Below, piece by piece: positions 1 to 23,837 of a stretch of DNA of 23,837 bases. The position numbers were made by a program, and so were the translations under genes. Source of the DNA: a virus; IMG/VR virus record IMGVR_UViG_3300035670_001245, positions 1 to 23,837 of that record; one strand, 5' to 3'. How positions within the stretch are numbered: the first letter of the stretch is position 1; every line of letters starts with the position of its first letter. Below the pieces are notes generated by a model. That model was not told where the DNA came from. It was given only the letters and a program-made list of their open reading frames with translations, and did no database searches.

Positions 1-158
1 TCTATGTCTCGAAAGATAGCATCTAATGTTTCGTCTGAGATCACTGAACTATCGAACTCATGGTATTCAATGAAGTCATCGTTTAAACGCAATCTAATCT
101 TCAACTTAATATCTAAATCATAATCTTCTAATTCACTAGCTGTGTATCCACTACTCAT
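1..158 (-). CDS. Partial early protein of unknown function
   Basis: This is an open frame starting at the ATG on the minus strand at 158-156 and running off the left edge of the window (52 codons visible). The start is well supported by a consensus Shine-Dalgarno AAGGAGG seven bases upstream. The visible peptide begins MSSGYTASELEDYDLD and is acidic, with no membrane segment or motif I recognise. It is the most downstream visible gene of the leftward early operon, separated from the next gene by an intrinsic terminator at 211-236. It therefore probably has its own promoter or depends on read-through. A GTTTAAAC palindrome lies inside its coding sequence at 81-88. I do not recognise the family, and only the existence of the gene is claimed. 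Confidence 0.75.
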   Translation of the reverse strand, partial: MSSGYTASELEDYDLDIKLKIRLRLNDDFIEYHEFDSSVISDETLDAIFRDI

Positions 159-210
159 GATTAACCTCCTTAAACATGCCATCGGCTCAACTACGGATGA
201 CCGACTTGGC

Positions 211-236
211 AAAAATAAGAGAGAGCCGTAGCCCTC
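211..236 (-). terminator. Intrinsic terminator with UACG tetraloop
   Basis: On the minus strand, 236 to 219 fold as GAGGGC-UACG-GCUCUC, a six-pair stem (one G-U) closed by a C(UACG)G tetraloop of the very stable UNCG class. It is followed by the U-rich run TCTTATTTTT (positions 220 down to 211). It lies directly after the stop codon of the gene at 241-678, so it ends that operon segment. Confidence 0.75.
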
Positions 237-240
237 CCCC

Positions 241-678
241 CTAAAATTGTTGAATAATAAAACCATCTGAATCTTCTAATCTGATGACTGTTGTATGATC
301 GTGCAAGTCTTCGAAGTCTTTAATATCTGGATAGTCTTCTTGAAGTTGTTTAAACGATTCGTATTCCATGAAGTCGCAACATATCGAAATAGGATCAAAC
401 TCGATTGGTTGCCCTATGTCATAAGATAATTCTTCGAGATAATCAAATAAAGCATGTAGCCCTTCATAACTAAAATTATCTGGTCTGATTTTCTGGAACT
501 CATCAACGAACCTAAAGCGTGTTAGTGTGTCAACGATCCCAAGCGTAGTTGTTTGCATTTGTTTCTCCCTGTTTAAATGTTGTTTGTTCATATATTCTTT
601 ATGTTCTTTTTTACCGAACCTTTTAGCAATATATTCCTCTAGTTCTTTTCCTTCTAGTGCTATTGTTAAGTTACTCAT
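241..678 (-). CDS. Conserved-looking early phage protein, unknown function (145 aa)
   Basis: The protein is acidic and probably soluble. Its N-terminal third is charged and helical (about residues 8-45). The C-terminal half contains FDPISICCDFMEYESF and ends in a DSDGFIIQQF tail, a pattern I associate with a phage family of unknown function. The frame is open further upstream to an ATG at 723. I chose the ATG at 678 because it has the GGGGGA ribosome site, and because the upstream extension lies inside the separate 47-aa gene that ends at 680. It is cotranscribed with that gene with a one-base gap, and a strong terminator follows. GTTTAAAC occurs in the coding sequence at 348-355. The function cannot be named. 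Confidence 0.8.
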   Translation of the reverse strand: MSNLTIALEGKELEEYIAKRFGKKEHKEYMNKQHLNREKQMQTTTLGIVDTLTRFRFVDEFQKIRPDNFSYEGLHALFDYLEELSYDIGQPIEFDPISICCDFMEYESFKQLQEDYPDIKDFEDLHDHTTVIRLEDSDGFIIQQF

Positions 679-679
679 T

Positions 680-823
680 TTATTTCCCCCAATGATTTGT
701 AGATTGTTTAAACACTGTTGCATATTTGTTTCTTAATTCATAGAGTTTGCTATCCATGAACATGTAAACAAATCCTGCAATAAAGATACCTACTGATAAA
801 CCTAAAATAAATCCTGCTACCAT
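680..823 (-). CDS. Small single-pass membrane protein (47 aa)
   Basis: The short frame starts at ATG 823-821 with a good GAGGAG ribosome site eight bases upstream and ends in TAA at 682-680. The product begins MVAGFILGLSVGIFIAGFVY, a strongly hydrophobic segment of about 20 residues, followed by a short charged tail (MFMDSKLYELRNKYATVF...). It should sit in the inner membrane with the tail outside the bilayer. It overlaps the preceding gene by seven bases and is one base ahead of the next, so translation is probably coupled. Small early membrane proteins in phages can act in superinfection exclusion or host takeover, but nothing here identifies the role. Confidence 0.75.
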   Translation of the reverse strand: MVAGFILGLSVGIFIAGFVYMFMDSKLYELRNKYATVFKQSTNHWGK

Positions 824-1071
824 TCTATTAACTCCTCATCATCAAAATATTCATCAAGGTAATGCTCAATTCTAACAAGAATAGATTCAAGACTATCAAA
901 TTCCTCTTGCTCGATGTTGCCTAAATTAGCCCCCTGTAAATCTCTTACTTTATAACAAGTGTTGCTTTTCTTGATAACTTCAAAGTCAACAAGGTTTATT
1001 AATTCCTCTTGTTGCTCATCGGATAAACTAGAATATAATTCTTGACTATCCCAAAACTTTTTATAATCCAT
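817..1071 (-). CDS. Acidic early protein, unknown function (84 aa)
   Basis: This small, very acidic protein has an almost purely acidic C-terminus (residues about 60-84 include EHYLDEYFDDEELIEW). The ATG at 1071 is preceded by AAGGGG seven bases upstream. The same AAGGGG leader is used by the genes starting at 1845 and 2096, which supports the start and marks these as one gene set. No catalytic motif is visible. Short acidic early phage proteins sometimes mimic DNA or inhibit host enzymes, but that is only an analogy. The upstream 120 bases carry a promoter-like repeat and a 12-bp inverted repeat. Confidence 0.75.
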   Translation of the reverse strand: MDYKKFWDSQELYSSLSDEQQEELINLVDFEVIKKSNTCYKVRDLQGANLGNIEQEEFDSLESILVRIEHYLDEYFDDEELIEW

Positions 1072-1128
1072 AATAAAACCCCTTTTAAAATTGTTACTGT
1101 TAAAATTTACTCCTAAACTAAAAAGTAA

Positions 1129-1147
1129 TCTAATACTTTTTATTTAT
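1129..1147 (-). promoter_or_regulatory. Repeated promoter-like element, copy 1
   Basis: The minus strand reads ATAAATAAAAAGTATTAGA. An 18/19 identical copy lies at 2197-2215, and both are upstream of leftward genes (starts at 1071 and 2096). The GTATTAGA end could serve as a -10 box. In this copy TTGAGG sits 17 bases further upstream, but the second copy has no comparable -35. A phage-specific or activator-dependent leftward promoter is the simplest reading. Confidence 0.45.
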
Positions 1148-1173
1148 CAATCCCTCAAGACTGATAAATAAAA
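1138..1173. promoter_or_regulatory. 12-bp perfect inverted repeat upstream of the gene at 817-1071
   Basis: TTTTATTTATCA (1138-1149) and its exact reverse complement TGATAAATAAAA (1162-1173) are separated by 12 bases. The left arm is shared with the repeated promoter-like element. It may be an operator for a dimeric regulator, or a weak AT-rich terminator after the protease gene. It has no GC core, so an operator is somewhat more likely. Confidence 0.45.
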
Positions 1174-1180
1174 CTTATTA

Positions 1181-1209
1181 AAGAGGGACTGCGTTTAAAC
1201 AGTCTCCTC
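1181..1209 (-). terminator. Hairpin at the 3' end of the protease gene
   Basis: On the minus strand a GACTG/CAGTC stem, extended by GAGG/CCTC across a one-base bulge, encloses the loop TTTAAACG. It is followed by TTTAATAA. The gene's TAA stop is inside the loop, formed by the GTTTAAAC palindrome. The U-run is weak, so termination may be partial. Confidence 0.45.
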
Positions 1210-1845
1210 CCATATTTCCCTCATTTTGTTCTCGATCTGTTCTGATTCATGAACCATTGGTTCGTTACAACAAGGGCAAATTGGTTCTCCGAAGTTATCG
1301 ATCACGCCTTGAGTAACTCGAACATTAAAATAACCTTGCTCAAGTTTATTTGTATCTGGATTCAATGCCGTATCCGTGCAAACATATTTTAATAAGCGTG
1401 TCGTTTGCTTTTTCTGGCTATCAAATTTAATCATAGCCTTGTGAGGATACTCGCCATTTTCTTTGATCCAATCATTTAATAATGAAACTAACCACTCACT
1501 TTCAGATGTTGCTGTCATTTTACCAGTCAATCCTACTGCCATAGCACAGCGTTTAAACACATGGTTATGACCATTTTCATTTCCTATGACTGCATGAACT
1601 AATTCATGAACCATGACACCCAGAACCTTGACGCTATCTTGAATAAATGGGCTAATTAATATTTCATTAAACCCACCAGTTGACGCTATAGGATCAAAGT
1701 GTTGACCTATAGCTTTTTTTCTAGTTGTGATCGAGCATGTTACTTTGATGTTATCTCTAATTGATCTTAAATTATATCCCTTTTTCTCGAAAAGATTTAG
1801 TGCGAAAGTATCGATAAAAGTGTTTAAATAAGTTTCTCTATTCAT
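1195..1845 (-). CDS. SprT-like zinc metalloprotease
   Basis: This is a predicted metallopeptidase of the SprT/Spartan-like class. The signature HELVH is at residues 80-84 (H80, E81 and H84 for zinc binding and catalysis) in the context VMVHELVHAVIG. It is followed by GHNH at 92-95, whose His is the likely third zinc ligand. A Cys motif CPCC at 190-193, perhaps with C156, suggests a C-terminal zinc ribbon as in other SprT-type proteins. The length of 216 aa fits the family. Cellular relatives cleave DNA-bound proteins, and a phage copy might act on protein-DNA adducts or host proteins, which is inference. The ATG at 1845 has AGGGG six bases upstream. The gene is flanked by hairpin terminators on both sides, so it may be expressed separately. 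Confidence 0.85.
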   Translation of the reverse strand: MNRETYLNTFIDTFALNLFEKKGYNLRSIRDNIKVTCSITTRKKAIGQHFDPIASTGGFNEILISPFIQDSVKVLGVMVHELVHAVIGNENGHNHVFKRCAMAVGLTGKMTATSESEWLVSLLNDWIKENGEYPHKAMIKFDSQKKQTTRLLKYVCTDTALNPDTNKLEQGYFNVRVTQGVIDNFGEPICPCCNEPMVHESEQIENKMREIWEETV

Positions 1846-1859
1846 GTTATACCCCTTAG

Positions 1860-1881
1860 AAAAGGGCGTGTTTAAACGCCC
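1860..1881 (-). terminator. Intrinsic terminator with GTTTAAAC-type loop
   Basis: The minus strand reads GGGCG-TTTAAACA-CGCCC followed by TTTT, a five-pair all-GC stem with an eight-base loop. It lies just after the 67-aa gene and just before the ribosome site of the protease gene. The GTTTAAAC palindrome at 1870-1877 spans loop and stem. Confidence 0.65.
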
Positions 1882-1892
1882 CCGTGTTAAAA

Positions 1893-2096
1893 TTAAATAT
1901 TACCTAAAACAGTTGCTAATTCATCTAAATTCATAGCATTTAAATGATCGTTTAAAATTGCTACTAATTTTCTATGATTCTCATCAGATAAATTCTGAAT
2001 TGGAAAATTAATTATTGATTCATGGTTATTAATTCTAATTCCCACTTTTACAGAATTACCTATTAAATTTGTTGTGCTTAATTTCACTTCTATCAT
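1893..2096 (-). CDS. Early protein of unknown function (67 aa)
   Basis: This is the first gene of the leftward arm. The ATG at 2096 has the operon's typical AAGGGG ribosome site seven bases upstream. The small protein begins MIEVKLSTTNLIGNS and looks like several short beta strands (residues 1-35) followed by a helix rich in Leu and Asn (about 36-62, SDENHRKLVAILNDHLN). No membrane segment, Cys pair or catalytic motif is visible. A GC-rich terminator follows directly at 1860-1881. The gene faces the control region, so it should be the leftward gene most directly governed by it. The family is not recognised. Confidence 0.7.
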   Translation of the reverse strand: MIEVKLSTTNLIGNSVKVGIRINNHESIINFPIQNLSDENHRKLVAILNDHLNAMNLDELATVLGNI

Positions 2097-2196
2097 TTTG
2101 AACCCCTTATAAAATTAATGTTGTTTTTTTGCAACATGGATCAGATCAAATAACCCCCGTCCATGAATAAAACTTTAAAGGATAATGTTTAAACAG

Positions 2197-2215
2197 TCTA
2201 ATACATTTTATTTAT
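2197..2215 (-). promoter_or_regulatory. Repeated promoter-like element, copy 2
   Basis: The minus strand reads ATAAATAAAATGTATTAGA, identical at 18 of 19 positions to the copy at 1129-1147. It lies about 100 bases upstream of the leftward gene starting at 2096, and a GTTTAAAC palindrome (2187-2194) follows directly downstream. It is the probable main leftward promoter or its regulator site. Confidence 0.45.
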
Positions 2216-2220
2216 TAAAG

Positions 2221-2249
2221 TTGACATCGTGATAAGTTTTACTTATGAC
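2221..2249 (+). promoter_or_regulatory. Possible sigma70 promoter reading right
   Basis: A perfect -35 TTGACA (2221-2226) is followed after 17 bases by TATGAC (2244-2249), a weak -10. Transcription would enter the Fur-box-like region. No gene follows for more than 700 bases, so the transcript would be largely non-coding. The -10 overlaps one of three ATGACCGAC repeats. Confidence 0.3.
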
Positions 2250-2498
2250 CGACTCACCAGAATTTTAGAGGGGTTTGGGGTTTGAATTATATTTGAATTC
2301 GGGATCTTGAAATATTAAATAATCTTTTCTTTTCAATGGTTTAATTGTGGGGTGATGTTTGGATAATCAATCCACCAAATCACACTCTTAAATGATAATC
2401 ATTCTCACAATGATAATGAGAATCATTCTCAATTAGAATACAGATCAGATTGTTATTGTAAATGAGAATCATTTGCATTTAGATTTGACATGACCGAC
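2245..2498 (+). repeat. ATGACCGAC short repeats (also at 197-205)
   Basis: The nonamer ATGACCGAC is present at 197-205, 2245-2253 and 2490-2498, always in non-coding DNA of the leftward and control regions. I see no copy in the genes. Two of the copies continue similarly (ATGACCGACTTGG and ATGACCGACCTTGG). Each opens a tiny frame beginning Met-Thr-Asp, but none has a ribosome site. The role is unknown. Confidence 0.4.
2393..2477. promoter_or_regulatory. Cluster of three Fur-box-like sites
   Basis: The sites use the 7-1-7 Fur pattern TGATAATnATTATCA. Site A, TGATAATCATTCTCA (2393-2407), differs from it at one position. Site B, TGAGAATCATTCTCA (2417-2431), is a perfect palindrome about its central C. 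It also forms the 19-mer at 2412-2430 matching GATAATGATAATCATTATC at 17 of 19. Site C, TGAGAATCATTTGCA (2463-2477), is weaker. An overlapping heptamer TGATAAT at 2411-2417 extends site B, as in natural multi-unit Fur sites. Fur is the iron-responsive host repressor. Phage control by it is inference from the sequence match and from the iron enzymes encoded at 6775-8462. Confidence 0.55.
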
Positions 2499-2607
2499 CT
2501 TGGACCACCCGAAGGGGGGCACAGCTTGCTTGTGCTCAGTATGAATTACAACTAATAAATTTCTCATAGAAATTCTCAATATCAAGGGGATCATATAATT
2601 ATTGCTT

Positions 2608-2690
2608 GTCGCTCTGACGAGCTCTAAAATCGTGGCTCGCTAGCAGCTTTGCTGCAACCCACAGCTCGCATAGCGTAGCTACTGCTCGCT
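2608..2690. other. GC-rich structured element with GCTCGC repeats
   Basis: This stretch is about 56% G+C by count over 2611-2690, in clear contrast to its AT-rich surroundings. It contains GCTCGC three times (2635, 2664, 2684) and short self-complementary units: GCAGC-TTT-GCTGC, TAGC-GTA-GCTA and GAGC...GCTC. It has no tRNA signature and no open frame of interest. It could be a structured RNA, a recombination or replication site, or an inserted palindromic repeat. Strand and function are unknown. Confidence 0.45.
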
Positions 2691-2747
2691 TAATCTACTG
2701 AGTAATGGGGTAGAGGTATGTGATAAGTATTTTAAATCAGAAGAGTA

Positions 2748-2776
2748 TTGACTTTTCTTTGAAAATATGGTAGAAT
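2748..2776 (+). promoter_or_regulatory. Sigma70-type promoter P1 (extended -10)
   Basis: TTGACT (2748-2753), a 17-base spacer ending in TGG, and TAGAAT (2771-2776). It shares its spacer edges (TTT after the -35, TGG before the -10) with the promoters at 2953 and 15323. Predicted start is near 2783, giving a leader of about 230 bases before the gene at 3016 that spans the AT tract and two hairpins. Confidence 0.65.
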
Positions 2777-2804
2777 ATTTATATTAGTAAAGATTAATTA
2801 AATG

Positions 2805-2870
2805 ATTATATTATTATATTATTATATCATATAACTATATTAAATATATTATACATATATTCTTAAGGCG
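2805..2870. other. Very AT-rich tract, possible DNA unwinding element
   Basis: The tract is almost free of G and C and has iterated TTATATTA-type units (about 2806-2866). It lies between promoters P1 and P2 in the divergent region. Such tracts mark easily melted DNA near origins, but no initiator site is recognisable, so an origin is only a suggestion. Confidence 0.3.
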
Positions 2871-2952
2871 AATAGTCTGTCTGTGTGTCAGACTTCACAT
2901 TCCTTCTACTAAAATAAATTAACACAACCCTACTGGATTGTGTAAATACCTC

Positions 2953-2981
2953 TTGACTTTTTTTCAAAGTTGTGGTATACT
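2953..2981 (+). promoter_or_regulatory. Sigma70-type promoter P2 for the rightward arm
   Basis: TTGACT (2953-2958), a 17-base spacer and TATACT (2976-2981) preceded by TGG, which makes an extended -10. Predicted start is near 2988, about 28 bases before the ATG at 3016. It is nearly the same promoter as at 15323-15351, sharing TTGACTTTTT and TGGTATACTATTA. Confidence 0.75.
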
Positions 2982-3012
2982 ATTAAGGTAGACTCTTAAA
3001 ATAACCTTAATA
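2981..3012. promoter_or_regulatory. 9-bp inverted repeat over the P2 start site (candidate operator)
   Basis: TATTAAGGT (2981-2989) and ACCTTAATA (3004-3012) are perfect inverted copies 14 bases apart. The left arm overlaps the -10 box and the expected start point near 2988, so the transcript would contain little of it. A DNA-binding site is therefore more likely than an RNA hairpin. A repressor or antirepressor bound here would control entry into the rightward genes. Confidence 0.5.
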
Positions 3013-3015
3013 CTC

Positions 3016-3567
3016 ATGGACATCAATAAATACAAAGAACATCTGCTGACTTCAGATGGTCAATTCAAGACCATTAGTCTTTTCTGGGAATTTCGCCAAT
3101 TCTCTGCAGATCATGTGGAGCCTATCTTCACGCTCAAACCCCATGACATTGAGAAAGAAGGCAAAGTCTACCCTTCACTCAAACAGATATATCTAACCTA
3201 TGATCACGTCCCAGGATTCGAATATGAGTTTGCTACAGATATTTTTGGGTCTTGGGACCATTGGTTAAAGATTACAGAGTCTAAGATGTTGAAAGAGTAT
3301 ATACAAGCTTGGAGAGATGAGTTAGATGTTCGTATCAAAGCTCAGGCTCTTAAAGCCATGATGCACGCATCAAGAGATAACGATGCTAAAGGAATTAATG
3401 CTGCAAAGTACCTAGCTGACAAAGGTTACGTTTCTAAGAGAGGTCGTCCTTCTAAAGCAGAACTCGAACGTGAACGTAAGATCCAAGCAGGTGTTCGTAA
3501 CGATTTAGAGTCAGACATGGAACGAATAGGTCTTAAGGTTGTCAATGGAGGAGAAGACAAGAAATGA
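3016..3567 (+). CDS. AT-hook-like protein, candidate small terminase subunit
   Basis: This is the first rightward gene (183 aa). The N-terminal part (1-85) has many aromatic residues. A mainly helical segment follows (about 90-140, including EYIQAWRDELDVRIKAQALK), and then a basic linker with KRGRPSK near residue 142, which has the Arg-Gly-Arg-Pro core of an AT-hook DNA-binding motif. The C-terminal end is charged and helical. DNA binding is well supported. Assignment as the small terminase (DNA recognition for packaging) rests only on size, the DNA-binding look and the absence of another candidate, and the large subunit is 8 kb away. No Shine-Dalgarno site is visible before the ATG. The stop overlaps the next start. 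Confidence 0.6.
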   Translation: MDINKYKEHLLTSDGQFKTISLFWEFRQFSADHVEPIFTLKPHDIEKEGKVYPSLKQIYLTYDHVPGFEYEFATDIFGSWDHWLKITESKMLKEYIQAWRDELDVRIKAQALKAMMHASRDNDAKGINAAKYLADKGYVSKRGRPSKAELERERKIQAGVRNDLESDMERIGLKVVNGGEDKK

Positions 3568-3746
3568 TGAAGTTTCCAGTACAGGATACATTTATTGCTT
3601 ATTGTGCTACGAATGGTTATCCAACAGAATACAATGATGGTCTTCGTGTTGCATTACAGACAGATCTAAGTTCTTCTAAGAAATCTTTGAATGACTTAAT
3701 GAAGGAATACTTTGACACCAATGGTGCTGAGTATCTGTACCCATAA
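3564..3746 (+). CDS. Small protein of unknown function (60 aa)
   Basis: It starts with two consecutive Met codons (3564 and 3567) and overlaps the stop of the preceding gene (ATGA). A GGAGGAG ribosome site about ten bases upstream supports translation. The product begins MMKFPVQDTFIAYCATNGYP, is soluble-looking, and has a short helical segment around residues 35-50 (SSSKKSLNDLMKEYF). No known motif is visible. It is sandwiched in an overlapping run with the DNA-binding protein and the HNH nuclease, which suggests a shared role in DNA handling or packaging (inference). Confidence 0.6.
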   Translation: MMKFPVQDTFIAYCATNGYPTEYNDGLRVALQTDLSSSKKSLNDLMKEYFDTNGAEYLYP

Positions 3747-4003
3747 TGCCATACATGACCAATGGTAAGAGAGACTACAAGAAGGAGCTCTCTTGGGAAA
3801 AGAAAAAGAAACCGACACGAGTAAAAGATCGAGCAGCTCGTAATGCAGCTCGTAAGAAGATGGGATTAAAAGTAGGTGATCCAAGACAAGTAGATCACAA
3901 GACTACACTTAAGAATGGTGGTTCTAATAGTAGAAGTAACCTCAGAGTTGTTTCTGCTAAAACTAATTTAACAAAAGAGGCAAGAAGGAAACGTAATGGC
4001 TAA
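3746..4003 (+). CDS. HNH-family endonuclease (85 aa)
   Basis: This is a small, very basic protein. The first half is Lys/Arg-rich. The catalytic core is at residues 50-74: VDH (D50-H51), then NGGSNSRSNLRVV with N65, and SAKTN with N74. This matches the H-N-N/H metal-binding beta-beta-alpha fold of HNH nucleases; the last His is replaced by Asn, which is common in phage versions. Such enzymes nick or cut DNA and in many tailed phages are encoded near terminase genes and needed for packaging. Free-standing homing nucleases look alike. The start overlaps the preceding stop as TAATG. A second Met at residue 4 is an alternative start. Confidence 0.75.
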   Translation: MPYMTNGKRDYKKELSWEKKKKPTRVKDRAARNAARKKMGLKVGDPRQVDHKTTLKNGGSNSRSNLRVVSAKTNLTKEARRKRNG

Positions 4004-4340
4004 AATAAGTATTAATGACATAGGATCAGGTTACGCTAGTACGACAGCTTTAAATGTATCTTTTAATCAAATAGAAGATCAATTTAATAATAAAGTTCTA
4101 TATCGAGACAATCCAACTGGTGAACCTAATCAGATGTTGAATGATCTTGATATGAACAACTATGATCTCTTAAACGTAGGAGGTCTATCAGCTACAAGTT
4201 TAACAGTTAATGGTGTAGACTATTTAGCTTCAATGCAAACAGTTTACAACAATTATACCAGTATCACCCAGAGTGTTACTGTTAGCACAGCTTCACCTTC
4301 AGGTGGTAGTGATGGTGATATTTGGTTTAAAATAACTTAA
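3996..4340 (+). CDS. Tail-fibre or appendage protein, short (114 aa)
   Basis: The N-terminal part (MAKISINDIGSGYASTTALNVSFNQIEDQFNNKVLYRD) and NQMLNDLDMNNYDLLNVGGLS resemble the attachment and shaft-start regions of podoviral tail fibres, with the typical 'D-M-N-x-x-x-L-L-N-V' strand of triple-helical fibres. The C-terminal STASPSGGSDGDIWFKIT is a common end of such fibre modules. At 114 aa it is far shorter than a full fibre, so it may be an adaptor to which the larger fibre proteins dock. It overlaps the nuclease gene by eight bases and has AAGGA six bases upstream of its ATG. Role by similarity of pattern only. Confidence 0.6.
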   Translation: MAKISINDIGSGYASTTALNVSFNQIEDQFNNKVLYRDNPTGEPNQMLNDLDMNNYDLLNVGGLSATSLTVNGVDYLASMQTVYNNYTSITQSVTVSTASPSGGSDGDIWFKIT

Positions 4341-4359
4341 TTAAGAGGAGAAGTAAACA

Positions 4360-4755
4360 ATGGCAGCTTTATCAGACTACGCAGAGAATCTGGTGCTCAA
4401 CTGGTTAATGACCACTGGTTCTGCTACAAGACCAACAGCATGGTATGTATCATTACATACAGGTTCACCTAACGATGCAGACGATGGTGCAAATGAAATT
4501 TCAGGTAATGGTTATTCACGTCAAGCATTAACAGTAGATACAGCATCAGGTACAGGTGGTACAACATCTAATAATGCTAACGTAACTTTCACTGCAAGTG
4601 GAGGCGACTGGGGCACAATTTCTCACATAGGTATCTATGATGCTTCTACATCAGGTAACTTATTATGGCATGGTTCTATGACAGCATCTAAAACGATTGC
4701 TGATGGAGATACATTACAGTTTAACACTGGCAACATTGACCTTACAATAGCGTAA
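4360..4755 (+). CDS. Phage tail-fibre-family virion protein (131 aa)
   Basis: This compact beta-rich protein of 131 aa fits a family often annotated as phage tail fibre or minor tail protein. The pattern seen includes an N-terminal helix (ALSDYAENLVLNWLMTTG), then WYVSLHTGSPND, GNGYSRQALTVD, WGTISHIGIYDA and GNLLWHGSMTASKTIADGD. The family pattern is 'W-Y-V-x-L-H/F-T-x-P', 'Y-x-R-Q' and 'H-x-G-I-Y-D-A', all present. It is probably part of the adsorption apparatus, next to other fibre genes. The start has GAGGAG nine bases upstream. Whether it sits on the tail or on the capsid cannot be told from sequence. Confidence 0.65.
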   Translation: MAALSDYAENLVLNWLMTTGSATRPTAWYVSLHTGSPNDADDGANEISGNGYSRQALTVDTASGTGGTTSNNANVTFTASGGDWGTISHIGIYDASTSGNLLWHGSMTASKTIADGDTLQFNTGNIDLTIA

Positions 4756-4765
4756 GGGAACTTAA

Positions 4766-5440
4766 ATGGCAGAAGGCTATCGAATAACGGAGGTCAGTGA
4801 TTTTCGGATCACTGAAGATGGTCTCTCTCGGTCTACTGAAGGTTTTAATGAGGGAGAGGTTTCCCTATCAGCTTCAGGGAGTGTAGCTAGTGTAGGTTCT
4901 TTAACCACACATGCAGATGCAAGTTTAAGTACACAAGGCTCCATGCTCAATGCAGGAGTAGGTGTCTTATTTGGAGTAGCAGCAGTTAATGCAACAGGTA
5001 GCGTAACAGCACTACCTTTAATTACACAGTTAGCAAGTTCTGCTTTAAATGCTACAGGTACTACAACTTCTGATGGTATAAGAATACGATACGGAGTATC
5101 AGCTTTATCATCAGCAGGATCTTTATCAAGTGCAGCATTAAAGATTTTATATGGAGTTGTTGAAGGAGGAAGTACTGAAGTATTTAGAATTACCGAAGCA
5201 GGTGATTCAAGAGTACTTGAAAATGGTACTGATGTAAGAACAAGTATACAAGCTGAAGGTAACATTATAGCAGCTACTTTAATTGGTGAAGGTGATAAAA
5301 CATTATTCTCATCTGAACCTTACTACAAAGATGCAGGAACTTGGAAAGACTTTATTCCTTATGTTAAATGGAATGGGGCTTGGACTGGTAATATTAGAAT
5401 TTATAAACACACTAACGGAGCTTGGAAAAGGAGTTATTAA
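4766..5440 (+). CDS. Repeat-containing virion appendage protein (224 aa)
   Basis: The ends carry related Arg-Ile-Thr-Glu units: YRITEVSDFRITEDG at residues 5-19 and FRITEAGDSRVLENG at about 141-155. Between them lie Ala/Ser/Gly/Leu-rich repeats such as VNATGSVTA, ALNATGTTTS and ALSSAGSLSS, spaced about 20-30 residues, which suggests a stacked beta structure. The C-terminus (GTWKDFIPYVKWNGAW...YKHTNGAWKRSY) is a terminal module often seen on phage fibre or decoration proteins. There are no catalytic motifs and no membrane segment. It stands between two fibre genes, with AGGGAA before the start. Virion surface role inferred from context and composition. Confidence 0.6.
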   Translation: MAEGYRITEVSDFRITEDGLSRSTEGFNEGEVSLSASGSVASVGSLTTHADASLSTQGSMLNAGVGVLFGVAAVNATGSVTALPLITQLASSALNATGTTTSDGIRIRYGVSALSSAGSLSSAALKILYGVVEGGSTEVFRITEAGDSRVLENGTDVRTSIQAEGNIIAATLIGEGDKTLFSSEPYYKDAGTWKDFIPYVKWNGAWTGNIRIYKHTNGAWKRSY

Positions 5441-5443
5441 AAG

Positions 5444-6457
5444 ATGGCAAACATTAAAATCTCAGACTTAACAGCAGCAGCCTCAGCAGCAGATGCTAAT
5501 GAGTTTGAAATAAACGAAGCAGGTACCAGTAAGAAAGTTACTGGATCACAAATTAAAGCATACGTCAATTCTGCAGACGGAGCACTGGCATCTAAGAATA
5601 CAGTAGCTACAGCAGATATTGATAATGATGCAGTAACTACAGCTAAAATATTAGATGGAAATGTTACTACAGCTAAATTAGCTGCTGATGCAGTTGATGG
5701 TACTAAGATTGCAGATGATGCTATCGGTAATGAGCATATAGCAGCAGGTGCTGTAGGTACTACAGAATTAGCAAATGCATCTGTAACTGTTGGTAAAATC
5801 TCTGCAACAGGTACGGCTTCAGCAAATACTTACTTAGCAGGAGATGGTTCTTGGGGAGCTATTGCAGCAGGAGCAACATTAAGATCACAAATCTTTACAG
5901 CACCAGGAACTTGGACTAGACCTGCTAATACTAATAGAGCTAAAGTAACTGTTATTGGAGGTGGAGGAAGTATAAATCAACCTAGTTACCCAGGACCTGG
6001 TAATCCTGGTGGAACTTCTTCATTCGGTAGTTTAGCATCAGCAACGGGGGGAGGATATTCATCTGTACCTAACGCACCTACTGTTTATGGGGCTTCTGGT
6101 AATGGAACAGTATCTTCAGGTACTTTAATTTATGGTGGTGCAGTTGATGGTGAAATACCTGGACCACTTAGAAATACTATAGGTGTACATAATGGAATGA
6201 TGGCTATAAATGGTGTTGTTGGACATTTAAGAGGTGCTAATTTTAATGCTACTAATTACAGTGTTAATGGAGGAATGATGGCAGGAGTTGGAGCATCTAA
6301 TGGTATTTCTGCAGGCTTTGGTGGTGTAGCTATTGGAGATGTTCCTGTTAGCAATCCTCAAGCTATTACTATTGGAGCAGCAGGAAATGGTCCTGGTCCT
6401 AATAGAAGCGTAGCAGGTAGTAGTGCGGGTGTTGTTGTTGTGGAATGGGTAGAATAA
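5444..6457 (+). CDS. Tail fibre with glycine-rich receptor-binding tip (337 aa)
   Basis: The N-terminus (KISDLTAAASAADANEFEINEAGTS) is typical of short phage fibre proteins. Residues about 45-125 are a shaft of roughly 10-residue repeats built on D-A-V-T-T-A-K-I / N-V-T-T-A-K-L / D-A-V-D-G-T-K-I. The segment FTAPGTWTRPAN...KVTVIGGGG (about 146-175) is the start of a glycine-rich adhesin-type domain. It continues to the C-terminus with many Gly and Pro-Gly motifs (PGPGNPGG, IPGPLRN, GPGPNRS). Such tips bind host surface receptors and evolve quickly. Three 2OG-Fe(II) oxygenase domains follow one gene later, so modification of this Gly/Pro-rich tip is a conceivable link (inference). Confidence 0.75.
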   Translation: MANIKISDLTAAASAADANEFEINEAGTSKKVTGSQIKAYVNSADGALASKNTVATADIDNDAVTTAKILDGNVTTAKLAADAVDGTKIADDAIGNEHIAAGAVGTTELANASVTVGKISATGTASANTYLAGDGSWGAIAAGATLRSQIFTAPGTWTRPANTNRAKVTVIGGGGSINQPSYPGPGNPGGTSSFGSLASATGGGYSSVPNAPTVYGASGNGTVSSGTLIYGGAVDGEIPGPLRNTIGVHNGMMAINGVVGHLRGANFNATNYSVNGGMMAGVGASNGISAGFGGVAIGDVPVSNPQAITIGAAGNGPGPNRSVAGSSAGVVVVEWVE

Positions 6458-6479
6458 AATAATTAACGGAGAAATTTAG

Positions 6480-6752
6480 ATGACAAAAAAAGCTTTAATA
6501 AATCCAGGACAAACACAAATTTATTATACTTCTGGATGGGAATTAGTAGATGGGGAATATAAACCAATTACTACTGATATTCAAAATGGTCAAAGAGTAG
6601 CTGAAGTAGTTGAGTTAGGATCAGAATTCGAAGTAGCAGCTCCTTTATATTGGAAAGATTGTGCTGATAATGTTAAAGCAGACATGTATTATTTAGATAC
6701 TACTACTGATACAATTACTGCAGTACCTGAAAGTGCACCATATCCAGGATAA
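6480..6752 (+). CDS. Small protein linked to the tail fibre, unknown (90 aa)
   Basis: The soluble, acidic protein begins MTKKALINPGQTQIYYTSGW and ends in YYLDTTTDTITAVPESAPYPG. It looks beta-rich and lacks catalytic motifs. Its position right after the receptor-binding fibre and before the oxygenases fits a fibre chaperone or a minor fibre component, but this is inference from order only. The start has GGAG eight bases upstream. Confidence 0.55.
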   Translation: MTKKALINPGQTQIYYTSGWELVDGEYKPITTDIQNGQRVAEVVELGSEFEVAAPLYWKDCADNVKADMYYLDTTTDTITAVPESAPYPG

Positions 6753-6774
6753 TTAATATAAAGAAAGGATAATC

Positions 6775-7887
6775 GTGACAAACGATTTTGATAAAAATGG
6801 ATACGTCCATTTAAAAGAGTTTTTAGATTTAGATAATTGTAAAGAACTTACTAAAGAGTTAAACAAATATATAGAAGAGGGTAAAACAAATAAAGATCCT
6901 CAATGTCCTATATCAGAAGCAATTCATGGCACAGTTACATTTGATAAACTACTAGAAGATTTATTACCTCACTTTGAAAAACATTGTGGTAAAAGATTAT
7001 ACCCTACTTATTCTTATGCTAGACTTTATAAACCTGGTGAAGAACTAAAGAAACATACTGATAGACCTGCCTGTGAAATATCAGCAACAATAACATTAGG
7101 TTTTGAGGGCGATGTATGGTCTATTTATATGGCAGGTAATAAAATAGATATGCAAGTAGGTGATGCTGTATTGTATCGTGGTATGGATGTTGAGCATTGG
7201 CGAGAAAAATATACTGAAGGTAAATGGCAGGCTCAAGTATTTCTACACTATGTAGATGCAGATGGACCTCATGCAGATCAAAAGTATGATGGTAGAAAAT
7301 GTTTAGGAATAGATAAAAATAATCATAATATAGAAAATAAATGTTTACAAGATTATGCTCTATTTGAAAATCATATATCGGATATATTATGTGATATGTT
7401 AATTGATAAATGTACTAAAGATAATATAGATAAAATGCCCCCTTATATAGGAAATGGAGATACTACAAATATTAACTTAAATGTTAGAAATACGGAGCGA
7501 GTGAGATTATCTTTTAATCAAGGAATAGGAGCTACATTAACTGCAACTGCATTAAATGCTAACCACTATTGGTGGAAATATCATATTACTCACTCAAACC
7601 AATCAGAATTTTTAATATATAAACCAGAAGGGCACTATAAAGCCCATGTAGATACTTTTCATTCTCATAGTAATGACATAAGAAAATTAACAGCTCTTGC
7701 TTTCCTTAATGATGATTATGAAGGAGGTAAGTTTTGGATTAACCCTAATGGTAATGTAGTTTACCCAGTACAGAAAAAAGGAACTGTATTAGTATTTCCT
7801 AGTTATATGGTTCATGGTGTTGAGCCAGTGACAAAAGGTGTAAGATATAGTGTAGTAACATGGTTAGAAGGACCCTACTTTAAATAA
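6775..7887 (+). CDS. Tandem two-domain 2OG-Fe(II) oxygenase (370 aa)
   Basis: Two double-stranded beta-helix dioxygenase domains lie in one chain. Domain 1 (about 1-180) has the iron motif H94-x-D96 (KKHTDRP) and a distal His at 141 (VEHWREKY). Domain 2 (about 190-370) has H291-x-D293 (YKAHVDTFH), the distal H348 in FPSYMVHGVEPV, and R357, which fits the arginine that binds the 2-oxoglutarate C5 carboxylate. Domain 2 resembles the prolyl-4-hydroxylase-like group common in aquatic phages. Family enzymes use Fe(II), O2 and 2-oxoglutarate to hydroxylate proteins, nucleic acids or small molecules; the substrate here is unknown. It starts with GTG at 6775, backed by AGAAAGGA. Placement behind the fibre genes suggests modification of a virion protein (inference). 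Confidence 0.85.
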   Translation: MTNDFDKNGYVHLKEFLDLDNCKELTKELNKYIEEGKTNKDPQCPISEAIHGTVTFDKLLEDLLPHFEKHCGKRLYPTYSYARLYKPGEELKKHTDRPACEISATITLGFEGDVWSIYMAGNKIDMQVGDAVLYRGMDVEHWREKYTEGKWQAQVFLHYVDADGPHADQKYDGRKCLGIDKNNHNIENKCLQDYALFENHISDILCDMLIDKCTKDNIDKMPPYIGNGDTTNINLNVRNTERVRLSFNQGIGATLTATALNANHYWWKYHITHSNQSEFLIYKPEGHYKAHVDTFHSHSNDIRKLTALAFLNDDYEGGKFWINPNGNVVYPVQKKGTVLVFPSYMVHGVEPVTKGVRYSVVTWLEGPYFK

Positions 7888-7895
7888 GGATAAAT

Positions 7896-8462
7896 ATGAT
7901 AGATAAATGTATTGGTTTGTTTCCAAAAGTTTTTAATGATGATTTTTGTAAGTTAGTAATAGAAGCTTTTAATAAAAATGAAGCTTTAGGTTTTGCAAAG
8001 AATAGATTAGAAAGAGAGAATGTAAATTCTAATTATAAAGATGATACCTCAACATTTATTACAGAACTAACTAATCAATCTTTTACTCAAGAACTTAGTA
8101 ATGAGTTTCATAAAGTACTGCAAAAAAGCTTAAATGAGTATGCTAATAAGTATAGTGTACTAAAAGAGGGAGACCCTTTATTTGTTAGAACTATAAAACT
8201 ACAAAAAACAAAACCTGGACAAGGATATCATATTTGGCACTATGAACATTGTTCACTAGATCGAGATAGAGTTTTAGCATGGACTGCTTATATGAATGAT
8301 GACTTTGAGGCAGGTGAAACAGAGTTTCTTTATCAACAATACAGATACAAACCTAAAAAAGGAGATCTTATGATTTTTCCTGCAGGGTTTACACATACAC
8401 ATAGAGGGAACCCACCCATAGGTGGAGACAAATATATTATAACAGGATGGATAGAATTTTAA
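7896..8462 (+). CDS. 2OG-Fe(II) oxygenase, single domain (188 aa)
   Basis: This third dioxygenase domain follows the tandem enzyme by eight bases with AAGGAT as ribosome site. The iron motif is H115-x-E117 (YHIWHYEH, with Glu in place of the usual Asp). The distal part reads KKGDLMIFPAGFTHTHRGNPP, with H167 or H169 as the third ligand. K179 sits where Arg often binds 2-oxoglutarate (GGDKYIITGW). The 'FTHTHRGNPP...KYIITGW' ending is typical of a phage and cyanophage oxygenase group. The Glu ligand and Lys may indicate altered activity, or may simply be the norm for this subfamily. It is probably cotranscribed with the tandem oxygenase. The substrate is unknown. Confidence 0.8.
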   Translation: MIDKCIGLFPKVFNDDFCKLVIEAFNKNEALGFAKNRLERENVNSNYKDDTSTFITELTNQSFTQELSNEFHKVLQKSLNEYANKYSVLKEGDPLFVRTIKLQKTKPGQGYHIWHYEHCSLDRDRVLAWTAYMNDDFEAGETEFLYQQYRYKPKKGDLMIFPAGFTHTHRGNPPIGGDKYIITGWIEF

Positions 8463-8463
8463 T

Positions 8464-9057
8464 ATGACAACTCCAAAAGAAGTAGAACAACGACTAAACT
8501 CACATGAAGAACTGTGTGCCGAAAGGTACGCTAATATCCATGCTCGTATAGACAAAATAGAAGCTGTTCTTAATAAACTTCTTTGGACTATCATTATAGG
8601 ATTTGGTAGTATTGTTGTATCTACTATTATTATCAATAAAGCAGAAGCAGCAGAAACAACAATAAATTATAAGGGTCAACCAGTCCCCTCTGCGATGGCA
8701 CCTTCGATGTCTGCTTTCTCTCAAGATGTTTGTGCTGTACCTGCCTCAGGTGGTATTAATACAGGTGTATTTGCTGTGTCAGGTGGAACTGTTCTCACAG
8801 ATGATAACTGTGTACGGATTAAACTAGCAAAAACTCTTAATGATCTAGGTCTTAAGGTTAGTGCTGTATCAGTGCTCTGTGAGGACATTAAAGTATGGAA
8901 TGCTATGGAAATGTCTGGAAGCCCCTGTCCTGTGGGAGGAGCCCTAGGATCAGCAGCAAGAGCTGCTTGGTATGAACTATATCCTGAAAGGTTTACAAAG
9001 CTATATGGTAAAGATTTTACGCTTCCTACTTATACTAAACCTCTTAACTTGGAGTAA
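8464..9057 (+). CDS. Membrane-anchored protein of the lysis/envelope module (197 aa)
   Basis: Residues 1-38 form an amphipathic coiled-coil-like helix (RLNSHEELCAERYANIHARI). One membrane segment follows at about 39-57 (LLWTIIIGFGSIVVSTIII), then NKAEAAET, which could also be a signal-peptidase site. The remaining 135 residues contain four Cys (in FSQDVCAV, DDNCVRI, SVLCEDI and GSPCPV), as expected for an oxidising periplasm. The N-terminal layout recalls XhlA-type small phage membrane proteins. The C-terminal domain resembles no enzyme I know and contains no muramidase motif. Its 3' end encodes the next gene's signal peptide in another frame. A role in holin function or in the cell envelope is inferred from its neighbours. 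Confidence 0.6.
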   Translation: MTTPKEVEQRLNSHEELCAERYANIHARIDKIEAVLNKLLWTIIIGFGSIVVSTIIINKAEAAETTINYKGQPVPSAMAPSMSAFSQDVCAVPASGGINTGVFAVSGGTVLTDDNCVRIKLAKTLNDLGLKVSAVSVLCEDIKVWNAMEMSGSPCPVGGALGSAARAAWYELYPERFTKLYGKDFTLPTYTKPLNLE

Positions 9058-10036
9058 TGCTTATGCTTGGTACTGTACATACACACCTGATCAAAATGGT
9101 TTCATGGTTGAAGACTCGTTGGTCTGCGTTGGTATCGAACCCTCAGTTGCCATTATGGACTACTGGTGTGTCTCGTATCAACCAAATGATCCTATCTGTC
9201 AAAACTACAGTAGGTGCGTGGACCAAACAGAGCAAAGAACAACTGCTTGCACAGAGCCTTTCACTACTGGTTTCGTTAATGAAAGTCGTTTCTATTCTTG
9301 TAATATTGACAGTTGGAGTGCTTGGACTGTTAGTTCGTCTCATTGTGAACCTTTACCACCTACTTGTGTCGAAAGTCAAGAGGAACAAACAATAGCATGT
9401 CAGGATGGTTACACAGGGTCTATAACACAATCAAGATCGACAACTTGCTCGACTCCTTATTCAGACCCAATGACTGGTCCTTGGATTACAAGCTCCAATT
9501 CGTGTACCCTAAAAGCAACAGATCCTACAAGCATAGAGAGTCCATTGAATCCTGCAAGCCCATTGAGTCTAGATCAACCAGACCCAGTTGGGATTACTTC
9601 AGAACCTGTGGATATGAATCCAGTTCCAATGAACAATCCAGTGGAACAAGAAATGGCGATTCCTCAAGTACAGGAAAAACCAACAGAGACAAATACAACG
9701 AAGCCTTCGACATCAAGCTCTACGGAGACGAAGGAAGACAAGCAAGAGGCAAAACAAGAACAGAAGATAAAGACAAAGGAAAACGAGACAGTCGTTCCTG
9801 GGTTTGGGATTGCTATTGATTTTGCATTGATAGAGCAGCCACAAGGCTACTATCAAGAACAATTAACTAACCTTTTAGACTTAGAACAGGAACAGAACTA
9901 TGCCAGAGAACAAAACCTTCTCCTTGACCTTATCTCCCCAAATGGTATTGGGCTTAATCTTAACGATTCTGCCAATAATAGGTGGAGGAGCTTATTACAC
10001 GATAACCCTTTACAATCAGATGCTTTCGGTAATTGA
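9005..10036 (+). CDS. Secreted Cys-rich protein with tandem repeats (343 aa)
   Basis: The start at 9005 gives a classic signal peptide (MVKILRFLLILNLLTWSNAYA, cleavage after AYA). A longer frame from 8972 is possible but has a poor leader. The mature N-terminal part has many Cys. Two tandem repeats follow, CVDQTEQRTTACTEPF...SRFYSC...SSSHC and CVESQEEQTIACQDGY...SRSTTC...SSNSC, a thrombospondin-like spacing of Cys with W/S motifs. Residues about 185-270 are a Pro/Ser/Thr/Glu/Lys linker, and the C-terminal part is Gln/Leu-rich. It overlaps the preceding gene by 53 bases and the next by 137. Acting in the periplasm or at the outer membrane, it could aid lysis or block superinfection. The family is not identified. 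Confidence 0.65.
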   Translation: MVKILRFLLILNLLTWSNAYAWYCTYTPDQNGFMVEDSLVCVGIEPSVAIMDYWCVSYQPNDPICQNYSRCVDQTEQRTTACTEPFTTGFVNESRFYSCNIDSWSAWTVSSSHCEPLPPTCVESQEEQTIACQDGYTGSITQSRSTTCSTPYSDPMTGPWITSSNSCTLKATDPTSIESPLNPASPLSLDQPDPVGITSEPVDMNPVPMNNPVEQEMAIPQVQEKPTETNTTKPSTSSSTETKEDKQEAKQEQKIKTKENETVVPGFGIAIDFALIEQPQGYYQEQLTNLLDLEQEQNYAREQNLLLDLISPNGIGLNLNDSANNRWRSLLHDNPLQSDAFGN

Positions 10037-10313
10037 AGAGTTTGATAGTTCTAAGATAGAAGCTTTAGAGCATCAGATGAAGACACAACAAGAACGCTAT
10101 ATGGAGTTAATGCAGACAAATGTTAAGTTACAAGACAAGGCAAGCGATGCTTTTGTGTTGGCTAAAGAAACAGCAGCAATCGCAAAAGGAAGCCAAAGAG
10201 AAGTTGAAGCAAGTTTAAACGCTATGCGTAATGAAGTAAGAGCTGAACTCGAAACAGTCAATGCTAAGATGAAAGCATTACAAACAGCAACAACAAACCC
10301 ACTAGGAAGGTAA
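9900..10313 (+). CDS. Spanin-like coiled-coil membrane protein (137 aa)
   Basis: One membrane segment lies at residues about 14-36 (MVLGLILTILPIIGGGAYYTI). A long Ala/Glu/Gln/Lys-rich coiled coil follows (about 45-130, including KIEALEHQMKTQQERYMEL and REVEASLNAMRNEVRAEL). An N-terminal inner-membrane anchor with a coiled-coil periplasmic domain is the plan of an inner-membrane spanin (Rz type), and the neighbours are a holin-like protein and a lysozyme. No lipoprotein partner (o-spanin) with a lipobox is seen in the overlapping frames. The first 137 bases overlap the end of the preceding gene in another frame, as spanin genes often do. AGGAA lies nine bases before the ATG. Confidence 0.6.
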   Translation: MPENKTFSLTLSPQMVLGLILTILPIIGGGAYYTITLYNQMLSVIEEFDSSKIEALEHQMKTQQERYMELMQTNVKLQDKASDAFVLAKETAAIAKGSQREVEASLNAMRNEVRAELETVNAKMKALQTATTNPLGR

Positions 10314-10315
10314 CA

Positions 10316-10804
10316 ATGTTAAGTATACTATCAGGAATATTAGGATTCGCTACATCAGGTTTACCAAGTGTATTAGACTTCTTTAAGAATAAAGCAGATC
10401 AAAAGCATGAACGTGAGATGGCATCTTTACAAACAGAGCGTGAATTAGCTCTAGCTGAAAAAGGCTTTGCATCTCAAGCAAGAATAGAAGAAGTAAGAAC
10501 AGATCAAATAGAAATGCAAACCTATGCTCAAGAAAGAGTAGCATTATATGATCATGATAAGAAACTACAAGAAGGTGCTAGTGGTTGGGTTAAGAATCTA
10601 AGTGCTTCTGTAAGACCTGTTGTGACCTATATGTTTGTATTCTTATTATTGTTTACAGATGTAGCAGGTATGATATGGGCTATTAAAACAGGTGTTGACT
10701 TTGAAACAGCATTAACATTAATATTCTCAGATGAAGAGATGGCAATCGTAGCTTCTATCATAGGCTTCTGGTTTGGATCTAGACACTGGGATAAGAAGAA
10801 GTGA
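10316..10804 (+). CDS. 3TM-type holin-like protein (162 aa)
   Basis: The protein begins with a hydrophobic segment (LSILSGILGFATSGLPSVL). A long charged helix follows (25-90, QKHEREMASLQTERELALAEK), then two membrane segments, VVTYMFVFLLLFTDVAGMIWAI (102-123) and MAIVASIIGFWFGSRHW (142-158). The end '(S)VRPVVTYMFV...[15 protein letters not shown]' closely fits the 'holin of 3TMs' family linked to phage and gene-transfer-agent release. It would sit in the inner membrane and time lysis by releasing the lysozyme, whose gene overlaps its stop codon by three bases. AGGAAGG precedes the ATG. Confidence 0.8.
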   Translation: MLSILSGILGFATSGLPSVLDFFKNKADQKHEREMASLQTERELALAEKGFASQARIEEVRTDQIEMQTYAQERVALYDHDKKLQEGASGWVKNLSASVRPVVTYMFVFLLLFTDVAGMIWAIKTGVDFETALTLIFSDEEMAIVASIIGFWFGSRHWDKKK

Positions 10805-11286
10805 TCACAGGTGAACTTGGGATCAAACTTATTAAGCAATTTGAAGGCTGTCATTTCAATCCTTATCTTTGTCCTGCTTTACTTTGGACTGTGGGGTATG
10901 GTCACGTTCTCTATCCTGAACAGGCTACCCTCCCTTTAGCAAGACGAAAGGAAATAAGACTTGATCCAAAAGATAACAGAGTATGGAGCCAAGAGGAGGT
11001 TGATGATTTACTTAAGAAAGATCTTAAGAGATTTGAGTTGGGAGTTTCTCGTTATATCACTGTTCCTCTTAAGCAGTGTGAATTTGATGCACTTGTATCA
11101 TTTGCATTTAACCTAGGAAATGGAACTTTACAAAGAAGTAGTATTCGTTCTAAGTTAAATCGAGGAGAGAAAGAAGAAGCGATGGACACTCTTCTAAAGT
11201 ATTGTAGAGCAGGTGGTAAAGTCCTACGAGGATTAGAAAGAAGACGAGCAGCAGAAGTTAATTTGTTTTTCATGGAGAGTAAATAA
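10801..11286 (+). CDS. Endolysin, GH24 lysozyme
   Basis: This muramidase cleaves the beta-1,4 bond between N-acetylmuramic acid and N-acetylglucosamine in peptidoglycan. The catalytic layout is E15, C24 and T30 ([24 protein letters not shown]), with spacings of 9 and 6 residues exactly as E11, D20 and T26 of T4 lysozyme. Cys in place of Asp occurs in the P22-like branch. The '[23 protein letters not shown]' and '[22 protein letters not shown]' blocks are also typical, and 161 aa is normal length. It starts with GTG at 10801, overlapping the holin stop. There is no export signal, so release depends on the holin. The stop overlaps the next start (TAATG). Confidence 0.92.
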
Positions 11287-11420
11287 TGCCACTAAAGAAA
11301 GGTAAGTCACAAAAGGTTATCTCTGAAAATATTCGTAAAGAGATGAAATCAGGTAAACCACAGAAGCAAGCTATTGCTATTGCATTAAGCAAAGCAGGTA
11401 AATCTAAGAAGAAGAAGTAA
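11286..11420 (+). CDS. DUF6496-like small basic protein (44 aa)
   Basis: The ATG at 11286 overlaps the lysozyme stop as TAATG. The product begins [20 protein letters not shown] and continues [23 protein letters not shown]. The 'MPLKKG-S-K-I--NI-KE---GKP-KQA-AIAL--AGKSK' pattern is that of a small phage and bacterial family of unknown function (DUF6496, by memory of its pattern). It is very basic with one central helix, so nucleic-acid binding is plausible. It lies just ahead of a set of similarly small basic genes before the terminase, which could serve packaging or be DNA-associated virion components (inference). Confidence 0.75.
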
Positions 11421-11421
11421 T

Positions 11422-11700
11422 ATGGCTAAAGATCCTAGACTAGAAAGAGCAGGAGTATCAGGTTATAACAAACCTAAACGTACACCAGGTCATCCTACTA
11501 AGTCACATGTTGTTGTTGCTAAGTCAGGAGATCAAGTAAAACTTATACGTTTTGGTCAACAAGGCAAACAAGGAGCAGGAGCTAATCCTAAGACTGCTTC
11601 TGAGAAAGCAAGACAAAAGTCATTTAAAGCTCGTCATGCTAAGAATATAGCTAGAGGTAAGATGTCAGCAGCATACTGGGCTGACAAAGTTAAATGGTAG
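11422..11700 (+). CDS. Conserved basic phage protein, unknown (92 aa)
   Basis: The strongly basic protein contains GDQVKLIRFGQQGKQGAGANPK and KARQKSFKARHAKNIARGKM, ending MSAAYWADKVKW. This block is highly characteristic of a small protein found in many aquatic phages, with no assigned function that I know. Its basic C-terminal half suggests contact with DNA or RNA. It starts one base after the preceding stop and overlaps the next gene by seven bases, so the four small genes before the terminase are probably translated as a unit. Confidence 0.75.
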   Translation: MAKDPRLERAGVSGYNKPKRTPGHPTKSHVVVAKSGDQVKLIRFGQQGKQGAGANPKTASEKARQKSFKARHAKNIARGKMSAAYWADKVKW

Positions 11701-11882
11701 ATGACTCACCCTGTAATGGGGTGTGTCGAATGAAAGGTACTCGATGTATATCATGCCATCGCACCTTTGAAGATTTAAATCAATGGTTGTACCTTACTCG
11801 TGAAGAACGTTTAAACAGAATGGAGCAGATTAAAAATGAGCTTAGTAGAAAATATAAACAAAAGAAAGAAAGCAGGAACTAG
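11694..11882 (+). CDS. DUF1289-like zinc-binding small protein (62 aa)
   Basis: Residues 5-22 have the pattern SPCNGVCRMKGTRCISCHRT, giving Cys at 7, 11, 18 and 21. The helix EDLNQWLYLTREERLNRM follows. This is the 'C-x-G-x-C-R...C-x-x-C-x-R-T-x-x-(E)-x-x-W-x-x-(M/L)-(S/T)-x-x-(E)-R' pattern of DUF1289, a predicted zinc-finger-like family widespread in Proteobacteria. The role is unknown. It overlaps the preceding gene by seven bases. A GTTTAAAC palindrome falls in the coding sequence at 11809. Its end overlaps the next small gene. Confidence 0.7.
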   Translation: MVDDSPCNGVCRMKGTRCISCHRTFEDLNQWLYLTREERLNRMEQIKNELSRKYKQKKESRN

Positions 11883-11967
11883 CAGAAGTAAAAAGAAATC
11901 TACTATAAGTGCTAAAGCTTATAAAGATATGCAGAATAACTGGGGCAAAAAGAAGAAGAAAGCTTAA
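11836..11967 (+). CDS. Small basic protein upstream of terminase (43 aa)
   Basis: ATG at 11836 with GGAG about 11 bases upstream, and stop TAA at 11965-11967 directly abutting the terminase ATG. The product begins MSLVENINKRKKAGTSRSKK and ends KDMQNNWGKKKKKA. About a third of its residues are Lys or Arg. It overlaps the end of the DUF1289-like gene by 47 bases in another frame. Highly basic micro-proteins before a terminase may condense or guide DNA, but no family assignment is certain. Confidence 0.65.
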   Translation: MSLVENINKRKKAGTSRSKKKSTISAKAYKDMQNNWGKKKKKA

Positions 11968-13503
11968 ATGTCAAAAGCTAGTATAGATCAAATAAGAGAA
12001 GCAGCAGAAGCTGATCTCTTAACGTTTATTAAGTTAGTAGCTCCTCACTTAATGTTAGGTGCTATCCACGAAGAATTAATACAATGGTGGCAACGTCAAG
12101 ATGCTAAACAAAACCAATTAGTATTACTTCCTCGAGGACACATGAAGTCTAAGTTAGTAGCTTATAGAACTGCATGGTGGATTACAAAACATCCTGAAAC
12201 AACTATACTCTATGTTTCTGCTACTGCTGACTTAGCTGAAAAACAGCTATATGCAATTAAGCAGATTCTAGATAATCCAATATACAGACGTTATTGGTCA
12301 GATATGATACACCCAGAAGAGGGTAAACGTGAAAAGTGGGCAGTCGCTGAGATTGCAGTAGACCATCCACAAAGGAAATTAGAAGGGATTAGAGATGCTA
12401 CTTGTAAAGCTGTTGGGCTTACTAGTAATACTACTGGCTTCCACGCTGATGTTGTTGTCCTTGACGATATCGTTGTACCAGGTAATGCTTATACTGAAGA
12501 AGGACGAGAAAAGGTTGGAGCAGCATATAGCCAACTGGCTTCCATTGAAAACCCTGGTGCTTATGAGTGGGTTGTTGGGACTCGTTATCATCCTCGAGAT
12601 ATATATGATACTATGATCAATATGAAAGAGACTCTCTATGATGATAGTGGAGAACTTGTTTCAGAAGATCCAGTCTATGAATTGTTCCAACGAGTTGTAG
12701 AAACCAATGGTGAGTTTTTATGGGCTAAACAAATAAGAGCAGATGGTAAAGCTTTTGGATTTGATGCTAAAGAATTAGCAAGAATCAAAGCTAAGTATGT
12801 AGATAATACTCAGTTCTATGCTCAGTATTATAACAATCCAAATAGTAATGAGACAGCTCGTATCAATGCAGATAACTTTCAATATTATGATAGAAATGTT
12901 CTACAGAATAAAGAAGGTGATTGGTACATGCGAGATCGTAAACTTAATGTATATGCAGCAATCGACTTTGCGTTCTCATTAAGGAAGAAAGCTGACTATA
13001 CAGCGTTAGTTGTTGTAGGAGTAGATCATCAAGGGAACTTCTATGTTTTAGACATAGATCGATTTAAAACAGAACGTATTGTAGATTATTATAATCACAT
13101 TCTTACAGCATGGCAGAAGTGGGGCTTTAGGAAACTTAGAGCTGAAACCACAGTAGCTCAACAAACGATTGTTAAAGAGCTAAAAGAAAGTTACTTAAAG
13201 CCTAATGGCATACCTCTTTCTATTGAAGAGTTTAGACCTACTAGACATTTAGGTGATAAAGAAGAACGTGTAGGTGCAGTACTTGAACCTAAGTATGACA
13301 ACTTACAAGTATGGCATTATAAAGGTGGTAATTGTCAATCATTAGAAGAAGAATTAGTCATGACTCATCCACCTCATGACGACATAAAGGATGCTCTATC
13401 AAACGCTATAGCTATAGCTGTGATTCCTAAACAGCGAGTAGGAGCTTTTAGTGTAGGTAGAAATATAGTAACACACTCACGCTTTGGTGGTGTATCTTAT
13501 TAA
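11968..13503 (+). CDS. terL: Terminase large subunit
   Basis: The packaging motor cuts concatemeric DNA and pumps it through the portal using ATP. The ATPase domain comprises residues 1-220. It has a modified Walker A PRGHMKSK (55-62), Walker B DVVVLDD (161-167) and a GTRYHPRD block (204-211) near the coupling motif. The RuvC-like nuclease domain follows, with D333 in AAIDFAFS, E393 in RAETT, and D471/D472 and D475 in HPPHDDIKDALSNA. The length of 511 aa is in the normal range, with all catalytic residues present. The gene abuts a tiny basic gene and is 12 bases ahead of the portal gene. The relation to T7-like or P22-like packaging classes cannot be judged without a tree. Confidence 0.93.
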   Translation: MSKASIDQIREAAEADLLTFIKLVAPHLMLGAIHEELIQWWQRQDAKQNQLVLLPRGHMKSKLVAYRTAWWITKHPETTILYVSATADLAEKQLYAIKQILDNPIYRRYWSDMIHPEEGKREKWAVAEIAVDHPQRKLEGIRDATCKAVGLTSNTTGFHADVVVLDDIVVPGNAYTEEGREKVGAAYSQLASIENPGAYEWVVGTRYHPRDIYDTMINMKETLYDDSGELVSEDPVYELFQRVVETNGEFLWAKQIRADGKAFGFDAKELARIKAKYVDNTQFYAQYYNNPNSNETARINADNFQYYDRNVLQNKEGDWYMRDRKLNVYAAIDFAFSLRKKADYTALVVVGVDHQGNFYVLDIDRFKTERIVDYYNHILTAWQKWGFRKLRAETTVAQQTIVKELKESYLKPNGIPLSIEEFRPTRHLGDKEERVGAVLEPKYDNLQVWHYKGGNCQSLEEELVMTHPPHDDIKDALSNAIAIAVIPKQRVGAFSVGRNIVTHSRFGGVSY

Positions 13504-13515
13504 TAAGGAATAACT

Positions 13516-15321
13516 ATGGCAGGTAAAGTAGCAGAAATCAAAAGGTTATTAGAAGGAGATGGCTTAGCTAGACAGCTTTCTCATCTTTACAATAACTGGT
13601 GGATTCAAAGACAAGACAAAGAAACTGAATGGCGAGAGTTAAGAAATTATCTATTTGCAACTGATACAACTAAAACAACTAACTCTAAACTTCCTTGGAA
13701 GAACAAAACAACACTTCCTAAATTAACTCAGATTAGAGATAACCTTCATGCTAACTACATGGATGCTCTATTTCCTAATGACAACTGGATGAAATGGGAA
13801 GGCTATAACCTAGAAGATTCTACTCATAAGAAACGTAAAGCTATTGAATCTTATCTTAAAACTAAGATTAGAGAATCAGGATTTAGAGAAACAGTATCTC
13901 AATTAGTTTATGACTATATTGACTATGGTAACTCTTTTGCTGAAGTAACTTATGTAAATGAAGAACATAAAGACCCTTCATCAGAAGAAATGATTTCTAC
14001 TTATCGTGGTCCTAAATTAGTAAGAATATCACCATTTGATATTATCTTTAATCCTACTGCTGTATCATTCTCAGAATCACCTAAGTTTACTCGTTATGTA
14101 AAAACAGTAGGTGAACTACAGAAAGATCTTAAGTATAGACCTGATCTTAACTATGATAAAGAAGCTGTACAAAGAGCTATGGAGATTCGTAAGAGTATCT
14201 CATCATTTAGACAAGAAGATGTTAATAAAGCAGAAGCTTATCATATAGATGGTTTTGGTTCTTTACAAGAATACTTCCAATCAGGTTTAGTAGAGATCAT
14301 TGAATTTGAAGGTGACATTTATGATGAACAAGAAGGTGACTTACTAGAACGTAAAGTTATTACAATCATGGATCGTTCTATTATTATTCGTAATATAGAT
14401 AATCCTTCATGGTTTGGTAAAGATAATAAACATCATGTTGGATGGAGAACTCGTCCAGACAACTTATATGCTATGGGTCCTTTAGACAATCTAGTTGGTA
14501 TGCAATATCGAGTAGATCATTTAGAGAACTTAAAAGCAGATGCACTAGACTTAACTATACATCCACCTATTGCAATCAAAGGTGATGTAGAACCATTTGA
14601 GTGGGGTCCTGAATCAGTAATTCATATCCCTGAAGATGGTGATGTAAGTATGATGCCTCCTAACCCTGCTGCTTTCCAAGTTAATAATGAAATAGCTGCT
14701 TTACTAGCTATCATGGAAGAAATGGCAGGAGCACCTAAAGAAGCTATGGGTTTCAGAACTCCAGGTGAGAAAACAGCGTTTGAAGTACAACAGTTACAGA
14801 ATGCTGCAGGCAGAATATTCCAACATAAAATTAACCAATTCGAGGTTGAGTTCTTAGAACCAATCTTAAATTCCATGTTAGAAGTTTCTAAACGTAACAT
14901 GGATATTGTAGAAGTTTCTCGTGTAATGGATGATGATCTTGGTGTTGCTGATTTCATTTCTATTACGAAAGAGGATATTACAGCTAAAGGTAAGCTCCGT
15001 CCAATCGGTGCTCGTCATTATGCTGCCAGAGCTCAGCTCATTCAGAATATGCTTGGTGTCTTTAATAGTCCTATGGGACAACTTATTTCTCCTCATATCT
15101 CAGCTAAACGTCTTGCACAGATGGTTGAAGAGTATATGGGCTTTGAGCAATATGACTTTATTAAAGATAATGCAGCTATATTTGAACAAGCTGAAACTCA
15201 AAGACTTATAAATGAAGTCCAACAACAAATTCAAGCTGAACAAGCTCAACCCAGTGTGGATGAGCAAATGATGGCTCAACAGGCTCAGGACTTAGCTCCA
15301 CCTCAAGAACCTCAAGTTTAA
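13516..15321 (+). CDS. Portal (head-to-tail connector), T7-like
   Basis: This 601-aa ring protein forms the vertex through which DNA enters and leaves the capsid. The sequence is typical of the podoviral head-tail connector family. Features are an N-terminal LYNNWWIQRQDKETEWRELRNYL, RDNLHANYMDALFPNDNWMKWEG, the central FNPTAVSFSESPKFTRYVKT, and PPIAIKGDVEPFEWGPESVIHIPEDG. The clip and crown helices (GFRTPGEKTAFEVQQLQNAAGRIFQHKI) follow, then a Gln-rich disordered C-terminus (about 570-601). Length and order next to the terminase fit. AAGGA before the ATG supports the start. A promoter for the next genes lies directly after its stop codon. Confidence 0.9.
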   Translation: MAGKVAEIKRLLEGDGLARQLSHLYNNWWIQRQDKETEWRELRNYLFATDTTKTTNSKLPWKNKTTLPKLTQIRDNLHANYMDALFPNDNWMKWEGYNLEDSTHKKRKAIESYLKTKIRESGFRETVSQLVYDYIDYGNSFAEVTYVNEEHKDPSSEEMISTYRGPKLVRISPFDIIFNPTAVSFSESPKFTRYVKTVGELQKDLKYRPDLNYDKEAVQRAMEIRKSISSFRQEDVNKAEAYHIDGFGSLQEYFQSGLVEIIEFEGDIYDEQEGDLLERKVITIMDRSIIIRNIDNPSWFGKDNKHHVGWRTRPDNLYAMGPLDNLVGMQYRVDHLENLKADALDLTIHPPIAIKGDVEPFEWGPESVIHIPEDGDVSMMPPNPAAFQVNNEIAALLAIMEEMAGAPKEAMGFRTPGEKTAFEVQQLQNAAGRIFQHKINQFEVEFLEPILNSMLEVSKRNMDIVEVSRVMDDDLGVADFISITKEDITAKGKLRPIGARHYAARAQLIQNMLGVFNSPMGQLISPHISAKRLAQMVEEYMGFEQYDFIKDNAAIFEQAETQRLINEVQQQIQAEQAQPSVDEQMMAQQAQDLAPPQEPQV

Positions 15322-15322
15322 C

Positions 15323-15351
15323 TTGACTTTTTAAACAATTTATGGTATACT
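15323..15351 (+). promoter_or_regulatory. Sigma70-type promoter P3 for the head genes
   Basis: TTGACT (15323-15328), a 17-base spacer ending TGG, and TATACT (15346-15351), nearly the same as promoter P2 at 2953. The predicted start is 15358 plus or minus one, on or next to the ATG at 15359. It would boost scaffold and capsid expression, ending mainly at the terminator at 17803-17838. Confidence 0.8.
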
Positions 15352-15358
15352 ATTATAT

Positions 15359-15580
15359 ATGGATCTAAAATCAGATAAAGCTAAGTCGCTTACTAAAGAT
15401 CAAGTATTTAAAGAAATAAAAGATTATCTAACAGAACAGATTGAGTTGTCAAGACGTAAATGTGTAGATGAAGATAATTTCTCTTTTCCTGCATGGTCTG
15501 AACATCAAGCATTCCAACTTGGCTTTCAAAAGGCTTTTACTAAACTATATAATCTTATTCCTGACCAAGGAGAAAAATAA
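15359..15580 (+). CDS. Small head-region protein, possibly leaderless (73 aa)
   Basis: The charged, soluble protein begins MDLKSDKAKSLTKDQVFKEI and contains a long helix (about 15-35) and then FSFPAWSEHQAFQLGFQKAF. The initiating Met is the only one in the frame, and it lies at the expected start point of promoter P3. The mRNA from P3 would therefore have no leader and no Shine-Dalgarno site. Transcripts reading through from the portal gene would lack a ribosome site too. The stop overlaps the scaffold start (TAATG). It is a conserved-looking position between portal and scaffold, but the family is not identified. Confidence 0.65.
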   Translation: MDLKSDKAKSLTKDQVFKEIKDYLTEQIELSRRKCVDEDNFSFPAWSEHQAFQLGFQKAFTKLYNLIPDQGEK

Positions 15581-16299
15581 TGGCTGAAGATAATAATAAT
15601 ACACAACAACAAGAACAAGTTTCCGAGTCAACTACCCAAGCGACTCAGCAAGCAGATACTTCTACCCCTAAGTTTGAGATTCCGACAGAAGCTCTAGACT
15701 TTGTAGGTGAAGGTAAAAAGTACAAATCTGCAGAAGATGCGTTGAGATCTGTTCCTCATGCACAAGAGCACATTAAAACCCTAGAGGAAGAAATGGCTCA
15801 GCTAAAGGAAGAACTCACAAGACGTAAAACTGCCGAAGAACTACTCGATGAAATGAAGTCTGGCATTCAACCAACAGAGGCTACCCCTCAAGGTGTTGAA
15901 TTTGATCAAGATAGATTAATGCAGTTAGTTAATCAAACTATTGAGCAAAAAGAGCAACAAACTAAAGCTAAGCAAAATGCACAAACAGTAGCTAATAAGT
16001 TTACTGAACAGTATGGAGCTCAAGCTGAAACTGCTTATAATAAGATTGCTCAAGAAGCAGGACTAACTGTACAACAACTTAATAACTTAGCTGCAACATC
16101 TCCTAATGTTGTTATGAAGCTTGCAGGATTTGAAACTAAATCTACACCAGTAGGTAAACCTTCAAGTTCTATTAATACACAAGCTTTAAACAATACAGCT
16201 AAACCAGAAATGTCTGCTAGAGTACCAAGAGGTGCTTCTACTAAAGACATGTTGGCAGCATGGAGAAATGCAGGTGAGAAAGTTAAATCTCAATTATAA
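15580..16299 (+). CDS. Capsid scaffolding protein
   Basis: The 239-aa protein lies between portal and capsid genes and has the usual scaffold composition. Its N-terminus is Gln/Asn/Thr-rich and disordered (1-30). A coiled coil occupies about 60-98 (AQEHIKTLEEEMAQLKEELTRRK), followed by acidic and Gln-rich helices (about 110-150, RLMQLVNQTIEQKEQQTKAKQ). The C-terminus is basic (PRGASTKDMLAAWRNAGEKVK) and could contact the capsid protein, as in T7 and P22. Scaffolds shape the procapsid and leave before or during DNA packaging. The identification rests on position and architecture, since scaffold sequences diverge quickly. The start has AAGGAG upstream. Confidence 0.8.
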   Translation: MAEDNNNTQQQEQVSESTTQATQQADTSTPKFEIPTEALDFVGEGKKYKSAEDALRSVPHAQEHIKTLEEEMAQLKEELTRRKTAEELLDEMKSGIQPTEATPQGVEFDQDRLMQLVNQTIEQKEQQTKAKQNAQTVANKFTEQYGAQAETAYNKIAQEAGLTVQQLNNLAATSPNVVMKLAGFETKSTPVGKPSSSINTQALNNTAKPEMSARVPRGASTKDMLAAWRNAGEKVKSQL

Positions 16300-16311
16300 T
16301 AAGGAAATATT

Positions 16312-17295
16312 ATGTCACAATTAACTAGCAATACTACAGCTTTTATTGAAGCTCAACAGTATTCACAGTTTATTCTTGAGAACTTACACGACTATCTATT
16401 GCCAGAAGGTATGTGGAGAGACGTAACTGACTTCGGTTCAGGTACAACTCTTAACATCAAGACAGTAGGTACTGTAACTCTTCAAGATGCTGCTGAGGAT
16501 ACACCTTTAAACTTCTCTCCTATTGACACAGGTAACTTAACACTTGCTATTACTGATTACATCGGTGATGCTTGGAAAGTTTCTGATGACCTTCGTGAAG
16601 ATGGTTCTCAAGTAGACACACTCATGGCTATGCGTGCTATGGAATCTACTCGTGCATTAGGTGAAAACCATGAAACTAAGTTCTTAGCTGCTGCTAACGC
16701 TGCTCATACTGCTGCTAACGCTAACTTAGTAAATGGTCGTCCACATCGTTGGGTTGCAGGTGGAGCAGGTGCTTCTACTCGTAACATGACATTAGATGAC
16801 ATCATCGCTATGAAATTAGCATTTGATAAAGCTAATGTTCCATCAGGTGGTCGTATCGCTATTGTAGACCCTGTTGTTGAAGCTACATTGAACAGCTTAC
16901 AAAACTTAGTAAACGTATCAAACAACCCAATGTTCGAAGGTATCGTAACAGAAGGTTTTGCTCGTGACCATAAGTTTGTAAGAAACATCTTTGGTTTTGA
17001 CATCTACACTTCTAACTTCTTACCATCATTAACATCTACAGAAGCTATCGATGGCTCAGGCTATGGCTTAGCTAATGACACAGGTGAAATTGGTGACAAG
17101 GCTAACGTATTTATGTGTGTTGCTGATGACTCTTGCAAGCCAATCATGCACGCATGGAGACGTGCTCCTAAAACAGAAGGTTGGAGAGATCAAGAAGAAA
17201 GAGCTGACAAGTATCAAGTTACTTCTCGCTTTGGTTTCGGTGCTCAACGTGTAGATACACTTGGTGTTATTTTAACTGACGAAGCTACATACTAA
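16312..17295 (+). CDS. Major capsid protein
   Basis: The 327-aa coat protein follows the scaffold and is of the HK97-fold class by size, position and composition. It begins MSQLTSNTTAFIEAQQYSQF, followed by ILENLHDYLLPEGMWRDVTDF. The core includes LAITDYIGDAWKVSDDLREDG, GGRIAIVDPVVEATLNSL (the usual strand of the A domain) and KFVRNIFGFDIYTSNFLPSL. It ends in a Gly-rich GFGAQRVDTLGVILTD segment. Codon use is biased to strong codons (GCT, GGT, CGT), as expected of the most abundant phage protein. AAGGAAA supports the start. Its first 17 residues recur in the 42-aa protein at 19215-19343. Confidence 0.88.
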   Translation: MSQLTSNTTAFIEAQQYSQFILENLHDYLLPEGMWRDVTDFGSGTTLNIKTVGTVTLQDAAEDTPLNFSPIDTGNLTLAITDYIGDAWKVSDDLREDGSQVDTLMAMRAMESTRALGENHETKFLAAANAAHTAANANLVNGRPHRWVAGGAGASTRNMTLDDIIAMKLAFDKANVPSGGRIAIVDPVVEATLNSLQNLVNVSNNPMFEGIVTEGFARDHKFVRNIFGFDIYTSNFLPSLTSTEAIDGSGYGLANDTGEIGDKANVFMCVADDSCKPIMHAWRRAPKTEGWRDQEERADKYQVTSRFGFGAQRVDTLGVILTDEATY

Positions 17296-17310
17296 TAGGG
17301 AGACGAAACA

Positions 17311-17802
17311 ATGAGTTATGAAATTGATGCTAAACGTGGAGTAGCTAACCACTACGGAGCTAGAACAACAGATGGTAGTAAGGGTGCTCAACAGTCAACA
17401 TGCAACGGGATTGTAAAATCTGCTGTATGGGACTTTGCGTATAATAACCTTCCTGCTTCTGGTACTAGCAATTTACAATTTGTTATCCCTGCAAACGCAA
17501 CAATCGTTTCAGCTAAGTTATATGTTGATGTAGCATTTACTTCTACATCTACTACAACAGACTTAGTTGTTGGATTGTATAATTCTGCAGGTGTTGCTAT
17601 CGATGCTGACGGATTAATCTCTGCTTCAGAGGCTACTCAAACAGCTATTGGTACAGCAGGTAACGTTGTTACTGGTGCAGGTGCTTTAGTAGGTAAAACA
17701 ATCGGTGCTGCTGCAGGTGAACTTGTAGTTGCAGGTACTGATACTGACTTACTTACAGGTAAAGGTCGAATCGTAGTTGAATACGTTTACGACAAAAACT
17801 AA
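17311..17802 (+). CDS. Head-associated structural protein (163 aa)
   Basis: The beta-rich, Ala/Thr/Gly-rich protein directly follows the capsid gene by 15 bases and precedes a strong terminator. It is therefore expressed from the same message and probably at high level. Blocks include SAVWDFAYNNLPASGTSNLQ, VIPANATIVSAKLYVDVAF and KGRIVVEYVYDKN. Absence of Cys pairs or catalytic motifs, plus its place, fits a capsid decoration or head-completion protein. The family is not recognised. The start is supported by GGGAG. Confidence 0.65.
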   Translation: MSYEIDAKRGVANHYGARTTDGSKGAQQSTCNGIVKSAVWDFAYNNLPASGTSNLQFVIPANATIVSAKLYVDVAFTSTSTTTDLVVGLYNSAGVAIDADGLISASEATQTAIGTAGNVVTGAGALVGKTIGAAAGELVVAGTDTDLLTGKGRIVVEYVYDKN

Positions 17803-17838
17803 TTAGGATAGGGGTCTTCGGACCCCTCCTAATCTTTT
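17803..17838 (+). terminator. Strong intrinsic terminator with UUCG tetraloop
   Basis: The stem GGGGTC (17811-17816) and GACCCC (17821-17826) closes on TTCG (17817-17820). Outer arms TTAGGA (17803-17808) and TCCTAA (17827-17832) add six pairs across a two-base bulge, and TCTTTT follows. It begins right after the stop codon of the head protein and should end most transcription of the capsid genes. The downstream tail genes would be expressed by read-through. Confidence 0.92.
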
Positions 17839-17852
17839 AGGAATATATATTT

Positions 17853-18428
17853 ATGACAATACAACATAATGCTATAGATGATCCAGATATACATGAACCC
17901 AAGGGTGTAAGCACTGCTACAGCAGGTAGAGTATATATTTCTAATGGATCAGGTTCAGGTTCATGGGATTACCCTCCAGGTAAAGCTCATGCTGAAATCT
18001 ATATATCAGGTGGAACAACAACACATACATTAGCAGGTGCTTCTGCTTATTCTTTACTTAATCCAAGTGGAGAGTGGACTGCCTCAGGTAATGAAGACAT
18101 TCTTACAGTAACTCCTGCAAGTGGTATTATTACTCTTAACCAAGCAGGACATTATTTAGTAACCTTTTGGATTAACTTTACAACAACATCTATTGCTTCA
18201 GGATCTGCTTATAACTTTAAGTATGCTCTTGATGGCTCAGTAGGAACTAGATTAAGTTCTGTTGTTAAACCTACTAATGGTGTTGATAAACTAACATTAT
18301 CATCAACAGGTACACTAGCAGCAACAGCAGGTCAAACTCTATCAATGTTTGTAGGTGGAGACGGAACTTCTTCAGGACAGAATATTACTCCTACTGAAGC
18401 AGGTTTAGTTGCTCTATTCTTAGATTAG
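17853..18428 (+). CDS. Head-fibre or virion appendage protein (191 aa)
   Basis: The N-terminal DDPDIHEPKGVSTATAGRVYISNGSGSGSW is a motif seen at the base of phage head-fibre and appendage proteins. The rest is beta-rich (ASGIITLNQAGHYLVTFWINF, YNFKYALDGSVGTRLSSVV, GQTLSMFVGGDG) and has the strand spacing of a C1q/TNF-like jelly roll, which would assemble as a trimer. It has no signal peptide. It lies between capsid and tail genes and is downstream of the strong terminator. The ribosome site (AGGA, about 12 bases away) is rather distant. Role inferred from motif and order. Confidence 0.6.
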   Translation: MTIQHNAIDDPDIHEPKGVSTATAGRVYISNGSGSGSWDYPPGKAHAEIYISGGTTTHTLAGASAYSLLNPSGEWTASGNEDILTVTPASGIITLNQAGHYLVTFWINFTTTSIASGSAYNFKYALDGSVGTRLSSVVKPTNGVDKLTLSSTGTLAATAGQTLSMFVGGDGTSSGQNITPTEAGLVALFLD

Positions 18429-18438
18429 GAAATAAATT

Positions 18439-19215
18439 ATGGCTAAAATGACACTACTTGAAATGGTACAAGACATCATGTCAGATATGGATTCTGATGA
18501 AGTCAATAGTATTAATGATACAGTTGAAGCCCTACAAGTAGCTCAAATCATTAAATCAACTTACTATAATATTATAGATGGTAGAGACTTTCCTTTTCTA
18601 TATGAAACATTTCAATTAGAATCAAGTGGTACAAACGCTAGACCAACTCACATGGGTCTACCTGAAACCATTATTGATCTTAAAACAATTAACTATAACT
18701 GTAGAAAACTTACAGATACTAAAGACAAGTACAAAGAGATTCTTTATAAAACACCTGAAGACTTTCTTTATATCTTGAACCAAAGAGATAGTTCTGCATC
18801 TAATGTAACAACAGTTACTGATACGACAGGTATCTCTTTATTAATTTATAATGATAAAGCTCCTCAATACTTTACTTCATTTGATGATGATAACCTTGTG
18901 TTTGACTCTTATGACAGTTCTGTTGATACTACTTTAGTAGCAGCTAAAACACAATGTCATGGTAAACGATCCGTAGCCTTTACATTATTAGATACATTTA
19001 CCCCAGATCTTCCTGTTCAAATGTTTACATACTTACTTGCTGAAGCTAAGTCAACTGCTTTTGTAACATTAAAACAAATGGCTAATCCTAAAGCTGAACA
19101 AGTCTCTGTATCACAGAAACGTAGAATGTCTCAGGAAGCATGGAAATTAAAGAATGGAATTACCTTTGGTAATTATGGTCGTAAATCAGGAGTGAAAGGA
19201 AAACCTAACTACTAA
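18439..19215 (+). CDS. Tail tubular protein A-like adaptor (gp11-like)
   Basis: The 258-aa protein begins MTLLEMVQDIMSDMDSDEVNSINDTVEALQVAQIIKSTYY, a strong signature of the podoviral adaptor placed between portal and nozzle. Supporting blocks are DGRDFPFLYETFQLESSG, THMGLPETIIDLKTINYN and YKTPEDFLYILNQRDSSASN. In T7 the equivalent gp11 ring joins the portal to the tail nozzle. The length is a little more than T7 gp11. AGGAAA lies upstream of the ATG, and the stop overlaps the next start as TAATG. Gene order (capsid, adaptor, nozzle, internal proteins) is preserved relative to T7-like phages, with extra small genes inserted between adaptor and nozzle. Confidence 0.82.
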   Translation: MAKMTLLEMVQDIMSDMDSDEVNSINDTVEALQVAQIIKSTYYNIIDGRDFPFLYETFQLESSGTNARPTHMGLPETIIDLKTINYNCRKLTDTKDKYKEILYKTPEDFLYILNQRDSSASNVTTVTDTTGISLLIYNDKAPQYFTSFDDDNLVFDSYDSSVDTTLVAAKTQCHGKRSVAFTLLDTFTPDLPVQMFTYLLAEAKSTAFVTLKQMANPKAEQVSVSQKRRMSQEAWKLKNGITFGNYGRKSGVKGKPNY

Positions 19216-19343
19216 TGAGCCAACTAACATCAAACACACAAGCCTTTGTACATTCACAACAATATGGAATGGTGAAGAAACCTGGAGTGAAAGTTACAAA
19301 TCCGTTTAAACAGTTTCAAATTAAGTCAACAAAGAGGAAATAA
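19215..19343 (+). CDS. 42-aa protein repeating the capsid N-terminal arm
   Basis: ATG at 19215 overlaps the adaptor stop (TAATG), and TAA is at 19341-19343. The product begins MSQLTSNTQAFVHSQQYG. The capsid protein begins MSQLTSNTTAFIEAQQYS, giving 13 identities in the first 17 residues with conservative changes at some other positions. The DNA differs at many silent sites, so this is an old or selected likeness, not a recent copy. The tail (KKPGVKVTNPFKQFQIKSTKRK) is basic and unrelated to the capsid. A capsid-arm mimic could act in head assembly or as a binding partner of proteins that recognise the arm. No close ribosome site, so it is probably coupled to the adaptor. GTTTAAAC at 19304-19311. 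Confidence 0.7.
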   Translation: MSQLTSNTQAFVHSQQYGMVKKPGVKVTNPFKQFQIKSTKRK

Positions 19344-19345
19344 GT

Positions 19346-19792
19346 ATGGCAGAAGACAAGAAAAGTAAACAATTAAAGAGATTTAGTCCTTCTAAAAGAA
19401 ATACAAATATAAAGAAGATAGATGAATATCTTAATAAAAGAAGAGTAGACACTAAACTTCCTAGTCAAGTATACACACCTATTGATACTATGGGTAAACC
19501 TGACTACAAAGATACTACTACAAGAAGAAATGTAAAAGTATCTAGAACAGTTAAAGAAAACGAAGACATGAGCAATAGAGCTACTACTTATACTAATAAG
19601 TATCCTAAATATGAAGCATCCTCTTCTTCATCTAGCTCTACTATGGATGATACACCTTCTTCAACTTCTTCAACAACTAAAGAATCAGCTACAGGATCTT
19701 TATCAACTAAGTCAGAGACTAAGTCTAGTGATCGTATGTCATGGGCTAGAGAAGCTGAACGTAAAGCTCGTAAAATGATGGGAGGAAACTAA
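19346..19792 (+). CDS. Ser/Thr-rich, largely disordered protein (148 aa)
   Basis: The protein begins with a Lys-rich segment (MAEDKKSKQLKRFSPSKRN), carries a charged middle, and has a nearly pure Ser/Thr stretch at about residues 90-125 (ASSSSSSSTMDDTPSSTSST). It ends in a basic helix (MSWAREAERKARKMMGGN). There is no recognisable fold. Such disordered basic proteins between tail genes may be internal virion components or chaperones. GAGGAAA lies before the ATG, and the stop overlaps the next start (TAATG). Confidence 0.6.
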   Translation: MAEDKKSKQLKRFSPSKRNTNIKKIDEYLNKRRVDTKLPSQVYTPIDTMGKPDYKDTTTRRNVKVSRTVKENEDMSNRATTYTNKYPKYEASSSSSSSTMDDTPSSTSSTTKESATGSLSTKSETKSSDRMSWAREAERKARKMMGGN

Positions 19793-20028
19793 TGGGAGAC
19801 ATGTATAAAGGTAAAAAGCCTAGTGAAATGACTGCTGAAGAGATAGCAGCTATTCGTGATGCTAACTCTACTAAAGCTAGAATGGGTGAAGGTAAACCTC
19901 CATCACCTATCAAAGCAGGTAAGAAACTCTATGAAGGTATGAAAAACATAGTCAAAGACTCTATGGCAAGAACAGTTCAAACTAGAGAAGAAAACAAAGA
20001 GAACTATAAAAAGTCTAAAATTAAATAA
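19792..20028 (+). CDS. Small basic protein of the tail region (78 aa)
   Basis: It starts with GGAGGAAAC upstream and an ATG overlapping the preceding stop. The product begins MGDMYKGKKPSEMTAEEIAAI, contains KPPSPIKAGKKLYEGMKNIV, and ends TREENKENYKKSKIK. It is hydrophilic, mostly helical and very basic, without known motif. With the neighbouring 148-aa and 88-aa genes it forms a trio of small hydrophilic proteins between the tail adaptor and the nozzle gene. These are probably packaged in the virion or needed in tail assembly (inference from order). Confidence 0.6.
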   Translation: MGDMYKGKKPSEMTAEEIAAIRDANSTKARMGEGKPPSPIKAGKKLYEGMKNIVKDSMARTVQTREENKENYKKSKIK

Positions 20029-20042
20029 CTTAAGGATACACA

Positions 20043-20309
20043 ATGGATACATTTATGACCCCAAATGGTAAGGAGATAAAGATTGTTAATGCTCCAGGTA
20101 CTGGACACTATCAAATACAATTTACACAAGGTGGAGAACTCCCACAAGAACTAACAGGTTTCTATACTTCTAGTGCTGTAGCACAAGTAGCTGTTCGTAA
20201 CTATCTATTAAATAATAAAGATAGGTTTGAAAAGAAAGCAGAAAATAAGAAGTTTGTTAATGAACTAAAAGAATCATTAAAAGAAAAAGAACAACCTACC
20301 GAGGAATAA
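20043..20309 (+). CDS. Small protein before the nozzle gene (88 aa)
   Basis: The N-terminal half (MDTFMTPNGKEIKIVNAPGT...HYQIQFTQGGELPQELTG) looks like a small beta fold. The C-terminal half is a charged helix (about 58-88, KDRFEKKAENKKFVNELKE). A good AAGGA ribosome site precedes the ATG, and the nozzle gene starts three bases after its stop. No family is recognised. The place just before the nozzle suggests a tail assembly or internal virion role. Confidence 0.6.
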   Translation: MDTFMTPNGKEIKIVNAPGTGHYQIQFTQGGELPQELTGFYTSSAVAQVAVRNYLLNNKDRFEKKAENKKFVNELKESLKEKEQPTEE

Positions 20310-20312
20310 TAA

Positions 20313-22568
20313 TTGGCAGCTAAAACTGAAAGAGTCTTTAGATCCTTTGTCAAGGGTCTAATTACTGAGGCTAGTCCTCTAACCTTTCCAGAGAATGCTT
20401 CTATTGACGAACAAAACTTTGTACTCAATAGAGATGGTTCTCGTTCAAGAAGGTTAGGTATAGACTACGAATCTTTATATGCAAAGACTTCTACAGGTTT
20501 AACTGCTGCTGACATTCAAGAAGGTAAACAATCTTTTCATAGATGGGATACTCCAAGTGGTAATTCCTCTATTGCTATAGGTGTTGTTCGTATTAAAAAC
20601 AAGCTATGGTTTGTAGACTTACTTACTACTGCTCCTAGTGATAACCTTTTAAATAGTGGAGCTGCTCTTACTATTTCAGGATTATCTAACAACAATATTG
20701 AAACTGCTGTTATTAACAATCAGTTAATTATTGTATCTAAAGACTTAGATAAACCTGTATTACTTTCTTATAATAGCACAACAGACACTGTATCTCAATC
20801 TACAGTTGATATTAAAGTAAGAGATATATGGGGTCTTGATGATGGTCTAGCTGATGATGAAAGACCTGCTACTCTATCAGATGAGCATAAATATAATCTT
20901 CGTAACCAAGGTTGGAATGAGAACATTGTTACTAAGGGTGGAGGAGATGCACTTGATGAAACCTTTACAGCATTAAGTGTATATCCTTCTAACTCTGATT
21001 CATGGACTTTGGGTAAGATCAGTAATTCTGCTGATGCTGCCTATGAAAAGTTTGATCCATTAGTATTAGAAAAGAACTCACAATCACGTTATGCAGTATC
21101 TAGAGGTTCTATTATTATAGATGCCTTTGATAGAGGTTCTTCTAGAGAAGCAGGAACAGATGTTACAGGTTTAAATTCAGATACAGAAACAGGTAATGTA
21201 TCTACGATTGCTTCTTATGCACAACGTATTTTCTATTCAGGTATTGATTCAAGTGTTACAGATGGTGATGCTAAATCTCCTAATTATTCAGGATACATCT
21301 TCTTTACTAAAGTTGTAACATCTAATACTGACTTAGGTAAATGTTATCAAGAGGCTGATCCTACAGACCCTGGTATTAATGACATTATTGATTCTGATGG
21401 TGGTACTATTCAGATACCAGAAGCTACTCGTATTGTTAAAATAGCTTCATCACAGTCATCTTTACTTGTATTTGCAGAGAATGGTGTATGGGAAGTTTAT
21501 GGAGATACAAATGGTTTCGTAGCTACCTCTTTCCAAGCAAGTAAGATTTCTACAAATGGTATCTTAAATGCTAACTCTGTAGTAAATGTAGGTGGTAACT
21601 TTGTATACTGGTCTAAAGCAGGTATTTATTTATTATCAACAGATTCTGTAGCAGGACGATTTAAAGCTGAGTCTTTATCTCTTACTACAATACAATCTTT
21701 ATATTTAAATATTCCTGATATTGGTAAGAACAACTGTAAAGGGTTTTATGATGAAAAAGAAAATAGAGTACGTTGGTTATATAATGATTCAAATGATGTT
21801 ACTTATACGAACAATAATTATATAAACAAATATACTAAGGAACTTGTGTATGATCTTACACTCCAAGCTTGGTATAAGAACTCGTTTAGTAGTCTTGCAA
21901 CAGGATCTCCTTATATAGCTGATTATATTGAAGTACCAGGTTATGCTGTTTCTAGTTATGAACAAGCAGTATTAGTAACTAATGGTAATACTGTAATTGA
22001 TAGCAATAGTGATACAGTCGTTACAACAGAAGATCTTTTACTTAATAGAAGTTCTCAGTTTAGTTATCTAACTATTGTAGGAACAGACTTTACTATATCT
22101 AAATTTAATAACTTAACATTTAAAGACTGGGAAACAGAAGATAGTACAGGTGCTGATTATAGCAGTTATCTTGTAACAGGTTATGAATTGTTTGGAGATA
22201 TTATGAGATCTAAACAAATACCTTATATATTCTTTTACTTTACTCGTACTGAAGATGGCTATACAGAGGTAGGTAATGCTTTAGAATTAGATAATCAATC
22301 TTCTTGTTTAGTGCAATCACAATGGAATTGGTCTGATAGTGCTAATAGTGGTAAGTGGGGTTCTCAATTCCAAGCTTATAGATTACTAAGAAATTACATA
22401 CCTAGTGGAGGTGGAGATCCTTTTGACTATGGTGATGGAGTTATTATAACAAAGAATAAACTAAGAGGCTCAGGTAAAACTTTAAGTTTAAAGATAAATT
22501 CAGAAGAAGGAAAAGATATGAAGTTACTAGGATGGGCATATCCTGCTACGGCAACTTCTAATGTTTAA
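20313..22568 (+). CDS. Tail nozzle (tail tubular protein B-like), TTG start
   Basis: This is the largest protein here (751 aa), in the position of T7 gp12. It begins, reading TTG as Met, AAKTERVFRSFVKGLITEA, then SPLTFPENASIDEQNFVLNRDGSRSRRLGIDYE. This opening is shared by podoviral nozzle or stabilisation proteins. The body is beta-rich, with repeated blade-like segments such as ATRIVKIASSQSSLLVFAEN and GVWEVYGDTNGFVATSFQAS...VGGNFVYWSKAGIYLLS, and resembles a beta propeller. The TTG at 20313 is backed by GAGGA seven bases upstream, and no better ATG is near. It would form the terminal tube through which DNA leaves. The next gene starts on its stop (TAATG). Confidence 0.82.
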   Translation: MAAKTERVFRSFVKGLITEASPLTFPENASIDEQNFVLNRDGSRSRRLGIDYESLYAKTSTGLTAADIQEGKQSFHRWDTPSGNSSIAIGVVRIKNKLWFVDLLTTAPSDNLLNSGAALTISGLSNNNIETAVINNQLIIVSKDLDKPVLLSYNSTTDTVSQSTVDIKVRDIWGLDDGLADDERPATLSDEHKYNLRNQGWNENIVTKGGGDALDETFTALSVYPSNSDSWTLGKISNSADAAYEKFDPLVLEKNSQSRYAVSRGSIIIDAFDRGSSREAGTDVTGLNSDTETGNVSTIASYAQRIFYSGIDSSVTDGDAKSPNYSGYIFFTKVVTSNTDLGKCYQEADPTDPGINDIIDSDGGTIQIPEATRIVKIASSQSSLLVFAENGVWEVYGDTNGFVATSFQASKISTNGILNANSVVNVGGNFVYWSKAGIYLLSTDSVAGRFKAESLSLTTIQSLYLNIPDIGKNNCKGFYDEKENRVRWLYNDSNDVTYTNNNYINKYTKELVYDLTLQAWYKNSFSSLATGSPYIADYIEVPGYAVSSYEQAVLVTNGNTVIDSNSDTVVTTEDLLLNRSSQFSYLTIVGTDFTISKFNNLTFKDWETEDSTGADYSSYLVTGYELFGDIMRSKQIPYIFFYFTRTEDGYTEVGNALELDNQSSCLVQSQWNWSDSANSGKWGSQFQAYRLLRNYIPSGGGDPFDYGDGVIITKNKLRGSGKTLSLKINSEEGKDMKLLGWAYPATATSNV

Positions 22569-22870
22569 TGGAAATATTATACGAAGAACCAGGTAATGGT
22601 TACGTTGGTTTATCTTGGGAACCAACATTAAAGAAGTGGATTATCCACATTGATTGTAAAGAATGGAGTCTATCTACTTATAAAAGATATAAGATGATAG
22701 GTGAACAAATCAAAGATAAGCTAAGAGCTCGAGGTATAGTAGCTATATATGGTTTATCTGAGAATCCTAAAGAAGTAAAGTTTAATGCGATGTTTGGAGC
22801 AAAGTTAATTCCTTACATTGTTTATGATAACGAGAATCAACCTAATTATTTAGTAGAGTGTATATTATAA
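22568..22870 (+). CDS. Small protein with GNAT-like C-terminus (100 aa)
   Basis: The product begins MEILYEEPGNGYVGLSWEPT and contains KWIIHIDCKEWSLSTYKRYK. It ends with RGIVAIYGLSENPKEVKFN, AMFGAKLIPYIVYDNENQPNY and LVECIL. The 'V-K-F-N-x-M-F-G-x-x-L' ending recalls the last strands of GNAT acetyltransferase folds. In T7-like phages a gene in this place, after the nozzle, codes for an internal virion protein with such a fold (T7 gp13). The chain is too short for a complete GNAT enzyme and no acetyl-CoA loop is evident, so it is probably structural. The start overlaps the nozzle stop and has no ribosome site, suggesting coupled translation. Confidence 0.55.
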   Translation: MEILYEEPGNGYVGLSWEPTLKKWIIHIDCKEWSLSTYKRYKMIGEQIKDKLRARGIVAIYGLSENPKEVKFNAMFGAKLIPYIVYDNENQPNYLVECIL

Positions 22871-22885
22871 AGGGAGTTTTATAAA

Positions 22886-23515
22886 ATGGGAAAAGCAGTT
22901 AAAACAGTAGCAACAGTAGCTGCGATAGGCTTTGGTGGTTATGCTGCATTTGGTTTAGGAGGACTGGGTAGTATGGGTTATATGGGTTCTGGATTAGGAA
23001 CCTTAGGAAAATTAGCTACTACAGGTTTATCTTTATCACAGGCTACCTCTATAGCAGGTCTTGGTCTTCAAGTGGCTTCTACACTTCAATCAAGAAAGTA
23101 TGCAGGGCAACAATCTAAGTATGAAGCAGCTCGAGTAGCTGAAGCTCAAAAAGCAGAAGAATCTAGACAAAGACAAAGTGAAGTCCAAGCACGTCAAGCT
23201 CGATTAGCTCAGGTACGAGAACAACGTATTAGAACAGGTCAAATTACAGCAGCCACTGGTGGAGCAGGATTAGGTATGGCAGGTACATCAGGCTTTACTG
23301 GATCAGTAGGTAGCATGGCAACTCAAGCAGCAGCTAACATAGGTCAAATTAATGTAGCTCAAGGCTTTGCTCAAGAACAATCAGGATACAATATTGCTGC
23401 AGCAAACTATGCTTCTAAATCTGCTCAGGCAGGAGCTCAATCTACTCAATGGCAGAATATGGGAACACTAGCATCAGGTATGTCAAAAGACTTTATCAAT
23501 ATCTTTCAAGTATAG
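22886..23515 (+). CDS. Internal virion (ejection) protein, gp14-like (209 aa)
   Basis: The N-terminal part (1-60) is Gly/Ala-rich and hydrophobic (VATVAAIGFGGYAAFGLGGL; TGLSLSQATSIAGLGLQVAS). A long amphipathic helix follows (about 62-115, with repeated Ala/Gln/Glu/Arg, RQRQSEVQARQARLAQVREQ). Next are Gly/Ala-rich TAATGGAGLGMAGTSGFTGS and a helical C-terminus. This is the plan of the small T7-like ejection protein that is injected ahead of DNA and forms a channel in the host envelope. Its place after the nozzle and before another large internal protein also fits. AAGGGAG upstream supports the ATG. Confidence 0.75.
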   Translation: MGKAVKTVATVAAIGFGGYAAFGLGGLGSMGYMGSGLGTLGKLATTGLSLSQATSIAGLGLQVASTLQSRKYAGQQSKYEAARVAEAQKAEESRQRQSEVQARQARLAQVREQRIRTGQITAATGGAGLGMAGTSGFTGSVGSMATQAAANIGQINVAQGFAQEQSGYNIAAANYASKSAQAGAQSTQWQNMGTLASGMSKDFINIFQV

Positions 23516-23524
23516 GATTAATTA

Positions 23525-23837
23525 ATGGGATTACAATTTGAAGAAGGTCAATTTCCTGCAGAGCAACCTATAGAAGCCCCTTTAGTTACTCAACAAAAGG
23601 CTAAAGAACAAGCTTATTATACGGCAGCTCTCATGAGTCCTGATCAAATGGAGATGGTGTTTGATCAAGTAATGGATGATCTTACACAAAAAGGTTATTC
23701 AGCAGCTTATAGTAATGCTAAAGTTGCTTGGGCTAATGAACAGTTACAATCAAACAAACAAGTAATCTCAGAATTAATGTTTGATGAGTCTATAGATAAA
23801 AAGACTAAACTTCAAATCTTAACAGACTATTCTTCTA
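23525..23837 (+). CDS. Internal virion protein, gp15/gp16-like, cut by window end
   Basis: ATG at 23525 with AGGA seven bases upstream. The frame stays open to the window end (104 codons). The product begins MGLQFEEGQFPAEQPIEAPL and continues as charged, Gln/Ala-rich helical sequence (MSPDQMEMVFDQVMDDLTQK; SNAKVAWANEQLQSNKQVIS). By position, right after the small ejection protein, it should be the start of a large internal virion protein. A lytic transglycosylase domain, if any, would lie beyond the window. Confidence 0.65.
   Translation, partial: MGLQFEEGQFPAEQPIEAPLVTQQKAKEQAYYTAALMSPDQMEMVFDQVMDDLTQKGYSAAYSNAKVAWANEQLQSNKQVISELMFDESIDKKTKLQILTDYSS

Follow-up and report, generated by a model that had tools for sequence, protein, structure and literature searches.

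Three predicted 2OG-Fe(II) oxygenases in a podovirus tail fibre cassette probably hydroxylate the phage's own fibre tip

Described hydroxylases and the layout of the fibre locus

Viruses of eukaryotes hydroxylate collagen-like proteins that they themselves encode, and tandem oxygenase-fold domains are known from Tpa1 and OGFOD1. The closest described counterparts of the phage proteins considered here, AB (with domains A and B) and C, are bacterial and viral prolyl 4-hydroxylases (P4Hs), namely those of P. putida and B. anthracis, the vCPH of PBCV-1 and the algal P4H-1, which have the same beta-helix and H-x-D...H iron ligands and, like domain B and oxygenase C, an Arg or Lys ten residues past the distal His. 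The PBCV-1 viral prolyl hydroxylase is known here from its PDB title, as is the (Ser-Pro)5 substrate of the algal P4H, whose P-x-P spacing is also seen in the proline-rich tips linked to AB. Unlike these P4Hs, to which they are about 20% identical in sequence, AB and C are encoded in a phage fibre cassette, AB joins two domains in one protein and the activity is predicted. Tpa1 and OGFOD1 are two-domain prolyl hydroxylases and were among the top Foldseek matches of AB, which, compared with them, keeps the iron ligands in both domains; however, superposition of the whole models gave an rmsd above 20, suggesting that the domains are arranged differently.

Few unexplained genes are as common in marine phages as those for 2OG oxygenases, and published work relates them to host metabolism or DNA repair. 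A study of MEP401-type metagenomic genomes files PF13640 (6/99 genomes) and Sulfotransfer_3 (2/99) as metabolic genes (PMC10580990), and one on S-SCSM1 counts 24 such oxygenase genes, whose functions it describes as lacking specific study (PMC9602691). A third source proposes modulation of 2-oxoglutarate and refers to DNA repair; in it T4-GC 615 appears as a hypothetical gene that has a ferrochelatase domain (PMC3037559). No report of phage fibre hydroxylation was found in open-licence PMC full texts, including by the combination of phage, proline hydroxylation and receptor-binding protein. The cyanophage 2OG-Fe(II) oxygenases, including those annotated as ferrochelatase (phrog_2954, phrog_3531 and T4-GC 615), belong to the same families as A, B and C, but they are usually separate genes, as A and B are in S-CAM8, present in many copies, some of them far from fibres.

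The window, meaning the whole stretch of DNA analysed here (23,837 bases), is a fragment of an uncultured marine podovirus, with a TerL 82% identical to those of the Methylophilales phages MEP401 and MEP402, which are placed in the Zobellviridae by their GenBank lineage. Its structural-gene region contains, all on the plus strand, the fibre gene (5444..6457), a small protein gene (sm6480, 6480..6752), the AB ORF (6775-7887), oxygenase C (7896..8462) and p8464 (8464..9057), separated by gaps of 22, 22, 8 and 1 bases. Residues 1-135 of the fibre form a conserved repeat stem and residues 156-337 a Gly-rich tip, the proposed substrate, which runs from a TWT motif to the end of the protein (5909..6454, 182 aa). 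The 90-aa product of sm6480, directly behind the tip, is a proposed tip accessory or chaperone. The upstream tail protein gene tip4766 (4766..5440, plus strand) and p8464 are the conserved upstream and downstream boundaries of the variable cassette, and neither co-varies with the tip or C.

Downstream of C, the ORFs 8464-9057, 8972-10036 and 9900-10313 overlap one another and a gene that looks lysozyme-like by its sequence lies at 10801; the overlapping ORFs (8464-10313) are possibly part of a lysis cassette. A promoter and terminator scan of positions 3900-12000 gave no more sites than shuffled sequence.

A Gly-rich distal tip, as in the window fibre, is also found in Gp38-type adhesins (PF05268). 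In contrast to these adhesins, the window fibre has no Pfam match, PF05268 included, and its tip was modelled with low confidence (mean pLDDT 58, with values under 50 over much of the Gly-rich part). A second fibre type of the clade, in locus L116, which carries A and B too, scored 23.3 bits against PF05268, under the cut-off of 25.

Families, ligands and predicted folds of the three oxygenase domains

The sequence-only reading of the window had described two tandem oxygenase domains in one gene, with HxD motifs at residues 94-96 and 291-293, and a third domain in the next gene, with HxE at 115-117; the ORFs agree with this description and the positions are exact. The AB ORF has a GTG start and encodes 370 aa. 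Domain A (6775..7302) contains H94 (7054-7056), D96 (7060-7062) and H141 (7195-7197), and domain B (7339..7884) contains H291 (7645-7647), D293 (7651-7653), H347 (7813-7815) and the basic residue R357 (7843-7845), at position H+10. The 188-aa oxygenase C contains H115 (8238-8240), E117 (8244-8246), H169 (8400-8402) and, also at H+10, K179 (8430-8432).

The PF13640 profile covers domain B (67.8 bits, E 1.8e-18) and C (43.4 bits, E 7e-11), both above its curated cut-off of 27. Domain A had no PF13640 match in the Pfam search and gave just PhyH at residues 5-39, marginally over the cut-off. It is recognised by phrog_2954 and phrog_3531, both named "ferrochelatase", although no ferrochelatase Pfam profile was detected for domain A at E up to 0.1. 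Ferrochelatase is a doubtful identity for it: the domain has an invariant H-x-D...H triad and a 2OG-oxygenase fold model, and the name comes from PHROGs only, so this widespread annotation looks like a propagated error. Oxygenase C is matched by phrog_2297 and phrog_274, named DNA endonuclease and DNA endonuclease V, and for such C-like members these names are doubtful.

Loss of the iron ligands in relatives, which the same reading had named as evidence against its proposal, was not found. The triads H94/D96/H141 and H291/D293/H347, together with R357, were invariant in 34 of 34 AB relatives (alignment A1), and H115, E117, H167, H169 and K179 in 36 of 36 C relatives (alignment A2), where the distal iron ligand is either H167 or H169, both being invariant in the 36 rows. 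The AB triads were also kept in the wider alignment A7 of 15 sequences, seven of them from other gene contexts. Since Glu replaces Asp in all the relatives of C, this substitution is a family trait and not a sign of decay. No conserved Arg or Lys was found in domain A at the usual spot past the distal His across the 34 aligned AB sequences.

The AB model, built from the 34-sequence alignment (mean pLDDT 84), consists of two double-stranded beta-helix domains, each of which aligns to 2OG oxygenases with Z of about 16-18 over 149-177 residues. For domain A (residues 1-175) the structural matches included a Burkholderia 2OG oxygenase (Z 17.3), PHD2 (16.9) and ALKBH6 (16.0). Domain B (residues 189-370) matched the P. 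putida P4H-EF-Tu complex (Z 17.6, rmsd 2.9 over 176 residues), PHD2 with a HIF peptide (17.5), PBCV-1 vCPH (16.6) and algal P4H (15.8), its prolyl-hydroxylase neighbours in the PDB being 4iw3, 6yw3, 3hqr, 5c5t and 3gze; this is a likeness of fold only, and a fold match alone leaves the substrate unfixed. The top structural row was SnoN (Z 17.9), with a matched range that spans both halves of AB. Protein prolyl hydroxylases were the best structural matches of domain B. By sequence, a prolyl 4-hydroxylase was the best PDB match for AB and for C. Judged from their sequences AB and C are members of the 2OG-Fe(II) oxygenase superfamily, the fold of AB being predicted from its model.

Distribution of the cassette and proline content of the tips

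The podovirus clade of the window was surveyed with contigs found by AB or C and with others chosen by gp80 or TerL regardless of oxygenases. In the contigs found by AB or C the clade order was tip, small protein, AB, zero to three further genes, C and p8464, and in the window's clade this cassette stands in place of other fibre modules; among the distant C relatives (L073-L111) the clade order was not present in all. The contigs chosen by gp80 or TerL included oxygenases with Gly-rich tips (L112-L120, L129, L140, L033 and L045, some of which represent one and the same contig or nearly identical ones), Gly-rich tips without oxygenase (L221, L225, L244, L253 and L258), oxygenases beside a fibre that is not Gly-rich (L202 and L203) and many loci with neither. 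PF13640 was absent from the whole genomes of MEP401, MEP402 and MW202697 (0/3). The proline content was 6.1% in 44 oxygenase-linked tips of the clade versus 1.8% in five oxygenase-free Gly-rich ORFs.

The extra genes tested were mostly more 2OG oxygenases (PF13640, PF13759 and DUF6445), and the L049 cassette carries a DUF6817 gene. Between or beside AB and C there were also a sulfotransferase with an overlapping APS-kinase-like gene (L050:6871-7982), a kinase-like gene with DUF4915 (L010:2208-3987) and an FkbM methyltransferase (L115:4153-4803). The ORF at L062:3063-3776 resembles the L050 sulfotransferase, a likeness taken from the start of the sequence alone.

The window tip has 40 Gly, 13 Pro and five Pro-Gly pairs. 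It had been read as rich in Pro-Gly, which holds for the number of pairs but not as an enrichment, since composition alone predicts 2.9 (P=0.13), and in the 44 clade tips the sum of Pro-Gly and Gly-Pro was 5.36 versus 6.79 expected. Pro-Gly as the target context was not supported either: in AB-linked tips Gly follows 131 of 465 prolines, about what their Gly content of 30.6% predicts, whereas P-x-P spacing occurs 104 times, 3.4 times the expectation. Pro-Gly was thus replaced as candidate target motif by proline in general and P-x-P.

A second survey was made by three scans with tip alignments, giving loci L331-L489, many of them from phages in which the gene context is different. In several of these loci (L332, L334, L338, L341, L344 and L346) tip and small protein are again followed by AB, with zero or one gene in between. 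After tips lacking the TW motif and AB-less tips with less than 2.5 kb downstream had been left out, 166 tips with enough downstream sequence were reduced to 85 by clustering at 75%: 36 with AB within 3 kb, 36 without any oxygenase within 4 kb and 13 with another oxygenase only. The proline content was 6.7% in AB-linked tips (4.4-9.8) versus 2.2% in oxygenase-free tips (0.5-4.5; Mann-Whitney U test, p 1.8e-13), and 2.4% in those with another oxygenase only (1.0-4.0), with near-equal Gly contents of 30.6%, 29.3% and 28.4%, respectively. Tip queries A4 and A5 were drawn mostly from proline-rich tips, and query A6 was seeded with a proline-poor AB-less tip, so its 36 tips are no independent negative set and the comparison was split by scan. 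The first scan gave seven tips with AB versus three without (p 0.008 for the proline difference), the second 29 versus 10 (p 1.7e-6; lowest AB-linked tip 4.4%, highest AB-less tip 4.0%) and the third AB in 0 of 36.

The GC content of the locus does not explain this difference, which was seen in each of the four GC bins (p 0.05 to 3.6e-6); the other ORFs at these loci had 4.2% (with AB) and 3.7% (without AB) proline. In disjoint nearest pairs of AB-linked and AB-less tips, the AB-linked one was richer in proline in 36 of 36. Other residues also differed between AB-linked and AB-less tips, namely His (0.1 vs 3.6%), Ala (12.1 vs 8.0%) and Tyr (2.2 vs 4.6%), and likewise Asp, Arg and Glu.

A third survey, by AB itself, gave 54 new AB loci (26 of the 80 rows were already in earlier sets and were not counted), and 38 of them, in which 2.5 kb or more of sequence precedes AB, were the base for counting. 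A Gly-rich tip lies directly ahead of AB in 30 of the 38, 25 by the tip rule of the second survey and five by reading the misses (L529, L539, L542 and L547, and from its listing L548). Across the surveys the oxygenases are placed non-randomly relative to fibres. The other eight (L522, L523, L524, L525, L527, L536, L538 and L540) have AB apart from any fibre, within or close to the replication region: in L522 and L524 the neighbours are DNA polymerase and exonuclease, and in the other six the context was judged by neighbours of like size or sequence. A search of the contigs of seven of these exceptions gave no tip for six, all of them fragments (L522, L523, L524, L525, L536 and L538). In L490 and L491, contigs filed under bacterial genomes, AB is 56% identical and the C-terminal 195 residues of the Gly-rich ORFs contain 9.2 and 10.8% proline.

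Of the 57 oxygenases in six large marine phage genomes, 16 lay no more than 6 kb from a Gly-rich ORF (rotation null mean 4.6, p 0.005) and six no more than 3 kb from one (p 0.14). By genome, the counts at 6 kb were 6/9 in S-CAM8, 5/10 in S-SSM5, 4/15 in HTVC008M and 1/7 in S-CAM1, with none in S-T4 and syn9; S-CAM8 and S-SSM5 share a common layout and a carbamoyltransferase and are not independent. The clusters near a Gly-rich ORF in S-CAM8, S-SSM5 and HTVC008M are like the window in this respect, and this nearness gives weak support to the fibre link. The syn9 oxygenase cluster (L274, 34478-45000) is near a tryptophan halogenase, and those of S-CAM8 and S-SSM5 (L269 and L273) are near the carbamoyltransferase, both being tailoring-type enzymes.

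Fibre-tip hydroxylation and alternative roles

The conserved ligands, the matches of domain B, the cassette order, the co-variation described below and the proline excess together support hydroxylation of the fibre tip. We regard it as fairly likely that A, B and C are Fe/2OG hydroxylases acting on the phage's own fibre tip, with proline most likely as the main target, and judging from these sequence patterns the host-recognition protein of the phage is probably hydroxylated by the phage's own enzymes. Fibre hydroxylation as first suggested for the window gains from the kept ligands, from B and C changing in step with the tip and from the proline-rich AB-linked tips; counting against it are the eight of 38 AB loci away from a fibre, the oxygenases of L202 and L203 without a Gly-rich fibre, the lack of a conserved Arg or Lys in domain A and the other residues that differ between tips.

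In the proposed mechanism the putative hydroxylases, encoded among the structural genes, would hydroxylate proline residues in those loops of the tip that are rich in both Gly and proline, during synthesis or folding of the fibre. In the enzyme set A is the constant part, and B and C, which change with the tip, probably read its variable part. The hydroxyls would make the Gly-rich loops stiffer or change how the tip contacts its receptor, and further groups may be attached to them in some relatives. Since oxygenase-free Gly-rich tips exist, the modification would not be needed for the fold. The genetic link to proline-rich tips offers a concrete and testable substrate for phage 2OG oxygenases. 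If it is true, many phages would rely for host recognition on a protein modification that requires oxygen and iron; this modification would be absent from fibres produced alone in a laboratory host and would escape predictions of host range made from fibre sequence.

Sulfotransferases, methyltransferases and carbamoyltransferases of known families act on hydroxyl-type acceptors, and by analogy the added genes of these three kinds suggest further decoration of hydroxyls. It is possible, but we hold it doubtful, that all this forms a widespread exchangeable module, in which tip-matched oxygenases would hydroxylate proline with or without other residues, the sulfotransferase with the APS-kinase-like protein, FkbM or, in cyanophages, the carbamoyltransferase would in some phages decorate the resulting hydroxyls and host range would be set by sequence plus modification.

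Alternatively, tip subtype and oxygenases could travel as one recombination cassette, with proline content as a lineage trait and the enzymes acting elsewhere. The block is indeed exchanged between near-identical genomes: in L063, TerL, gp80 and p8464 are 98-99% identical to those of the window, but the tip differs and the oxygenase set consists of two B-type genes and C, with no A. The presence of AB also goes with tip subtype, the best BLAST neighbour having the same AB state in 81 of 85 tips, so that the events are fewer than the sequences and shared ancestry accounts for some of the signal. Pairwise distances were correlated across the 28 loci that have AB, C and a tip (36 before removal of near-duplicates), and in these Mantel-type correlations, which ignore shared ancestry and may be over-confident, the small protein was the tightest partner of the tip (r 0.81, n=27), followed by C (0.65), B (0.54) and A (0.20), while the flanks gave -0.04 (p8464, n=12) and -0.18 (tip4766, n=13). 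The value for C was 0.52 with AB partialled out and 0.26 with the small protein partialled out, and that for AB dropped to 0.01 with the small protein partialled out. Domain A lies between the small protein and B, nearer the tip, yet it hardly tracks the tip, and B and C, farther off, track it strongly, so linkage alone is a poor account of B and C. Moreover, the same pairing of AB and tip occurs in unrelated genomic contexts, and L527 has its AB in the replication region and yet carries a proline-rich Gly-rich tip (7.2% Pro) about 18 kb away on the other strand. On balance, passive co-transfer is an unlikely explanation.

Action on host targets, such as LPS precursors, EF-Tu or ribosomal proteins, for example to exclude rivals, would fit PDB titles that describe binding of EF-Tu by P. 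putida P4H and modification of the ribosomal protein Rps23 by Tpa1, and the sulfotransferase and FkbM methyltransferase genes in the cassettes of some relatives. However, a host target would not require B and C to track the phage's own tip, as they do, and we consider this role improbable. A role in DNA or RNA modification or repair, suggested by the eight AB loci in or near the replication region and by the ALKBH6 match of domain A, is very improbable given that most loci lie in the late fibre region and that the nearest PDB sequence relatives are protein hydroxylases. Steering of host nitrogen or energy metabolism through 2-oxoglutarate consumption, proposed for cyanophages in PMC3037559 and PMC9602691 and in keeping with the abundance of the same oxygenase families there, leaves the fibre-adjacent placement, the tip co-variation and the proline excess unexplained and is just as hard to credit.

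Two or three tandem Gly-rich tip ORFs were found in L009, L022, L026, L057, L060, L071 and L343, in some of which the small protein sits between the tips, as if alternative tips were stored. In a comparison of segment order (L012, L042, L043 and L052 versus L006 and L046), a segment of the AIE(V/Y)-x-P...VPVTVG type preceded a GGTSSFG block in some tips, while in others it was close to the C-terminus; from the sequences, this looks like an internal rearrangement of the tip.

Follow-up and report, generated by a model that had tools for sequence, protein, structure and literature searches.

The window, by which we mean the whole stretch of DNA analyzed here (23,837 bases of a virus record), is a podovirus fragment. 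Its structural genes are arranged in the order portal, a 73-aa open reading frame (ORF), scaffold, major capsid protein (MCP), two ORFs, adaptor, and the gene of a 42-aa protein termed here the arm microprotein, followed by three small ORFs (148, 78, and 88 aa) and the tail appendage gene. The scaffold gene (15580 to 16299, plus strand) matched phrog_7931, and in the Methylophilales phages MEP401 and MEP402 a scaffold is annotated at the equivalent site. The adaptor or tail protein gene (18439 to 19215, plus strand), which lies directly 5′ of the arm gene, matched phrog_7592 (E = 4e-93) and is annotated as adaptor in relatives. The MCP gene (16312 to 17295, plus strand) was classified as a capsid gene of the Zobellviridae type by its profile matches in Pfam and PHROGs (PF25209, E = 2e-12; phrog_267, E = 1.5e-48) and by the HK97 fold predicted for its product. 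An AlphaFold model of the MCP calculated with 54 diverse sequences (pLDDT 76) resembled HK97-fold podovirus capsids in the PDB, the best structural matches being the capsids of the cyanophages A4 and P-SCSP1u and of T7-like phages; the N-terminal arm was modeled at low confidence, and hence the model is uninformative on arm contacts. The relatives of this MCP in the phage collection belonged largely to the Zobellviridae, with MW202697, MEP401, and MEP402 being the closest (81 to 83% identity).

Other features of the window were recorded alongside this block. A terminator-like hairpin, AGGGGTCTTCGGACCCCT, is located at 17810 to 17827 between the 163-aa and 191-aa genes 3′ of the MCP gene; the number of hairpin-like terminator sites in this region was not above chance. 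Two adjacent genes (6775 to 7887 and 7896 to 8462) each encode a 2OG-Fe(II) oxygenase domain and are flanked by tail-fiber-like and lysis genes. A 354-aa open frame at 8972 to 10036, for which a family match was sought and none found, overlaps three shorter ORFs on the same strand (8464 to 9057, 9057 to 9395, and 9364 to 9819). A weak SprT-like match (E = 0.001, under the curated cutoff) was obtained at 1195 to 1845 on the minus strand.

The arm gene (19215 to 19343, plus strand) encodes the protein MSQLTSNTQAFVHSQQYGMVKKPGVKVTNPFKQFQIKSTKRK. Its ATG overlaps the adaptor stop codon by one base in the sequence TAATG (19213 to 19217, plus strand), and this −1 spacing is common to most relatives, so that translation of the two genes is likely coupled. 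Codons 1 to 17 (19215 to 19265) specify MSQLTSNTQAFVHSQQY, a copy of the N-terminal arm of the MCP, and the remaining codons (19266 to 19340) specify the tail GMVKKPGVKVTNPFKQFQIKSTKRK, which is basic like the tails of the relatives. The MCP itself begins with MSQLTSNTTAFIEAQQYS; the copied part corresponds to 16312 to 16362 (plus strand), and a helix is predicted, at low confidence, for residues 8 to 24. The alignment confirmed the initial annotation, which had reported that 13 of 17 residues, including the first eight, are identical in the two proteins. It had also stated that the DNA is not closely similar, and in fact only 32 of 54 bases are identical and the codons at the common Ser, Leu, Thr, Asn, and Ala residues mostly differ.

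Against the MCP arm, the arm ORF had a BLOSUM62 score of 63. The runner-up among all reading frames of the window reached 24, and the highest score in 100,000 shuffles of the 42-aa protein was 43. These scores, together with the absence of the arm pattern from prokaryote genomes described below, rule out a chance likeness. The T7 protein gp10B, which arises by frameshifting and comprises almost the entire MCP, has the MCP N terminus and a different C terminus. The microprotein resembles gp10B as a second protein with the MCP N terminus and another C terminus, but it is encoded by a gene of its own, with different codons, and its likeness to the MCP is limited to the arm. A frameshift variant of the MCP was ruled out, as the arm gene is a separate ORF 1.9 kb past the MCP stop codon with the limited DNA identity given above. 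A minor capsid protein with HK97 fold or another MCP paralogue was likewise rejected, since 42 aa are too short for the fold and neither Pfam nor PHROGs gave any match to the microprotein.

The arm microprotein is a real gene family in a group of mostly marine podoviruses. We retrieved 80 close MCP loci from IMG/VR, and nearly all of those extending beyond the adaptor have an ORF for a small protein with this arm that begins at the adaptor stop codon. We then counted distinct contigs with a readable stretch past the adaptor: 82 of the 83 with an MCP at least 75% identical to that of the window encode the arm ORF directly after the adaptor (74 recognized by pattern and 8 pattern misses read by eye), the sole one without it being MW202697. 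With the same pattern, no arm ORF was found after the adaptor in 118 contigs with more distant MCPs (0 of 59 at 50 to 75% identity and 0 of 59 below 50%). The co-occurrence with the capsid type, suggested as a check in the initial annotation, is tight for one MCP clade, in which intact frame and arm motif were kept together in all contigs except that of MW202697.

A degenerate DNA pattern of the arm together with QYG matched at least 119 stretches in IMG/VR, whereas 257 Gb of genome sequence from bacteria and archaea contained no match to the degenerate arm pattern. In total, 68 distinct microproteins were gathered. When entire records of other Zobellviridae were inspected, the arm motif occurred only in the MCP; MW202697 had one further match, F-I-A-T-Q-E-Y, which lies on the opposite strand. 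A widespread generic phage motif was ruled out on these grounds, the other-strand match of MW202697 being set apart, and among the unrelated phage proteins searched the motif was found in none. The only carriers found in the phage collection were MEP401 and MEP402 (OP830906 and OP830907), in which a 55-aa product starting with MTFTTANTLSFIHKEQYGKKKKK... is encoded after the adaptor and annotated as a hypothetical protein. These two proteins belong to the same family as that of the window and are encoded at the same place, but they have a TTG start and a longer tail. The paper on MEP401 and MEP402 does not mention "mass spectrometry" (PMC10580990).

In two genomes with a divergent MCP, G001 (58% identity) and G004, the arm gene is located not after the adaptor but within a cluster of short overlapping genes for basic proteins adjoining the tail-fiber gene. 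The arm protein of G001 starts with MQTTGNTGAFVEGQQYGKKKAKKK... and its MCP with MQLTGNTAAFIEAQQYS; the respective sequences of G004 are MQTSGNTGAFVESQQYGKKKSKKK... and MQLTSNTAAFIEAQQYS. The "tail module" of the initial annotation can thus be specified more closely: in the window, the arm gene follows the adaptor within the connector region, and in these two genomes it lies near the tail-fiber gene. At two loci, L461 (3227 to 4307, minus strand) and L462 (3312 to 4319, minus strand), the tail-fiber gene is adjoined by four or five short genes for basic proteins, which overlap one another; one of them encodes a protein KGAGLTAKGRAKYNAATGSNLKAP...SFCARM, and the arm gene is next in line. At locus L078 (9823 to 10166), a 110-aa gene that close relatives lack lies between the adaptor and arm genes. 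A putative basic ORF of about 60 aa, MAEKWIQKAIKKPGALRKALGVKEGKTIPAGMLAKAAKKPGKMGQRARLAQTLKKM, begins inside the arm gene and overlaps the arm frame at L033, L042, L044, L052, and other loci.

The ratio pN/pS was 0.12 for the arm and 0.41 for the tail (99 pairs of relatives, which are not independent of one another), and purifying selection is thus stronger on the arm than on the tail. When MCP and microprotein of the same genome were compared, identical residues were encoded by different codons in 46% of the cases, compared to the 45% expected if codons are drawn independently from MCP usage. As codon choice behaves as if independent, it is the peptide and not the DNA that has been kept, in line with the selection on the peptide proposed in the initial annotation. 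A relic or a recent copy of MCP DNA was ruled out, because the codons are saturated between the copies. By eye, the arms of the two proteins appeared to covary across genomes, TANT occurring with TANT and TGNT with TGNT. In a partial Mantel test corrected for MCP divergence, covariation between MCP arm and microprotein arm had r = 0.04 and p = 0.24 (p = 0.06 for the TxNT part). As it is not significant once MCP divergence is corrected, covariation was not used as evidence, and coevolution of the arms as proof of a shared partner was dropped.

The part beyond the arm had been described as basic in the initial annotation, and this holds for the whole family: the tails of all 79 distinct genes contain 32 to 55% Lys plus Arg (median 47%), with a median length of 31 aa and a median net charge of +15 (minimum +6). 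The tail sequences fall into several types that are unrelated to one another but all rich in Lys and Arg. In its strongly basic composition the microprotein corresponds to internal basic DNA-binding virion proteins. The ending KPKKQGY is present on 21 distinct arm proteins and was found elsewhere only on a separate small downstream ORF, in 4 of the 9 cases with an NPFKxxQ tail on the arm protein; no case among those examined had it on both proteins together. The sequences look as if tail modules were exchanged between small basic proteins. For module placement, the loci L113, L119, L122, L174, and L114 were compared with the KPKKQGY-ended arm proteins.

The core of the microprotein arm reads T-x-N-T-x-[AS]-F-[IV]-x-x-[QE]-Q-Y. 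Conserved in both the MCP arm and the microprotein are T5, N7, T8, A10 (or S), F11, I/V12, Q16, and Y17. Residue E13, invariant in the MCPs, is H in 38, N in 26, and E in 4 of the 68 microproteins, and S18 of the MCP is mostly replaced by G in the microproteins. A possible partner of the arm lies in the scaffold, whose basic C-terminal segment ARVPRGASTKDMLAAWRNAGEKVKSQL (16210 to 16296, plus strand) is a candidate coat-binding helix by analogy with P22 and 80-alpha. Its pattern GASTKDLxxAWRxAGEKVK recurs in phages with the MCP type of the window, and SIO1 and the Lentibacter phages have both a different MCP arm type and a different scaffold C terminus. In P22, D14, E15, and E18 of the gp5 N-arm bind R293 and K296 of the scaffold gp8 (PMC9965877), and the helix and hook of the 80-alpha scaffold contact the MCP N-arm (PMC5644958). 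The N-terminal helix of the SPP1 MCP is held by the scaffold and then unfolds, touching neighboring capsomers (PMC6813328); after scaffold exit, the arm extends and contacts neighboring subunits in both P22 and SPP1 (PMC9965877, PMC6813328). By this analogy, E13 is a possible acidic scaffold contact as in P22. If so, most microproteins would bind the scaffold less well than the MCP does, and we infer that the replacement of E13 favors a shell slot or a changed affinity over simple scaffold docking.

In our preferred reading, which we hold tentatively and rate as somewhat short of probable, the microprotein arm would bind where an MCP arm does, in the hook of the scaffold or a slot of the shell, and its tail would contact the DNA in the head. 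The microprotein would be a two-part morphogenesis protein consisting of an MCP-arm copy and a Lys/Arg-rich tail. The arm would take a site in the inner head that normally receives the MCP arm, namely, in the procapsid, the hook at the C terminus of the scaffold, and/or the slot for the extended arm on the neighboring subunit, and would thereby anchor the microprotein to the inner wall of the head, where the tail would then bind packaged DNA. The role of the arm as a docking element is suggested by analogy with the systems above, and DNA binding by the composition of the tail. This reading is supported by the scaffold contacts of the MCP N-arms of P22, SPP1, and 80-alpha, by the independent codon choice that places the constraint on the protein, by the restriction of the arm motif, in the records examined, to MCP N termini and these small basic proteins, by the position of the gene right after the adaptor in nearly the whole MCP clade, by the stronger constraint on the arm than on the uniformly basic tails, and by the conserved basic C-terminal segment of the scaffold. 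The different position of the gene in the two divergent genomes is as expected, because the protein would act in trans. The change of E13 to H or N, seen in 64 of the 68 microproteins, speaks against simple scaffold docking and agrees better with a shell slot, and the nonsignificant covariation of the arms also counts against the reading. The gene cannot be a general requirement for assembly, as it is lacking in MW202697 and in the other Zobellviridae with similar arms.

The initial annotation had proposed that the microprotein competes in assembly, caps capsomers, or provides a tag that the scaffold recognizes, and these are plausible candidate roles; a receptor-independent peptide targeting the virion gained no support. 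A free arm could regulate assembly by competing with MCP arms for the scaffold or neighboring subunits, limiting shell growth or aiding scaffold release once DNA enters and attracts the basic tail, as would be compatible with an arm core shared with the MCP, with the replacement of E13 by H or N that a modified competitor might show, and with the precedent of the SaPI1 protein CpmB competing with the 80-alpha scaffold (PMC5644958). We nevertheless consider such a regulator unlikely, since the adaptor is probably made in few copies and a start codon overlapping its stop codon would point to a small amount relative to the MCP, and since the gene is absent from relatives whose arm and scaffold are of the same type. 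As another rival, the microprotein might fill MCP-arm slots left empty at the portal vertex, where the portal replaces a pentamer, with its tail facing the DNA or the portal-adaptor ring; the overlap with the adaptor stop codon in most relatives would suggest a matched dose. The contacts of MCP arms with neighboring subunits in mature heads (PMC9965877, PMC6813328) are consistent with such slots, but the arm gene is far from the adaptor in G001 and G004, and we regard this role as slightly less likely still.

Conservation of the peptide while the tails vary could also reflect a decoy for a host factor, such as a chaperone or a capsid-sensing defense system, that recognizes the MCP N terminus. 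We judge this very improbable, as a defense decoy is expected to be patchy and the gene has a fixed place in the structural block and is nearly universal in the clade; moreover, no host partner is known. The arm could simply have originated from an ancient duplication of the 5′ end of the MCP gene, but that the gene is a functionless relic of such a partial duplication, or a chance ORF, is scarcely credible and is contradicted by its presence in 82 of 83 contigs, the low pN/pS of the arm, and the saturation of synonymous sites between the copies.

The closest described case is CpmB, a parasite-encoded protein of 72 aa which carries a copy of the C-terminal RIIK motif of the scaffold, competes with the 80-alpha scaffold for the assembly site, and shrinks capsids (PMC5644958). 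Both are small proteins bearing a copied capsid-assembly docking motif; CpmB copies the scaffold's half of an interface of this kind. Here, it is the MCP arm that is copied, at the N terminus and by the phage itself, and joined to a basic tail. A competing scaffold of the CpmB type was rejected, as the microprotein carries the MCP arm and not a scaffold motif, and its tail, by reading, is unlike GASTKDLxxAWRxAGEKVK. The arms of P22 gp5 and SPP1 gp13 share with the microprotein an N-terminal segment predicted to be helical (PMC9965877, PMC6813328), but they are part of the MCP, whereas the microprotein is a separate product without the HK97 fold in which E13 is mostly replaced. Our search of a limited body of open-access literature returned no phage microprotein copying the MCP arm and no earlier description of an arm-tag cargo route for phage capsids. 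The family is new to the libraries searched; copied assembly motifs as such are already known.

We likewise advance with reserve, as possible and not yet probable, the proposal that the capsid arm exists in tailed phages as a separately encoded copy, serving as a loading or anchoring tag that brings a DNA-binding tail into the head through the docking site of the arm. As MEP401 and MEP402 are cultured carriers, it is testable. Should the arm function as a docking tag, a 17-residue piece of the capsid protein would suffice to recruit another protein to the assembling head, and it would provide a natural probe of the exchange between scaffold and arm slot that drives maturation as well as a short tag for capsid loading. 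For conserved phage microproteins, a likely role may be assignable when they resemble a structural protein encoded in the same genome.
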